Source of the DNA: Desulfomarina profundi
GTDB lineage: Bacteria; Desulfobacterota; Desulfobulbia; Desulfobulbales; Desulfocapsaceae
Reading direction: 5' to 3'
NCBI RefSeq assembly: GCF_019703855.1
Contig: NZ_AP024086.1
Location: 3,120,501-3,184,500 of the forward strand
Length of the DNA stretch: 64,000 nucleotides
This document shows positions 1 to 64,000 of this stretch, piece by piece (within the stretch, counting starts at the first letter, position 1; every line of letters begins with the position of its first letter). The notes under the pieces were generated by a model. That model searched no databases. It was not told the origin of the DNA and saw only the letters and a program-made list of their open reading frames with translations. The translations under genes were made by a program, and so were the position numbers.

Positions 1-71
1 TCAAAAACAAGCCGTTCTGCCTGTCTGGCACCTGCAGTTCCGTGGGTACAGAGAAGAATAGAAGTAAACAT
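1..71 (-). CDS. Universal stress protein (UspA family), N-terminal fragment cut by window edge
   Basis: Reading the minus strand from an ATG at 71 gives 23 residues (MFTSILLCTHGTAGARQAER...) that run off the window with no stop. A short strand followed by a THGT-GA stretch close to the start resembles the first strand and loop of UspA-domain proteins, which bind ATP or dimerise in the cytoplasm. The fragment lies downstream of the exporter operon on the same strand, but a hairpin (125-154) separates them. The upstream sequence has no strong ribosome binding site. The family call rests on very few residues and is tentative. Confidence 0.45.
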   Translation of the reverse strand, partial: MFTSILLCTHGTAGARQAERLVF

Positions 72-124
72 AGTTTAAGGATAGCAAAAAATTACCCTCG
101 CTGGAAGGCGAGAGAAAACAAGAG

Positions 125-154
125 CCCTTCCCAATATTTCACTATCAGGAAGGG
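125..154 (-). terminator. Hairpin downstream of exporter operon
   Basis: CCCTTCC (125-131) pairs with GGAAGGG (148-154) around a 16-base loop. On the minus strand it is followed by CTCTTGTTTTC, a modest T-rich tail. It sits about 35 bases after the last gene of the exporter operon, so it probably ends that transcript before the universal stress gene. Confidence 0.5.
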
Positions 155-186
155 TCATAAAACAAGCTGTTTTTATTGGGTGATTT

Positions 187-384
187 TTACATCCACTTTG
201 TAAAAACCAACACAATAAAGGTTGTTACCAAGGATAGGATAAGGGCTGTCATATCCTCATTACGTTCACTGGCAAATACGGAAAGTGCACGTTCTTCAAG
301 CTCTTCCGTATTCGCATTCTTGGCAATTTCAGACTCTCCCTTACCGGCATCACCTGTTTCAATGGTAATTTTATCATCACTCAT
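187..384 (-). CDS. Small C-tail-anchored membrane protein (65 aa) at end of exporter operon
   Basis: An ATG at 384 preceded by a clear TCCGGAGGAT ribosome site gives a 65-residue protein. The first 40 residues are acidic and soluble (MSDDKITIETGD..., then a Glu/Ala/Asn-rich stretch). The last 20 residues (TALILSLVTTFIVLVFTKWM) form one membrane segment, so it should be anchored by its C-terminus. It lies 20 bases after the YeiH-like exporter gene, which suggests co-transcription and possibly an accessory subunit. I recognise no family. A longer reading upstream in the same frame overlaps the exporter and lacks a ribosome site. Confidence 0.65.
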   Translation of the reverse strand: MSDDKITIETGDAGKGESEIAKNANTEELEERALSVFASERNEDMTALILSLVTTFIVLVFTKWM

Positions 385-404
385 TTTCAAATCCTCCGGA
401 AATG

Positions 405-2033
405 TTATTTTAACACCACATCTTTTACCAGCCACAATACGACTACGAAAGAAAGTGTGGCTTTTGTGACGCCTGAGATACAGCCAATGACCAGCGGCCA
501 TCCGCCTGCCTGAAAAATCGCCTTCTTGGTGATCTGCATACCAAGCCCGATCAGACCAAAGGCAAAGAACCAGATCATGCAGTCGGTCAGGGTGGTGACA
601 GTCTTGGACTTTTTATGCACCTGTTTGATGGCATGGTGGATCGCTCCCTTAACCTCTTTGTCCAGGGTGATTTCCTTTGCCTTCGCAGCCGCCAGGATTG
701 ATTCCAACTGGAACATCCGCGCTTCAGCCTGCTTGTTGAAAACCTTTTTGTCGGCACGGCTCTCAAAATTACCGGCCAGCTGACGCTGGGCAATAATGTC
801 TTTCACTGCGGCCATCTGCTCACCAGTGAGGCCCTTGATTGAACCGGCCTGCACTGCACTATTTAAATTCTCCCACTCCTGTTCAGTAATCTGGCTTCGT
901 TCATTATAACTGTAATCAATGAATTTTCCCTTGTAATGGGTTGGTGGTGAAAAAAGGCCCATGGAAGACATGGCAAAGAGCAGCAGGAAACCGATGATAA
1001 AAATGGGGAATTTGTCAATGACAACTTCTTTAAAGGTTAATTTTTTCCCGGATTCTTTACCGAACCAGGTTGCCAGCACCAGCACGATGATCGGCAGAAA
1101 AAGGACGCGGGTAATGTTGAAAATCTCCGCGACCTTCAAGGTCTTGATATCAACGGCGTTAAAGGCCAGGGCTGCTGCTGCAACCTGGGCAGAGTTAAGG
1201 ATACCAGTTCCTGCCCAGGCACCAAACTGGACAGGGTTCATGCCTGCCCAATGACCGACGGTGGGAAAAATGAACATACAGATAATACCAAAAGAGAGAA
1301 TGGTGCCGATGGTATAGGCCATCTCTTCACTCTTGGCTTTAACAACAGGGGCAACGGCCACGGTGGCAGAAACACCGCAGACACCCATACCAGCGGACAG
1401 AACACCGGTCATGGTTTTGGGCTGTTTAAACATTTTGCCGAGCCAGAGGACAAAAAATACCGTTCCCAGGACAAAGGTGCCGACCAGCACAACACTGTAA
1501 GAACCAAGTTTGGCCAGTTCGGCAAAACTGTATCGTGCGCCGAGCATGATAACGCCCATTTTGAGGACAAACCGGGCGCATTTGACGCCGGCAGCGGCAA
1601 ATTTAGGAATACCGTAGGTATTGGTAATAACAACACCGGCGAGCAGGCCAAGGATAACATAGTTGAGATTCAGGACCTTGTATATTTTAAAACCGAGTAC
1701 CGGTTGCAGGCTGTGGCTTATCAGCTTAACCACTGGCTCAACGTACCAGCGAATGGCCATTGCCATAATCAGAATGAACAAAATGCCGGGCAGGGGCTGC
1801 AGAATAAAACGGTCAATAATTGTATCGCCGGGTTTTCGAACAGAATTAATGATAGCGCCAACTATGCCCACACCTCCGACAATAAGGCCCATACTTACTT
1901 GAAGATCTGCTGTTTTGGCTGTGTGAAGGTATTTCATCAAAGGATGCAAGACGCCGCTGCTGGCTATCAATGCATAAATAATCAGAAGGCCGCTGAGAAT
2001 AAACAACGGCTTGTTGTCCTGTGCTTGGGCCAT
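405..2033 (-). CDS. YeiH/UPF0324-family putative sulfate exporter, enlarged form (542 aa)
   Basis: This is a polytopic inner-membrane protein of the YeiH (UPF0324) family, thought to export sulfate or related sulfur anions. The family hallmark is the central GMGVCGVSATVAVAPVVKAK region followed by EEMAYTIGTILSFG. The usual members have about 340-350 residues. This one has 542, with extra membrane segments in the first 110 residues and a charged, soluble insert of roughly 110 residues (about 370-480, beginning SPPTHYKGKFIDYSYNERSQ) before the last two membrane segments. The start at 2033 follows an AAAAGGAG ribosome site; an upstream extension in the same frame is not needed. It lies between two small membrane-protein genes, downstream of a sigma-54 promoter at 2593-2607. 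The substrate is not shown by the sequence; sulfite or another sulfur anion is equally possible. Confidence 0.85.
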   Translation of the reverse strand: MAQAQDNKPLFILSGLLIIYALIASSGVLHPLMKYLHTAKTADLQVSMGLIVGGVGIVGAIINSVRKPGDTIIDRFILQPLPGILFILIMAMAIRWYVEPVVKLISHSLQPVLGFKIYKVLNLNYVILGLLAGVVITNTYGIPKFAAAGVKCARFVLKMGVIMLGARYSFAELAKLGSYSVVLVGTFVLGTVFFVLWLGKMFKQPKTMTGVLSAGMGVCGVSATVAVAPVVKAKSEEMAYTIGTILSFGIICMFIFPTVGHWAGMNPVQFGAWAGTGILNSAQVAAAALAFNAVDIKTLKVAEIFNITRVLFLPIIVLVLATWFGKESGKKLTFKEVVIDKFPIFIIGFLLLFAMSSMGLFSPPTHYKGKFIDYSYNERSQITEQEWENLNSAVQAGSIKGLTGEQMAAVKDIIAQRQLAGNFESRADKKVFNKQAEARMFQLESILAAAKAKEITLDKEVKGAIHHAIKQVHKKSKTVTTLTDCMIWFFAFGLIGLGMQITKKAIFQAGGWPLVIGCISGVTKATLSFVVVLWLVKDVVLK

Positions 2034-2240
2034 AATTAGCCTCCTTTTGCGGTTTAAAAGAAATGTTGTAGTTGGTTTCTGCCTATAAATGAGCCATTTC
2101 ACATTCAATCGAGGCGCTTGTTGAATTTAACCACAGACATAAAAAACGATATTCCGAAGATTAAATTGTGAGAACAACGAAGAGCCAGGAGCTTGTCCAT
2201 TTATAAACAGACATTATTTGATGACCTCTCGATAACTGAA

Positions 2241-2522
2241 TTATTTGGGTTGTTCACCTCCTCGCATTGACAATTTTTCTTTTTCAATGGCATCAAGTTC
2301 AGCTGAATAGTATTTGCCGACCATATTCAGAAGAACATAGACAAAACGAAAAGCCAGGATAGCGGCAAAGGCACATCCTAAAAGCTGAAGCGGTGTTCCC
2401 CGATCGGTTGCCAGAACAAATTGCATTACGGGTGCCATGAGGTCTGTTTTTGCAATGAGTACAAGAGCAGTCATCATGGAGATAAGGAGTAAAAAGATTG
2501 TCAACCGATTCGGATTTTTCAT
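2241..2522 (-). CDS. Small two-pass membrane protein (93 aa), first gene of exporter operon
   Basis: Translation from the ATG at 2522, behind an AGAGGAAGA ribosome site, gives 93 residues. There are two hydrophobic segments, at about residues 6-26 and 46-70, and a charged C-terminal tail (DAIEKEKLSMRGGEQPK). It is the first gene after the sigma-54 promoter at 2593-2607, with a leader of about 60 bases. It precedes the exporter by 207 bases on the same strand, so it is probably part of that transcription unit. No family is recognised. A role as exporter partner is inference from position only. Confidence 0.7.
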   Translation of the reverse strand: MKNPNRLTIFLLLISMMTALVLIAKTDLMAPVMQFVLATDRGTPLQLLGCAFAAILAFRFVYVLLNMVGKYYSAELDAIEKEKLSMRGGEQPK

Positions 2523-2592
2523 ATTTCTTCCTCTATGCATGCAAACAAAACAGGGAACATATCTGACTTCGCTTATTTAATTTTTCTACTTA

Positions 2593-2607
2593 GCAATATC
2601 AGTGCCC
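2593..2607 (-). promoter_or_regulatory. Sigma-54 (-24/-12) promoter of exporter operon
   Basis: The minus strand reads CTTGGGCACTGATATTGCTA. GG (2606-2605) and GC (2594-2593) are separated by exactly ten bases, and the match to the TGGCAC-N5-TTGC consensus is close. The predicted transcript start near 2581 lies about 60 bases before the 93-aa gene. A sigma-54 activator gene (5537-6958) and two palindromes at enhancer distance lie next to it. Confidence 0.75.
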
Positions 2608-2645
2608 AAGAAAATCTTCATTGAATATTTTCTTTATTATCATGT

Positions 2646-2675
2646 GGTTATATAATTATCGCCGGTTATATGATT
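2646..2675. repeat. Direct repeat GGTTATATRATT (two copies, 18-bp period)
   Basis: GGTTATATAATT (2646-2657) recurs as GGTTATATGATT (2664-2675), one and a half to two helical turns apart, between the sigma-54 promoter and the palindromes. This could be a binding site for DNA-bending or regulatory protein such as IHF or a second regulator. The function is unknown. Confidence 0.35.
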
Positions 2676-2725
2676 GCTCTTATTTTATATAAAATGAAGT
2701 TTACAGGGTAAAAAGCACATTGTGG

Positions 2726-2743
2726 TGCATTCTTCTGGATGCA
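2726..2743. promoter_or_regulatory. Palindromic upstream activator site, copy 1
   Basis: TGCATTCTTCTGGATGCA is an imperfect 18-bp palindrome (TGCATYC half-sites). Its centre is about 150 bp upstream of the predicted sigma-54 transcript start, the classic distance for an NtrC-type enhancer. It recurs 58 bp away, at 2784-2801, with only two internal differences. Confidence 0.65.
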
Positions 2744-2783
2744 GGATGGGCTCTGTCTTATATTTGCCGGCTAAAATAGCCAT

Positions 2784-2801
2784 TGCATTCTCTTGGATGC
2801 A
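2784..2801. promoter_or_regulatory. Palindromic upstream activator site, copy 2
   Basis: TGCATTCTCTTGGATGCA repeats copy 1, with a further half-site (GAATGCA) at 2814-2820. It is centred about 210 bp from the sigma-54 transcript start and lies just before the kinase gene, so it may also affect kinase transcription. The nearby NtrC-type regulator is the natural candidate to bind it. Confidence 0.65.
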
Positions 2802-2869
2802 GTGCTAACTATAGAATGCAGGCACACACAATATCTGTGATTGAATCTATGCCAGGGGGTACATGCAGC

Positions 2870-5431
2870 ATGTTAAAAGCAGATGATGTTTCCGCAGAAA
2901 GCCGTAGAGGAACAATTGGACTGCAGTCGAAATTTCTTCTGGGGCTTGCCTGTATTTTTTTATGTTTCTGTATTGTTGCAACAACCTTGTTGTACCTGCA
3001 TGAAAAGAAAATGCTGGAAGAAGATGTCTTCCAAAAAACTGAACTCATCATGGCCGCAGTGGAATCGACAAGAGGCTATGTCCGGGAAGTACTTCGACCG
3101 AAAATGTATGAAGTGCTTGATGACAAGACCTTTATTCTCGAAGCAATGTCCACATCCTATATCAGCCGTGTGGTTATGGATCGATTTCAAGATACACTCC
3201 CCTCTTTTGAGTATCGCCGAGTGGCTATTAATGCCACCAATCCAAATTTTGAAGCCAATGCCCTGGAAAAGGAAAAAATAAAATTTTTTAACGAAAATCC
3301 CACGGCCAGTGACTGGCACGGGATTGTAAAATCCGGCAATCAGCATCTATACATGCGTTTTCTCCCTGTCCAGTACTCTACCTCTTGTTTTCGCTGTCAT
3401 GGAGATCCTTCCGCTGCTCCACAGACGGTCATCCACCTCTATGGCGATCAGCATGGTTTTAATCACAAGCCTGATGTCGTGAGTGGAGTGGTCAGTGTCG
3501 GCGTACCGATCAATGTAGGCCTGATGCCAATTTTGGAAGTTGCCTGGAAAGTCTTTTTTATTACCTTTATATCAGTCTTTTCCCTTTACGGGATTATCTG
3601 GTTTTTTTTCAACAGGTTAATTATCAGTGATCTTCATGACCTGCTGGAGATATTTCGTGATAACTTGCGTGACGAGCATGGTGAACAGCTTTATGAACAG
3701 GCCAGAACCAAGGATGAATTCGGGGAACTGGCAACCTCAATACATGTAGTCGCCAGGCACCTGCAGAAGACCAGAAAACAGCTTGAGGATTACGCGGAAA
3801 ATCTTGAAAAAAAAGTGGAAGACCGAACCATTGCCCTACAACGTTCAGAAAATATTCTACGCGAAAAAGTCAGCACCCGCGGACAGGAACTTCGTACCTT
3901 AAATACAATCAGCGAATTGATTACCCGCTCTGTTCATCTTGTCGATATACTCCCCAGTGTACTGCAACAGGCTTTAAAGGTGATTCCAGCTTCAGGTGCC
4001 GGCATCTACCTCCTTGACCGAAAAAAAGCTATGCTTGTTCTCCAGTGTCGTGAAAACGCTGATGTTCTCGATGAAACCATTCCATTTGATCCGTCAGTCT
4101 GCCTGCCGTTTCTCGACGAGAAGATGCTTGATTTTGACGGCTTTATCCAGGAGGCCGCCTGCAGCCAGATAAGTTTGGCCAGTGAGGAGGCGGTATTGGT
4201 TAACAATTTTAATGTACCACTCTGCTGCCGTGGGCAGGTATTGGGGGTCATGACCTTTGTGGGCGATAAACTGGAGAAAGTAGATGCCCAACAGCAGGAA
4301 CTGCTGTTTTCCATTGGTCATCAAATTGGTGTTACCATTGAAAGCCTACAGAATATTTCCCGACTAATGAACAGTAAGGAGCTGCTGCAATCTGTTTTTG
4401 ATGGTATCAGCGATGTGGTCATCCTGCTTGATTCCAAGTACCGGATAAAGATGGTGAACAAGGCCTTTCTTGATCAACATGATATGGTGCTTGAGGAAGT
4501 CCTCAACCGCTCCCTTGCAGACCTGCCTACACCAAATTCCTGTCCCCTCAAGGCCTGCAAAACTCCTCTTACCGCCCTGCCAACATCTCCTGTTGTAGAA
4601 CAGGTCCAGAATCAGGATAACAATATCTATGAGGTTACTTTTTATCCTCAATTTTCCGAACAGGGCGATGTACATAATGTGGTTTGCTATTCCAAAAATA
4701 TCACAGAAAAAAAAGAGATTGAACGGCGAAATCGGCAGACCGAGAAACTTGTTGCCGTGGGCCAGCTGGCAGCCGGAGTGGCTCACGAAATCAACAATCC
4801 ACTTGGTGTTATTCTCTGTTACACAGATATTATTAAAGAGAACAGCTTGGATAATGAAGAGATCATGGCTGACATCGAGGTCATTGAGCGTCATACGGAA
4901 AACTGTCGCCGTATTGTGGCTGATCTGCTGGATTTTTCCCGCAGTAAAAAATTAGAAATCAACAGACAGCCGGAATCAATCAACGAGATTATCGGAAATG
5001 TTCTGTCCATGGTACAGCAGCAGTTTATCAAAAAGCGTATTAACCTGGTTTCAGAACTGGATACAGCGACTCCGCTCTTTCCTATGGATAGCCGACGCAT
5101 GAAGCAGGTCTTGCTCAACCTGATTATGAATGCCGGACAGGCAATAGGCAATACAGGGAATATCACTATTCGAAGCTGGTCGGAAAACGCCGGTCTATTC
5201 ATAGAAGTTGAGGATGACGGGCCGGGAATCAGTAAAGATATCCAGGATAAGATTTTTGATCCCTTTTTCAGTACCAAAGAGCCTGGCGAGGGATCCGGAC
5301 TCGGCCTGTCGGTCAGCTACGGTATCATTCATGAACATGACGGAGAAATTATGGTCCGGTCAGCTCCGGGCCAGGGGACATGCTTTACTGTTGTTTTACC
5401 CGCAGTGCAGGAGTACCTGACTAATAAGTAA
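2870..5431 (+). CDS. Haem-motif membrane histidine kinase (Tll0287/DUF3365 sensor, HAMP, GAF, PAS)
   Basis: This is a sensor kinase of about 853 residues. Membrane segments at about 21-43 and 223-247 flank a periplasmic domain resembling DUF3365 (Tll0287-like), which contains a c-type haem motif CFRCH at about 173-177. A HAMP linker, coiled coil, GAF (about 360-520) and PAS (about 530-640) regions follow. The kinase core has the H-box AAGVAHEINNPLG and the ATP-binding boxes DDGPGI and GSGLGL near the C-terminus. I chose the ATG at 2872's codon (2870) because AGGGGG lies ten bases upstream and because longer readings run through the palindromic site at 2784-2801. It pairs with the regulator at 5537. 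A redox or small ligand (NO, CO, sulfite) sensed at the haem is a plausible input but is inference. Confidence 0.85.
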   Translation: MLKADDVSAESRRGTIGLQSKFLLGLACIFLCFCIVATTLLYLHEKKMLEEDVFQKTELIMAAVESTRGYVREVLRPKMYEVLDDKTFILEAMSTSYISRVVMDRFQDTLPSFEYRRVAINATNPNFEANALEKEKIKFFNENPTASDWHGIVKSGNQHLYMRFLPVQYSTSCFRCHGDPSAAPQTVIHLYGDQHGFNHKPDVVSGVVSVGVPINVGLMPILEVAWKVFFITFISVFSLYGIIWFFFNRLIISDLHDLLEIFRDNLRDEHGEQLYEQARTKDEFGELATSIHVVARHLQKTRKQLEDYAENLEKKVEDRTIALQRSENILREKVSTRGQELRTLNTISELITRSVHLVDILPSVLQQALKVIPASGAGIYLLDRKKAMLVLQCRENADVLDETIPFDPSVCLPFLDEKMLDFDGFIQEAACSQISLASEEAVLVNNFNVPLCCRGQVLGVMTFVGDKLEKVDAQQQELLFSIGHQIGVTIESLQNISRLMNSKELLQSVFDGISDVVILLDSKYRIKMVNKAFLDQHDMVLEEVLNRSLADLPTPNSCPLKACKTPLTALPTSPVVEQVQNQDNNIYEVTFYPQFSEQGDVHNVVCYSKNITEKKEIERRNRQTEKLVAVGQLAAGVAHEINNPLGVILCYTDIIKENSLDNEEIMADIEVIERHTENCRRIVADLLDFSRSKKLEINRQPESINEIIGNVLSMVQQQFIKKRINLVSELDTATPLFPMDSRRMKQVLLNLIMNAGQAIGNTGNITIRSWSENAGLFIEVEDDGPGISKDIQDKIFDPFFSTKEPGEGSGLGLSVSYGIIHEHDGEIMVRSAPGQGTCFTVVLPAVQEYLTNK

Positions 5432-5536
5432 AGCACGCTTGGTGTAAAAATGCTCCATGAATCAGCAATATATTTTCTTTAGAACAGCACACCATATTCA
5501 ACTGTTATCTTCCACCATTTGGAAAGGGCATGATCA

Positions 5537-6958
5537 ATGAAAAGACAATCCCCTCCCCGTAGCAAGATCCTGCTTGTTGACGATGAACCGGACCTTCTCA
5601 GCGGCTTGAAACGCAGCTTTGCCAAGCGATTGCCTGATATGGAGGTCTTAACTGCCACAGGCGGCAGAGAAGCCCTGGATATTCTGGTGCAGCAGGAGGT
5701 TGATCTGGTTCTCATGGATATCATGATGGGCGAGATGGATGGCCTTGAGGTACTTGATCATATTCACAGCAATGACCCTGATCAGACCGTCATCCTGATG
5801 ACTGGATACGGAACAATAGAGCTGGCGGTCGATGCCATCCGCCGTGGAGCCTGGGACTTTGTGACCAAACCCCTGGAGTTGGACAACCTGACCAGGATAC
5901 TTCACAAGGGATTGGAGCGCAGTAAACTGCTCAATGAAAACAAAAAATTACGAAGCAGAATCTATCCAGACGGTATCCTGGCCGATTTTGTAGGCCAGGG
6001 CACCTTAATGCAGAAACTGTACAAGGCCATCAAAACATCCGCCAATAGCGAGTATACCGTCCTGATTCGTGGCGCTTCCGGTACAGGAAAGGAGCTTTGC
6101 GCACGGGCTGTCCACACCTTGAGCAGGCGATCGAAAGGACCATTTGTCATGGTCAATTGCCCGACAATTCCCGGAGAGTTGCTGGAATCGGAACTGTTTG
6201 GGTACCGGAAAGGTGCCTTCACCGGTGCGGACAGGGATCATGATGGTCTTTTTTTCAAGGCAAATGGTGGCACCATCTGTCTGGATGAAATCGGTGATAT
6301 TCCAGTCAACGTTCAGACAAAATTGCTGCGAGTCCTGCAGGAGCAGGAGATCAAACAGCTCGGCGCAGATACATCAACCAAGATAGATGTTCGAATCATT
6401 GCCTCAACAAATGCTGACCTGGAAAGCAAGATCAGCGAGGGAGCATTCCGGGAAGATCTTTTTTACCGGCTTGAGGTACTCACTTTGCGTATGCCTTCTC
6501 TGCATGAGATTCCTGAAGATATACCCCTGCTTGCCGACCACTTTCTAAAAAAGGTCCAGATAGAACTGGGCATCAATGAAAAACGATTTTCCGGGTCTGC
6601 ACTTAAAAAACTCTGTGACCATCATTGGCCAGGCAATATCAGGGAACTGCAGAATGTTATCCGCAGGGCAGCTCTTTTTTTTCCAGGCCCTGTTATAAAT
6701 GGCGACCACTTGATGATAGATTCGCCAATAACTTCTCCAGGTTCCGAGATAAACCGTGAACCTGAAATGGATATCATACCCTATAAAGAAGCCAAAGAGA
6801 CGTGCATTGACTCCTTCACCAGGCAATATGTCCATACCCTGCTGAAAAAAAGCAATGGTAATATCTCCGAGGCGGCACGACTGTCATTCCTTACCAGGGC
6901 TGCGCTGCAAAAAATAATGCGCCGCTATGCCATTAGTGCTGAAAAGTTCAGGAAATAA
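5537..6958 (+). CDS. NtrC-type sigma-54-dependent response regulator
   Basis: The 473-residue protein has a receiver domain (about 9-125; acid pocket DDE, phospho-acceptor Asp61 in LMDIMMGEMDG, conserved Lys in VTKPL). An AAA+ ATPase follows, with Walker A GASGTGKE, the sigma-54 contact loop GAFTGAD and a Walker B region LDEIGDI. The C-terminus is a Fis-type helix-turn-helix (NISEAARLSFLTRAALQKIM). It lies 105 bases after the haem-motif kinase on the same strand and is very likely its partner. The sigma-54 promoter and palindromes of the divergent exporter operon make that operon its likely target. Confidence 0.93.
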   Translation: MKRQSPPRSKILLVDDEPDLLSGLKRSFAKRLPDMEVLTATGGREALDILVQQEVDLVLMDIMMGEMDGLEVLDHIHSNDPDQTVILMTGYGTIELAVDAIRRGAWDFVTKPLELDNLTRILHKGLERSKLLNENKKLRSRIYPDGILADFVGQGTLMQKLYKAIKTSANSEYTVLIRGASGTGKELCARAVHTLSRRSKGPFVMVNCPTIPGELLESELFGYRKGAFTGADRDHDGLFFKANGGTICLDEIGDIPVNVQTKLLRVLQEQEIKQLGADTSTKIDVRIIASTNADLESKISEGAFREDLFYRLEVLTLRMPSLHEIPEDIPLLADHFLKKVQIELGINEKRFSGSALKKLCDHHWPGNIRELQNVIRRAALFFPGPVINGDHLMIDSPITSPGSEINREPEMDIIPYKEAKETCIDSFTRQYVHTLLKKSNGNISEAARLSFLTRAALQKIMRRYAISAEKFRK

Positions 6959-7062
6959 GGGTTCAGCAACACGCTGGCCCCTCGTGATTGCAGTTACCTG
7001 CCAATATGTTTATTATTAAGCAGATTTTTGTATCTGTAACGAAGCAAACAGGGTACTTTAAT

Positions 7063-7365
7063 ATGACAAAAAAGAAAAAATCACCCATGCTGCAGGCCAT
7101 GGTATGGTACAAAGAAGACCATTACCAGCCCCTGCTGAAACTCTTTGATGACAGCCACCTCCTTCCCGGATCCTATCAAAAATGGTTTAAGCTGGCTGAA
7201 TCAAAAAGAAAGGAAATAGAGGCGGGAGGAGACAGGGTCATCAAGGTATTTATCGATCCTGAAACCTTCCCTGAGTGGTGCAAAAAAAGAGGTTGCAGAC
7301 TTGACGCGGAGGCACGATCACAACTGGCTATTGAGGTTGCCCAGGCCCATAGTTTCAGTTTGTAG
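7063..7365 (+). CDS. Conserved-looking hypothetical protein (100 aa)
   Basis: The ATG at 7063 has AGGG nine bases upstream and gives a compact, soluble 100-residue protein (MTKKKKSPMLQAMVWYKEDH...). No known domain or motif is recognised. The look of a full small domain, with a mix of charged and aromatic residues and codon use like its neighbours, argues for a real gene. An in-frame ATG at 6988 would add 25 residues but has no ribosome site. Its last 11 bases overlap convergently with the end of rnhA. Confidence 0.6.
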   Translation: MTKKKKSPMLQAMVWYKEDHYQPLLKLFDDSHLLPGSYQKWFKLAESKRKEIEAGGDRVIKVFIDPETFPEWCKKRGCRLDAEARSQLAIEVAQAHSFSL

Positions 7366-8059
7366 CCCCTTCATACCCTTCATCCACCGGGAGATTCTTT
7401 TTTCGGGCTGAGGTGACTGCCAGCCGGTCACACCGCTCGTTTAAAGGATTTCCCGCATGTCCTTTGACCCAGTGGAAGTGGACCCTGGTATTTTCCAGCA
7501 ACTGCAGCAGCTCACGCCAGAGATCCACATTAAGAACATCGCCTCCATCCGCTTTCTTCCAGCCGTTAGCCTGCCATTTTTTCAACCATCCCTTATTGAT
7601 GGCATTTACCAGATAGCTTGAATCTGAAAACAGACTGATGCTTTCCATCCGCCCGACACAATGACGGAGGGCCATTATTGCTGCCATCATCTCCATTCTG
7701 TTATTGGTGGTCAGCCGAAAACCACCACTCAACTCTTTTTCTTCTCCCTTATTGACAATCACTGCACCGTATCCACCCGGACCGGGATTATTGATACAAC
7801 CGCCATCAGTAAAAATCGTGATATCGGATTCTCTCTTTTCAATCCCCTCACATCTGTTCTTCTTTTTCGTGCGGAAACTGTTCGCGGTTTTTTTCACATA
7901 TACCGGATTTTTCAGCCATTCTTCCGCCTCGGCACGTGTCGGAAAACTTTTGAATTTTGCACCGGCAAACCCCTTCACCTGCTTTTGAGCCATAGGCCAG
8001 TCAGTGAAAATTCCACACTTTCTCCCCGTGGCCACAGCGTAAAACTTTTTCTTCGCCAT
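7355..8059 (-). CDS. rnhA: Ribonuclease HI with N-terminal hybrid-binding domain
   Basis: The 234-residue protein cleaves RNA in RNA-DNA hybrids. The first 55 residues (KKFYAVATGRKCGIFTDWP...) match the viroplasmin-like hybrid-binding domain typical of eukaryotic RNase H1 and of some bacterial RNases HI. The RNase H fold starts at about residue 80. It has the catalytic carboxylates in TDGGC, in the MEMMA helix, in FSDSSYL and near the end in NERCDRLA. The ATG at 8059 is preferred over the GTG at 8080, which has no ribosome site. The 3' end overlaps the convergent gene at 7063-7365. Confidence 0.93.
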   Translation of the reverse strand: MAKKKFYAVATGRKCGIFTDWPMAQKQVKGFAGAKFKSFPTRAEAEEWLKNPVYVKKTANSFRTKKKNRCEGIEKRESDITIFTDGGCINNPGPGGYGAVIVNKGEEKELSGGFRLTTNNRMEMMAAIMALRHCVGRMESISLFSDSSYLVNAINKGWLKKWQANGWKKADGGDVLNVDLWRELLQLLENTRVHFHWVKGHAGNPLNERCDRLAVTSARKKNLPVDEGYEGATN

Positions 8060-8160
8060 ATTTTCTTTAAAATTACCCACGAAACAAGCGGGACTGAAGA
8101 CCGACCTGATTTATCAGGGTGGGTTCCATACGTCATCAGGTGTCTTTTTATTCCAGTGAT

Positions 8161-8200
8161 AAAAAAAGCTGCGCCATCTATACAGATGACCCAGCTTTTT
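8161..8200. terminator. Strong bidirectional-looking terminator downstream of yajC
   Basis: AAAAAAAGCTG at 8161-8171 pairs with CAGCTTTTT at 8192-8200, with an inner stem CATCT/AGATG around a four-base loop. The minus-strand reading ends in seven T residues, which fits termination of the tgt-yajC transcript. Confidence 0.75.
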
Positions 8201-8243
8201 AATTCCATCTACAGACCTGCAGACTTCAGCACCCTCCGATGCC

Positions 8244-8597
8244 TCACCCTCCCGCTGGCTTTTTCGCTTTTTTGGCGGGAGCACCTGTATTTTTAACAAG
8301 AGGACCGGCAATGGCATCCCGGGAAACCTTGATGACCACATCTTTTGCAATCTCAAGCCTGATCACAGTATCCGACAATCCGGTAATCTCACCATGGATG
8401 CCACCTTTGGTCATAACCTTGTTTCCCTTTTTCAGGTCATTCAAAAAAGCCTGGTGCTGCTTGGCCTGCTTCTGCTGAGGCCTGATCAGCAGAAAATAAA
8501 AGACAACAAAGATCAATATAAGCGGGATAAACGAAGCAAATCCACCAGCGGCGCCGGCACCTGCTGCCGGTCCTGCTGCATGGGCAATTCCTACCAT
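8244..8597 (-). CDS. yajC: Sec translocase accessory subunit YajC
   Basis: This 117-residue protein is an inner-membrane partner of SecDF in protein export. An Ala/Gly-rich N-terminus leads into one membrane helix (FIPLILIFVVFYFLLIRPQ) with the invariant IRPQQK motif. A small soluble domain follows, with GDxV/GGI-type strands (VMTKGGIHGEI) and a Lys/Ala-rich tail. TTTGGAGGAATT gives a strong ribosome site. It lies downstream of tgt, an arrangement common in bacteria. Confidence 0.95.
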   Translation of the reverse strand: MVGIAHAAGPAAGAGAAGGFASFIPLILIFVVFYFLLIRPQQKQAKQHQAFLNDLKKGNKVMTKGGIHGEITGLSDTVIRLEIAKDVVIKVSRDAIAGPLVKNTGAPAKKAKKPAGG

Positions 8598-8713
8598 GAT
8601 AATTCCTCCAAAATAATTAATATTTGCATCCGGCGATACATTTCAAAATGCCTTGTTCACAAAAAAACAAATTTTCCCCGAAGCATCTCAAGAATAAATT
8701 GAATGCATGGTAA

Positions 8714-10276
<1,563 letters not shown>

Positions 10277-11646
10277 ATGAAAACTATCGTCATCATCGAA
10301 AATGAAACTGTGGAACTGGAAATCCTGGTCAAGCTGTTTCAGCAGATGCAGAAAGAAATCAATATTGTTACAGCCTACGAAGGGCAGGCAGCCATAAGCA
10401 TCATGTCCCGGCAGCAGGTCGATCTTGTTGTCTGTGACCTGGCCATTCCAGGGAATGCCAACCTGGAAAGTTTTGCCAACCTCACCCGCTCCTTTCCTTC
10501 CGTTCCCTGTATTGCACTCTCAGATAAACGCGGGTCACAACAGAAAGAGAAAGCTATAGAACGGGGAGCAAGTCATTGCCTGGAAAAACCGGTGAACAAA
10601 GATGATCTCCTCCACAGGGCCAGGGAGCTGTTGAATATCGGGACCAGCGGCAGGGTAAGAGGGATTCCGATCCACAGTTTTCTGCAGATGCTGGCCAATG
10701 AAGAAAAAACCTGCACCCTGCAGGTGACACACAAAAAAGACCGGGGAATGCTCTATATCAAACAGGGACAGCTGGTTGGAGCAGAAACCAGGAGTTTCAT
10801 CGGTGAAGAAGCCGCTCACCTTATCCTCTCCTGGGAAGAGAGCGTTCTTGAGATAAAATATTATAACTGTCAACACAGACCTCCGATCAACAAGCCCCTT
10901 ATCTCCATTGTGATGGAGGCATTCCGTCTGAAAAGCGAACGGGAGAAACTGGAGAAAAGAGAGCTGCCCAAAAAAGAACATCAGCTCCCCCTTGTCCATC
11001 TCTCCACCCAGGAACACCCGGTGTCGCTGAGAACAGGAACTGAGATCAAGATGGAATTCCCCCATATTGAAAGCATCCAGAAGAGCACCATGATAGGCTC
11101 TTTTGAGAAACAGTATCTGATAGTGACCACTCCTCCAACGTTTTCAATGACGGAAAAAATGCTTTCATCGGAAAAAAGAATAATCGTCAAATACATTGAA
11201 AACGGCCGGATATGGATGTTCAAATCAAGACTGCTGAAAAGCCTGAACAACCCTTCCCCCTGCTCTTTCTCGAGTACCCGGCTACCATCCATTACCATGA
11301 ACTGAGAAAAACAAAAAGAACCATCATTTTCGTTCCCTGTACCTTCCACCCGGTGTCCCATTCGGAATGCTATGGGGCCCTGACGGACCTGAGCATTTCC
11401 GGTTGTCTCTGCCGTGTAAAAAATGTCAGGAACCGGAAATTACCTGAGCTGAACATACACGACCGGGTTCACCTGCGATGCCTGCTTCCCGGCACAACTG
11501 AAGAGCAGAAAATACACGGTATCATACGTAACCTGAAAAAAGAAAAACATGCCACCAGAATAGGTGTCGAATTCGAAAATCTACAACCCCATCTCCATGA
11601 AATAATCAGCAATTATATTTATGCCGTTGAAAACTCCCCGGAATAA
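10277..11646 (+). CDS. Receiver-PATAN-like-PilZ regulator (one gene, apparent frameshift near 11251-11260)
   Basis: Two overlapping readings (10277-11305 and the frame ending at 11646) make one protein of about 456 residues if one C is restored in the C runs at 11251-11260; the repaired join reads LNNPFPLLFLEYP. The first 120 residues are a receiver domain (Asp in VVCDLAI, conserved Lys in CLEKPV). The middle resembles a DUF4388/PATAN domain (FLQMLANEEKTCTLQV, then GMLYIKQGQLVGAET). The C-terminal part has a YcgR-like N-domain and a PilZ domain with the DLSISGC motif, which normally binds cyclic-di-GMP. It probably controls surface motility or behaviour in response to c-di-GMP. The canonical RxxxR of PilZ appears as RKTKR. 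Confidence 0.8.
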
Positions 11647-11663
11647 CGGGGCTGTTTTACGCC

Positions 11664-12743
11664 TCACACCTCTGCGGCTTCCCGGATCTCTTTTTCGTGG
11701 TTCTTTATTTCTTCAGCAAGCATGAACTGTACAACAGCCCGCCGCAGATTTTCTCCCCGCCTGTCCACCTTGAAATATGTATCACCAGTGAGATGATCGG
11801 TAAAAAAACGTACACCCAGCTCAAAGGTCAACAGGAAAATCGCATCGTAGATATAACTGCGCTCCACCCGGGTAATGTAACTATGACCGGATTCAAAATA
11901 TCCAGCCAGAATTCCCCGGCAGATCTCCATGTCAAACAATACGCCAGCCCTTTCAGAATGCCCTTCACCTGCTCTGTTACAACAGGAACGAAGACAATCT
12001 CCAAGATCAAAATGGACAAGCCCCGCTGAAACCGTATCGAGATCAATCAGACCACTTCCAGCCGAATCGGTGTGAAAAATAAAATTATCAATCTTTGGAT
12101 CACCATGCACCGGTTGAACCGAGAGTATCCCCTTCTCTTTTGCCCGGTCAAAAAAAACTGCACGGCTACGGTACCTTTCCACTGTATGAAGACAGAACAG
12201 GTAGTCCCCATCCATTGATTGCTCTTCTGCACTGGCAGTATTAAACTGGCTGAGATAACGGGAAAGGTTATGAAATCCTGGCAGGGGATCATGCAGTTCC
12301 GACAAAGTCAGATCAGCAACAAGCCCATGAAAAACTGCCAGGGTACTGCCAATCCGTTTTGCCTGGGAGACAGAGAGAGGCAACATCAGAGGTTGATACT
12401 CCAGGTACGTCTGGGCTCTCCAGAAACCTCCATGGTCATCCCTGAAATACTGTTCGCCACCGGTGGTCAACACGGGCCTGGCAAACAGCCACTGGTCCCT
12501 CATAGTCTTGCATTTTTTTTCTAAATGGGCAGTAAGTGAAAAAAAATTTTCTATGACATGGAGTGGTTCAGGGAAGACATTGTCAGAAATGCGTTGGAGA
12601 ATAATTTTCTGAGACCCGGACTGAACCAGGCAGGTAGTATTAATATTACCCTTTCTGATAACCTCAACAGAACAACGGGGATAACGGGGACAGAACTGCT
12701 CGACCGCCTGCAGAAGTTGCGGATTTTCCTTTTCCCATTTCAT
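11664..12743 (-). CDS. Aminoglycoside-phosphotransferase-fold sugar kinase, NahK-like
   Basis: The 359-residue protein has the choline/aminoglycoside kinase fold. The N-terminus has a nucleotide-binding strand pair (EVIRKGNINTTCLVQ, then KIILQRIS). The catalytic loop is VQPVHGDPKIDNFIF and the metal-binding Asp lies in GLIDLDTVS. The LQRI and HGD contexts resemble N-acetylhexosamine 1-kinase (NahK) proteins. The ATG overlaps the stop of the upstream glucokinase gene (ATGA), so the two are translationally coupled. A joint role in hexose or amino-sugar salvage is inferred. The exact substrate cannot be read from the sequence. Confidence 0.75.
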   Translation of the reverse strand: MKWEKENPQLLQAVEQFCPRYPRCSVEVIRKGNINTTCLVQSGSQKIILQRISDNVFPEPLHVIENFFSLTAHLEKKCKTMRDQWLFARPVLTTGGEQYFRDDHGGFWRAQTYLEYQPLMLPLSVSQAKRIGSTLAVFHGLVADLTLSELHDPLPGFHNLSRYLSQFNTASAEEQSMDGDYLFCLHTVERYRSRAVFFDRAKEKGILSVQPVHGDPKIDNFIFHTDSAGSGLIDLDTVSAGLVHFDLGDCLRSCCNRAGEGHSERAGVLFDMEICRGILAGYFESGHSYITRVERSYIYDAIFLLTFELGVRFFTDHLTGDTYFKVDRRGENLRRAVVQFMLAEEIKNHEKEIREAAEV

Positions 12744-13741
12744 GGTCGCAGAAAGAGTTGACCAATCCTGACAGCTCCGAGAAGAGCCGCTTCCTTACGT
12801 ACTATCAGCCTTACAGGAATTTGCTGCAACAGCTTTGCCATTGGCCCCTTGTCGACAAATCTATTTCTAAAAGTGTCAAACGATATCCTGCCAGATAAAC
12901 GGGGGACAATACCCCCGCCGATATAGATACCTCCCCGTGCAAACAGTTTCAGGGCGAGATTTCCCGCTTCGCTGCCAAGTATTGCCAGAAAAAGCTCCAG
13001 GCTTTTGTGGCACCAGGGACATGATGCCTGAAGTCCCCGCTCCACAATTGCAGGTGTGCGGTCCACATCATTGCCCAAAAGAGCAACATCATCTCCAGTC
13101 CCTTCAAAATGATAATATTCCCGGCAGAAATCGTACAGAACTGAAATACCAGGGCCGGAAAGAAGCATTTCATAGCTGACCGGCTGCTTTTTCCAACGCA
13201 TCCAGGTAAGAAGGGCCATTTCCATTTCCGTCACCGGCCCGAAATCCACATGTCCGCCTTCCGACCCCCTTGCAAAGAAGTGTCCGTCATTCTCCAGGAG
13301 AAATCCCTGTCCCAGGCCTGTACCTGGGGCGATAACACCTTTGATTTCATTGTCAAACTCTATCCCTGGCTTCAACTCAACCAGGTCATCATCAGTCAGC
13401 AATGGAAGCGCACCGGCCAGTGCGGTCAAATCATTGACAAGGACTGTCTCGGTAAAACCAAATCGTTTTTCCAGAACAGTACAGTCTATTTTTTCCCATT
13501 CCAGGTTTGTCAGTATCGCCGTTTCACCACTCACCACTCCTGCAACTCCAAGGACTGCAAATTGCGGCGTTGCTTCCACATCGGTCAGAAAAGAGGAGAT
13601 AACCTCCGTAATGGATGAAAACCTGCTGCTGACATAACGTTTACCGACAAGAAAGGTGAACGTCCTGGAAGTGATTTCATAGAGTGCCACCTCGCTTTTA
13701 GTACCACCCACATCAGCAACCAGTAGAATGCCCATATCCAT
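12740..13741 (-). CDS. glk: Glucokinase family sugar kinase
   Basis: The 333-residue protein has the ASKHA sugar-kinase pattern. LLVADVGGTKSEVAL is the phosphate-1 loop, NDLTALAGALP carries the catalytic Asp, APGTGLGQGF is the phosphate-2 region, and GGIYIGGGIVPRL is the adenosine motif. It belongs to the bacterial Glk (non-ROK) family and phosphorylates glucose or a related hexose. The ATG at 13741 follows GGAGGG. An extension to 13783 is possible but has no support. It overlaps the NahK-like gene by four bases. Confidence 0.88.
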   Translation of the reverse strand: MDMGILLVADVGGTKSEVALYEITSRTFTFLVGKRYVSSRFSSITEVISSFLTDVEATPQFAVLGVAGVVSGETAILTNLEWEKIDCTVLEKRFGFTETVLVNDLTALAGALPLLTDDDLVELKPGIEFDNEIKGVIAPGTGLGQGFLLENDGHFFARGSEGGHVDFGPVTEMEMALLTWMRWKKQPVSYEMLLSGPGISVLYDFCREYYHFEGTGDDVALLGNDVDRTPAIVERGLQASCPWCHKSLELFLAILGSEAGNLALKLFARGGIYIGGGIVPRLSGRISFDTFRNRFVDKGPMAKLLQQIPVRLIVRKEAALLGAVRIGQLFLRP

Positions 13742-13854
13742 TTTTCCCGAGCCCTCCTCGGTAAAACTTGTTCCAACCCACATTTCCCATGAAATTCAGC
13801 CGGACTTGCGATATCCCTGTTTGTCAAGCTGAATTTCGTTGGCAGTCAGAAAAC

Positions 13855-14618
13855 TCATTCATCCAGAAGCTGGATATCCCAAGCCTCGGTTCTGCTGTTG
13901 TTGTCCGGATTGGCAATAATTGTGAACTCAAAAATATTGGAAGAATCAAGGAAGAGGGAATCATTGATATCCACTGCCTTGGAGCAGTGGAAAAAAACTG
14001 TCTTTGCCTCCAACCCTTTCCCTGTAAGCGTATAATAACGCATAAATCCAAAACCACGCTCAGGATTGTAATTGATTGGAATCCCCCTCTGACGGTTTTC
14101 TCCGTTCGCGGTGGTAATCGGCAGCAGCCCCGGCACCAGATATCCCGACAGAAAACTGTCTGCAGCCTCCTTCAGCTCATTGCTCACATGTTTGAAACCG
14201 ATCACTTCAACCCGGCACCCCATATTCTGCAGGGCCAGAACCAGACGGATAAAATCACCGTCCCCGTAAGCAGAATAATACGATCCAGGTTCCTGGCCTG
14301 AAGCAGGGCGTCAATGGCCAGGTCCATGTCCGCATTGGCCTTGGTGGTCAGGATACCCTCATCATCTATGAAATGTTTCACATATTTTTTAATGACCTTG
14401 AAACCACACTGGCGGATAACATCATGATACCTGTACAATTTCTGCCGATATTCCGGATCAATTTTCGTCCGTTCCCGGTCCTCGGCCAGGTAGGAATTGG
14501 CCCGAAGCAGGGTGGAATTGCCAGCACCGGCAAGTTCAACCAGTACATCGTAACGCATTCCGTATCCACCGCACATACGGATATTTTCCGCATCCACATA
14601 AATTCCAGATTTAAGCAT
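13855..14618 (-). CDS. NYN-domain nuclease-like protein with C-terminal cold-shock-like domain (apparent frameshift at 14262-14265)
   Basis: Readings 14202-14618 and 13855-14223 join into about 254 residues if the C4 run at 14262-14265 is restored to C5, giving [20 protein letters not shown] at the join. The N-terminal part is a LabA-like NYN (PIN-fold) domain: YVDAENIR, the acidic [12 protein letters not shown], then TGDGDF. The C-terminal part ([24 protein letters not shown]) resembles a cold-shock/RNA-binding fold. An RNA-processing role is likely. It starts three bases after the repaired guaA stop, so it is in the guaB-guaA transcription unit. Confidence 0.75.
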
Positions 14619-14621
14619 GAC

Positions 14622-16171
14622 CTATTCCCACTCAATAGTCGCCGGCGGCTTTGAGGAGATGTCATAGACCACCCGGTTAACCCCCGAACCTCATTGATGA
14701 TCCGAGATGAAATCTCCCCGAGAATATCATATGGCAACCTGGACCAGTCGGCGGTCATGGCATCCCGTGAATCGACACAGCGAATGGCAATGACATGTTC
14801 ATAGGTCCGCCCATCCCCCATTACCCCCACAGTCTGAATGGGCAGCAGGACCGCAAAGGACTGCCAGACTTTTCTGTACCAGCCTGCTTTTCTCATTTCA
14901 TCCAGAACAATAACATCGGACTGCCTGAGAATGCGCAACCTCTCATCGGTGACCTCCCCCATGATTCTGATACCGAGTCCCGGCCCGGGAAACGGTTGAC
15001 GGTAAATGGCCTCCTCCGGCAGTCCCAGCTCCAGCCCAAGCTCCCGTACCTCATCCTTGAAGAGCTCTCGAAGGGGTTCTATCAATTCAAGCTGCATGAT
15101 CTCCGGCAAGCCACCCACATTATGGTGGGACTTGATGGGCGCCTCTCCCCGAAAGGAGACCGATTCAATCACGTCCGGATATAATGTGCCCTGGGCCAGA
15201 TATTTTACACCACCGATTTTTTTTGCTTCTTCTTCAAATATTTTGATAAATCCCAACCCGATACGTTTACGTTTCACCTCCGGATCCTTGACCCCGGTCA
15301 GCTCACCGAGAAAAAAATCGGTTGCATCCACATCAACGACATTGAGTTTGCTCTTCTCCTTGAAAAACCGCAGAATGGACTGGGATTCCCCTTCCCGCAT
15401 CAAACCGTTGTTCACATAAATACAGGTCAGTTTATCCCCTATTGCCCGATGGACAATAGCCGCCACCACAGAACTGTCCACCCCGCCGGAAAGAGCACAG
15501 ATAACCTTGTCATCCCCCACTTTTTCACGGATCTCGGCCATATGTTTCTCAATAAACGACTGCATGGTCCAGCTGGGACTGCAGTTACAGATGCCGAATA
15601 TAAAATTCCTCAGGACATCAGTACCGATGAGGGTATGGGCAACCTCAGGGTGAAACTGGACAGCAACAAAGGGTTTTTCCCTGTGTCTCAGGGCAGCATA
15701 TGGGGAGTTTTCACTGACAGCTGTAACCTCAAAGTGGTCGGGGATAACTTCGATCCGATCCCCATGGCTCATCCACACCTGGTGTTTTGCCTCTCCCAGT
15801 TCAAGTCCGGCAAAAAGCCCTTCGCTGAAACTTGCGGACAGATACGCCTTGCCGAACTCTCTTTTCTCTGCCTTTTCCACCCTGCCTCCCAACTGCTGAA
15901 TCATCAGCTGGGCACCATAACATATACCGAGAACAGGAATACCAAGTTCCAGAATCGCCGGGTCACAATGGGGAGCATCATCATCATAAACAGAACAGGG
16001 TCCTCCGGACAGTACGATCCCGGCAGGAGCCAGCTCCCGAATTTTCTCGAGGGTAATTGAAAAAGGATGTATTTCGCTGTAGACCTTCTGCTCACGGATT
16101 CGCCTTGCTATAAGCTGAGTCGTCTGGGAACCAAAATCGAGGATGAGAATCTTTTCATCATGCATAGTCAT
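14622..16171 (-). CDS. guaA: GMP synthase (glutamine-hydrolysing), apparent frameshift at 14681-14685
   Basis: The enzyme aminates XMP to GMP. The class I amidotransferase has Cys in GICYGAQLM and the downstream His in FHPEVAHT. The ATP-pyrophosphatase loop is [10 protein letters not shown], and the dimerisation domain includes [12 protein letters not shown]. As read, the frame runs off after VRG and continues as nonsense to 14378. Restoring C5 at 14681-14685 to C6 yields [20 protein letters not shown] and a TAG at 14622, a normal ending, with about 516 residues in total. An essential gene with a lost base at its very end suggests a sequencing error. It is downstream of guaB. Confidence 0.95.
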
Positions 16172-16214
16172 AATTGCTCACTTTCAATTAGAGAGTGTCT
16201 GTATCGCTCCTGTC

Positions 16215-18034
<1,820 letters not shown>

Positions 18035-18646
18035 ATGCTTCTCTCCATCAATCCGCACAATCCACAGCAGCGACTTGTTGACCAGGTCGTTAAACGACTG
18101 AAAAATGGCCAGGTAATCTGCTATCCAACAGACACAGGTTACGGAATCGGTTGTGACCTGAAAAACCAGAAAGCAATCAAACGCATCATAAAACTGAAAA
18201 ACAGATCCAGACAGAAACCTTTTTCCTTTATGTGTTCCGATCTGAAACATATCAGCCAGTACGCCCATGTTTCAAACAGTGCCTACAGGCTGTTGAAAAA
18301 AAATCTGCCCGGACCGTATACCTTTGTTCTCCCCGGAACAAAACTGGTGCCGAAAATGATGGCCACAAAACAGAAAACCGTCGGTATCAGGGTTCCGGGT
18401 CATCCGATCTGTCAACTCCTGCTGGCAACCCTCGGCAATCCCATCATCAACACCAGTGTCCAACTGCAGGATGAAGAAAACCTGCTTTCTGAACCTTTTG
18501 AAATCGAGGAATACCTGAAAAACAGGGTCGACCTGATCATTGACGGCGGCCCTGTTTATCCTGATCCCTCTTCTGTAATCGACCTGACCGGTGATTATCC
18601 GGAAATTCTCCGTGAGGGCAAGGGGGATATTACTCCGTTTCGCTGA
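18035..18646 (+). CDS. YrdC/Sua5/YciO-domain protein (threonylcarbamoyl-AMP synthase-like)
   Basis: The 203-residue single-domain protein has the YrdC fold: GQVICYPTDTGYGIGCD, the KxR-type basic site in KNRSRQKPFSFMC, and KKNLPGPYTFVLP. The family makes threonylcarbamoyl-AMP for the t6A modification of tRNA. The length and the FSFMCSDL variant resemble YciO, whose catalytic role is less sure than that of Sua5/TsaC. The start has no strong ribosome site. Its last 17 bases overlap convergently with the HU-like gene. Confidence 0.85.
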   Translation: MLLSINPHNPQQRLVDQVVKRLKNGQVICYPTDTGYGIGCDLKNQKAIKRIIKLKNRSRQKPFSFMCSDLKHISQYAHVSNSAYRLLKKNLPGPYTFVLPGTKLVPKMMATKQKTVGIRVPGHPICQLLLATLGNPIINTSVQLQDEENLLSEPFEIEEYLKNRVDLIIDGGPVYPDPSSVIDLTGDYPEILREGKGDITPFR

Positions 18647-18914
18647 TCAGGGCCTCTTTCAGGGATTTGCTCATGGTAAAATGGAGCGTTTTCCGCTCCG
18701 GAATGTTCATGATTTTCCCGGTCCGCGGGTTTTTGGTTGACCTGGGCTTTCTGCTTCTCACCGAAAAGCTGCCATATCCGCGCAGTTCTATTCTCCTGTT
18801 ATCCTCCAGGGCCCCAGCCATTGTTTCCAGTAAGATATCCACCGCCAACCCTATATCCTGTTTCTGCATGGCAAGTTCGTTACTTACCCTGTCTACAAGT
18901 TCTTTTTTTAACAT
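18630..18914 (-). CDS. HU/IHF-family DNA-binding protein
   Basis: The 94-residue protein matches the bacterial histone-like fold. It has an N-terminal helical pair (KKELVDRVSNELAMQKQD), the core GYGSFSVRSRKPRSTKNPRTG, which includes the DNA-binding arm, and a final helix (SKSLKEALI). The arm sequence is closer to IHF-beta than to HU. Such proteins bend DNA and would assist the sigma-54 promoters found in this window. It overlaps the YrdC gene at its 3' end. Confidence 0.93.
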   Translation of the reverse strand: MLKKELVDRVSNELAMQKQDIGLAVDILLETMAGALEDNRRIELRGYGSFSVRSRKPRSTKNPRTGKIMNIPERKTLHFTMSKSLKEALISETE

Positions 18915-18983
18915 ATCAGCACTTTTTAAAAATTATTCAGCAACCAGACTTCCCTGACAAATCAAGAGTTACAAGGTAGCCTA

Positions 18984-19021
18984 TAAAAAAAGGTTGTCCT
19001 GCCCGGAGGGCAAGACAACCT
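18984..19021 (-). terminator. Strong terminator downstream of rpsA
   Basis: AGGTTGTCCTGCCC pairs with GGGCAAGACAACCT around a three-base loop (18991-19021). On the minus strand it is followed by seven T residues. It is a textbook intrinsic terminator for the rpsA transcript. Confidence 0.9.
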
Positions 19022-19046
19022 GAAATTTTCAGTCAAATCCGAAAAC

Positions 19047-20777
19047 TTAACCCTCGTCTGAAGAATCTCCACCTTCAGCAGCCGCTTTCAACAGATCACC
19101 AAAGGTTGAAGGTGCCGTTTTTTCAGGTGCTTTCTCCGCCTTCTTGAATTTCTCGACAGCAGCCTCTTCATCTTCACCTTCCAGTGTCTTCACGGAGAGC
19201 CCGATTTTGCGGTCTTTCGCTGATACATTGATAACGATGGCCTTCAGGGTATCACCGACCTGATACATGCCGATGGGTGTCTTTACCTTATCCTTGCTGA
19301 TTTCAGATACATGAACAAGACCTTCAATACCTTCTTCAAGTTTCACGAAAACACCAAAATCGGTGACATTGGTGATTTCTCCCTCAACCACGGTTCCGGA
19401 GGGATAGTTATTGTAAGCAGCCTGCCATGGATCCGGTACAAGTTGCTTGATACCGAGGGAGAATCGTTCGTTCTCCTTGTCGATTTTCAGAACAACCGCC
19501 TGAATTGTCTCACCCTTGGTGTACTTCTCGGAAGGATGCTTGATTCGCTCGGTCCAGGAAAGATCAGAAACATGGATAAGCCCGTCAATACCTTCCTCAA
19601 TGCCGATAAAGACACCGAAGTCGGTAATATTTTTAATTTTTCCTTCAATAATTGAACCAACAGGGTAGTTCTCGGTGACGAGATCCCACGGATTGGGCTG
19701 CAACTGCTTCATACCAAGAGAAATCCGCTTGGTTTCCGTTTCGATATTGAGCACCATTATCTCAAGCTCATCGCCCACGGCAACCATCTTGGAAGGATGG
19801 CGCGGTTTCTTCGACCAGGTCATTTCAGAAACATGAATAAGACCCTCAACTCCCTCTTCAAGTTCTACAAATACACCGTAATCCGTTATGGACACAACCT
19901 TTCCAGTGGTCTTCTCGCCAACGGGATATTTTTCCACCACGGTCTCCCACGGATCATCGCGAAGCTGCTTGACGCCGAGAGAAACACGATCTTTTTCCTT
20001 GTCGTATTTCAGTACCTTTACTTCCAGTTCCTCGCCAACCTTGTACAGCTTGGCAGGATGGGAAACCCGACCCCAGGAAAGATCGGTGATATGGCAGAGA
20101 CCGTCCATTCCACCCATATCGATAAAGAGACCGTAATCGGTGATATTGGTGATGGCACCCTTGATGATCTGGCCTTCTTCCAGCTTGGAACGCATTTGTT
20201 CACGCAACTTCTGACGTTCTTCTTCAAGAATGGCCCGGCGGGAAATAACAACATTGTTCCGCTTACGATTGAATTTCAGAATCTTGAACTCAAAAACCTG
20301 TCCAATCAGAGCGTCAAGGTCCTTGACGGGACGGAGATCGATCTGAGAATAGGGAAGGAAGGCGGGAACTCCGATATCCACGGACATTCCTCCTTTCACA
20401 CGACTTTCAATACGACCTTCTATAATACCATCGGCTTCCTGGATCTCGGCAATCTTCTCCCAGACCTTGATCGCAATGGCCTTCTCCCGTGACAGAAGCA
20501 GTCCGCCTTCCTCTTTACGGCGTTCTACAAACACCTCAAAAACATCACCGACTTTTATTTCGGTCTCATCTTCCTGGCGAAACTCGGATTTAGCGATATA
20601 GCTTTCAGCCTTATCGCCCACATCAACAAGAAAATAATCATCAACGGCACCGATTATAGTGCCCATGGCCACATCACCAACAGCGACCACTTTGTTATTT
20701 TCTTCCATTTCAAAGAGCTCTGCAAAGCTCAGGTCTTCATTACCGCCCGGGGTTGATTGTTTCAATTCTTCTGTCAT
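19047..20777 (-). CDS. rpsA: 30S ribosomal protein S1
   Basis: The 576-residue protein brings mRNA to the 30S subunit. Six S1 RNA-binding repeats can be counted; the later ones carry the typical pattern ITDYG/ITDFG-V-F-V-LEEGIEGLIHVSE (for example about residues 190-260, 275-350, 360-435 and 450-520). The start at 20777 (MTEELKQST) is chosen because earlier in-frame residues look non-coding. A strong terminator follows the gene. Confidence 0.96.
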   Translation of the reverse strand: MTEELKQSTPGGNEDLSFAELFEMEENNKVVAVGDVAMGTIIGAVDDYFLVDVGDKAESYIAKSEFRQEDETEIKVGDVFEVFVERRKEEGGLLLSREKAIAIKVWEKIAEIQEADGIIEGRIESRVKGGMSVDIGVPAFLPYSQIDLRPVKDLDALIGQVFEFKILKFNRKRNNVVISRRAILEEERQKLREQMRSKLEEGQIIKGAITNITDYGLFIDMGGMDGLCHITDLSWGRVSHPAKLYKVGEELEVKVLKYDKEKDRVSLGVKQLRDDPWETVVEKYPVGEKTTGKVVSITDYGVFVELEEGVEGLIHVSEMTWSKKPRHPSKMVAVGDELEIMVLNIETETKRISLGMKQLQPNPWDLVTENYPVGSIIEGKIKNITDFGVFIGIEEGIDGLIHVSDLSWTERIKHPSEKYTKGETIQAVVLKIDKENERFSLGIKQLVPDPWQAAYNNYPSGTVVEGEITNVTDFGVFVKLEEGIEGLVHVSEISKDKVKTPIGMYQVGDTLKAIVINVSAKDRKIGLSVKTLEGEDEEAAVEKFKKAEKAPEKTAPSTFGDLLKAAAEGGDSSDEG

Positions 20778-21010
20778 GGATTTTCTCTTTTTGCAGACCA
20801 GAGGCCAACGGGTTAAGATTACAGCATCTCCCTTCACATGGGGAGTGCCAAAAGAAAACAAGGCCACCTTCCGGGCAGGAAAGCAACCTTCGCCGATTTG
20901 AACATTACTTTATATCAACTTTTATACGAAAGAACAAGATACTTGGTGAAAAATATCTGTTTTTTTGTGAATACCTCTATCCCGCATTTTTCATCAGTTC
21001 AGGGAAAAAA
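20778..21010. other. Intergenic region between the helicase end and rpsA start
   Basis: This 233-bp AT-rich stretch holds no gene. It should contain the rpsA promoter and leader. No clear hairpin or consensus promoter was found. Confidence 0.3.
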
Positions 21011-22542
21011 TTATTTTTTTACCTCATTCCTGGTTTTTCGTGTGGAGTTCCTCTTTTTTCCACCCCGTCTCCGGTAGGAACCACCCTTTTTAGCGGGTGC
21101 AGCTTTGCGGAGTTTTGGCGGAGTGGCGAGAAGAGATTCATCAGGTTGGACACAGTCAAGTTTTCTGCCGATATATTCTTCAATATCAGGAAGATAAAAC
21201 GACCCTTCCTCGCAGGCAAAACTTACAGCCCGTCCCGCCGCACCGGCCCGGCCTGTCCGCCCGATACGATGAACATAATCTTCGGGCTCATATGGCAGTG
21301 TATAATTGACAACAAAGGTGATTCCTTCTATATGTATGCCTCTTCCGGCAACATCCGTTGCCACAAGGACTTTCACCTTGCCGGAGCGGAACTGCTCAAG
21401 CCTCGTCATCCGTTTATTCTGCTGAACATCCCCGGAAAGGAGAACGCAGTCAATACCATTTCGTTTCAGCCTGTCTGCCAGCCTTTTTGTCTCATTCTTC
21501 ATATTGGCAAAGACAATTATTCTCTCCTGCTCGTTCTGTTTGATAAGATTATAGAGAATTGAATATTTGTCTTCAGAAGTTGCAAGGTAAACTACCTGCT
21601 CTACCGTTTCGACCGCCACCTGTTCCGGCTCAGCTTCAACCATTTTCGGTTCAACACACCACTGCATGGCCAGTCGTTTGACATCCTCCGGTACCGTTGC
21701 AGAAAACAGCATGGTCTGCCGCTTTTCCCTATGTGGCGTACGTCCGACAATTCTCCGGACATCAGGAATAAAACCCATATCAAGCATGCGATCCGCCTCA
21801 TCCAGGACGAGAATGGAGCATTGAGCCAAAGAGAGGACATTTTTTCCTAGAAAATCAATCAAACGTCCGGGGGTAGCCACTACCAAGTCACATCTCTTAT
21901 TGCGCAGGCTGTCCATCTGTTTACGATAGTCGACACCACCGTAAACCGGTCTCACTGCAAGATTGCAGTACTTGGCCAACCCTTCCGCGTCCTTTGCAAT
22001 CTGCATGACCAGCTCCCTGGTAGGGGCCAGCACCAGGGCCCGGACCCCTTTTACAGCTTTGCCTCTTTCCTTCTCTTCCTGCAGCAGCCTGGCCAGAATT
22101 GCGATAAGAAACACAGCACTTTTCCCTGTCCCGGTATTTGCCTTGCCAACAAGATCCTTGCCCGCCAGAACATCGGCAAGAGCCTTTTCCTGAATGGCAG
22201 TGCAATATTTAAAGCCCTGATCGGCTATTGCCCTCATCACCTGCAGAGGAATATCAAAATCATGGAAACGACTTTTTCCGGGAACCGGCTCAACCGGAAA
22301 TTTATCCAGGCTCCACGGTTTTTTCTTTCGCCGTTTTCTGGGGCAGAAACACGGGTGCCTTCCGGCTGTTGTTTCTTTTGAGGTCTCTTTTTTTTCTGAT
22401 CTTCCGCACCTGCAGCAACCTTTTGCGGCTCATCTTCAACACGTTTCTTCTTTCCACCCAGCATTCTGCCCAGCTTCAATTTTCCAGTACGTGCCAACTG
22501 CTTTATTTTACTTCCGGCAGACAGAATATCTTGTTTTATCAT
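21011..22542 (-). CDS. DEAD-box RNA helicase (RhlB/RhlE type), apparent frameshift at 22319-22324
   Basis: One gene of about 510 residues is rebuilt if the T6 run at 22319-22324 becomes T7, joining a Lys-rich N-terminal region (22542 downwards) to the helicase core through KKPWSLDKFPVEPVPGKSRF. Core motifs are seen in order: the Q-motif region (TAIQEKAL), ANTGTGKSAV, PTRELVMQ, ATPGR, VLDEADRML, FSATV, then RGIHIEG and YVHRIGRTGRAG. The C-terminal tail is very basic (KKGGSYRRRGGKKRNSTRK) and probably binds RNA. It unwinds RNA, perhaps in ribosome assembly, mRNA decay or cold adaptation. Confidence 0.9.
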
Positions 22543-22609
22543 CTATTATTTACCACCTCGGGCACCTGTGAGCCCATATAAAAATGGTCTTTTCCCTCCA
22601 TCTTCAAAT

Positions 22610-22627
22610 ATGACCTAAATCCTGCAA
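22610..22627. repeat. Palindromic repeat, family 2, single arm
   Basis: ATGACCTAAATCCTGCAA matches one arm of the element at 17813-17883 (reverse complement of TTGCAGGATTTAGGT). It sits just after the stop of the zinc-ribbon gene. The partner arm is absent, so this is a solo or decayed copy. Confidence 0.4.
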
Positions 22628-22633
22628 ACCCTA

Positions 22634-23341
22634 CTATTCTTTACCGGCAATACGCAATTCTTCCATCAGGGGACCAAACAGCGCCTCGTATTCCGGTATT
22701 GTTTTTCTCAACACGGTCTCTATATAGGGAATCTCATTGTCATTGACAACAAGATTCGCGGAACTGGCCAGAGCCTGCAAATTATAAAGTGTCTTGAATT
22801 CCGGGCCAATCAGTACATAGAAAATAAATCGGCGCCGGGCCATCTTGAGATTTCGCATGTACTGATGAAAAAGACCTGATTCTATCTCTCCAGGCTCAAA
22901 TCCACTATGGAGAAAAACAGAAGCAAAATTGACAAACTGCATCTTGGAAATGGCCTGGTCAGGCGTGTCAGCCATTTCCACCCTGTACCCGAATTTCTCT
23001 GCAGCCTCGATCACAACCTTCCTTTCAGGAACATCAGGCATAAGGACAAGGGTTTGTGGAATATCCTCCACCACATCCGTGTCTTCAAAAATTCCGTCTT
23101 TCAACCATGAAAGATCAGGAGCATCCGGAGGTTGGACAGCATTTTCTGCCGAATTGTCCTGTTTTTCCCGCCCTGCTTCCCTTTCTTCGGACTTCAGACG
23201 ATCCGTTTCCAGACTAAAAGAATTTGAACATTGAACACATTTGATCCTGATCTTCTTTCCCGGCCCCAGTTTCCTGATACTTTCCTGAAATTTGCCGCTC
23301 ATTTTGAGCCGCTTCCCGCAATGGGGACAATCAACAATCAT
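22634..23341 (-). CDS. Zinc-ribbon protein with degenerate receiver-like domain
   Basis: The 235-residue protein starts at the ATG at 23341 behind GGAGGGTAA. Residues 1-45 form an MJ0042-type zinc ribbon (CPHCGKRL ... IKCVQCSNSF). A charged linker follows. The C-terminal 130 residues look like a receiver fold (TLVLMPDVPERKVVIEAAEKFGYRVEMADT) without the usual acidic pocket. It follows the PilU-like ATPase gene by 14 bases and is probably co-transcribed, so a role tied to type IV pilus movement is possible. No named family is recognised. Confidence 0.7.
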   Translation of the reverse strand: MIVDCPHCGKRLKMSGKFQESIRKLGPGKKIRIKCVQCSNSFSLETDRLKSEEREAGREKQDNSAENAVQPPDAPDLSWLKDGIFEDTDVVEDIPQTLVLMPDVPERKVVIEAAEKFGYRVEMADTPDQAISKMQFVNFASVFLHSGFEPGEIESGLFHQYMRNLKMARRRFIFYVLIGPEFKTLYNLQALASSANLVVNDNEIPYIETVLRKTIPEYEALFGPLMEELRIAGKE

Positions 23342-23355
23342 TTTACCCTCCATTC

Positions 23356-24537
23356 TCACCGCCTGGAAAATCCGAATTCATCCTCTTCTTCATCCTCCAT
23401 CATCAAATCCGAAAGCGAGGAGGTTGCCTCCCCCCTTTCCGCTTTCAACCGGTCGATACCCCTTGTCATCTCATTACGCTGGGAACAGTAGGTAATCGCA
23501 CTTTCTTCAGTAATCAGACCACGGCTGAACAGTTCGAGAATATGCTGGTCAAATGTACGCATATCCAGCGCCGAACCTTCACGTATAATATTGTAAAATG
23601 TCTTGTCTTCCGTCTCTCCGTTGAGTATGAGATCCTTCACCCGGAGACTGGTCCGGAGAATTTCCATGGCGGCAATCCGCCCTCCCCCGACCCTTGGAAG
23701 CAGGCGCTGGCCCACAATCCACCTGATTGTATCCACCAGCCGGTTACGCACCTGGGGCTGCTCTTCCTGTTCAAACATGCCAAGGATTCTGTTAATAGTC
23801 TGCCCGGCATCAATAGTATGGAGGGTTGAAAGAACAAGATGACCTGTTTCCGCCGCGGTCAGACCGATTTCCATCGTGTCCCTGTCCCGCATCTCACCCA
23901 CAAGAATAACCTTGGGAGCCTGGCGCAGGGCAGCCCTCATTCCAACTGCAAACGTGCTGAAGTCATTACCAAGTTCCCGCTGGTTAAAGGTTGCCTTATG
24001 CTGTTCGTGGACATATTCGATGGGATCCTCCAAGGTAACCACATGAACGGAACGCTCATGATTTATCCTGTCGAGAAGAGCAGCAAGTGAAGTTGTCTTA
24101 CCGGTTCCGGTTGCACCGGTAAAAAGAATCAAGCCGTTCAGTTCGGCTGCCATCTTGCCAAAAGCATCAGGAAACTGCATGGACTCAATGGACGGCACTT
24201 CGGTCTCAAGTTTTCTCAGGACTGTGGTAAAATACCCTTTCTGGGTAAAGATATTTACCCTGAAACGGGCCTTGTCCGTCAGGGAATAGGAAAGGTCGCA
24301 TGAACCGGTTTCCACGAGATCCCTCAGTAACCGTGTATTGTTACCGATCAGATTCAGCGCAAAAGTTTCCGTCTGAAAGGGTGTAAGCTCACGAACAGGC
24401 GGAACGACGTCGACAGGTACAAGCTGGCCGGCTGACTCAACCTGCAATTCTTTTCCGACAGTAATGTTCAGGTCGGAAACGTGACTGTGGGACTCAAGCA
24501 TTGCCGTTATCCAGTAATCAATCTCCGTTTTTTTCAT
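23356..24537 (-). CDS. pilU: PilT/PilU-type twitching-motility ATPase
   Basis: The 393-residue cytoplasmic hexameric ATPase drives type IV pilus retraction. Seen are the N-terminal PAS-like region (HVSDLNITVGKELQVES), Walker A GATGTGKTTS, the Asp box TLEDPIEYVHEQ, Walker B ILVGEMRDRDTM and the His box TGHLVLSTLHTIDA. The acidic, extended C-terminus (MMEDEEEDEFGFSRR) and the lack of the PilT AIRN motif favour PilU over PilT. The start at 24537 follows GGGGAT. No other pilus genes lie in the window. Confidence 0.87.
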   Translation of the reverse strand: MKKTEIDYWITAMLESHSHVSDLNITVGKELQVESAGQLVPVDVVPPVRELTPFQTETFALNLIGNNTRLLRDLVETGSCDLSYSLTDKARFRVNIFTQKGYFTTVLRKLETEVPSIESMQFPDAFGKMAAELNGLILFTGATGTGKTTSLAALLDRINHERSVHVVTLEDPIEYVHEQHKATFNQRELGNDFSTFAVGMRAALRQAPKVILVGEMRDRDTMEIGLTAAETGHLVLSTLHTIDAGQTINRILGMFEQEEQPQVRNRLVDTIRWIVGQRLLPRVGGGRIAAMEILRTSLRVKDLILNGETEDKTFYNIIREGSALDMRTFDQHILELFSRGLITEESAITYCSQRNEMTRGIDRLKAERGEATSSLSDLMMEDEEEDEFGFSRR

Positions 24538-24847
24538 GCAAATCCCCAATAAATCCCTGTATCTTTTATCCCTGTGAGCTCTTATCCCAAAGACCACACG
24601 GAATTCGATACAATTATTTCCAGAAAAATCAGAACCCCCCGGAACCGGAGAGTCAGGATCACACATCACCTGCAAACAATCATAGATTCAGGCAATGGCA
24701 ATAATTTAGGTACACTCCACTACACTTTCATAGTATATTGTCTATAATCTCTCAAGAGTTACAAGTTTTTTTTTATTTTATCCACACATTTCTCGTCTCC
24801 GGTTCTCCCATATTTGAGAACCGGAAATGTTCATCCGGGGTATTTTC
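24538..24847. other. 310-bp divergent intergenic region (PilU-like / ilvD)
   Basis: No gene is seen. TATAAT near 24753 on the plus strand could be an ilvD -10 box, but the -35 region is poor. An AT-rich run with T9 follows. Confidence 0.3.
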
Positions 24848-26689
24848 ATGACAATCCAACTGCGCAGCGCAACAACCACAACAGGCAGAAGAATGGCCGG
24901 AGCACGAAGTCTCTGGCGGGCAAACGGTATGAAGGAAGAGCATTTCGGCAAACCCGTCATAGCCATTGTCAACTCTTTTACACAGTTTGTTCCCGGCCAT
25001 GTTCACCTCCACAAAATCGGTCAGCATCTAAAAAAAATTATTGAAGAAAAAGGCTGTTTTGCGGCCGAGTTCAACACCATCGCCATTGATGACGGTATTG
25101 CCATGGGCCATTCCGGCATGCTCTATTCCCTGCCCTCCCGGGATCTGATTGCCGACAGTGTTGAATACATGTGCAACGCCCATACGGTGGATGCCATGAT
25201 CTGCATCAGCAACTGTGACAAAATAACTCCCGGGATGCTGATGGCTGCCATGCGTCTGAATATTCCGACAATCTTTGTCTCCGGCGGTCCCATGGAAGCG
25301 GGAAGTGACGGCGAAAAAAAGTATGACCTGGTGGACGCCATGGTCATGGCCGCCGACAGGGAAATAAGTGATGAAGAAGTGAAAGTTGTGGAGCAGTGCG
25401 CCTGCCCCACCTGCGGTTCCTGTTCGGGAATGTTTACCGCCAACTCCATGAACTGCCTCAATGAAGCCCTGGGCCTTGCCCTGCCCGGTAACGGTACCGT
25501 TGTCGCCACCCATAAAAACCGTAAACTGCTTTTTGAACGGGCTGCAAAACGCATCGTGGAGATGACACATGCCTGGTACAACGAAGAAGACCGCTCGGTA
25601 TTGCCGAGATCAATCGCCTCACGTGCCGCCTTCATGAACTCCATGTCTCTGGATATTGCCATGGGGGGATCCACAAACACCGTTCTCCACTTGCTGGCCA
25701 TAGCCCATGAAGCAGGAGTCGACTTCACCATGTCCGATATTGACTCCCTCTCAAAGACAGTCCCCAATCTCTGCAAGGTCTCCCCCTCCTCCCATTACCA
25801 TATTGAGGATGTTAACCGGGCGGGGGGAATCATGGGAATCCTTGGCGAACTGGATCGAGGGAATTTGCTGGATACAACTGTCTGCCGGGTGGACAGCCCC
25901 ACCCTGAAGGCAACCCTGGACAGGTGGGATATCATGCGGGAAAACCACGATCCCATGGCGGATAATCTTTGTCTCAGCGGTCCCGGAAACCAGGGCAAAA
26001 ACCTGGTTCTCGGCTCCCAGGAACGTGCATATGAAAAAGCGGACCTGGACAGAAGTACAGGGTCTATTCGGGACATTGATCATTGCTACAGTAAAGATGG
26101 CGGCCTTGCTGTTCTCTTCGGCAACATTGCCGAGGATGGGTGTATTGTCAAAACCGCAGGAGTAGATCCCTCAATTTTTGCTTTCAAAGGAACTGCCAGG
26201 GTCTATTCTTCCCAGGAAGCGGCATGCGAAGCCATTCTCGGAGACAAGATCAAAGCCGGAGATGTCATTGTCATCCGCTATGAAGGCCCCAGGGGGGGGC
26301 CTGGTATGCAGGAAATGCTTTACCCGACATCCTATCTCAAATCAATTCACCTGGGTGCCCAGTGCGCCCTGATCACCGACGGCCGTTTTTCGGGAGGCAC
26401 CTCCGGTCTTTCCATCGGCCATGTATCCCCGGAGGCGGCGGCTGGAGGAGCTATCGCCCTGATTGAAAACGGCGATACCATAGAAATTGATATTCCCGCC
26501 AGGACAATCAACCTGGCCATATCAGAAGAAGAATTGAAAAAACGACGGGCCAGAGAAGAGGCAAAGGGGACAAACGCTTATACTCCGGTGGATCGGGACA
26601 GGGTAATATCAACCGCTCTCAAAGCTTATGCCCTGTTTGCCTCATCGGCTGACAAGGGGGCTGTACGTATACTCCCTGGAAAAGTATAA
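24848..26689 (+). CDS. ilvD: Dihydroxy-acid dehydratase
   Basis: The enzyme dehydrates 2,3-dihydroxy acids in isoleucine and valine synthesis, with an Fe-S cluster. The 613 residues are the normal length. Cluster ligands lie in [11 protein letters not shown] and [42 protein letters not shown] and the C-terminal [20 protein letters not shown] are family motifs. The start [15 protein letters not shown] is chosen over an earlier in-frame ATG (24827) because the family begins there. It may run into the redox operon 148 bases downstream. Confidence 0.97.
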
Positions 26690-26836
26690 AGTTAATCTCT
26701 TGTCAAAGTGTTCAAAAGAGACAGAGAATACATTTCCATCGAACACTCATGGATTCATGATATACTAAAAAAGACAGGTTTATTTCGATCGGGCCGATCT
26801 CTTCAGCGACCCGCAATTACTGTTAGAGGAGTCATT

Positions 26837-28614
26837 TTGAAACCGACAGACATCTCTCACCCCGAGTACTTCCACAAGGTCATTGACTGCCAGTTTGCCT
26901 GCCCGGCCCATACTCCGGTTCCTGAATATATCCGTCTTATCAGCCATGGTAAATATGACGAAGCCTTTGCCATCAACTGGCAGTCCAATGTCTTCCCCGG
27001 CATCCTTGGAAGAATCTGCGATCGTCCCTGTGAACCGGCATGCCGGCGTTCCCGGGTTGAAGAAACTCCAGTTGCCATCTGCCGCCTGAAAAGGGTTGCC
27101 GCTGACCATAAAAATCCAGAAACCAGCTTCACCCCGAAAATTCCTGCAGTAAAAAACGGCAAAAAAATAGGGCTTATCGGAGGTGGTCCGGCTTCTCTGA
27201 CGGTTGCCCGGGATCTCCTGCAGCTCGGCTACAGTGTCGATCTTTATGACGATCAGTCAAAGGCAGGTGGTTTCGTCCGCACCCAAGTCCCCTCCTTCAG
27301 ATTGCCCGAAAAAGTGCTCAACGAGGAAGTGGGTCGCATTCTGGACATGGGGGTCAACACAATTCTCAATACTTACGTGGACAGTCTGCAGGCAATTCTG
27401 GACAAAAATTACGATGCTGTTTTTATCGGAACGGGTGCTCCCAGGGGCAGGGATCTCCCTGATATCCCGGGGAGAAAGGAGGGAGACGAGTCAATCTTTA
27501 TAGGCATTGACTGGCTTGCCGGAGTGCTCTATCGGCATATCACCCGGGTTCCCGAAAAAGTAATAGTCCTGGGGGCGGCAATACAGCCATGGATTGCTGC
27601 AGAACGGCAAGGCGAATGGGTGGCATGGATGTCAAGGTATTTGTCAGAAGCCCGCGTAAAGACATGAAGGCCTCACCCTGGGAAATTGAAGATGCCGAAG
27701 CGGAATCCATTCCCATCATCGACAATCACTCTCCCCTCGAATTTGTTGTCAAAAACGGAAAACTTGCCGGAATGCTTTTTGACAGAGTAAAGGCAACTTA
27801 TGATGACAACGGTAAAAGAAAACTTTTCTCCACGGGAGAACCGCCTGTATTCGTTGAGTGCGACCTTGTCCTCCTGGCCGTGGGTCAACAGAACGCCTTT
27901 CCCTGGATAGAAGACTCAACCGGCATCAAAATGAATGACAGGGGGCTGCCTGTTGTGGATAAAATGACCCACCAGTCTACTGTTCCCCATGTTTTTTTTG
28001 GTGGAGACGCAGCTTTTGGCCCCAGAAATGTCATCACCGCCGTGGCCCACGGTCATGCGGCGGCCATCTCCATCGACCTGTTCTGCCGGGGCAGAGATCT
28101 ATACGACAGACCGGGTCCGAAAACGGCCTTGATTGAACAGAAAATGGACATGCACGACTGGCTATACGACAGCCAGGTATCTGAAGACAGGAGATTTACC
28201 GTGCCAACTGTGGACAGGGTTAAATCATTGCAGGACAGGCTGCTGGAAGTGGAACTGGGCTATGATCGAAAAAAAGGCCACAAGGAAGCCATGCGCTGTC
28301 TGAACTGTGATGTGCAGACCGTTTTCGACCATTCAACCTGTATTGAGTGTGACGGTTGTGTGGATGTATGCCCCGTCTCATGTATCAATTTCACGGAAAA
28401 CGGAGAAGAGGAAAACTTGAGAGGCCGCCTTCTGGCTCCAGCAGACAATCTTGACCAACCACTTTATGTCTCGAAGGAACTCCCCACGGGCAGGGTAATG
28501 GTCAAGGATGAAAACGTCTGCCTGCACTGTGGACTCTGTGCCGAAAGATGTCCCACCGCTTCATGGGAAATGAAAAAATACACCTATACTTCACCTATGG
28601 CCGGTCAGAAATGA
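26837..28614 (+). CDS. GltD-like FAD/NAD(P) oxidoreductase with Fe-S domains at both ends, apparent frameshift at 27571-27575
   Basis: About 592 residues are rebuilt by restoring G5 at 27571-27575 to G6, giving VIVLGGGNTAMDCCRTARRM, the second Rossmann motif. The N-terminus has a GltD-type Fe-S domain (CQFACPAHTPVPEY ... CDRPCEPACRR). FAD binding is at GLIGGGPASLTVARDL. The C-terminus carries two [4Fe-4S] ferredoxin motifs (CIECDGCVDVCPVSC and CLHCGLCAERCP). A TTG start at 26837 is chosen because AGAGGAG lies just upstream. The stop overlaps the next ATG (ATGA). It probably passes electrons between NAD(P)H and the 2-oxoacid oxidoreductase, replacing a separate ferredoxin subunit. Confidence 0.85.
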
Positions 28615-30476
28615 AAACAGTCAAAAAAATAAGCAAAATAAACGATTTTGTTATCCGGTTCTGCAATGTCAACGGTTCCGGTTCCGCCAGTGCGAATAAT
28701 CTTTTTGCCAGGGCCATCTTTCGCCTCGGCATACCGGTCAGCCCGAAAAACATCTTTCCGTCGAACATCCAGGGACTGCCCACCTGGTACGAAGTCCGGG
28801 TCAACGAAGACGGATTTTTAGGACGACGGGGAGGAATAGACATGGCTGTGGCCGTCAACGGCCAGACCCTCTTCAAAGATTACCAGGAACTGCTGCCCGG
28901 TGGTTATTTCCTCTACGACTCCACCCGGGAGCTGCCGGAAAACTTTACCCGCACTGATATAACCCCCATCGGCATCCCCCTCACCTCCCTGTGCAACGAA
29001 GCCTTCAGCAATCCAAAGCTTCGGCAGCTGCTGAAAAACATCATCTACGTGGGTTCACTCTCCTACCTGCTGGATATCGAATTTGATGTTCTGACGGATT
29101 CAATAAAAAAACAGTTCCAAAAAAAACCGAAACTGGCTGACCCCAATATTCTTGCCCTGGAAATCGGCTTTGCTTACGCCGAAAAACATTACAGAAACAG
29201 TTGTGAGCTTTCCGTTCGCAGAAGCAATAAACTCAACGGTGATATAATGATGAGCGGCAACTCCGCCTTTGGCTTGGGAGCGGTTTACGCAGGTGCAACC
29301 GTTGTCGGCTGGTATCCCATTACACCGTCCACCTCGGTTGTGGAAGCCTTTGAACGTTATGCTAACCGGTTCAGGGTTGAAGAAGACACAGGCAGGCACA
29401 AGGTTGCCATAATCCAGGCAGAGGATGAGCTGGCGGCCATAGGTATCGTCATCGGTGCCTCCTGGAACGGGGCCAGGGCCTTTACCGCCACCTCCGGTCC
29501 CGGGATTTCCCTGATGAGCGAATTTCTCGGCCTTGCCTATTTTGCCGAAATCCCGGTAGTCCTCATCGACGTTCAACGAACCGGCCCCTCCACCGGCATG
29601 CCAACCAGGACCCAGCAATCGGACCTGCTGGCTTGTGCCTACGCCTCCCACGGTGACACCAAAAATGTGCTGCTCTTCCCCTGTGATCCCAAGGAATGTT
29701 TTGAGCTGGGGGCCGACGCTTTTGATCTGGCAGAACGGTTGCAGACACCGGTCATAATCATGAGTGATCTTGATCTCGGTATGAATGACCACGTCAGCGC
29801 CCCCATGGAATGGAAAGAGGGACGAAAATATGACAGGGGCAAGGTTCTCACCGCTGAAGATCTGGAAAACATGCAGGAGAAATGGGGCCGCTACCTGGAT
29901 GTTGATGGAGACGGTATCTGCTACCGTACCTTTCCTGGAACCCATCCCACCAAAGGTGCCTATTTCACCAGGGGAACATCACATAATGAATATTCGGCCT
30001 ATACCGAAGAGAGTAGCGATTACGAAGCCAATATGAAACGCCTGTTGGTCAAATGGGAAACGGCCCGGGGTCTTGTCCCGGCTCCCCGGACAAAGATCAA
30101 TGACCCCGCCTGCAAGACAGGCCTTATCTTTTTCGGCACATCCACCCACTCCACCTATGAGGCCATCAGCAGGCTCGCGAAAGAAGGAAGGGTATGCAAC
30201 AGCCTGCGCATCCGCGCTTTTCCCTTCCATGAAGAAGTTCTTGAGTTTATTGAACGCCATGAAATACTTTTTGTCATCGAACAGAACAGGGATGCACAGA
30301 TGCGCACTCTGCTCATCAACGAATGCGGAACCTGCAGGGATAAACTGCAGTCCATTCTCAATATTGACGGTCTGCCGATAACAGCAAATTTCATAACAGA
30401 ATGCATCCGCAATGCTTCTCTGCATAATACGGTAGAACCATTCCCGAAGCAGTACAGTACCGGAGAAAAATCATGA
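28611..30476 (+). CDS. korA: 2-oxoacid:acceptor oxidoreductase, fused gamma-alpha subunit
   Basis: The 621-residue protein joins a gamma-type domain (about 1-190, NVNGSGSASANNLFARAIF) to an alpha pyrimidine-binding domain (GNSAFGLGAVYAGATVVGWYPITPSTSVVEAF, AEDELAAIGIVIGAS, ATSGPGISLMSE). It forms the catalytic complex with the following beta subunit, oxidising a 2-oxoacid to an acyl-CoA or running in reverse. The ATG at 28611 overlaps the upstream stop and its own stop overlaps the next ATG, so the three genes are translationally coupled. The substrate, 2-oxoglutarate or a branched-chain or aryl 2-oxoacid, cannot be fixed from sequence. Confidence 0.88.
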   Translation: MKTVKKISKINDFVIRFCNVNGSGSASANNLFARAIFRLGIPVSPKNIFPSNIQGLPTWYEVRVNEDGFLGRRGGIDMAVAVNGQTLFKDYQELLPGGYFLYDSTRELPENFTRTDITPIGIPLTSLCNEAFSNPKLRQLLKNIIYVGSLSYLLDIEFDVLTDSIKKQFQKKPKLADPNILALEIGFAYAEKHYRNSCELSVRRSNKLNGDIMMSGNSAFGLGAVYAGATVVGWYPITPSTSVVEAFERYANRFRVEEDTGRHKVAIIQAEDELAAIGIVIGASWNGARAFTATSGPGISLMSEFLGLAYFAEIPVVLIDVQRTGPSTGMPTRTQQSDLLACAYASHGDTKNVLLFPCDPKECFELGADAFDLAERLQTPVIIMSDLDLGMNDHVSAPMEWKEGRKYDRGKVLTAEDLENMQEKWGRYLDVDGDGICYRTFPGTHPTKGAYFTRGTSHNEYSAYTEESSDYEANMKRLLVKWETARGLVPAPRTKINDPACKTGLIFFGTSTHSTYEAISRLAKEGRVCNSLRIRAFPFHEEVLEFIERHEILFVIEQNRDAQMRTLLINECGTCRDKLQSILNIDGLPITANFITECIRNASLHNTVEPFPKQYSTGEKS

Positions 30477-31525
30477 GTTACAGACGCCCGGGTTTTCGCC
30501 ATCCGAAACAACCAAAAAATGACGCAGGATATACCCGTGCCGATTACGAGGGTGCCATTTCAACCCTGTGCGCCGGCTGCGGTCATGACTCTACAACAAA
30601 CGCCATTATCCAGGCCTGCTTTGAGCTCAATATCGAACCTCACCGGGTCGTAAAAATCTCAGGCATCGGTTGTTCCTCCAAAACACCCGCCTATTTTCTT
30701 GGTCGCTCACACGGATTCAATTCCGTCCATGGCAGAATGCCGTCCATCGCAACCGGTGCCAATATGGCCAACAGGGATCTGCTCTATATCGGCATCTCCG
30801 GAGACGGCGACACCGCCTCCATCGGTATGGGTCAGTTCGCCCATGCCCTGCGCCGAAACCTGAACCTGAACTATATCTGTATGAATAACGGCTGCTACGG
30901 ACTGACCAAGGGTCAGGATTCCGCCACGGCTGACCGGGGATCATCCGGAAAACGGGGCGTTCCCAACCCTTATGAATCCATTGATCTCTGCGAACTGGCC
31001 ATCGAGCTGGGGGCCAGTTTTGTGGCCCGTGGTTTTTCCGGTGACAAACGCCAGCTTGTCCCTTTACTGAAGGCCGCCATGGCTCACTCCGGTCTTGCCT
31101 TTGTCGACGTGATCTCCCCCTGTGTCACCTTCAACAACACCAGCAGTTCAACCAAAAGCTACCAGTATGTTCGCGAGCATATCGAAGCCACAAACACCTT
31201 TGACTTCGTCCCCCTTCAGCAGGAAATCCTCACCCATTACGAGGAAGGAACAAGCCAGGAAGTCGTCATGCATGACGGCTCCATCATCCACCTCCATAAA
31301 GCCGATTCCAGCAAGGATGTGACCAACCGGCTGAAATCTGTCAACAACCTGGAAAGAGAAAAGGAAAAGGGCAGGCTCCTCACCGGTATTCTCTATATAA
31401 ATCCGGACATCAAGGAAACCCATGATATCATCAATTCCACTCTCCGTCCCCTGAACAGTCTGACAGAAGAAGACCTCTGCCCCGGCAGCGCGGCCCTGGA
31501 AGAGATCAACGCTTCCCTGCGGTAG
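30473..31525 (+). CDS. korB: 2-oxoacid:acceptor oxidoreductase, beta (TPP-binding) subunit
   Basis: The 350-residue partner of the upstream subunit binds thiamine diphosphate and probably an Fe-S cluster. It has LCAGCGHDSTTNAI near the start, SGIGCSSKTPAYF, and the TPP site ISGDGDTASIGMGQF ... NNGCYGLTKGQ. It ends with a C-terminal extension that seems family-specific. It is the last gene of the unit. A strong terminator lies 215 bases downstream, after a MITE-like element. Confidence 0.9.
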   Translation: MSYRRPGFRHPKQPKNDAGYTRADYEGAISTLCAGCGHDSTTNAIIQACFELNIEPHRVVKISGIGCSSKTPAYFLGRSHGFNSVHGRMPSIATGANMANRDLLYIGISGDGDTASIGMGQFAHALRRNLNLNYICMNNGCYGLTKGQDSATADRGSSGKRGVPNPYESIDLCELAIELGASFVARGFSGDKRQLVPLLKAAMAHSGLAFVDVISPCVTFNNTSSSTKSYQYVREHIEATNTFDFVPLQQEILTHYEEGTSQEVVMHDGSIIHLHKADSSKDVTNRLKSVNNLEREKEKGRLLTGILYINPDIKETHDIINSTLRPLNSLTEEDLCPGSAALEEINASLR

Positions 31526-31582
31526 GGTCCATAACCGCAGTCCCTTTTATTTTAAAAAGAAAAAACTATATCAAAACTCGCT

Positions 31583-31730
31583 GGCTACAGGGTGCCTTGA
31601 AAAATTAGGATTTTCGTTTGAGGTCAAGGAACAGGAAAATTAAAAAGCGCAACATATTAGCCACATGTGAGCATTTTTCATTTTCTTGTGACGCAGAGAT
31701 CGGGCGAAAAGGCAATTTTTCAGGGTAGCC
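31583..31730. repeat. MITE-like element (148 bp, imperfect terminal inverted repeats)
   Basis: GGCTAC (31583) pairs with GTAGCC (31725-31730). Inside these, TTGAAAAATTAGGATTTTCG mirrors CGAAAAGGCAATTTTTCAG. The middle has no coding capacity. Size, terminal repeats and position just after a stop codon fit a non-autonomous mobile element. No second copy was seen in the window. Confidence 0.5.
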
Positions 31731-31740
31731 TACAATTGAA

Positions 31741-31773
31741 AAAGGCGGCCTCACCTGAAGTGGGGCCGCCTTT
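31741..31773. terminator. Bidirectional terminator between korB and the PEP-CTERM gene
   Basis: AAAGGCGGCCTCAC pairs with GTGGGGCCGCCTTT around a five-base loop, with A and T runs on the two sides. The two genes converge here, so the hairpin can end both transcripts. Confidence 0.88.
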
Positions 31774-31799
31774 GATACGGAAAACTGGTAATGAAAAAA

Positions 31800-32321
31800 T
31801 TATTTCTTGCCCTGCTGCCTGCGCAGACCAACAAGACCGGCCAGGCCGGCACCGAACAGCAGCATGGTGGCCGGTTCCGGGACGGGATTCTGGGTAGGAA
31901 CATTAATATAAGCGTAACGATCTTGATAATCAGGTACGTAAACGGGAGTATCAGGAGAAGAATACACTATCGATCCGGTATCAATGGTGAAACTTTGAAT
32001 ATAAGAAGAATTAATTCCCCAATTATCATCGGCATGCACCCACCACGTTTGTCCACCTGTCATTAAAAACTGAGAGGTAATATCCACTGAACCGAAATGT
32101 CCTTCTGGGTCCGTGCTACCTCCCCCAGTATGATCCCACGCCAACTGAACTATCCAGTCCGGGGAAGAAATATCTCCTACGCCAATAAAAATATCGTAAT
32201 CATCATAAAATGGGTTTCCTCCACCCATTTCAAATGAAGCTATAACATCCGCACTCGCAACCCCGACCATACCCGCCAAAAACAACCCTGTAACCAAACC
32301 AACCAACAATTTTTTCTTCAT
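31800..32321 (-). CDS. PEP-CTERM sorted secreted protein
   Basis: The 173-residue protein has a Sec signal peptide (MKKKLLVGLVTGLFLAGMVGVASA) and a C-terminal PEP-CTERM signal: the motif VPEPATM, a hydrophobic stretch and a basic end (GLRRQQGKK). The exosortase system recognises this signal and exports the protein to the cell surface or matrix. The middle is Gly/Asp/Trp-rich, beta-type, and of no recognised family. The start at 32321 follows AAAGGGGGATGGA. A sigma-54 promoter lies 80-100 bases upstream. No exosortase or PrsK/PrsR genes are in the window. Confidence 0.88.
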   Translation of the reverse strand: MKKKLLVGLVTGLFLAGMVGVASADVIASFEMGGGNPFYDDYDIFIGVGDISSPDWIVQLAWDHTGGGSTDPEGHFGSVDITSQFLMTGGQTWWVHADDNWGINSSYIQSFTIDTGSIVYSSPDTPVYVPDYQDRYAYINVPTQNPVPEPATMLLFGAGLAGLVGLRRQQGKK

Positions 32322-32401
32322 TCCATCCCCCTTTTCTTGATCTTGTTTCGATCTCTTTTTGATTTTCTCTACACAACATACATTTTCATTCTCCCTTAAT
32401 A

Positions 32402-32419
32402 TGCAAACTATGGTCCAAT
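32402..32419 (-). promoter_or_regulatory. Sigma-54 promoter of the PEP-CTERM gene
   Basis: The minus strand reads TTGGACCATAGTTTGCAT, with GG and GC exactly ten bases apart and a TTTGCA -12 box. The predicted start is about 70 bases before the gene. Sigma-54 control of PEP-CTERM genes through PrsK/PrsR is known in other bacteria, which supports the call. Confidence 0.65.
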
Positions 32420-32633
32420 TGCGAAATAAAAATGCAAAAAAAATGACCATGTCCATATCATCATGAATTCACAAGATATTTTTCATCATAAGCCAATCGC
32501 TCGACCTCTCGTGTCTCCATGATGACCGGCTCTGTGTTTCCGAAAACCTGAACCAACTGCGGTTAACCCCAATTTTCGATACCCCCTTAAGTGGGCATCT
32601 GTATGCGAAAAACGGTATTAAAAAGGGATGCGG

Positions 32634-32827
32634 ATGAAGAGAAAAAGAAGATCGTTTTCGGAGATGTTTAAAGCTAAGGTTGCCATTGAGACTATCAAAG
32701 GTATCAAGACAATATCACAACTTGCAACAGAATATAAAGTTCATCCAAACCAAATCTCATCCTGGATAAACAACTGCTGTTGAACGCTGAAGAACTTTTT
32801 GCTACCGGCAAGAGGCAAAAATGCTAA
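32634..32827 (+). pseudogene. IS3-family OrfA (helix-turn-helix) fragment, frameshifted at 32768-32770
   Basis: The reading MKRKRRSFSEMFKAKVAIET...ISQLATEYKVHPNQISSW is the N-terminal helix-turn-helix of an IS3 transposase. The frame breaks at TGGATAAAC. One more A restores SSWIKQLLLNAEELFATGKR and a stop at 32827. About 64 residues remain and no OrfB follows, so this is a relic even after repair. Confidence 0.75.
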
Positions 32828-33269
32828 AAGGAAAGAAGGCGTGAATAAGATCTATTTTTCAAAAGGTCGAGGCCTGTCAGCAAAAGATATGTGCCGCAGC
32901 AACAGAGTTTTCAAGTAGGTGTTATTCTCCCCCGTTCCTTTTTAAGTAATTACCGTTACCGCCAACACCTGTTTTTCCGCAATTGGGGAATATTTTCCGC
33001 TTATCCGGCAAATGTTTGACAGGATTTCAACTCGTTAACCATCAACCAGTGATTCTTTCCGGCAAATTTTCACACCATAGACACAAAACAGTTCATGCGA
33101 ATATCCACATTCACCCCTGACAAAAAAACAGAAAACGTGAACATGGAGTCAATACGCTACTAGGTGTGATATGCTTGACAGTGTCAAGAAAAAACAACAT
33201 TCCTATCAGGAGCAGTAAAGCTTTCCAGGAAATTCACTATCCCTGGATATTATCAGAGACGGAATCAGT

Positions 33270-33466
33270 TTAGCGACGGTTGTTTACGCTGATATTCACT
33301 GGTTGGTTTGAGCTGGTCAAGTAAACGTGGAAATTTTTTAAAGCGACTTTTTGTAAAGTCAGTTTTTTCTCAAATTCCATCGGAGTCAAGTACTTCAAAT
33401 ACGAATGGCGCCTTTGGCTGTTATAGAATATCTCAATATAATCTATGATGCTGCCTTTTGCCTGAA
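33270..33466 (-). pseudogene. IS3-family OrfB C-terminal fragment
   Basis: The minus strand encodes QAKGSIIDYIEIFYNSQRRH followed by SYLKYLTPMEFE, the conserved end of IS3-family integrase-type transposases. No upstream catalytic part remains. The frame runs to a stop at 33270. Confidence 0.7.
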
Positions 33467-33489
33467 CAGGCGGTCCGATCTGCGGCAGA

Positions 33490-35808
33490 TTATTTTAAAC
33501 TTTTTCCCAACGCCTTCCGGATAACTTTAGCCAGGGTATATTTATCAACAGGTTTCGTGACATATTCACAGATGCCGAACGATCTGACCGTCATCTCATT
33601 AATTGCTTCACTGAAACCTGTACACAAAATAACCGGTAAGCCAGGTTGCAGATCGAGCAGTTTCCCGGCCAGATCGATTCCCGTCATTTCCGGCATAGTC
33701 ATATCAGTAATAACTAGATCGAACATCTCAGGATTGCTCTTAAAGACCTCCCACGCTTCAACACTGCTGGAAAAAAAAGATACTGAGTAACCAAGGCTCT
33801 TCAGCATACGCTGCATCAATTGGCCGAGAACCTGTTCATCATCAACAATCAACAACCGCTCATTCCCCTTTGGAATATCCTCAGATACCAGATGTACAGC
33901 TTGAAAACACTCTTCGTCAATTATGGGAAGATATATATGGAAAGTGGTTCCCTGGTCCAGCTCACTCGAAACAGTGATTTCCCCTTTATGCTGTTTAATA
34001 ATTCCATGAACCACAGCCAGGCCCAAACCAGTTCCCTCTCCTTTTTTTTTGGTAGTGAAAAACGGATCAAAGACCTTTGACAGAGTCACTTCATCCATTC
34101 CACATCCAGTATCACTGACTTCAAGATCCAGATACACTCCTGCTTTTAATTGCGGACAATCAACAATATCATTGTCTCCGGTAACTTCAATTTCAGATAG
34201 TGCAACTTGCAATTTTCCTGTATGATGACCGATTGCATGCTTGGCGTTAGTACAGAGGTTCATTAATACCTGATGCAGTTGGGTGGAATCCACTAAAATC
34301 GGTCGGCAATCTGTTGCAACGTTTTCCTGGAGCTCGATAGTTGCAGGCAAAGTCGATCGCAACAACTTGAGAACTTCTTTAATGATTAAATGAGCCTTAA
34401 ACGGTTTAAAATCACCCTCTTCCTGACGACTGAACGTCAAAATCTGTTTTACAAGATCCGTTGCCCTGTAGCCCGACTGGATAACCCGATCCAGATCTTT
34501 ACCCACAGGATCATCTGCAGATAATTGAGCTCTTGCCATTTCACTATATCCGAGAATGGCCGAAAGAATATTATTAAAATCATGAGCAATACCACCGGCA
34601 AGAGTACCAATTGCCTCCATCTTCACTGCCTGCCTCAGCTGCTTTTCAAGTGATTTTTCGCGACTCACATCACGCTTTACCGCTACAAAATTAGTAATCC
34701 TGCCCTCATTATCCTTAACAGGTGTAAAAGTAGCTTCTTCTTCATAGGAAGAACCGTCTTTTTTTACGTTAATAAGAGAACCACTCCATGTTTGCCCTCC
34801 ATGAAGTGCACTACACATTTTTTCAAAGCTTTTCGTATTTTGATCACCATGGCTTAAAAAACAGCAATTTTGCCCAATAGCTTCCTCACAGGTAAAACCA
34901 GTTGTTTTTTCAAACGCAGGATTGACATACTGGATATTTCCTTGACTATCACTGATCATTATAATCTCAGAGACCTGATCAATAGCCGCTGCCAGCCGCA
35001 ACCGTCCAATTTCTGATTTTTTCAAATCACTTATATCTTTGGCTACATGAATAATATACTCGAGCTTGCTCTGGTCATCTAAAATTGGTGCAGCTGAAAC
35101 TAGAAACGTTTTGTCTAGTTTTTCATGGTATATTTCTCCACTGCAGGGAAAAAAATGTTTTTTTGTATCGATAAGCGGGCAATCCCTACAAACAGTATCA
35201 TCATTGCGAAACAGTGAAAAACAATGGTGGCCGACAATCTCATTCCAGGACTTCCCCAAAGTGCTTGAAGCTGCCTGATTTGCCCGGATTATGGTAAGAT
35301 TTCTATCTTGAATAGTCACAATATCCGGCATTGCATCAAAGGTTCGTTCCCATTCTTTTTTGCTTTTTATCAGTTCCTGTTTCATCTTTTTACGCTCAGT
35401 TATATCCTGGGCTATAAACGTTTCTCCTGCAGACCAATTCTCTTGATCAAAGGGAGTAAAACTCAGATGAATATCGATAACAGCACCATCTTTCCGTTTG
35501 AATTGCGTGTCAACGGCACCTGCGCCTCTCGCTTTTAGCTGCTGATCTTTTTCTAAACTGACCCGGTCAAACTCTTCTTTATCTGGAAAGAGCATACAGG
35601 CGTTTTTCCCTTCCAGTTCGTCTCTTGTATATCCGGTAATTCCGGTTACCTTCTCATTAGTCCAATGAATAACACCATCCACAACAAAACCTATACCCAC
35701 AGGTGCCGACAATGCTATTGATTGAAAAAAATCTTTATTTTTCTTCCTGGGCAGACAATCTGTTAACTGTTTTCCCGCAAGTTTGGAAACTGTTTGCTTT
35801 CTATCCAT
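33490..35808 (-). CDS. Soluble hybrid histidine kinase (three PAS domains, kinase, receiver)
   Basis: The 772-residue protein has no membrane segment. Three PAS domains lie at about 27-140, 150-265 and 275-385, the second with several cysteines ([15 protein letters not shown]). The kinase core has H-box [20 protein letters not shown] and ATP boxes DTGCGMDEV and GTGLGLAVV. The receiver at about 650-770 has acidic DDE and the phospho-acceptor in [15 protein letters not shown] marks the kinase class that often works with an attached receiver. The ATG at 35808 follows GGTGG. It is the last gene of the long minus-strand signalling block. Confidence 0.92.
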
Positions 35809-35936
35809 ATTTTACCACCAATTAATGAGAATCCAATTTTCCAGTTCATTGAATCTTGCAGAGTTAATTATCAGATAATAACACGACCTGATCGCTTATT
35901 GTTCAATGATATCTTCGCTAAGATTTATGTCTTGAT

Positions 35937-36335
35937 CTACCCTAACAGACTGATAGCATTATCTCCAAAAAGTGTAAGAAAACTCTCATCTGCCAGATTG
36001 CAGCGAAATCCCTGACAGGAAAGAGGTCGATAATGGTAAATTTTACAAAAATACAGATCGTTCCGTTGCTCCAGAAAAACACAACCCTTATCATCGGGAT
36101 GAATCATATAAACCCTGCCTTTTTCCTTGTTTTCTTCTATGAGTTGCGCCAGCGGTTTCTCCCGAAGTTCTTTTAAAGTAGCATCAACACCAACATGTCC
36201 TCCCATTTTTTTAATATATGCCACCTCATCTCCTTGAAGCAGGACTTTTTTATATTTTTTACAGCAGGTACCACATTGTCGACAATCCTGCAAAATGGTT
36301 TTGAGCACCACGTCATCAAGCTCTATCTTTCCCAT
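35937..36335 (-). CDS. YkgJ-family cysteine-cluster protein
   Basis: The 132-residue protein carries the CRQCGTCC motif near its start, plus Cys at GCVFLEQ, CKIYHYRPLSC and FRC, the pattern of the YkgJ (CxxCxxCC) family, thought to bind zinc or an Fe-S cluster. The ATG at 36335 (MGKIELDDV) is chosen because the upstream in-frame part is unlike the family. It lies 70 bases after the deacetylase-like gene on the same strand. The molecular role is unknown in the family. Confidence 0.8.
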   Translation of the reverse strand: MGKIELDDVVLKTILQDCRQCGTCCKKYKKVLLQGDEVAYIKKMGGHVGVDATLKELREKPLAQLIEENKEKGRVYMIHPDDKGCVFLEQRNDLYFCKIYHYRPLSCQGFRCNLADESFLTLFGDNAISLLG

Positions 36336-36405
36336 AATTAGTTGTAATATCAGAGTAAAAATGTTACACGAATAAAAAGGGGTTACAGTTCTTGCGAAGA
36401 AAGTA

Positions 36406-37431
36406 TTAAATTGTCCAGTGACGATGGAGAGGATGACCATCAAGAATCATTTCCGCCCGCGGGACAGAAAGAATCCCAGGCCTGATAATTTCACTTCTTG
36501 TCATGGCATCAATAGTTGCAAGTACCGAATCTTTCAAAGAAACAGGATTATACCCACCCTCTAGAACATAGAGGAGACGATTTTCGCAATTTTCAGCAGC
36601 ATGACGTCGCAGGATATGGGTAATCAAACCATACCACTCCGTACTCAAAAACGTACCACTGATATTATCGTCAACGTGGGCATCAAAACCGGCTGAAACC
36701 AATATAAATTGAGGAAGATACTGTTCCGCCACCCCTTGAAGCAACTGTCCGAGCAGGCAAGTATATTCCTGATCACCAAATTGAGGATGAATCGGGATAT
36801 TTATGGTATATCCCACCCCTTCCTCACTCCCTGTTTCCGTTGAAGGACCAGTGAAAGGGAATATACCCCTCTGGTGAATTGAGCAGAGCAGAACTTCATT
36901 TGTGTCATAGAATATTTCCTGAGTACCGTTGGCGTGGTGAATATCAAAATCGAGAATAAGAATACGTTTAAGACCATACTGCCTGCGGAGATATTCTGCT
37001 GTCAGGGCAACATTATTAAAAATACAGAAGCCCATCCCTCTTCCTCCCATAGCATGGTGGCCAGGAGGACGAACCAGAGCGAAACCGTAATCAATATTTC
37101 CCGCCATGATTTGATCAGCAAGACTGAAACACCCTCCCGCGGCTAGTTGAGCGGTAGGTACGGATTCCTCCATGAGATAGGTATCACGGTCATAGGTAAA
37201 AGGATCGTTTTTTACAGCATGTTCCCGTAATTGTTCCATATAAAACGGTGAATGCAGCATACCTATTTCACCACTGGTTGCTTCCCGTGGTTGAATATGA
37301 ACAATGGATGTATTGGTATTGTGCTGCAATTGCAGATAAAGACTGCGAACCCGGTCAGGATTTTCAGCAGAGGAGGCGGAAATCGAATGGTGTAAATATC
37401 TGTTGTCAAAAACCAGGCCAAGCTTATTCAT
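36406..37431 (-). CDS. Histone-deacetylase/acetoin-utilisation family deacetylase
   Basis: The 341-residue protein has the arginase-deacetylase fold. Zinc and catalytic motifs are RPPGHHAM, GFCIFNNVAL, LDFDIHHANGTQEIFY and the later VSAGFDAHVDD, with a final LEGGYN. Bacterial members remove acetyl groups from lysines, polyamines or other amides. The gene starts eight bases inside the upstream acetyltransferase gene, so an acetylation-deacetylation pair is plausible. Its substrate is not shown. Confidence 0.92.
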   Translation of the reverse strand: MNKLGLVFDNRYLHHSISASSAENPDRVRSLYLQLQHNTNTSIVHIQPREATSGEIGMLHSPFYMEQLREHAVKNDPFTYDRDTYLMEESVPTAQLAAGGCFSLADQIMAGNIDYGFALVRPPGHHAMGGRGMGFCIFNNVALTAEYLRRQYGLKRILILDFDIHHANGTQEIFYDTNEVLLCSIHQRGIFPFTGPSTETGSEEGVGYTINIPIHPQFGDQEYTCLLGQLLQGVAEQYLPQFILVSAGFDAHVDDNISGTFLSTEWYGLITHILRRHAAENCENRLLYVLEGGYNPVSLKDSVLATIDAMTRSEIIRPGILSVPRAEMILDGHPLHRHWTI

Positions 37432-37993
37432 AGTGATATTGGTAGATGGGCTGCGAATGATACTGGTCTGAAGTCAATCTGAAGAGATGGCCCGTCCTTT
37501 TTTCCTGCTGATCATCATAAACCAGGGATTCGACAAGCTCGAATCCCAGTTTTTGAAGACAGCGCTGCTGGGCTATATTGTCTATATCAGTATACATTTC
37601 AATAACTTCCACCGAAAGTCGATCAAAAAGATGCATAATAAGGAATTTTTGTATTTCGGTACCATACCCCTTACCACGCTCTTCAGGTAGAGCTACTTTT
37701 AAAGCCATAGTGATGGAATTTTTCCCGGCCGCAGGCTGGCGCCAATAATGAACTGTTCCAATTGGCAATTCTCTGTCTTTTATAGAAACTAAAAACATTT
37801 TTTCCAACTCACCCCAAAAACCACCAGAGTTAATCTGCGTCCGCATTTGTTCAATATCATAGTTTTCAGGGTTCAAATACGACCCGCAGGCAATTTTTGA
37901 CCGACTCCAGGTAACTATAGTCTGAAGATCATCTTCCCTGATTTTTGACAAAATCAGCCTGCGGGTAAAAAGTCTGTCTCCAAATAAACTCAT
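37424..37993 (-). CDS. GNAT-family N-acetyltransferase (RimJ/RimL-like)
   Basis: The 189-residue protein begins with the RimJ-type TRRLILSKIREDDLQTI. The acetyl-CoA loop is LPEERGKGYGTEIQKFLI, and NIAQQRCLQKLGFELVE is the usual C-terminal part. It would acetylate an amino group of a protein or small molecule. It lies 10 bases after the chemoreceptor gene and overlaps the deacetylase gene by eight bases. Confidence 0.88.
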   Translation of the reverse strand: MSLFGDRLFTRRLILSKIREDDLQTIVTWSRSKIACGSYLNPENYDIEQMRTQINSGGFWGELEKMFLVSIKDRELPIGTVHYWRQPAAGKNSITMALKVALPEERGKGYGTEIQKFLIMHLFDRLSVEVIEMYTDIDNIAQQRCLQKLGFELVESLVYDDQQEKRTGHLFRLTSDQYHSQPIYQYHYE

Positions 37994-38003
37994 ATCATCT
38001 TAT

Positions 38004-41000
38004 CTACATTGAGCTGACTGCTATATTCAATTCCTTGCTGGAGGAAGCAAGCTTATTCAGCGCCTCAATTGTTCCATCAATGGACAAGTTAACCATTTTG
38101 GTAGATTCTTGATTTTCCTGGGAGGAATTCACCACGCTGCTGAGTTGCTCCTTAACATTTTGCCCATTATCACTGAGAATATCTGCTTTTTTATCCAGCT
38201 CTTCAACAGAATTTGAAATGGTAACAATACCGGTTGAGATTTTTTCCATAGCCTCAAGAGCAGTCTCAATCACCTCGCTGCCATCCCCAAGCATTTTCAT
38301 TCCATCCTTCATTGCCACGATGGTTTCTTTGGACTCATGTTCAACTTTTTTGACAATATTGGCAATATCCACTGCCGATTTTGATGAATTTTCTGCCAAT
38401 TTACGAATCTCATCGGCAACCACTGCAAATCCGCGCCCTGCATCACCAGCCCGGGCTGCTTCAATAGCCGCATTGAATGCCAAAAGGTTAGTCTGGGAGG
38501 CTATTTCCTTTATGATATCAACAAATCCACCTATTTTTTCGAGTTGATTCACTAGATTACCCACCATCTTATTGGATCCTTCCATTGATGTATTAATTGC
38601 CACCATCTTCTTCTCCGCATCCGCACCGGCCTTTTTACCCTGTTCCGCATCTTTTGCAACACCGGCAGCCATTTCACTGGATTTGGTTGTAAGGTCTACC
38701 ATTTCTTTTGTAAATCCAAGCATATTGTCCAAAGTAATAGAGGAATCGTCAAGCAACCTGACTTCTTTGTCAATCAGTTTACTCATGGCTTCCATGTTGT
38801 TGGTTGCCTCATCCATTTTCGCAAGAGAATCAGAAACAAGAGTCTCCACCTCAGAAGATGCCGTATTAATCAGTTGCGCCACCTTTGCCTCCGAGGTCAC
38901 ATCAACCATATATTCCAGACCTCCTTTAATATTACCTTTTGCATCCTTTATGGAAACACTGGTAACATTAACCGGAATATCCCTGCCACCAATATGAGCA
39001 GTAGTCTGTTCCGTGATTGTCGTGTTGCCACTGATTGCCCGTTGAACCAAACAATGTTCAGTATTGCAGATATCAGTACCAAAAAGATCAGAACACCTTT
39101 TCCCCATGGCCTCTTCCACGGTCATTCCCGCAATAGCGGCGCCGGCAGGATTGATATAAGTAATTTTATAGTCCAAATTTACCGAATGGATGGGATTGGG
39201 AATAACGTTGAGGTTTTCAATTTTTTCATTGGCTTCCTGCCTCTGTTTTGCTTCTTCGGTAATATCAAGAATAAATTCCAGACCTCCCTTAATATTACCC
39301 TTGGCATCTCTGATAGGAGCACCAGTATATTTAATGGGTACGATTACACCATCCTGCGGACGGGCAATAGTTTCTTCATTGACGATTTGATCTTCACGCA
39401 TGGCACGCCCAACTGCACATTTTTCTGTCTGACAATGTGCAGTTTTGAAAAGCTCGTAGCATTTTTTACCTATAGCTTCATCAGGAGTAAGCCCGACCAG
39501 ACCTGCCCCGGCTGGATTCATGAAAGTTACATTAAATCCAGTATCAACCGACATAATGGGAGTTGGAATAGCGTTCAGATTTTCAATTTTTTCATCAGCA
39601 TCCTGTTTCTGTTTTGCCTCTTCTGTAATATCCAGGATATATTCCAGAGCACCTTTTATATTTCCCTTGGCATCCTTAATGGGTGAACCGGTATATTTTA
39701 TCGGTATTATCACGCCTTCTGCCGGTCGGGCAATAGTATTGTCAGTAACAACCGCATCTGTCTTCATGGCCCTGGCACAGGCACATTTTTCCGTCTTACA
39801 ATGGGGTGTCTTAAAAAGATCAAAACACTTTTTACCCACCACCTCATCCGGCGTCATGCCGACAACTGCTGCTCCTGCCGGATTCATAAACGTCACATTG
39901 TAGTCAATGTCAATCGACATGATAGGAGTCGGGATTGTATTGAGGTTGTTTATCTTCTCTTCTGCTGCCTGCTTCTGCTGGGCCTCTTCCGTAACATCAA
40001 GAATATATTCCAGAGCACCTTTTATATTTCCCTTGGCATCCTTAATGGGTGAACCGGTATATTTTATCGGTATTATCACGCCTTCTGCCGGTCGGGCAAT
40101 AGTATTGTCAGTAACAACCGCATCCGTCTTCATGGCCCTGGCACAGGCACATTTTTCCGTCTTACAATGGGGTGTCTTAAAAAGATCAAAACACTTTTTA
40201 CCCACCACCTCATCCGGCGTCATGCCGACAACTGCTGCTCCTGCCGGATTCATAAACGTCACATTGTAGTCAATGTCAATCGACATGATAGGGGTCGGGA
40301 TTGTATTGAGGTTGTTTATCTTCTCTTCTGCTGCCTGCTTCTGCTGGGCCTCTTCCGTAACATCGAGAATATATTCAAGAGCTCCTTTTATATTTCCTTT
40401 GGCATCTTTTATTGGTGCACCGGTATATTTTATAGGAATAATGATCCCGTCAGCAGGCCTGGCAATTGTCTGATCCGAAATAACTGAATCAGTTTTCATG
40501 GCCCTGTTACAGGCACACTTTTCTGTTTTACAATGGGGTGTTTTAAAAAGATCGTAACATTTTGTACCTATAACCTCATCCGGATTTTTCCCCACCACTG
40601 CAGCTCCGGCAGGATTCATGAAAGTGACAGTAAATTTATCATCAATTTCCATGATAGGTGTAGGAATTACATTCAGATCTGTTTCCATCTGCTGCAACCT
40701 GGAATGCAGGACTTTTTCCTTTGTGATATCGTTTAAGCTCACCAAAGTTCCGCTGTTTTCCGGTAATGGATTTGCCCGGGAAGTAAACCAGCTTACGTCA
40801 CTGCCATTATTTGCATGCAACACCTCTGTTTCCACACCTTTCTTCAAACGTTTAGCTCTATTGGCCGGACAATTTTTCGTGCCACAAAGTTGTGAGGGAC
40901 ACGTCTCTTCACACGTAAGCTTACCGATAACCTGAGATTTTTTAAGATGGAATTCTTCTAAAAAAGCATCATTAGTCCAGGTAATAATCATATCATCATT

Positions 41001-41078
41001 CACGATATAACTCGGATCCATTAATAGAGACAAATAAGACTCACCAGCTAGAATGTGTTGTGCTGCAGCAGTGACCAT
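38004..41078 (-). CDS. Cytoplasmic methyl-accepting chemotaxis protein with six tandem PAS domains
   Basis: The 1024-residue chemoreceptor has no membrane segment. Six PAS domains occupy about residues 1-735, and the last five are repeats of a 122-residue unit. Units 2-4 share the Cys motif [20 protein letters not shown]; units 5 and 6 keep variants of it ([35 protein letters not shown]). The signalling hairpin is intact ([21 protein letters not shown]). The start at 41078 follows AAGGAGGT, inside which lies the stop of the CheW gene. The conserved cysteines suggest a redox, metal or Fe-S sensor, which is inference. It should signal through the adjacent triple-CheW protein. Confidence 0.93.
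39643..40375. repeat. 366-bp tandem duplication inside the chemoreceptor gene
   Basis: The segment beginning ATATTCCAGAGCACC at about 39643 is repeated 366 bases later with only a few single-base differences (for example GCATCTGTC against GCATCCGTC). It encodes PAS units 3 and 4, which are virtually identical in protein. The frame is kept. The other PAS units are clearly diverged, so this duplication is recent. Confidence 0.9.
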
Positions 41079-41082
41079 AGAA

Positions 41083-42618
41083 CTACCTCCTTTTTACTGT
41101 GTTGGATAACAGATTTTTTTCTTCTTCAATATTTTGATAGTCTGTCGACGAGTGAGATGCGGTAGCAGGATCATGCCGCAAATGGTTGTTGATCAGATTG
41201 TGGATATTGAGTATCAGAAGATGTTCCTTTATCTTCTTGTCACCAATAAACTCAATGAGACGATCCAAGGTGTCTTTTTTGGGCTGCAATTGAGGATTGA
41301 GTGATGGTGTTGCATGAAACTGTTCCTGTTTATAGATGGTTATAATTGCATCTACCTGCAACCCGATGACACGCTTACCATCACGACATATAATCAATTT
41401 ACTGTTGTTTTCATTCCCACTCTGATCCGGATAACCGTAAAATTTGCGTAGATTAATCACGGGGATTACCTGACCGCGTAAATTAAAAACCGAGGCATCA
41501 AAACCATTGGCTCCCGGAACAGGTAATAAAGTATCCTGCTCTATGATTTCCTGGACATCTTTAAGTTCAATTGCAAAATATTTCCCGATGGAAAAAATAA
41601 GATAGCAATTTTCTGTTATCAAATGCCTGGCTTCTACCACTAGAGCTTCCTCCTGCTCGTCACCGTCACTCTTCATTCTTGCCATTGATTCCAGTAATTC
41701 CATCTGGGAGGCCACGAGGTTTTCAACATCAAGAAGCATGATATTGCGCCCTGGAACGGGTTCGTATATACCAGAAATCGACCGATCTCCATCAGATGGC
41801 ATTGAAAGAATTTTTTCATTGGTTACCGTGAGTATTTCCTGAATTTCATCTATGATCATGCCAAAAATTAAGGCGCTTGTGGCTATTACAAGAATACGAC
41901 TTGATTCTGTAAGCCCCTTTTCAGAATCATCACCATTAAGAAGAGCGGCAGCATTCATTACTGGAATCGTGCGACCACGTAATTGCAAAGCACCTTCAAG
42001 AGAACCGGTTTTAAACATATCATCAATATCGGTGATAAAAGTCAGTTCCCTGGCATTCTCTACGGGAACACCATATTCTCTTCCTCCAGAAGAAAAAATA
42101 GTATATCTGGAATACGTCCACTTTTCTGTTGTCTGCAGCGAAGACCCGGAGGTAATAATCGAATCTGTCAGCAAATTTGAATTCTGGAACAGTCTGTTCA
42201 GATCAAGAACTTCCAGAGTACGGTGTTGATTGTGCAAAGTGATCAGATCAGAGATGATGTAATTTTCAGATTGTAATGCCGGCTGAATCGGAAGAATATG
42301 GGCCTCATCTACTCTAATGACTTCCTTAATATCATCAAAAAGCAGGCCGAATTTTTGATTTGCGAGTATAACCACCGCAATCCTGGCATCTTTATCATAT
42401 TCCCCAGCCCCTTCGAGACCCATTCGCTTTTTCAGATTGAGTACAGGAATAACGGCATCACGAAGATGCATAATACCTTCGAGAAAAGAGACACTTGCGG
42501 GCAGAGGTTGTATTCTTTCCGTCAAAGGTGTTGCCTCTGTTACACTTTCAGCAGCAATGGCTATTTCCAACCCCAGCTCCCGGTCAAGAAGAAATGATGC
42601 AAAAAGTTGTTCCGCCAT
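41083..42618 (-). CDS. Triple CheW-domain chemotaxis coupling protein
   Basis: The 511-residue protein is three CheW folds in a row, about residues 5-150, 170-315 and 335-490. Each shows the typical strand pattern ending in a variant of RGxVIPVxNL ([42 protein letters not shown]). CheW domains link receptors to CheA. The three-domain form may array receptors or bind several partners. The ATG at 42618 follows GGAGGAG. It lies four bases before the chemoreceptor gene and is surely co-transcribed. No receiver domain is present, so it is not CheV. Confidence 0.9.
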
Positions 42619-42846
42619 AATCAACACTCCTCCCTTACTGTACCTAACCTTTTGTATTTCGAGTTACCCATGAAACTCAACAAAATTAATACAGTTTTTC
42701 AATGGGATAATGCTCATTCAGATTCTTTTTGAATCTGCAAAAGTGATTTTTAAAATACGCCCGATAAAACAGTCACATCTCCAGCTTTAAAAGTGTCAGG
42801 CTGAGTTTCAAACGTATTTAATTTGTCTTTATAATCTTCTTGTTCA

Positions 42847-43245
42847 TTAATATGTTACATTGCACATCTTGTTTACAATGGATGCCAGTTCAGCAGTATC
42901 CTGATCGATAGCCGTTATATATCGTGGCTTGAGCAAATGGCATTTCGCATTGTCAACCAAGCTGTCATCACCCATTATCAGGATTACCCTAAACGTCTCA
43001 AATATTTCCCTGATTTCAATAAGCTCTTTAAAGTCAAGCCAGTTCCCCACATATACAATCACCAGATCACCACTCCGCAAGTGCAGGCTTTCTCTGGTTT
43101 TCAACCTCGACCCCCCAGGTAAAATGATCAATTTCTGCAGACCAATGATTGGTCTGAATTTTGACAGACATCTTTTAGCACAGGTCATATAATGACAATG
43201 GCCATCACATTTAGAATCTTTCACTGGATAAAAGTAGATGTTCAT
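42847..43245 (-). CDS. Small protein with N-terminal Cys/His cluster and receiver-like core
   Basis: The 132-residue product starts with a metal-site-like cluster (KCDGHCHYMTCAKRC). The rest has alternating strands and helices (LVIVYVGNWLDFKELIEIRE, FRVILIMGDDSLVDNAKC) that look like a receiver or Rossmann-type fold without the usual phosphorylation pocket. It lies on the same strand between the sigma-54 regulator and the CheW gene. The ribosome site is weak. No family is recognised; a regulatory role in the block is a guess from context. Confidence 0.55.
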   Translation of the reverse strand: MNIYFYPVKDSKCDGHCHYMTCAKRCLSKFRPIIGLQKLIILPGGSRLKTRESLHLRSGDLVIVYVGNWLDFKELIEIREIFETFRVILIMGDDSLVDNAKCHLLKPRYITAIDQDTAELASIVNKMCNVTY

Positions 43246-43586
43246 ACGCACTCGGCAATATACCCAAAAGATGTACGGTTAAAATACTTTCCACTTTCAA
43301 GTTAAAACGTGTAAAGCACTATCCATGCCAAGAAATATTTTTTCTGCACAAACCGTTAACCTGCTGTTAAAAAAAAAGATTCGCTCAATACATAATCGCC
43401 CCTCTCCTGATGTACAATTTTATCTGTCCACAAAAGGGTACACCTGCAAATTTTGTGGACAGATAAAGTGTACAGTCAACCTGCAGTCCTCACACGATAA
43501 TTAATATCTGTGATTTTGTTGTATAAAAAAGGAGGGGATAAAGCGGAAGAAATAGCTGAAATCGAGCGTATCCTAAATCGGATTTC
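43246..43586. other. 341-bp intergenic region with long inverted repeat
   Basis: It holds the inverted repeat at 43412-43473 and, at its end, CGGATTTCTCAT (43579-43590), which matches the end of the IS1380 element at 45259. A weak 32-codon reading at about 43521-43616 is not supported. It looks like a scar of mobile DNA. Confidence 0.45.
43412..43473. repeat. Long near-perfect inverted repeat (about 23-bp arms)
   Basis: The left arm (43412-43435) and right arm (43451-43473) both read GTACA-N-TTTATCTGTCCACAAAA towards the centre, with one extra base in the left arm and a 15-base loop. There is no T tail, so it is not a standard terminator. It may be two abutted IS ends or a binding site. Confidence 0.6.
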
Positions 43587-44962
43587 TCATGAAAATTTTA
43601 CATCATATTTTTGAATAAGCTGATAAAGGCGGGTTCTGGACAAACCGGAGATTCTGCATGCTTTTGAAATATTATTTTCAGATGCCAACTTAAGCTTTTG
43701 AACATAGCTTTTTTCGCACATTTCCTTGTGCTTTCGCCAGGAAGACAGCTCCCGAGATTTTTCTTCAGACAGTTGCTGGGATTCAAATCCCGCGCGAGCC
43801 TGTCGAACACGAATTTTCTCTGGTAAATGAATAGCAAAACAGGTGGAGCCAAGAAAAGAAGCTGTGAACACCTGCTCCATGGTTTGGTACAGTTCCCGAA
43901 CATTTCCAGGCCAATCATACCCCAGCAGAGACTCAAAAAATTCCGGTGCGATTCCTTTAGTATCAAGACCATAACGTTCACAGAGTATATTAATAAAATG
44001 TGTGGAAAGCAGTTTGATATCTTCAAGTCTCTCCTTCAGGGGGGAAGCTTAATAGTCACAGCTTGTAATCTGAAGAGAAGATCATCCCTGAACTCATCCC
44101 TGGAAACGCATTCTTCTAAATTTCGATTTGTTGCAGCAACCAACCGAAAATCACTGTACTGCTGACTGGAAGATCCTACCGGTCGATACTCATGTTCCTG
44201 TAAAAGACGCAAAAATTTCTTCTGGGTATTTAAGGGTAATTCCCCGACTTCATCTAGAAAAAGAGTCCCGCCATCGGCCTGTTTGACCAGTCCGTTCTGT
44301 TCTCTGTCCGCTCCGGTAAAAGCCCCTTTTACATGACCAAAAAGTGTGCTCTCAATTAGATTCTCAGGTAATGCGGCACAATCGACTACTACAAAATTTT
44401 TATGACAGCGGGAACTGTTTTCATGAATGGCTTTTGCAAAAAGCTCTTTGCCGGTGCCTGTTGCCCCGGCAACAAGGACCGAAACATCACTGGCAGCAGC
44501 CTGCGCTACCTGATCAAGACATTTATTTATTGCCGGGCTCGAACCTATGATATTTTTTCGTTTCAGGGCAACCGGGATTTTATTTACCCTCATTTTTTCC
44601 TGCCTGTACTGTAGCGCCCTTGTCAGCTGCAGGTTCAGCTCTCTGATCACATGCGGTTTTTCAATATACCCCCAGGCACCACTCAGAACTGCCTTTTCAG
44701 CTCCATCCGCCTCCCCCTGCCCGGTTATGATAATAACCTCCGGGCATGACGACGTGTTTTTAAAATGACCAAGAGACTCCAGACCATTTCCATCGGGCAA
44801 CTGCACATCGAGCAGGACCACATCATAAAAGCACTCTTTACTTTTCTCCAAACCTTCAGCCAGCGTATTGACCATTTCGGCTTTATGCCCTAAACGCATC
44901 ATTTGATCAACAAGCATCTCGGAAAGCACCAAATCATCATCAATAATCAATATGTCAGCCAA
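43587..44962 (-). CDS. Sigma-54-dependent response regulator (NtrC family), apparent frameshift at 44039-44044
   Basis: Restoring G6 at 44039-44044 to G7 joins the two frames at IKLPPLKERLEDIKLL, giving about 458 residues. The receiver has DDD and the phospho-acceptor in VLLDVQLPDGNG. The AAA+ domain has GATGTGKELF, GAFTGAD and LDEVGEL. The C-terminal Fis-type helix-turn-helix is NISKACRISGLSRTRLYQLI. Translation seems to begin at a TTG (44962) after a G-rich ribosome site. A perfect sigma-70 promoter lies upstream at 45027-45056. The stop codon lies in a sequence that matches an IS1380 end. No partner kinase is adjacent; the hybrid kinase at 33490 is one candidate. Confidence 0.88.
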
Positions 44963-45026
44963 ACCCCCGCCCCTTTATGCTCTCTTTGAATTTTTCCCGT
45001 ACTACACTTTTTTATCTGTCATCTTT

Positions 45027-45056
45027 ATTATAGGTTAGAAAAATAGAGGATGTCAA
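45027..45056 (-). promoter_or_regulatory. Perfect-consensus sigma-70 promoter
   Basis: On the minus strand TTGACA (45056-45051) and TATAAT (45032-45027) are both exact, 18 bases apart. It is about 60 bases upstream of the sigma-54 regulator gene, which it should transcribe at a high level. Confidence 0.85.
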
Positions 45057-45194
45057 AGTTGTAGTGATATACAGTTGTAACCTTCCCCAGTTTAGTACCG
45101 CAGTAAAATAGAGATTTCCAGTTTGAGTGGGAGCCACGGAGGTGGTTTCTATGAGACGAACAGCATTGTTGGTAGTGTAAAGTATATTGTGTGA

Positions 45195-45258
45195 ATTAAA
45201 ACAGGCAGAAAACAGCTGAGCCTGGAAGGTTTCAGCCTGCCCTTCGTCGGACATCTAA
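45195..45258 (+). pseudogene. IS5-like transposase, N-terminal piece (split by IS1380)
   Basis: The frame reads KTGRKQLSLEGFSLPFVGHL and is continued after the IS1380 insertion by NPKNRWVKM (from 46974). This resembles the start of IS5-family transposases (LPFGG--- NRWVKL). A stop at 45192-45194 and the absence of a start codon show it is inactive. Confidence 0.6.
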
Positions 45259-46969
45259 CCCGGATTTCTCATTAAAACAAAGAAAATAGGCTATAAATGT
45301 TGTAATATTATCGTAATTCTAAGACGATAACCCAAACAACAAAAATAGCCTATGAAAACAGAATGTACTCAAATTAAAAGCAGATTTCAAGCGCTGGGTA
45401 AACGAGAAATCAGAGCAGATTTCGATTGGGGTTCAATCAGTTCCGATGGAGGGGCTCTGCTTCTTCGCGAGGTTGAAAACCGTACAGCAATTGTCAGGCG
45501 ATTTGCAGAGTGTTTTACAGATTTCCGTGATCCAAGGCGAATAGAACATGATGTTGTTTCGCTGGTATCTCAACGGGTGTTTGGTCTTGCTCTGGGGTAT
45601 GAGGATCTTAATGATCATGACGAGCTGTCAAAAGATCAAATGCTGGCGGTAGCTGTTGGCAAAAGTGATCCCACAGGCAATGATCGTAAGTCATTAAAAG
45701 ATAAAGGGAAACCACTCGCCGGAAAGAGTACTCTCAATCGTCTTGAGCTATCAGCTCAGGGTGATCTTTCAGGTAGCATGTACAAGAAGATAGGGCTTGA
45801 TGAAGAGAAAGTAGACAATCTGTTGGTTGATATTTTTCTCGAGTCAACGCCAATAGCGCCACCGCAGATCATCCTTGATGTCGATGCAACTGACGATCCA
45901 TTGCACGGCAACCAGGAGGGGCGTTTTTTCCATGGTTACTACAAGGCATACTGCTATTTACCTCTCTACATTTTCTGTGGTGAGCACTTGCTCTGTGCCC
46001 GACTGCGCACGGCAGATAATGATGCAGCTTCCAGGACAGTGGAAGAGTTGGCACCGATTGTTGAACGTATTCGTAACAGGTGGCCGAATACCCAAATAGT
46101 TGTTCGAGGTGATAGTGGTTTTTGCCGTGAAGAACTGATGAGCTGGTGCGAAGACAATGATGTCGATTTCGTTCTTGGTGTCGCAAAAAAAACAGCCGAT
46201 TGAAGGCCGAGATAGAAGAAGAAATGGCCTTGGTCAAAGCTCTGTTCCAATGCAGTGGTAATTCATCGCGTGTCTTCAAGGATTTTTGTTGCAGGACCTT
46301 GAATACCTGGCGCTGGTATCGGAGAGTTATTGGTAAAGCTGAGTATTTGCCAAAAGGCGAAAATCCTCGGTTTATTGTTACATCGTTGCCAGAGGCACAG
46401 TACGACGCGAAGGTTTTATATGAGCAGATATACTGTGCTCTGGGAGACATGGAGAATCGAATCAAAGAGCAGCAGTTAGTGCTCTTTTCCGCGCGAACCA
46501 GTACCAGTAAAATGAGGAGCAATCAAATACGGCTCTATTTCTCATCAATCGCATACATTCTGTTGCAAACACTGCGACAGCTCTGTCTGACAGGGACAGA
46601 AATGGCAAGGGCTCAATGCGATACTATCAGACTGAAAATATTAAAAATTGGGGCCAAAGTCAAAATCACGGTACGGAAAGTATGGATAAGCCTGGCAACT
46701 GGCTATCCGTATAAAGAACTTTGGGATACAATCCTCTACCGATTAGCTGGAATACCCGTGCAAGGCTAAAAAACCGGCTCCGTGAAAAACCATGGCGGAG
46801 CTGTGTCTAGAAACACAGGTTTTGGCTTATTTTGCCGAATGAGTAAGGTTTTTGAGCTAGAAATTATCAATATCAGATAGCCGGAAGGTATTTTCAGAGG
46901 GTGACACTGGTCCAAAGCTGGCCTGATCTTAAAATGTTGGTCAGCTTTGGATTTGATGAGAAATCCGGG
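45259..46969 (+). mobile_element. IS1380-family insertion sequence, complete (1711 bp)
   Basis: Perfect 14-bp terminal inverted repeats CCCGGATTTCTCAT (45259-45272) and ATGAGAAATCCGGG (46956-46969) bound the element. It is flanked by the 4-bp target duplication CTAA (45255-45258 and 46970-46973), the size known for IS1380. It carries one transposase gene in two frames. It is inserted into an older IS5-like relic. Confidence 0.95.
45352..46769 (+). CDS. IS1380-family transposase, two frames joined at an A8 run
   Basis: The first frame (45352-46203, 283 aa) begins MKTECTQIKSRFQALGKREI and includes the DDE-type catalytic acids in LDVDATDDPLHGNQEG and VVRGDSGFCREEL. It ends just after AKKTAD. 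The second frame (to 46769) continues as SRLKAEIEEEMALVKALF up to the family's C-terminus. A -1 shift, or one lost A from A9, at A8 (46185-46192) fuses them into a normal-length enzyme. Programmed slippage and sequencing error are both possible. Confidence 0.9.
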
Positions 46970-47703
46970 CTAAACCCGAAGAATAGATGGGTGAAGATGT
47001 TTTTGCCTCATTTGAGAAGGTGATTCTGGCAAAGATTGGCAAACTCGGAAAAGCCTCTTCTGAGCCAGTTGACAATAGAGGGAAACTGCTTGTTGATGCG
47101 ACGGTTGCAGAGCAATCGATCAAGTACCCAATGGATCTGAGTTTGCTGGGTGAAGCCAGAGAGATTTCCGAAAACCTGATTGATGAACTGTATGCTCTCA
47201 GCGATTACACGAAAAAACCGAGAACCTATCGCCGAAAGGCAAGAAAGCAGTACCTGAGTCTTGCCAAGAACAAAAGGCCGAGTTTGAAGGTTCGTCGCCG
47301 AGGCCTCCGCGAGTAGCTTCAATATTTACGAAGGAACCTCAAGCATATCTCATCATTGCTGGATTATCTTGGTAGCAGTCCGTTCCCTCTCCCGCACAAG
47401 CTGCAACGGCAATACTGGATCATTCAACCAACGAATCACTGACAGCAGAGAGAGGATACCGATTGAAGGGAAATTTGGTCAGGCCAAGAACGGCTACCGC
47501 CTCAACTATATCAGGGTGAAACTTCAGAATACATCTGAGACCTGGATCAATTGTATCTTCCTTGTGATGAACCTGATGGTTCTGTTCAGGGAGTTGTACG
47601 AGACGTTGAAAAAATCGTCTCAATTTACTTTTTGCAAGCTAGCTGAGAGGATCTCTACCCGAATATTAGAATTTACTGTCAGATATACAACTCAAAGCCG
47701 ATG
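46970..47703 (+). pseudogene. IS5-like transposase relic, main part
   Basis: After the IS1380 insertion the frame resumes at NPKNRWVKM, then jumps by an internal deletion to FASFEKVILAKIGKLGKAS. It continues as VDNRGKLLVDATVAEQSIKY, PRTYRRKARKQYLSLAKNK and finally IPIEGKFGQAKNGYRLNYIR, all typical of IS5-family DDE transposases. There are stops and shifts between these pieces (for example at 47314 and about 47430). Decay is far beyond a single base error. Confidence 0.8.
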
Positions 47704-47744
47704 ACTACCGATTGGGGCGTGATTTTCTGAGGAGACTCTACCTA

Positions 47745-49435
47745 GTGCCTGTCCATAAACAGCTGTTTTTGACAGAGGCAAGCAGGAATAATTCTCTTTA
47801 ACAGCTTCCTCTCCGGCTGCCTTCCGGTTCAAAGCAGATTTTTTTTTCAACATGCTCCAATTTCTGGCCAATGGTCAGGCATCAGGGCACACCTATCCCG
47901 CAAACTTTCACATCTCTTCATGGAAAGGATCTCTCAGGCCAATTGATGTCGGGCCATGGTCAGCAGGTTGGCCGACACTATGGACGCCCACACATAGCTT
48001 TTGAACGATTCAAATCCTTTCCAGAGACACCGGTCAAGACCGAGGCTCCGTTTCAGCCAGGATATACCGGATTCAATACCTGCGCGGAAATTACGCAACT
48101 GCTTATACACCCAGTTGCTGCGGCACATATCCTTCACACGCAGGCCACGACCTTTTGAAAAACAGACGTCCTTCAATCCCTCTTTTGCCATGGCTTTCTT
48201 CAGGTTCTCCTGCGAAGAAAATCCTCCATCAAAGGCGGCTTTAAGCGGGTAACTACCATAAACCACATTCTGTCTGTCCAGCATCATTTCCGTCAATTCA
48301 GAGTCGGACGGATTCCCTTCAAGAACCACGCAGTCAAGAATCAAATTGGACGCCCCGCCGGTCAGGCATATCTTATGACCGTAATAGGTATCACGTCGGT
48401 CTTTGCGGATTATATCCGTATGGGGTTCGAAGATAGAAAAAATTTTCTCCGATGCCGGTACGGATTCCCCTCAAATACCCGCCGACGGGTCTGACAGACA
48501 ACCTGTCGGGTCAACGGTGAAAAATGTTCCAGCTGCTCTTTGGCCATGCCCCTCACTCCCCACGCCTCCAGAGTGGAAGGGCGATACGACCTGAGTGCCT
48601 TCAGGCAGCGCTCTGCATACCCAATAGTCTTTTCCGTAACCAAGAGAAGGTCCCTATACATCTTTTTTCGACCTGCTGCGTTTTTGGCGTTCATGATCGC
48701 CAGGTTCCTGCGTTTGGCGCGGCGTCGATGGTCGGAAAACGAAAACACAAGATCAGGCAACTCTGTTGTAACCGTTGTCAGCACTCTGGCCAGTACGCGG
48801 ACGCAATCAACCAGCAACTCTGAATCATAGGGGCATGGATATTGGATTCCACAACCGTACAGTCAACTCTGATTTTACGCCCCTGTTCAATACCATCGTT
48901 TTCAGCATACCCAAGGAGAACCCTGTTGAGCTGCTCCCAGGTGTCGGCTGAAATAGATTTGATTCCGCGCTGCAAAGCAGATTTCTTGAATGCTCTGCCA
49001 ACACCTATTCTGCAAAACCAGCTGTACACCCGAGAATCCATGAGGTGGAAGGCGAGTTCGCGGTAACTGAACCCTTCCATCTGCTTGATGATTGCGGCCC
49101 GGAGTACCTGCTCACCAGTCATACCTCTGGCACCGGTTTCGTTGCCGGCCCAACCGAGATCTTGTAACACCAAGTCGTATATGCTACTGTTGCGGTCAAG
49201 AATCTCGCTGATCTTTGCAAACTCCTTCGCCTTGGGGTGGTCAGGGGTTGCCTCTGCCAGGGGTAACTGCTGAATGCGTGCTCTTCGCATCGTTTTTGCG
49301 GCTCCGGAAAATGGTTAATCACGTAATTTTGGTATGTTACACGATTCGCCCTTACCATAAATCGCTAAAAACGTCACCCTTAAAAGGCGATTTCACCTCA
49401 TTAAATCAACTGGTTAACTCCTCATGGACAGGCAC
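47745..49435 (-). mobile_element. ISNCY-type insertion sequence, complete ends (1691 bp)
   Basis: Terminal inverted repeats GTGCCTGTCCAT (47745-47756) and ATGGACAGGCAC (49424-49435) are perfect over 12 bases. The direct repeat TACCTA flanks both sides (47739-47744 and 49436-49441) and should be the target duplication. One transposase gene lies within on the minus strand. The family name is from protein resemblance. Confidence 0.85.
47934..49290 (-). CDS. ISNCY-like transposase, apparent frameshifts at 48830-48833 and 48467-48470
   Basis: Three frames join into about 452 residues if G4 at 48830-48833 and C4 at 48467-48470 each gain one base. The first join becomes ESNIHAPYDSELLVDCVRVL, the second VFEGESVPASEKIFSIFEPH. 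The N-terminus has the MTGEQVLRAAIIKQMEGFSY region. A DDE-type core includes RVDCTVVESNI, a middle Asp in LILDCVVLEGNP and a C-terminal GIESGISWLKRSLGL. Both breaks are of the single-base homopolymer type seen in housekeeping genes here, so the element may be intact in reality. Confidence 0.8.
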
Positions 49436-49523
49436 TACCTAAGAAATTTTAATTTGACATTACTCTATAAATTTGCAAGAATATTTCAATAATCCCTTAA
49501 TTATAAGTATATTGGAGACAATC

Positions 49524-51886
49524 ATGCTGTGGATACAATCAAAAAAAATATATAAATCAACCCACCGAAGATGTTTGGATGGATGGTTTCTTTTCTTTAC
49601 TACCTGCCTCTTATTGGTATCATTAAATGCTCATGCCGCTGTCAATGATTTCACCGGTGAATTTGCCAATGCAAATTGGACAGCAGGAGTTCAAGTATTT
49701 GGTTGCGGCTCCTCAAGTGTCACCGAAAATTCAACAAACATCACCATAGAGACAGCCAACAATTGCGCTTCAATCGGTGCCAACTATACTCACACCAATA
49801 GCGGTGGTGGTGCATCACGAGCGGGAACTGCCTCCTTTTCATATAGTGTTACTGAAACACAATCTCACTCATATACAGCACTCTACGGCATTTCCGGGGG
49901 GCAACTACAACCATCACAAACAGTGCGCCGGTATCGGGATCAGCTACTATCGCTATTCAGCCTGGTGAACAAATTAAGTTTGCTATAAGCAAGAGCAGCG
50001 GAGTTGGAGTCAGCAGCTTGAACATTTCAGGGTTTTCCTATCGTTTCGCTCCAAATAATCCAACCGGAGTCAATGCCGTGGCTGGAAACACACAGGCAAC
50101 TGTGTCATGGACAGCGCCTGCCGATATTGGAGATGGCCCCATTACAAGTTACGATGTCACTGCTTCACCCGGCGGGGCAACCTGCTCAACCTCAGGCACA
50201 AGTTGCACTGTTACCGGACTCACCAATGGGACGGATTACACGTTTAACGTGACTGCTACAAATGCCTATGGGACCGGCCCGGCTTCGTCCGAATCAGCGG
50301 CCGTGACACCTAATGCCCAGTCTGAGACAACTGACAGTACTCAACCTGGGCAATCTTCAACTACAGCACCCCGTCCAACTGTATTATCAGTTAGGCCGGA
50401 GTCTGGATCATTTGCGGGTGGCACAAAAATTGTCATCACGGGAAAAGCTTTTTCCGGCGCAACTAAAGTGACAATTGGAGGTGTCGCCGCTACGAATTTC
50501 AGCGTTGCAAATTCTACAACAATCACAGCAACAACTCCTGCCAATACACCAGGTGTCAAAAATATTTCTGTTACAACCGGGTCAGGTACAGGTACTGGCA
50601 CAGGTCTGTTTACTTATCTTGATTTGTCAAACCCGGCAGATGATCCAGCCAATGTCAGCCTGGTTTCTGCTCAAGCGGAACTCTCAAGACAATTCATTAA
50701 AAATTCCCTTTTGCCGGTTATGGACAGGATGGAACAGATGCACAGCAGGAAGGCAAATGCCGGATCTCCCCAACAACAATTCGAACTTAATCTGGCTGGC
50801 AGTAAATACGGACAGATCTTCAACCTGCTACCCGTGTCCACGTGGCTAAATGAAGTAACTGGTAATGTTCTCCCAAACAGCTATGCAATCTGGATACAGG
50901 GAATGGTCTCAGATGGCAGTACGGATGGATCTTCTACCAGTACCGGCCGCGACACAGACGGTTACGGGGTCACAATTGGTATTGATAAGCGTCTGGATGA
51001 AACGAAACTGGTTGGAACTTCATTATTTATCGGTCAAAATGATTCAAATATTCATGACGGTGGTTCTGGCGTTGATATGGATGCACTGAGTTTGTCATTG
51101 TACGGTTCCTATGCTCTTACTGAGTCAACCTTTCTGGATGGCGTAATTGGGATTGGACGCCAAAACTACGAATTAATACGAATAAAAAATGGCAGTATAC
51201 TATCTGGAGAAAGAACTGGCAGCCAGGTATTTGGGTCGATAGCCTTGAGTAAAAATATGGAAATTCAGACGGTGATCACTTCAACGTATCTGCGAGGTGA
51301 TTTTGGTTATACAGTGTTGTCTGACTACACGGAAAGCGGGTCAACATCGGCATCTGCACCCGAACTTGTTTATGATGACCTCAATGTATCTCTGGCGATC
51401 ATCTCTGCAGGTTTGAAAGTGGAACGTCCCGTGGAAATCAAGACTGTTTTATTCAAACCGTATGCACGAATAGAATATGGCACTGATATTTCTTCATCTG
51501 ACAGTGCATCCATGTTTTATGCCTCAGCACCAGGCACAACCTATCAAATATCGATAGATGATGATTCTTCTTCAATCGGGCGATTTGGACTTGGACTGGA
51601 TCTGATTACAGACACGGGGTTTACTGTTGGTATAGACTACGAGCGACAACAATACGGCAGCTCGAATCATCTTGACACTTATCGGATTGACGGTGCGTAC
51701 AAAATGTCACCTGCCACAGCTTATAATGTACAACTTTCTTCGAATTATGGGGCAAAACCGATATTGACCAATGAAATTCAGCTTACTGTAAATCCGCATC
51801 TTATGCTGTCAACCGGAAGCACATTGGACCTTGAAAGCCAATTTAACCGGGGTCTTGTCGTTTTTGTGAACTTGACATTCCAGTAG
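49524..51886 (+). CDS. Autotransporter-type surface protein with FN3 and IPT/TIG domains, apparent frameshift at 49896-49901
   Basis: About 787 residues are rebuilt if G6 at 49896-49901 is G7, giving LYGISGGATTTITNSAPVSG at the join. The ATG at 49524 follows TTGGAG. The signal peptide (WFLFFTTCLLLVSLNAHA) has a long basic N-region. A fibronectin type III domain (PTGVNAVAGNTQATVSWTAP) and an IPT/TIG domain (VLSVRPESGSFAGGTKIVIT) follow. The last 270 residues form an autotransporter beta-barrel, starting near WIQGMVSDG and ending in an aromatic residue pattern VVFVNLTFQ. It should be anchored in the outer membrane with the passenger outside. It begins 80 bases after the ISNCY element. Confidence 0.83.
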
Positions 51887-51940
51887 TGCACTCATGATGA
51901 CGGAGACGAAACCCTGCTTTATACACCCCACCTGACCAGT

Positions 51941-53491
51941 ATGGCTGGGCCAGAAAGCTCCGTCCAACAAAACAGAATTACCTTGCAAACACTGATAAAA
52001 AAAATCCTCACATCCCGTGTTTATGAAGCCGCAGTGGAAACACCCCTGGAAGAGGCAACCACTTTATCTTTTACCACCGGCAATCGGATTCTTTTAAAAC
52101 GGGAAGATAAACAGCCGGTTTTCTCCTTTAAAATCCGCGGAGCCTATAACCGGATAGCCCATCTTACTCCTGCTGAACGAAAAAAGGGTGTCATCACCGC
52201 TTCCGCGGGAAACCACGCCCAAGGGGTGGCCTTTGGTGCCAGAAAACTCGGTATTCGAGCTCTCATTGTAATGCCCGAAACGACTCCCCGGATAAAAGTG
52301 GATGCAGTTCGAAGTTTTGGTGCCGAAGTTGTTCTCCACGGAAATAATTACTCTGAAGCGGCCGATTACATGGCGGCCCTTATGGCGCAGAAGGGAATGA
52401 TTTTTATTCATCCTTTCAATGATGAACTTGTCATCGCCGGGCAGGGAACCATCGGCAATGAAATACTTCGTCAAAATCCGGGTCGACTCGACGCTGTTTT
52501 CGTCCCGATTGGCGGAGGAGGACTGATCAGTGGAATTGGCGCCTATATCAAGAACCTGCGACCGGAAATAGAATTGATTGGAGTGGAACCCATTGACAGC
52601 GACGCCATGTTTCGCTCGCTTTCAAAGGGGAGAAAAACCGCTCTTGACAATGTCGGCATTTTTGCCGATGGTGTTGCGGTTCGGGAAGTGGGAGATCTTA
52701 CTTATGAACTCTGTCGGCAATACGTGGACAGAATAATCAGGGTCAGCACGGATGAACTCTGCAGCGGCATCAAAGCCGTTTACCAGGCAACACGCTCAAT
52801 TGTCGAGCCTGCCGGAGCACTGGGGCTTACCGGTCTTCTGAAATATATCGGCGAAACCGGCTGCAGCGAAAAAACTCTTCTTGCCATTAATTCCGGTGCC
52901 AATATGAACTTTGAAAGACTGCGCTACGTGGCGGAACGCACTCTTGTCGGAGAAAAACAGGAAGCCCTTTTTGCCGTCACCATCCCTGAAAAACCGGGCA
53001 GCCTCAAGGCCTTCTGCCGTGATATAATTGCCAGCCGCAATATAACCGAGTTCAACTACCGCCTCTCATCGAGAAAACAGGCCCATATTTTTGTTGGTAT
53101 TTCCATACAGGAGGAAGAAGAACGGACAGCTTTTGCGAACCAGCTCGACGGGGCCGGTTACAAGAATCTTGATCTGACCGACAATGACCTCGCCAAGACT
53201 CACATCCGTTACATGGTGGGCGGGCACAGTGATATCGTGGAAAATGAAAGACTGTTCAGATTCTGGTTCCCGGAAACGCCCGGAGCATTGACCCGCTTTC
53301 TGGAAACAACAAGGGGACATCACAATATTTCCCTCTTCCACTACAGGGCCCAGGGTGGCGACTTCGGCAGGGTATTGATCGGACTTGAATGTCCCGATGG
53401 TTCAGGTGACGGGCTGAACAGACGACTGGATACACTGGGCTATCGCTACCAGGAAGAAACAGACAACAGGGCGTACCGGCTGTTTCTGTAA
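51941..53491 (+). CDS. ilvA: Threonine ammonia-lyase, biosynthetic
   Basis: The PLP enzyme deaminates threonine to 2-oxobutanoate, the entry to isoleucine. The PLP lysine is in PVFSFKIRGAYNR, then SAGNHAQGVAFGAR, and the phosphate loop IGGGGLISGIG. Two C-terminal ACT-like regulatory domains (EKPGSLKAFCRDI and ETPGALTRFLETT) and the 516 residues mark the isoleucine-inhibited biosynthetic form. It fits with ilvD elsewhere in the window. The start has no strong ribosome site, so a downstream start is possible. Confidence 0.96.
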   Translation: MAGPESSVQQNRITLQTLIKKILTSRVYEAAVETPLEEATTLSFTTGNRILLKREDKQPVFSFKIRGAYNRIAHLTPAERKKGVITASAGNHAQGVAFGARKLGIRALIVMPETTPRIKVDAVRSFGAEVVLHGNNYSEAADYMAALMAQKGMIFIHPFNDELVIAGQGTIGNEILRQNPGRLDAVFVPIGGGGLISGIGAYIKNLRPEIELIGVEPIDSDAMFRSLSKGRKTALDNVGIFADGVAVREVGDLTYELCRQYVDRIIRVSTDELCSGIKAVYQATRSIVEPAGALGLTGLLKYIGETGCSEKTLLAINSGANMNFERLRYVAERTLVGEKQEALFAVTIPEKPGSLKAFCRDIIASRNITEFNYRLSSRKQAHIFVGISIQEEEERTAFANQLDGAGYKNLDLTDNDLAKTHIRYMVGGHSDIVENERLFRFWFPETPGALTRFLETTRGHHNISLFHYRAQGGDFGRVLIGLECPDGSGDGLNRRLDTLGYRYQEETDNRAYRLFL

Positions 53492-53502
53492 TGATCACGA
53501 AT

Positions 53503-54498
53503 TCAAGGTTTTAAAAACCACGGTTCAAGATTACCGGTAAGAATTTCCGCACCACCGCCGGTTACCAGAATGGTATGCTCAAACTGGGCACTGAGTTCAA
53601 GATCGGCAGTGACTGCTGTCCAGTTATCGGCCCACATCCTGCAATTTGGACTTCCCCTGTTGATCATCGGCTCAATGGTAAACGTCATTCCCTCCACCAT
53701 GATCTCATCGTTGGTTTCATCATAGAAATGGGCCACGTACGGGGCCATATGAAAGGTCTTGCCAATACCATGGCCGGTAAACTCCCGGACAACACTGTAA
53801 CCGTGCCGAACCGCGTGTTTTTCAATAACCCTGCCGATTTCATTCAGGGGTCTGCCCGGACAGACTGCTTCAATACCTTTGACCAGGCATTCCCAGGTCA
53901 CTTTTACCAGATCTGCGGCATCTTTACTCACTTCTCCCACGAAAACCGTTTCAGAACAGTCCCCATGCATTCCATCGAGATAGACTGTCACATCACAGTT
54001 GACAATATCTCCTTTCTGCAGTTCCCGGCTGTCGGGAATACCATGCACCACAACCTCATTGACTGAAGTGCAGAGTGACTTTGGAAACCCCATGTAATTG
54101 AGAGGGCTGGGATACGCCCCTCTGGCAATGGCTTCCATATGGGCAATCTCATCAAGAGCGTCAGTCGTGATACCGGGCCTTACCGCAGCCAGAACCACAT
54201 CAAGCACCTCCCTTGCAGCTCTACCCGCCCGACGCATTTTGGCTATTTCCTCTTCCGTCTCTTTTTTACAAAAACGTCTCTGGCCCTCCGGGATACCGCT
54301 GATGGCATATTCAGGAAATAAAATGTTTTCCGGGACACTGCGCCTGGGGCTGACCGTTCCCGCAAAAACCGTGGCTCGGCTTATCTTTCTCTGTCCCGGA
54401 GGACTGGTGATGCCGTCCTGGTCCGAACGCAAATGACATTTCTTGTATTTTCTGCCGCTGTTGCACCAGCACGGTTCGTTTCTCTTTGGAACGCCCAT
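53503..54498 (-). CDS. map: Type I methionine aminopeptidase with N-terminal SEC-C zinc motif
   Basis: The 331-residue enzyme removes the initiator methionine. The N-terminus carries a SEC-C motif (PCWCNSGRKYKKCH), then a linker of about 50 residues. The catalytic domain has the metal ligands in NCDVTVYLDGMHGDCSE, HGIGKTFHMAP, MTFTIEPMIN and near the C-terminus SAQFEHTILV. SEC-C probably docks the enzyme at the ribosome. The ATG at 54498 is chosen; one at 54510 is equally possible. It is convergent with ilvA, 11 bases apart. Confidence 0.94.
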   Translation of the reverse strand: MGVPKRNEPCWCNSGRKYKKCHLRSDQDGITSPPGQRKISRATVFAGTVSPRRSVPENILFPEYAISGIPEGQRRFCKKETEEEIAKMRRAGRAAREVLDVVLAAVRPGITTDALDEIAHMEAIARGAYPSPLNYMGFPKSLCTSVNEVVVHGIPDSRELQKGDIVNCDVTVYLDGMHGDCSETVFVGEVSKDAADLVKVTWECLVKGIEAVCPGRPLNEIGRVIEKHAVRHGYSVVREFTGHGIGKTFHMAPYVAHFYDETNDEIMVEGMTFTIEPMINRGSPNCRMWADNWTAVTADLELSAQFEHTILVTGGGAEILTGNLEPWFLKP

Positions 54499-54539
54499 AA
54501 CCACTCTCATCCAATAACTGACTACGAGGTTTTTAACAA

Positions 54540-54551
54540 GTGCCTGTCCAT
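54540..54551. repeat. Solo end of the ISNCY-type element
   Basis: GTGCCTGTCCAT is identical to the 12-bp terminal repeat of the element at 47745-49435. No partner end or transposase lies near. It may be a scar of a former insertion between map and the next gene. Confidence 0.4.
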
Positions 54552-54728
54552 ATTGCTGGATAGACGCTAACCACCTGTTTTCATGAGTTTAAGATTTATA
54601 AGCAAGCAAATATTCTGTTCTTTGGTTGCCGAGAATTCACTTCGTTTTATAGTGCTGAAAAGGTATAGTGAATATCTATGCGAAAATAATAATTACGCAA
54701 CCTTCTGGTTCCCGAAATACAGCAAATA

Positions 54729-57185
54729 ATGAAACACCCCACACTGTTCTTATATCTTCTTATTATACCGTTCCTTCTATCCCTCACAACTGCCAGGACA
54801 GCTATCTGCTCCATTGAAGATACACCATACAATAAAGCTGTGGCAATGTACAAAACAGCCGTGGGCGAAAAAACAGTGGTAAAAAAAGACATTGAACAGA
54901 AAATCCGCAATCTCTCCTACACCAACCTGGTTATTTTCCGAACGTTCTGCACCCTGCCATCCGCCGGAAAAAAGGACCTGGACAACACGCTTTTCCGGTT
55001 GCAGACCGAAAATATCTCCTTTGCCACTACCAGTCTTTTAGCCTCCTTTACAAGACAACCCGGTGCAGACATGAATCTGACCTGGAGATTTTTACAGAAA
55101 ATCAAAAATCACTATTTTGTCACCAACCGGGCCCTGGCAAGCCTTCTTAAAATAAAAGTGACAGATGCAGGGCTTCTCTTTCCCCTCACTGACCGGATTC
55201 TCGAACTTGATGAGGCCGCCCAATGGGCGGCGGACGCCTTTCTGCAGCTGCCCGGTGTTTCCCAGGGCATGCTGACCACAACCATCTCCCTGCTCAATTC
55301 TCTTACCGACAGCCAGAAACGCACAGCTGAACAACTCTGTAGAATTCCGGGAATGGACCCGGCCACAGCCCGCAAAGGGTTAGAGAAAATAAGTTTGCTT
55401 TCCTTTACTGCAAGCTGGAACAGCAGGGCCGTATTCAAGACGCCGGGCTTGACACCACAGGCCGCTCTGGCATGGCTGACGGATTATTTTATCCTACCGG
55501 CAGATACCAGAGAACTCCGTTTCAACTCCTTTTCCGAAGCAAAAAAATCGTTACTGCTCCGGGCATACTCCAACAGCTCGGAAAAAATCATCTGGCGAAT
55601 AAACAACCTGCATGGCATTACAGACAATTTCGGTCAGGAAATCGGCATAGGCAGATTAAGCCGAACATCCCCCCGCAAATTACGGGACCTCTTCGATTCA
55701 CTGCACAACCGGGCCCGTATTGCATACCAGAAAAGCTTCAACCGAGCCCTGATAGAAGGGAAAAAAAAAGAGGCTGTGGCTGTTCTGGCCATGGCAACAA
55801 AACGGGCCCGCAGGGAAACTGCCAGGGAGCTGACCGCCGCGAATCTCTATATAATACTGGCCTATGGAAGTGATTTTTATGACTCTTCCTTCAGGGATAT
55901 TGTTGTTCCGGTCCTGAAAAAACGCATAGAAAACGAATTTGATAATGACCTGCTCACCTTCCTGCTTCAAATCGATCCGGACAACAGCCACACATCAAAT
56001 TTTATCACAAATCTTGCCCAGAAAGGCAAACTGGTCCCTTTCTTTCCCAGGTCAACCGATAAACAGAAGAAAATTATTGATCTCATTGCCGACTCCGCCT
56101 TTCAGGATGCGGACAGTCTGATTCTCTTTGCGGCCACCTTTCCCCGACTCCTGCAGACAATTGAACAGGCTGCCCGTTCCCGCCTGGTGGACGGGATGCT
56201 GGCAAAAATATCGAAGAACAGGACACTCCTCTCCTCCCAGCTCCAGATGATACTCCAGCATTACCACCGGCACAACAAACGTCTGCTGTCCGAAAAAACC
56301 CGTAACAGAATCTCTGCCATGCTGCAAGAACGGGGAGAAATTGACCCGGTACCCTTTACACGCACGCCCTTTCAGGAATGGTTGAATGATCACAGACTGG
56401 AAAGCCTTTCTGTATTCCAACGTGACGATGACGGCAGGAGCTCATTTCTCACCTACTGCCAACTCCTCCTGAAAAAAGGCTACAGGCCGGGAATTGATAA
56501 AAGGTACAACCTGGATCAGCTCTCCGAAAAAACAAGCACGAATCTGAACAGAATTCTTGGCATCGCGAAAAAGAAACCCGGCACAGTTCTCAATCAGCTC
56601 TTTCATCTTGCCCTGAAAAATCCTATAGTACTTTCCTGGCACAAGACCCTGGCGGGAACTGAAATCTGCCACGATGTCTTTTTTTACCAGGGTAAACTCC
56701 TGCAGCGAAAAGTTTTGAAACAATTTCTGGAAAACCTCTCGGAGATGTTTGTCCAGAGAGGTCACAGCTACTGGCGGTATGAACAGCTTTTCGAACCCTT
56801 TGAAACTCTCTTGAAAAGAGGGGCCATCACCAAAGACACACTGCTGACCAAAAAACGGTTCCTCAGTATCGGATCCTGCGGGGGAATCAGGATTTACAGA
56901 AAACTCAATGATCTTTTTTACAATGAAGTGGATATACTGGCAACTGTAGGGACGGGAAAGGCGGCCATCAATAATCCATATTCTCTTGCTCTTTTTGAGA
57001 CAGTGGCCCAAAACGGCCCGAAGACCAGCTGGGAGGATATCGGCCGGAAAACTGCGCCTATTTTTCAGAAGAACAGGGGAGAGGAATACCTCCAACCCGG
57101 TTCCCTGCCCGCCATCCTGCATAAAATGCTCTATCTCAGGAATCATGACACTGATAAAACGAAACGACCTGGAAAAGCAGATTAA
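54729..57185 (+). CDS. Large exported protein of unknown function (818 aa)
   Basis: A signal peptide or membrane anchor (MKHPTLFLYLLIIPFLLSLTTA) precedes a long helical protein rich in Leu, Arg and Lys with no recognised domain. Repeated helix pairs with Leu spacing suggest an alpha-solenoid or scaffold in the periplasm. It is preceded by a poor ribosome site and overlaps the start of holA by 41 bases on the same strand, so the two are expressed together. A function linking them is not evident. Base composition is like its neighbours. Confidence 0.8.
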   Translation: MKHPTLFLYLLIIPFLLSLTTARTAICSIEDTPYNKAVAMYKTAVGEKTVVKKDIEQKIRNLSYTNLVIFRTFCTLPSAGKKDLDNTLFRLQTENISFATTSLLASFTRQPGADMNLTWRFLQKIKNHYFVTNRALASLLKIKVTDAGLLFPLTDRILELDEAAQWAADAFLQLPGVSQGMLTTTISLLNSLTDSQKRTAEQLCRIPGMDPATARKGLEKISLLSFTASWNSRAVFKTPGLTPQAALAWLTDYFILPADTRELRFNSFSEAKKSLLLRAYSNSSEKIIWRINNLHGITDNFGQEIGIGRLSRTSPRKLRDLFDSLHNRARIAYQKSFNRALIEGKKKEAVAVLAMATKRARRETARELTAANLYIILAYGSDFYDSSFRDIVVPVLKKRIENEFDNDLLTFLLQIDPDNSHTSNFITNLAQKGKLVPFFPRSTDKQKKIIDLIADSAFQDADSLILFAATFPRLLQTIEQAARSRLVDGMLAKISKNRTLLSSQLQMILQHYHRHNKRLLSEKTRNRISAMLQERGEIDPVPFTRTPFQEWLNDHRLESLSVFQRDDDGRSSFLTYCQLLLKKGYRPGIDKRYNLDQLSEKTSTNLNRILGIAKKKPGTVLNQLFHLALKNPIVLSWHKTLAGTEICHDVFFYQGKLLQRKVLKQFLENLSEMFVQRGHSYWRYEQLFEPFETLLKRGAITKDTLLTKKRFLSIGSCGGIRIYRKLNDLFYNEVDILATVGTGKAAINNPYSLALFETVAQNGPKTSWEDIGRKTAPIFQKNRGEEYLQPGSLPAILHKMLYLRNHDTDKTKRPGKAD

Positions 57186-58509
57186 AACCGGCAGTATTGA
57201 CCTGAACAACCAGGCCTATCTGTTTTTCGGAGAACGATATCTCTGTAAAAAATCGGCGGACAGGCTGCAGGAAATACTTCTGGAAAAATATAATGGAACT
57301 GTGCATTCCGTGGATGGTGAACAGGAAGATTTCGGCCAGACTCTTGGGCGTCTGCTCAGCTTCAGTCTCCTACCTGGACTCCAGATTTACCGGGTTTCTG
57401 ACTCCACCATTTTTCATACGAAAAATATCCTGCCCTCCCTCTGGGAAAAAGCAATGCAGGCAAACAAAGCAGGAAAAAGCAACCTGGCCGCAAAGCACCT
57501 CAGAGCCTTTGCTGGAGCCGCCGGTCTCGATTCGGGCTCCTCCGAACCTCTTGGTGACACCGGTACAGGCGCATGGAAAAAGCTTTTCGGTTTTGCAAAA
57601 CCGGCAGATTCCGTAAAATGGGCAGACGAACTGCTGGCTGGCCTCCCCTCTGATGCAAAAAAAACTCATTCAGCAAACCTTGTGGATCAGTGTATTGCAG
57701 CCCTGGAAAAAGGACTACCGAAAGGAAACATACTTGTCCTCACCGCCGAAACAGTGGATAAACGCCAGCGTCTTTTCACCTGGCTGAAAAAAAATTGTAT
57801 TGTTGTTGACTGTTCCGTTGCCGCCGGAGCAGGGGCTGCCGCCCAGAAAGAACAGAAGGAAGTTCTGCGGGAAATGATGCTCAGGACACTTGCCGATTTT
57901 AACAAGAAAATTGAACCCAGGGCCCTGGAACTCTTTTTTGAACGGGTTGGTTTCCATCCTGTGGCGGTGGTTATGGAGACGGAAAAACTGGCACTTTTCG
58001 CTGGAGACCGTGAGTTGATCAGCTGCAGCGACCTGGAAGAAATGGTCAGTCCCTGTCGGGAAAACGCCCTTTTTGAGCTGACCGATGCCTTTAACAAACG
58101 ACAGACTGCACGGGTCATGCTGGTCCTGAACCGCCTGCAGGAACAGGGAATTCACGGCCTGGCAATCCTGGCTACCATGCGTAATTTTTTTAAGAAACTG
58201 TTGATATTCAGATATCTGCAACTCCAGGGTCATCCCTCCTGGCGGGCCAATATGAACGCCAGTGAATTCCAGAATTCCTACCTGCCCCAACTGCGGAGCA
58301 CGGAAAAATGGAAGGACCAGCTCAAAGGACATCCCTATGCTCTTTTCATGAGTTTTTCCAGTGCGGCCAGGTATAGCTTGGAAGGGCTGAAACATCGCAT
58401 GGAACTTCTCCTGGAAGCGGAATACCAACTGAAGGGTTCCCCATTGCCGACCCGTCTGATTCTGGAAGAACTCTTTCTCTCAATGTTGAAAAAACAAAAT
58501 GATCATTGA
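57145..58509 (+). CDS. holA: DNA polymerase III delta subunit (clamp loader)
   Basis: The 454-residue protein resembles the clamp-loader delta subunit. An N-terminal AAA-like part (NQAYLFFGERYLCKKSADRL, LLPGLQIYRVSD) is followed by a helical region (NILVLTAETVDKRQRLFTWL, ENALFELTDAFNKRQTARVM) and a collar domain. A stretch of about 70 residues around 95-170 (AGKSNLAAKHLRAFAGAAGL) looks like an insert relative to the usual 340 residues. The ATG at 57145, after CAGGAATC, is chosen; it lies within the end of the preceding gene. Confidence 0.85.
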   Translation: MTLIKRNDLEKQIKTGSIDLNNQAYLFFGERYLCKKSADRLQEILLEKYNGTVHSVDGEQEDFGQTLGRLLSFSLLPGLQIYRVSDSTIFHTKNILPSLWEKAMQANKAGKSNLAAKHLRAFAGAAGLDSGSSEPLGDTGTGAWKKLFGFAKPADSVKWADELLAGLPSDAKKTHSANLVDQCIAALEKGLPKGNILVLTAETVDKRQRLFTWLKKNCIVVDCSVAAGAGAAAQKEQKEVLREMMLRTLADFNKKIEPRALELFFERVGFHPVAVVMETEKLALFAGDRELISCSDLEEMVSPCRENALFELTDAFNKRQTARVMLVLNRLQEQGIHGLAILATMRNFFKKLLIFRYLQLQGHPSWRANMNASEFQNSYLPQLRSTEKWKDQLKGHPYALFMSFSSAARYSLEGLKHRMELLLEAEYQLKGSPLPTRLILEELFLSMLKKQNDH

Positions 58510-58527
58510 TGATCCCGTAATAATCGC

Positions 58528-58576
58528 TCAAAACTTTGAAGCTAACGCCGCCTGAGCTCATGAGAAATGCGGACTG
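58528..58576 (+). repeat. Interspersed structured repeat, family 1, copy B
   Basis: It shares the core ACGCCGCCTGAGCT and flanking AAACTTTRAAGCT with 10054-10102. A following stem GGACT/AGTCC and the longer TGC/GCA pairing make a compact fold. It lies 180 bases before clpS. Confidence 0.55.
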
Positions 58577-58755
58577 AGTTTTTACGAGTCCATCTTGATG
58601 GAGCATATATTACCACTTCACCCCATTGAAATTCATTTTTTGAGTGTTATTTTTTTATCGGTCAACCTGAATCCCGCAATTCACAGGTACGGCTGAAACA
58701 GACAAAACCGCAACAGACTCAAAGATTCACCTCAACAACTTAACATCAACGAAAA

Positions 58756-59070
58756 ATGGCAGAGAACAGTTACGATCATCAGGGCTCGGTGGCAACTGAA
58801 GAGATTCTGGAGATAAAGGAACCACGCCTCTACAAGGTGCTTCTTCACAATGACGATTACACAACCATGGAATTCGTTATCTCCATCCTGGAAACAGTTT
58901 TTCATAAATCAACCCCTGACGCCACCAGAATAATGCTTAATGTTCATAACGAAGGCGTTGGAGTAGCGGGGATTTACACCAGAGAAATCAGCGAAACAAA
59001 GATTGCCGTTGTCCATGAACTGGCTAAAAAGAATGAATTTCCCCTTCGTTGTTCCATGGAAATGATATAG
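58756..59070 (+). CDS. clpS: ATP-dependent Clp protease adaptor
   Basis: The 104-residue adaptor delivers N-degron substrates to ClpA. A flexible N-terminus leads to the core YKVLLHNDDYTTMEFVISIL, with the substrate-pocket Asn-Asp, and HNEGVGVAGIYTREISETKI. It lies 155 bases upstream of clpA on the same strand. The ribosome site is weak. Confidence 0.96.
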   Translation: MAENSYDHQGSVATEEILEIKEPRLYKVLLHNDDYTTMEFVISILETVFHKSTPDATRIMLNVHNEGVGVAGIYTREISETKIAVVHELAKKNEFPLRCSMEMI

Positions 59071-59183
59071 CCTGAATCCTGCACCACGAAAGGTAAAAAT
59101 ATGTTATCTGATATAATTTCAAAGTGTTACCCCAACACACATCACTTCCCCACCAAACTTGCCAATTGCGGATTTTAGGTATA
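59071..59183. repeat. Palindromic repeat, family 2, copy 2 (with longer middle)
   Basis: CCTGAATCCTGCA (59071-59083) and TTGCCAATTGCGGATTTTAGGTATAA around 59159-59183 are the arms seen at 17813-17883. The middle is longer and unrelated. It fills most of the clpS-clpA gap, so it probably lies in the transcript. Confidence 0.5.
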
Positions 59184-59225
59184 AGATTATTAAAAGGGAA
59201 ATTGAATAAACACCATTGACTGACT

Positions 59226-61490
59226 ATGCTGAGCAAAACACTGGAAAAAGCCCTGATCCGGGCCATACGGGAAGCAAAAAATCACAATCACGAGTATGTC
59301 ACCGTTGAGCACATGCTCTACGGCCTGCTGCACGATGACCTTACCAGCTATATTATCACGGAATGTGGTGGGTCAACCGAAGTGCTCAAAGAACAGCTCG
59401 AGAAATTTTTTATCCGGGAAATCCCAAAATTTTCTTCAGGAACAGGTGGGGAACCTGCCCAGACAATTGCCTTTAACCGGGTACTCCAGCGCGCCGTTTC
59501 CCACGTACAGAGCTGCGGTAAACAGCAGGTGGACAGTGGTGACGTTCTCGTTTCCATCCTCTCTGAAAATGAATCCCATGCTGTCTATTTTCTGACTTCC
59601 GTCGGTATCGGCAGGGTAGCGGTGGTGAATTTCATCTCCCACGAGCTTCCTGCGGACGGGCTGCAGAAGGAACCCCTTCCCTCGCCACCCAAGGATCCCA
59701 TCGTTGAACCGGGCACCAAGGATGCCAAAATTCTTGAAGAGTTTACCATCAACCTGGCCGAATATGCGGCAGACGGCAAACTCGATCCACTCATCGGACG
59801 CAAGGAAGAACTCGACAGGATCATGCAGGTACTCTGCAGACGAAAGAAAAACAATCCCCTCCTGGTTGGAGAACCCGGAGTGGGCAAGACTGCAATGGCC
59901 GAAGGTCTGGCTCTCAGGATCCACGAGGATAAGGTGGCCCGGGCGGAAAGCAGAAAACCTGTTGTGCCCGACCTGCTCCAGGATGTGGAAATCCACCTGC
60001 TGGACATGGGCAGTCTTGTCGCCGGTACAAAGTACCGGGGGGATTTTGAAAAACGGCTCAAAGGGGTTGTTTCCGCCATTGAGAAAAAGGAGAACGCCAT
60101 TCTCTTCATCGACGAAATGCACACCATCGTTGGCGCGGGTGCGACAAGCGGCGGCTCCATGGATGCCTCCAACCTGCTTAAACCCGCCCTCCAGGCCGGT
60201 ATCCTGAGATGCATCGGTTCAACAACCTACGAAGAGTATAAAAACCAGATCGAAAAAGACCGGGCACTCTCCCGGAGATTCCAGAAGATTGATATCGAGG
60301 AACCATCCGTTCAGGACACGGGGAAAATCCTCAAAGGTCTCCAGCCCCGCTACGAAAAACACCATAATGTCAAGTATTCACAAAATGCCGTCAAGGCCAT
60401 GGCGGAACTCTCTGATCGCTACATCAATGAACGTTTTCTCCCGGATAAAGCCATTGACATAATGGACGAGGTGGGCTCCTTTTTCCGACTGGAGGGCAGA
60501 CAGGGATCTCTTGTGAAAATCGGTGATGTGGAAAAGGTTGTCTCCCGTATTGCCCGGATTCCAGCCAAGAGCAGCTCCACCTCGGAGGTCAGTGAACTGA
60601 AGGAGCTGGAAAACCGACTCAAAATGCAGGTTTTCGGCCAGGACGAGGCCATCGATGCAGTATCAAGGGCAGTAAAAAGATCCCGTGCGGGACTGGGCAA
60701 CCCGGAATCCCCTACCGGCAGTTTTATCTTTGCCGGCCCCACAGGTGTGGGCAAAACAGAGGTGGCCAAGCAACTGGCCGCAACCCTCAACATCCATTTT
60801 GAGCGCTTTGACATGAGCGAATATATGGAAAAACATGCGGTGGCAAGACTTATCGGTTCTCCGCCAGGGTACGTGGGGTTTGACCAGGGAGGACTGCTGA
60901 CAGAGGCAATCCGCAAGCACCCCCACTCCGTCCTGCTGCTGGATGAAATTGAAAAGGCCCATCCGGATGTCTTCTCCATCCTGCTCCAGATCATGGACCA
61001 CTCAACCCTGACTGACAATTCCGGCCGCAAGGCGGATTTCAGAAATGTCATTATTATCATGACCTCCAATGCGGGCGCCAGGGAACTGACAGCCAACTCC
61101 ATCGGTTTTGTCACCAGCAAAAAGGGCAAGGACCAGACGGCAATCAACAAGCTCTTTGCCCCGGAATTCCGCAACAGGCTGGATGGTATTATTTCCTTTG
61201 CAGCTCTCAATCAGGAGGCGACGGAAAAAATTGTCGACAAACTGATCAAAGAACTGGAAGCCCAGCTAGCCGAAAAACGCGTATCCATCACGCTCACCAG
61301 TGAAGCCCGCAAATACCTGGCGAAAAAGGGTTACGATCCGGATTTTGGCGCGAGACCACTGCGCCGCCTGATCCTCAGGGAAATTGGAGATACTCTCACG
61401 GAGGAAATTCTCTTTGGCGAACTGGTCAAAGGCGGTGAAGCCACCATTGGTGTACGAAAGGAAGAGCTGCTTTTCAAATATAAAAAATAA
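59226..61490 (+). CDS. clpA: Clp protease ATP-binding subunit
   Basis: The 754-residue unfoldase feeds ClpP. It has the Clp-N domain (about 1-150), then the first AAA+ module (GEPGVGKTAMAEGL, then LFIDEMHTIVGAG). The second AAA+ module has GPTGVGKTEVAKQLA and LLLDEIEKAHPDV, and the C-terminal D2-small domain has PDFGARPLRRLI. The middle domain is short, as in ClpA, unlike ClpB or ClpC. Its adaptor clpS precedes it. clpP is not in the window. Confidence 0.97.
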   Translation: MLSKTLEKALIRAIREAKNHNHEYVTVEHMLYGLLHDDLTSYIITECGGSTEVLKEQLEKFFIREIPKFSSGTGGEPAQTIAFNRVLQRAVSHVQSCGKQQVDSGDVLVSILSENESHAVYFLTSVGIGRVAVVNFISHELPADGLQKEPLPSPPKDPIVEPGTKDAKILEEFTINLAEYAADGKLDPLIGRKEELDRIMQVLCRRKKNNPLLVGEPGVGKTAMAEGLALRIHEDKVARAESRKPVVPDLLQDVEIHLLDMGSLVAGTKYRGDFEKRLKGVVSAIEKKENAILFIDEMHTIVGAGATSGGSMDASNLLKPALQAGILRCIGSTTYEEYKNQIEKDRALSRRFQKIDIEEPSVQDTGKILKGLQPRYEKHHNVKYSQNAVKAMAELSDRYINERFLPDKAIDIMDEVGSFFRLEGRQGSLVKIGDVEKVVSRIARIPAKSSSTSEVSELKELENRLKMQVFGQDEAIDAVSRAVKRSRAGLGNPESPTGSFIFAGPTGVGKTEVAKQLAATLNIHFERFDMSEYMEKHAVARLIGSPPGYVGFDQGGLLTEAIRKHPHSVLLLDEIEKAHPDVFSILLQIMDHSTLTDNSGRKADFRNVIIIMTSNAGARELTANSIGFVTSKKGKDQTAINKLFAPEFRNRLDGIISFAALNQEATEKIVDKLIKELEAQLAEKRVSITLTSEARKYLAKKGYDPDFGARPLRRLILREIGDTLTEEILFGELVKGGEATIGVRKEELLFKYKK

Positions 61491-61523
61491 AAAATAAACC
61501 CTGAGCCGAATTTTGCCAAACGG

Positions 61524-61560
61524 AGAAACCCGGGCCGATATAAATCGACCCGGGTTTCTT
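61524..61560. terminator. Terminator downstream of clpA
   Basis: AGAAACCCGGG (61524-61534) pairs with CCCGGGTTTCTT (61549-61560) around a 14-base loop. It lies between convergent genes and can serve both, though the T tail is short. Confidence 0.8.
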
Positions 61561-61583
61561 TGCTCTCAGGTATACCCAGCCAT

Positions 61584-62384
61584 TCAGGCAACAATCTTCT
61601 CCGCCCTGACTGCCTTGATATAATTCATACAGAACTGATCATTACCGGCCAGCATGTCAGCTGTAACCGTCATGGCCATGATATCCCTGTCCAGGGGATC
61701 CATGATTGCAGAATCAAAACCATGACTGATCATCATGGCAAGAAAGCAGCGGTTAATAATCCGTCTCTGGGGCAGGCCATAGGAGATATTGGACAACCCT
61801 CCTGTTGTATGCACTCCTTCCAGCTCGGTCATGATTCTTTTGATGGCTTCCATTGCGGTCTGACCATTGGTCACATCAACACTCATGGGCTGGATAAGGG
61901 GATCGATAAAAATATCATCCCGGGCAAAGCCGATTTTTTCCAGTTCCGCCACAAGGGACACTGCCCTGGACACTATATCATCAACTGTTTTCGGCATTCC
62001 TGAGTCATCCATACAGAGGGCAATAATTCTACACTCTTTTCCCTGCAGGTAGTTGATCATCGGCTCAAAACGATCCTTTTCCAGGCTGATGGAATTGATC
62101 ATCGGTTTCTTTTTAACCAGGCCATAGGCCATTTCCAGGACAGCCGGATCGGGGCTGTCCAGACAAAGAGGCAGTTCCGTTGCTTCCTGAACAACCTCCA
62201 GCAACCACCTCATATCTTCTTCTTCATGACCGATACGGGCACCGCCATTGACATCAATATATGTCGCTCCCGCCTCGGTCTGCTTCCTCACATCTTCCCT
62301 GATATAACCGTCGTCCCGAACCTCCACAGCAGCCTTCACTTTTTTCAGGGTCGTATTGATACGTTCTCCAATGACTGTAAACAT
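61584..62384 (-). CDS. mtgA: Methyltetrahydrofolate:corrinoid methyltransferase (MtgA/AcsE-like)
   Basis: The 266-residue TIM-barrel protein of the pterin-binding family moves a methyl group between a corrinoid protein and tetrahydrofolate. It shows VIGERINTT at the start, GATYIDVNGGAR, LCLDSPDPAVLE, INSISLEKDRFE and GLSNISYGLPQRR. The ATG at 62384 follows ACAGGATAA. With the corrinoid gene upstream and the BCCT transporter it fits glycine betaine demethylation (MtgA type). No MtgB methylamine-type methyltransferase is in the window; it may lie beyond the edge. Confidence 0.85.
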   Translation of the reverse strand: MFTVIGERINTTLKKVKAAVEVRDDGYIREDVRKQTEAGATYIDVNGGARIGHEEEDMRWLLEVVQEATELPLCLDSPDPAVLEMAYGLVKKKPMINSISLEKDRFEPMINYLQGKECRIIALCMDDSGMPKTVDDIVSRAVSLVAELEKIGFARDDIFIDPLIQPMSVDVTNGQTAMEAIKRIMTELEGVHTTGGLSNISYGLPQRRIINRCFLAMMISHGFDSAIMDPLDRDIMAMTVTADMLAGNDQFCMNYIKAVRAEKIVA

Positions 62385-62427
62385 GGTTTTATCCTGTAAA
62401 TTCAAAATGTTTTGGTGATGCATCAAC

Positions 62428-63060
62428 TCAGGCATACATTGCCTTGGCCATTTTAGATGCAGCACCGGCATCCGGTGCATACCCGTCGGCGCCAATCTCG
62501 TCGGCAAAGGCTTGATTCACTGGGGCACCACCGACTATGATCTTCAGATTGTTCCTTAAACCGGACTCCTCAATGGAATCGATGGATTTTTTCATCATGG
62601 GCATGGTTGTGGTCAGCAGTGCTGAAATTCCGACAATATCGGGCTTGTTCTCTTTGATAGCCTCAACAAATTTCTCCGGATCAACATCAACACCAAGATC
62701 AATAACGTCAAAACCTGCACTCTCCATCATCATGACCACCAGGTTTTTACCGATATCATGCAGATCACCTTTTACCGTTCCAAGTATCACCTTCCCGGCT
62801 GTGGAGGACTCTCCTTCGGCCAGAAGGGGTTTTAAAATTTCAACCGATTCCCCCATGGCCTGGGCCGCCATGAGAACCTCGGGAATGAACATTTCACCAC
62901 TCTCCATTCTCTCACCGACAATATCCATTCCCGCAATAAGCCCATCCTGAAGAATTTCACCAGCTGAAACACCAGCACCAAGAGCCTCTTCAACCAGGCC
63001 GCGCAGGGCCGCTCCATCACCGGAAATAAGGGTTTGGGTAATATTTTGTAAATCTGACAT
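62428..63060 (-). CDS. Methyl-accepting corrinoid (B12-binding) protein
   Basis: The 210-residue protein has a helical cap domain (about 1-85) and a cobalamin-binding Rossmann domain with the signature GTVKGDLHDIGKNLV, in which His is the lower cobalt ligand. VDVDPEKFVEAIKENKPDIVG and KIIVGGAPVNQAFADEIGAD follow. It carries the methyl group between a substrate methyltransferase and the MtgA-like enzyme. The start at 63060 follows AAAAGGAG. It lies 43 bases before the mtgA-like gene. Confidence 0.93.
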   Translation of the reverse strand: MSDLQNITQTLISGDGAALRGLVEEALGAGVSAGEILQDGLIAGMDIVGERMESGEMFIPEVLMAAQAMGESVEILKPLLAEGESSTAGKVILGTVKGDLHDIGKNLVVMMMESAGFDVIDLGVDVDPEKFVEAIKENKPDIVGISALLTTTMPMMKKSIDSIEESGLRNNLKIIVGGAPVNQAFADEIGADGYAPDAGAASKMAKAMYA

Positions 63061-63098
63061 ATCATTACTCCTTTTATACTCTAAAATTGGGTTGTCTC

Positions 63099-64000
63099 TT
63101 ATTTGAATCCTTTCCGTTCAGCAACCATTGAGTAAACAGTTGCCGCCAATATCACATACATCACAAAAACAAAGGGGAGAGCCCCTGCTATGGAAGCAGT
63201 CTGCAATGCCTTCAGCCCGCCTGAAAAAATAAGAACCAGGGCCAGCCCGCCAAGAACCAAACCCCAGAAAATTATCAGCACCTTGCCGGACCTTCCGTCT
63301 TTTCCCGCCTTTCCGCCGGTTGAAAACTGACAGATCACAAAAGTGGCCGAATCAGCCGAAGTTACAAAAAACGAGGCGATCAGCAGATTGGCGAGGAGCC
63401 CGATAAATCCTGGAAACGGCAGATGATGCAGGGTCTTGAAAAGAGCCGCCTCCACACTTTCTGCAACTGTCTCCAGAAGAGGAATATGTTCAAAAAGCTG
63501 CATATGTACAGCTGTTCCGCCCAGGGCCGCGGAAAACATAAAGGAAAAAAGCGCCGGCACGAACATAACCATCAGAATAAATTCCCTCACCGTTCTTCCC
63601 CGCGAAATACCAGCGATAAATGCACCGACAAAGGGCGCCCAGGCAATCCACCAGGCCCAGTAAAAAACGGTCCAGCTTCTCGTCCAGCTCTCGTTATTAA
63701 AAAGCACCAGAGTAGTTGAGAGGGGATAATATTTTTAAGATAATCCGCCAGGGCGATGAAAAACGTTTTCAGCAGGTAAGCAAAAGGACCGAAAACAAGG
63801 AAAAAGAAAAGAAGCAGAACCATGAGAAGGACATTAAACAGAGAAAGGTATTTTATCCCTCGTTTCACTCCGCTGAGAGCGGAAAGCACAAAGAGAAAGG
63901 TAACTGCAATAATCACTGCTCCTGTGGTAAAGGAACCGTCCTGGATGCCGAAGGAGATTGAAAGCCCGCTTGAAATCTGCAGAGCCCCAAGCCCCAGCGA
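63099..64000 (-). CDS. BCCT-family betaine/choline/carnitine transporter, 3' part, apparent frameshift at 63722-63725
   Basis: The gene enters from beyond the window end on the minus strand. SLGLGALQISSGLS, the open frame to 63587 and then the frame from 63707 make one protein if G4 at 63722-63725 is G5, rebuilding IIPLSTTLVLFNNESWTRSW. WTVFYWAWWIAWAPFVGAFI is the diagnostic Trp-rich segment with the substrate-binding tryptophans. Later helices include the SADSATFVICQFSTG region. These carriers import glycine betaine, choline or carnitine with sodium or protons. Its neighbours suggest that betaine is used as a methyl donor. Confidence 0.92.

What the first reader, a model, noticed from the sequence alone, without database searches (positions are those of the whole stretch)
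38004..41078. Cytoplasmic chemoreceptor with six PAS domains, five of them repeats carrying a paired-cysteine motif
A receptor with no membrane segment stacks repeats of one 122-residue PAS unit. Most keep LFKT-HC-TEKCA--RAM, so up to a dozen or more cysteines are displayed in order. That could be a multi-site metal, Fe-S, haem or thiol redox sensor giving graded responses. The number of units appears to be changing.
Basis: partly seen in the sequence, partly recalled or inferred. Interest (0 to 1): 0.6.

Follow-up and report, generated by a model that had tools for sequence, protein, structure and literature searches.

The report
Cysteine-rich chemoreceptor with changeable sensor repeats
A sulfur-cycle bacterium carries an internal chemotaxis receptor built from a string of near-identical cysteine-bearing sensor units whose number differs between relatives, and it usually travels with its own coupling protein, acetyl-adding enzyme and acetyl-removing enzyme, which hints at an unusual way of tuning a chemoreceptor.

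Summary
Window 38004-41078(-) encodes a 1024-aa cytoplasmic chemoreceptor: six PAS domains, five of them 122-residue repeats, then an MCP hairpin. In 162 N-free repeats from 33 orthologous genes, cysteines C1-C3 are kept in 162 of 162 and C4 in 119; only four other cysteines occur in those repeats. Repeat number does change: 3-7 per gene, at least 13 changes on a tree of 30 genes. Middle repeats turn over; the last is fixed. No cofactor can be shown. LOV, FAD, haem and NreB signatures are not met; a metal/Fe-S or reactive-thiol site is inferred.

Beyond the finding, the receptor lies in a conserved operon with a three-domain CheW protein, a GNAT acetyltransferase, an HDAC-type deacetylase with intact catalytic residues and, often, a CxxCxxCC protein. 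In 93 family genomes receptor, CheW3 and GNAT come or go together, with three exceptions that contig ends or a deletion explain. These receptors have nearly lost the methylation-site consensus (none in 28 of 33; at least one in 26 of 28 comparison receptors).

Best reading: a cysteine-centred redox/metal chemoreceptor module. Boldest reading not excluded: adaptation by reversible acetylation instead of methylation. New variant of a known kind; chemistry untested.

The parts
38004..41078 (-). Cytoplasmic chemoreceptor, 1024 aa: N-terminal Cys-PAS, five 122-aa Cys-PAS repeats, MCP signalling hairpin
40704..41039 (-). N-terminal, non-repeat PAS (about aa 14-125) with motif [15 protein letters not shown] (C56, C60, C65, C70)
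   Evidence: Pfam; motif in 31 of 33 genes; all four Cys invariant in the 15 full-length orthologues
40308..40673 (-). Repeat 1 (aa 136-257), C174 C183 C188 C190
39942..40307 (-). Repeat 2 (aa 258-379), C296 C305 C310 C312
   Evidence: 94.3% DNA identity to repeat 3
39576..39941 (-). Repeat 3 (aa 380-501), C418 C427 C432 C434; the unit modelled by AlphaFold2 (130 residues at 39579-39968)
39210..39575 (-). Repeat 4 (aa 502-623), C540 C549 C554, no fourth Cys
38847..39209 (-). Repeat 5, the last and most divergent (from aa 624), C662 C671 C676
   Evidence: 28-33% protein identity to repeats 1-4
38004..38846 (-). MCP signalling hairpin, arms of about 138 and 145 residues; no methylation-site consensus match, five Glx-Glx pairs outside the consensus
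41083..42627 (-). CheW3: coupling protein with three CheW domains, 4 bp upstream of the receptor gene
   Evidence: CheW, 3 stretches, E 6.6e-64; conserved next to the receptor; spacing
37424..37993 (-). GNAT acetyltransferase (Acetyltransf_3), 10 bp downstream of the receptor gene
   Evidence: R-x-x-G-x-G kept in 31 of 31 orthologues examined
36406..37431 (-). HDAC-family deacetylase, overlapping the GNAT gene by 8 bp
   Evidence: Pfam Hist_deacetyl E 1.8e-88; HDAC6/HDAH-like; six catalytic positions kept in 31 of 31 orthologues examined
35937..36335 (-). Small CxxCxxCC (YkgJ-like) protein, putative zinc- or iron-chelating domain; first ATG at 36335 (an earlier TTG frame start is listed)
   Evidence: PF03692 E 3.7e-8; beside the operon in 25 of 32 loci; start
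42847..43251 (-). 134-aa protein of unknown family 219 bp upstream of CheW3, also near CheW3 in part of the relatives; membership in the operon unsure
   Evidence: (no Pfam match up to E 0.1)

Best explanation
This is a chemosensory module encoded in one operon. The receptor is a soluble, presumably dimeric rod. Each PAS presents a C-x8-C-x4-C(-x-C) site around helices E and F, where other PAS domains hold their cofactor. The most likely chemistry is a metal or Fe-S centre, possibly loaded with help of the CxxCxxCC neighbour, or else redox-/sulfide-reactive thiols. The state of these sites reports the redox/sulfur state of the cytoplasm. Several repeats in series add sites or gain; repeats are added and lost by recombination in the middle of the array, while the N-terminal PAS and the last repeat, which joins the hairpin, stay fixed. 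The signal passes through helical linkers to the MCP hairpin and, through the dedicated CheW3, to the one CheA found in the genome (1.43 Mb). The co-encoded acetyltransferase and deacetylase set the activity of one of these proteins. Shown: architecture, invariant cysteines, repeat turnover, conserved operon, co-occurrence, intact deacetylase residues, near-loss of methylation consensus. Inferred: cofactor or thiol chemistry, ligand, coupling to CheA, target of the acetylation pair.
For: C1-C3 in 162 of 162 repeats, C4 in 119; only 4 stray cysteines; 21 of the protein's 22 cysteines invariant in 15 full-length five-repeat orthologues. Repeat model pLDDT 92, PAS fold, with C1 at the start of helix E, C2 in the E-F loop, C3 just before and C4 inside helix F. 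C1 aligns with the LOV adduct cysteine in solved matches shown. In 77 named loci, chosen by similarity, all 235 domain hits of 100 bits or more have the three cysteines; of the 47 weaker ungapped hits 35 have them, and 19 of 301 hits were dropped for gaps. Operon in 32 non-window loci: CheW3 31, GNAT 31, HDAC 31 (misses L100 and L088, both at contig ends), CxxCxxCC 25. Family of 93 genomes: receptor 30, GNAT 30, CheW3 32. G033 keeps only CheW3's front fused to HDAC's back half, receptor and GNAT gone. CheA, CheR and one CheB of the genome sit together near 1.42 Mb, far from the window.
Against: No cofactor, ligand, motility phenotype or protein contact is shown. No coordinates were available, so cysteine distances were not measured. 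The full-length model failed (mean pLDDT 48, pTM 0.25), so the arrangement of the array is unknown. Twelve last repeats lack both C4 and the His, so not every repeat need hold the same site. In L145 a 57%-identical receptor is followed directly by the CxxCxxCC gene with no GNAT or HDAC found in the 6.7-kb locus (its CheW3 side is cut by the contig end), so the acetylation pair is not always there. The CxxCxxCC gene is missing from four loci that have 1.6 kb or more beyond HDAC (L066, L077, L100, L101).
Confidence: 0.55

Rival explanations
1. Reactive-thiol sensor without a metal: the three to four cysteines of each unit form disulfides or persulfides with sulfide, polysulfide or oxidants, and the number of modified units sets the output.
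For: Three invariant thiols per unit. Hosts look like sulfur-cycle bacteria: named loci include Desulfocapsa, Desulfopila, Desulfofustis and Desulfobulbus, and Desulfocapsa sulfexigens is described as a sulfur disproportionator (abstract of PMC3739170 in the listing). Cysteine sensors of sulfane sulfur exist (CstR; YrkD expected to act likewise; passages of PMC9918477).
Against: No Cys pair is the classic CxxC (spacings). Three rather than two invariant cysteines plus a metal-chelating-type neighbour fit a metal or cluster at least as well. No distances measured.
Confidence: 0.3
2. The cysteines hold a structural zinc (or similar) and sense nothing; the repeats are a spacer that places the hairpin in a cytoplasmic array, so number can drift.
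For: Repeat number changes about as freely as a shuffled label on the tree (13 changes, shuffled mean 12.4). Middle repeats are homogenised within genes (nearest repeat in the same gene for 47 of 65).
Against: A ruler would be expected to keep its length. The same motif occurs in receptors with one or two such PAS domains in distant MAGs. Twelve non-cysteine columns of the unit are invariant too in 66 units, more than a spacer needs.
Confidence: 0.2
3. LOV-like flavin photoreceptor or FAD/haem PAS repeats.
For: The best solved matches by sequence are LOV-type domains (6rhg E 2.8e-6), with C1 on the LOV cysteine; the best structural rows include LOV (9vf7_C Z 14.9) and the FAD-PAS of NifL (2gj3_A Z 14.2).
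Against: The residues around C1 are GKKCYDLF, not the GRNCRFLQ-like stretch of the aligned LOV structures; the FAD tryptophan of helix F (described in PMC10468136, passages) is absent from the repeat consensus; no His is invariant. PAS folds match each other generally, so fold rows do not tell the cofactor.
Confidence: 0.05
4. GNAT and HDAC act on polyamines or another small molecule and merely share the operon; the receptor may sense that metabolism.
For: The only solved match of the GNAT is a spermidine N1-acetyltransferase, weak (3tth, E 1.7e-4). HDAC10 polyamine deacetylases are among the HDAC matches.
Against: The HDAC is nearest to HDAC6 domains and bacterial HDAH; the position that I take for the HDAC10 gatekeeper glutamate (recalled, placed by the HDAC6 alignment) is Ile or Met in 31 of 31 orthologues.
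Confidence: 0.25

Closest known systems
PAS-containing energy-taxis chemoreceptors (Aer, AerC)
   Same: PAS sensor feeding an MCP hairpin; redox sensing is the proposed role; AerC and Aer are FAD-PAS chemoreceptors (passages of PMC10468136)
   Different: Here the window receptor has six PAS domains in series (repeat number 3-7 in relatives) with invariant cysteines, no FAD tryptophan, and an own CheW3/GNAT/HDAC operon
NreB [4Fe-4S] PAS of Staphylococcus carnosus
   Same: Cysteines of a cytoplasmic PAS as sensor site (named in PMC10468136, passages and reference list)
   Different: NreB's cysteine pattern (CX2C...CX2C, recalled) is not the pattern here; NreB is a kinase
LOV domains
   Same: Fold and the position of C1
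   Different: LOV signature around the cysteine absent; two more invariant cysteines
AcuA/AcuC acetyltransferase-deacetylase pair of Bacillus subtilis
   Same: A GNAT and a Zn deacetylase of the HDAC family encoded in one operon and acting on one protein, AcsA (passages of PMC8556138)
   Different: Here the pair sits behind a chemoreceptor and CheW3; the HDAC is nearest to class-II HDAC6, AcuC is put in class I in that review; the target is unknown
CheY lysine acetylation in E. coli
   Same: Acetylation as a control of chemotaxis (passages of PMC8556138)
   Different: There the response regulator and general enzymes; here an operon-encoded pair beside a receptor
Geobacter GSU0582/GSU0935 haem chemoreceptors
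   Same: PAS-fold sensor domains of chemoreceptors (abstract of PMC3460858 in the listing)
   Different: Those domains are periplasmic with c-type haem; here cytoplasmic and without CxxCH

Membership tests
Chemoreceptor (MCP signalling domain family) | MCPsignal domain above the curated cut-off and conserved hairpin tip | tested here: met
   PF00015 128.5 bits, cut-off 34.6; tip [17 protein letters not shown] in the sequence
Methyl-accepting chemoreceptor | Methylation-site consensus in the methylation helices (usual, not in every chemoreceptor; consensus recalled) | tested here: not met
   No match in the window receptor; 28 of 33 operon receptors have none, 26 of 28 comparison receptors have at least one. 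Five Glx-Glx pairs lie outside the consensus context, one at 977-978. Filed as chemoreceptor, not as a shown methyl-accepting protein
PAS domain | PAS profile match and PAS fold | tested here: met
   6 stretches; pLDDT 92
LOV photoreceptor | Adduct cysteine within a GxNCRFLQ-type motif | tested here: not met
   Cysteine position shared, surrounding motif GKKCYDLF
FAD-PAS (Aer, AerC, NifL, MmoS) | Conserved tryptophan in helix F (PMC10468136) | tested here: not met
   No Trp in the consensus of 66 units
Haem PAS (clusters 3 and 119 of PMC10468136) | Invariant haem-binding histidine | tested here: not met
   Most conserved His of the motif region 149 of 162 and in the E-F loop
c-type haem chemoreceptors (GSU0582/GSU0935) | CxxCH (recalled) | tested here: not met
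   No two of the 22 cysteines are three residues apart
NreB-type Fe-S PAS | CX2C...CX2C cysteine pattern (recalled) | tested here: not met
   Pattern here C-x8-C-x4-C-x-C and C-x3-C-x4-C-x4-C
Fe-S or metal-binding PAS in general | Bound cluster or metal | not testable with these tools
   needs purified protein
Acu-type acetyltransferase/deacetylase pair | Adjacent GNAT and HDAC-family genes with catalytic residues | tested here: met
Acu-type acetyltransferase/deacetylase pair | Reversible acetylation of one common target | not testable with these tools
   no acetylome or enzyme data

The most novel reading that the evidence does not exclude
A chemoreceptor family that has given up CheR/CheB methylation and adapts by reversible acetylation: the operon's GNAT and HDAC write and erase acetyl groups on the receptor (or its CheW3), replacing the methyl-glutamate memory, while a cysteine-PAS array of evolvable length senses intracellular redox or sulfur state.
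Probability: 0.25. Interest if true: 0.88.

Novelty: new variant of a known kind. Interest (0 to 1): 0.64.

Why it matters
Chemoreceptor adaptation by methylation is one of the best known feedback loops in biology; a receptor group that keeps its own acetyltransferase and deacetylase and has nearly no methylation-site consensus could be a natural replacement of that loop, and this can be tested directly. Natural receptors with 3 to 7 copies of one sensor unit are a ready-made series for asking how the number of sensors sets gain and range. The cysteine-PAS subfamily also occurs in receptors of MAGs labelled as several bacterial phyla and as the methanogen Methanolobus, and no close solved structure was found (best E 2.8e-6).

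Tried and rejected
Full-length AlphaFold2 model from 15 orthologues: mean pLDDT 48, pTM 0.25, not used. LOV, FAD, haem, CxxCH and NreB-type readings: set aside on signature residues (Membership tests). Repeat array as assembly artefact: set aside, because orthologues in other assemblies show it with differing sequences, and among genomes of one or two contigs the counts still differ (G000, G011, G209, G186 five; G078 four; G028 six). Near-identical repeats may be collapsed in MAGs, so single counts may be low, and several named MAG contigs end inside the array (e.g. L118, L120, L124). L099 (N gap inside the array), L086 (N runs) and L079 (in-frame stop in the hairpin) were left out of the tree (30 of 33 genes). 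The projected CheW3-to-receptor spacings are unreliable for genes whose repeat number differs from the window's. The literature searches listed no paper, by title and abstract start, on this receptor, on cysteine-PAS repeat arrays, or on a chemoreceptor operon with an acetyltransferase/deacetylase pair; that covers only the top rows of an open-licence library. Of papers I saw search listings and the passages returned for PMC9918477, PMC10468136, PMC8556138, PMC7666581 and PMC10542144; none was read whole.

The methylation comparison is not phylogenetically independent: the operon receptors are one family (32 orthologues plus L151; in G036 the GNAT/HDAC side is cut off by a contig end). The consensus was recalled, and 5 of 33 have one match. 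Thirteen other receptors of the genome, those whose tip matched a pattern, were compared (12 with a match) and twelve (10 with a match; slightly different tip pattern and narrower regions); receptors whose tip did not match were not compared. In the nearest receptor without GNAT/HDAC (L145) one match lies in the helix regions and two in the wider stretch, so that single contrast is weak. Glx-Glx pairs without regard to context are fewer in operon receptors but not absent (mean 3.2 against 8.3).
Full report
WHAT IS THERE. The ORF at 38004-41078 on the minus strand encodes 1024 residues with six PAS stretches and one MCP signalling domain in Pfam and no membrane segment indicated (maximum 19-residue hydropathy 0.99). 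Five repeats start at residues 136, 258, 380, 502 and 624, exactly 122 apart. Repeats 2 and 3 are 94.3% identical in DNA, with a 362-bp stretch recurring 366 bp on with two mismatches, a recent tandem duplication or conversion; repeat 5 shares only 28-33% protein identity with the others. The 22 cysteines fall in six clusters, one per PAS. The search of the own genome found no second receptor of this kind (next best E 4.5e-18, hairpin only). Among six distinct PAS domains of other own-genome proteins that the repeat profile aligned (loci L002-L020 and the window only), one, in L019, has three aligned cysteines with a different spacing; five do not.

ORTHOLOGUES. At E <= 1e-150 the receptor is found in 30 of 93 family genomes; in the order 76 of 242 genomes match at E <= 1e-40, but many of those matches are other PAS proteins of about 800 aa at about 27% identity. 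From 32 fetched loci plus the window I took 33 genes. The genes hold 164 recognised repeats, 162 without N: C1, C2, C3 are cysteine in 162 of 162, C4 in 119, and the residue before C2 is His in 149. Only 4 further cysteines occur in those repeats. Repeats were recognised by other residues, not by the cysteines. In an alignment of 15 full-length five-repeat orthologues (15 of the 18 five-repeat genes), 21 of the window's 22 cysteines are invariant. The N-terminal PAS has C-x3-C-x4-C-x4-C in 31 of 33 genes.

REPEAT TURNOVER. Genes hold 3 (3 genes, one of them with an assembly gap), 4 (4), 5 (18), 6 (6) or 7 (2) repeats. On a tree of 30 hairpin sequences the five classes need at least 13 changes, the least possible being 4; shuffled labels need 12.4 on average. 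Supported sister pairs differ by one: G070/G028 and G024/G036; less well supported G010/G103 and G020/G093. The nearest repeat by DNA lies in the same gene for 47 of 65 middle repeats, 7 of 32 first, 10 of 32 next-to-last and 1 of 33 last repeats; for 30 of 33 last repeats the nearest is another last repeat. So the ends are held by position and the middle is replaced by recombination.

STRUCTURE AND COFACTOR. A repeat modelled from 66 units has mean pLDDT 92 and the PAS fold. C1 (model residue 48) starts helix E, C2 (57) lies in the E-F loop, C3 (62) precedes and C4 (64) lies in helix F. The best solved matches by sequence are LOV-type domains (E 2.8e-6), in which C1 aligns with the cysteine of GRNC; by structure LOV and other PAS domains (9vf7_C Z 14.9, rmsd 2.4, 127 aligned; 2gj3_A Z 14.2, rmsd 2.8, 115 aligned). 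LOV, FAD, haem, CxxCH and NreB signatures are not met (Membership tests). No coordinates could be measured, so whether the cysteines meet in space is unknown. In 77 named loci all 235 domain hits of 100 bits or more have the three cysteines, as do 35 of 47 weaker ungapped hits; 19 of 301 hits were dropped for gaps. Of 34 of these loci looked at in one frame, 33 show the motif and 22 an MCP tip, among them MAGs labelled Methanolobus, Pirellulales, Marinilabiliales and Bacillota. These loci were the best 80 of 376 matches, chosen by similarity, and one of the four search peptides contained C1, so this is a description, not a census.

THE OPERON. Four bp upstream lies a protein with three CheW domains; 10 bp downstream a GNAT acetyltransferase, then, overlapping by 8 bp, an HDAC-family deacetylase, then a small CxxCxxCC protein. 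In the 32 other loci CheW3, GNAT and HDAC are each found in 31 and the CxxCxxCC protein in 25, all on the receptor's strand. In the family of 93 genomes GNAT orthologues occur in 30 and CheW3 in 32. Receptor and GNAT sets differ only by G036 (contig ends before GNAT) and G058 (receptor split over contig ends, below the threshold). CheW3 covers both and adds G033, where CheW3's front is fused in frame to HDAC's second half and receptor and GNAT are gone. HDAC orthologues of 56% or more identity accompany the module (31 full-length places in 30 genomes), while 35-44% paralogues are widespread. G061 has two whole copies of the module. Of the distant loci L155-L178, 22 of 22 show no GNAT or HDAC beside the cysteine-PAS gene, some with short flanks; L170 and L173 in that range are operon-type loci cut by a contig end. 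L151, a MAG labelled Myxococcota, has CheW3, GNAT and HDAC; L145 has a 57% identical receptor followed directly by the CxxCxxCC gene and no GNAT or HDAC in 6.7 kb, its CheW3 side being cut off.

ACETYLATION IN PLACE OF METHYLATION? Six HDAC catalytic positions are kept in 31 of 31 orthologues and GNAT's R-x-x-G-x-G in 31 of 31 (residue roles recalled, alignment to HDAC6). Nearest solved HDACs are HDAC6 domains and bacterial HDAH. The window receptor has no match to the methylation-site consensus (recalled). In the helix regions 28 of 33 operon receptors (32 of the 33 genes plus L151) have none, against 2 of 28 comparison receptors (12 other receptors of this genome, 15 distant cysteine-PAS receptors and L145); means 0.15 and 4.6. 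The genome does have CheR, CheB and CheA near 1.42 Mb. The AcuA/AcuC pair is a precedent for a GNAT and an HDAC serving one target (passages of PMC8556138). All this is circumstantial: the orthologues are not independent, five Glx-Glx pairs remain in the window receptor's helix regions, one at 977-978, and L145 shows that the pair can be missing.

VERDICT. Real, conserved and evolving; a new variant of a known kind (multi-PAS cytoplasmic chemoreceptor). The cysteines are under strong constraint; their chemistry is open. The operon with an acetylation pair and the near-absence of methylation-site consensus is the most surprising part.

Noticed in passing
window 43590-44962: Sigma-54 response regulator whose homologous parts lie in two different frames meeting near 44040; the relative in L084 has one 484-aa frame. 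Pseudogene or assembly error.
   Followed up: partly
window 45352-46769: Two overlapping frames that look like one transposase split by a frame break, next to the regulator above; read by eye only.
   Followed up: no
window 33490-35808: PAS histidine kinase with another cysteine-bearing PAS ([19 protein letters not shown]), a different cysteine spacing from the repeats.
   Followed up: partly
L180 (G033:C31:12500-20500): Deletion remnant: front of CheW3 fused in frame to the back half of HDAC, receptor and GNAT missing.
   Followed up: yes
L066 and L067 (genome G061): Two copies of the module in one genome, both receptors with five repeats.
   Followed up: partly
L145: A MAG contig labelled Candidatus Gastranaerophilales carries a receptor 57% identical to the window's, followed by the CxxCxxCC gene and no GNAT/HDAC; misbinning or transfer.
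   Followed up: partly
L079 (G091): Orthologue with an in-frame stop in the signalling hairpin; decay or sequence error.
   Followed up: no
window 26708-28614: Two overlapping frames (26708-27667 and 27589-28614) that read by eye as one oxidoreductase interrupted by a frame break; with the regulator it suggests indel errors or decay in this assembly.
   Followed up: no
window 31800-32456: Protein with a PEP-CTERM sorting signal (E 4e-8).
   Followed up: no
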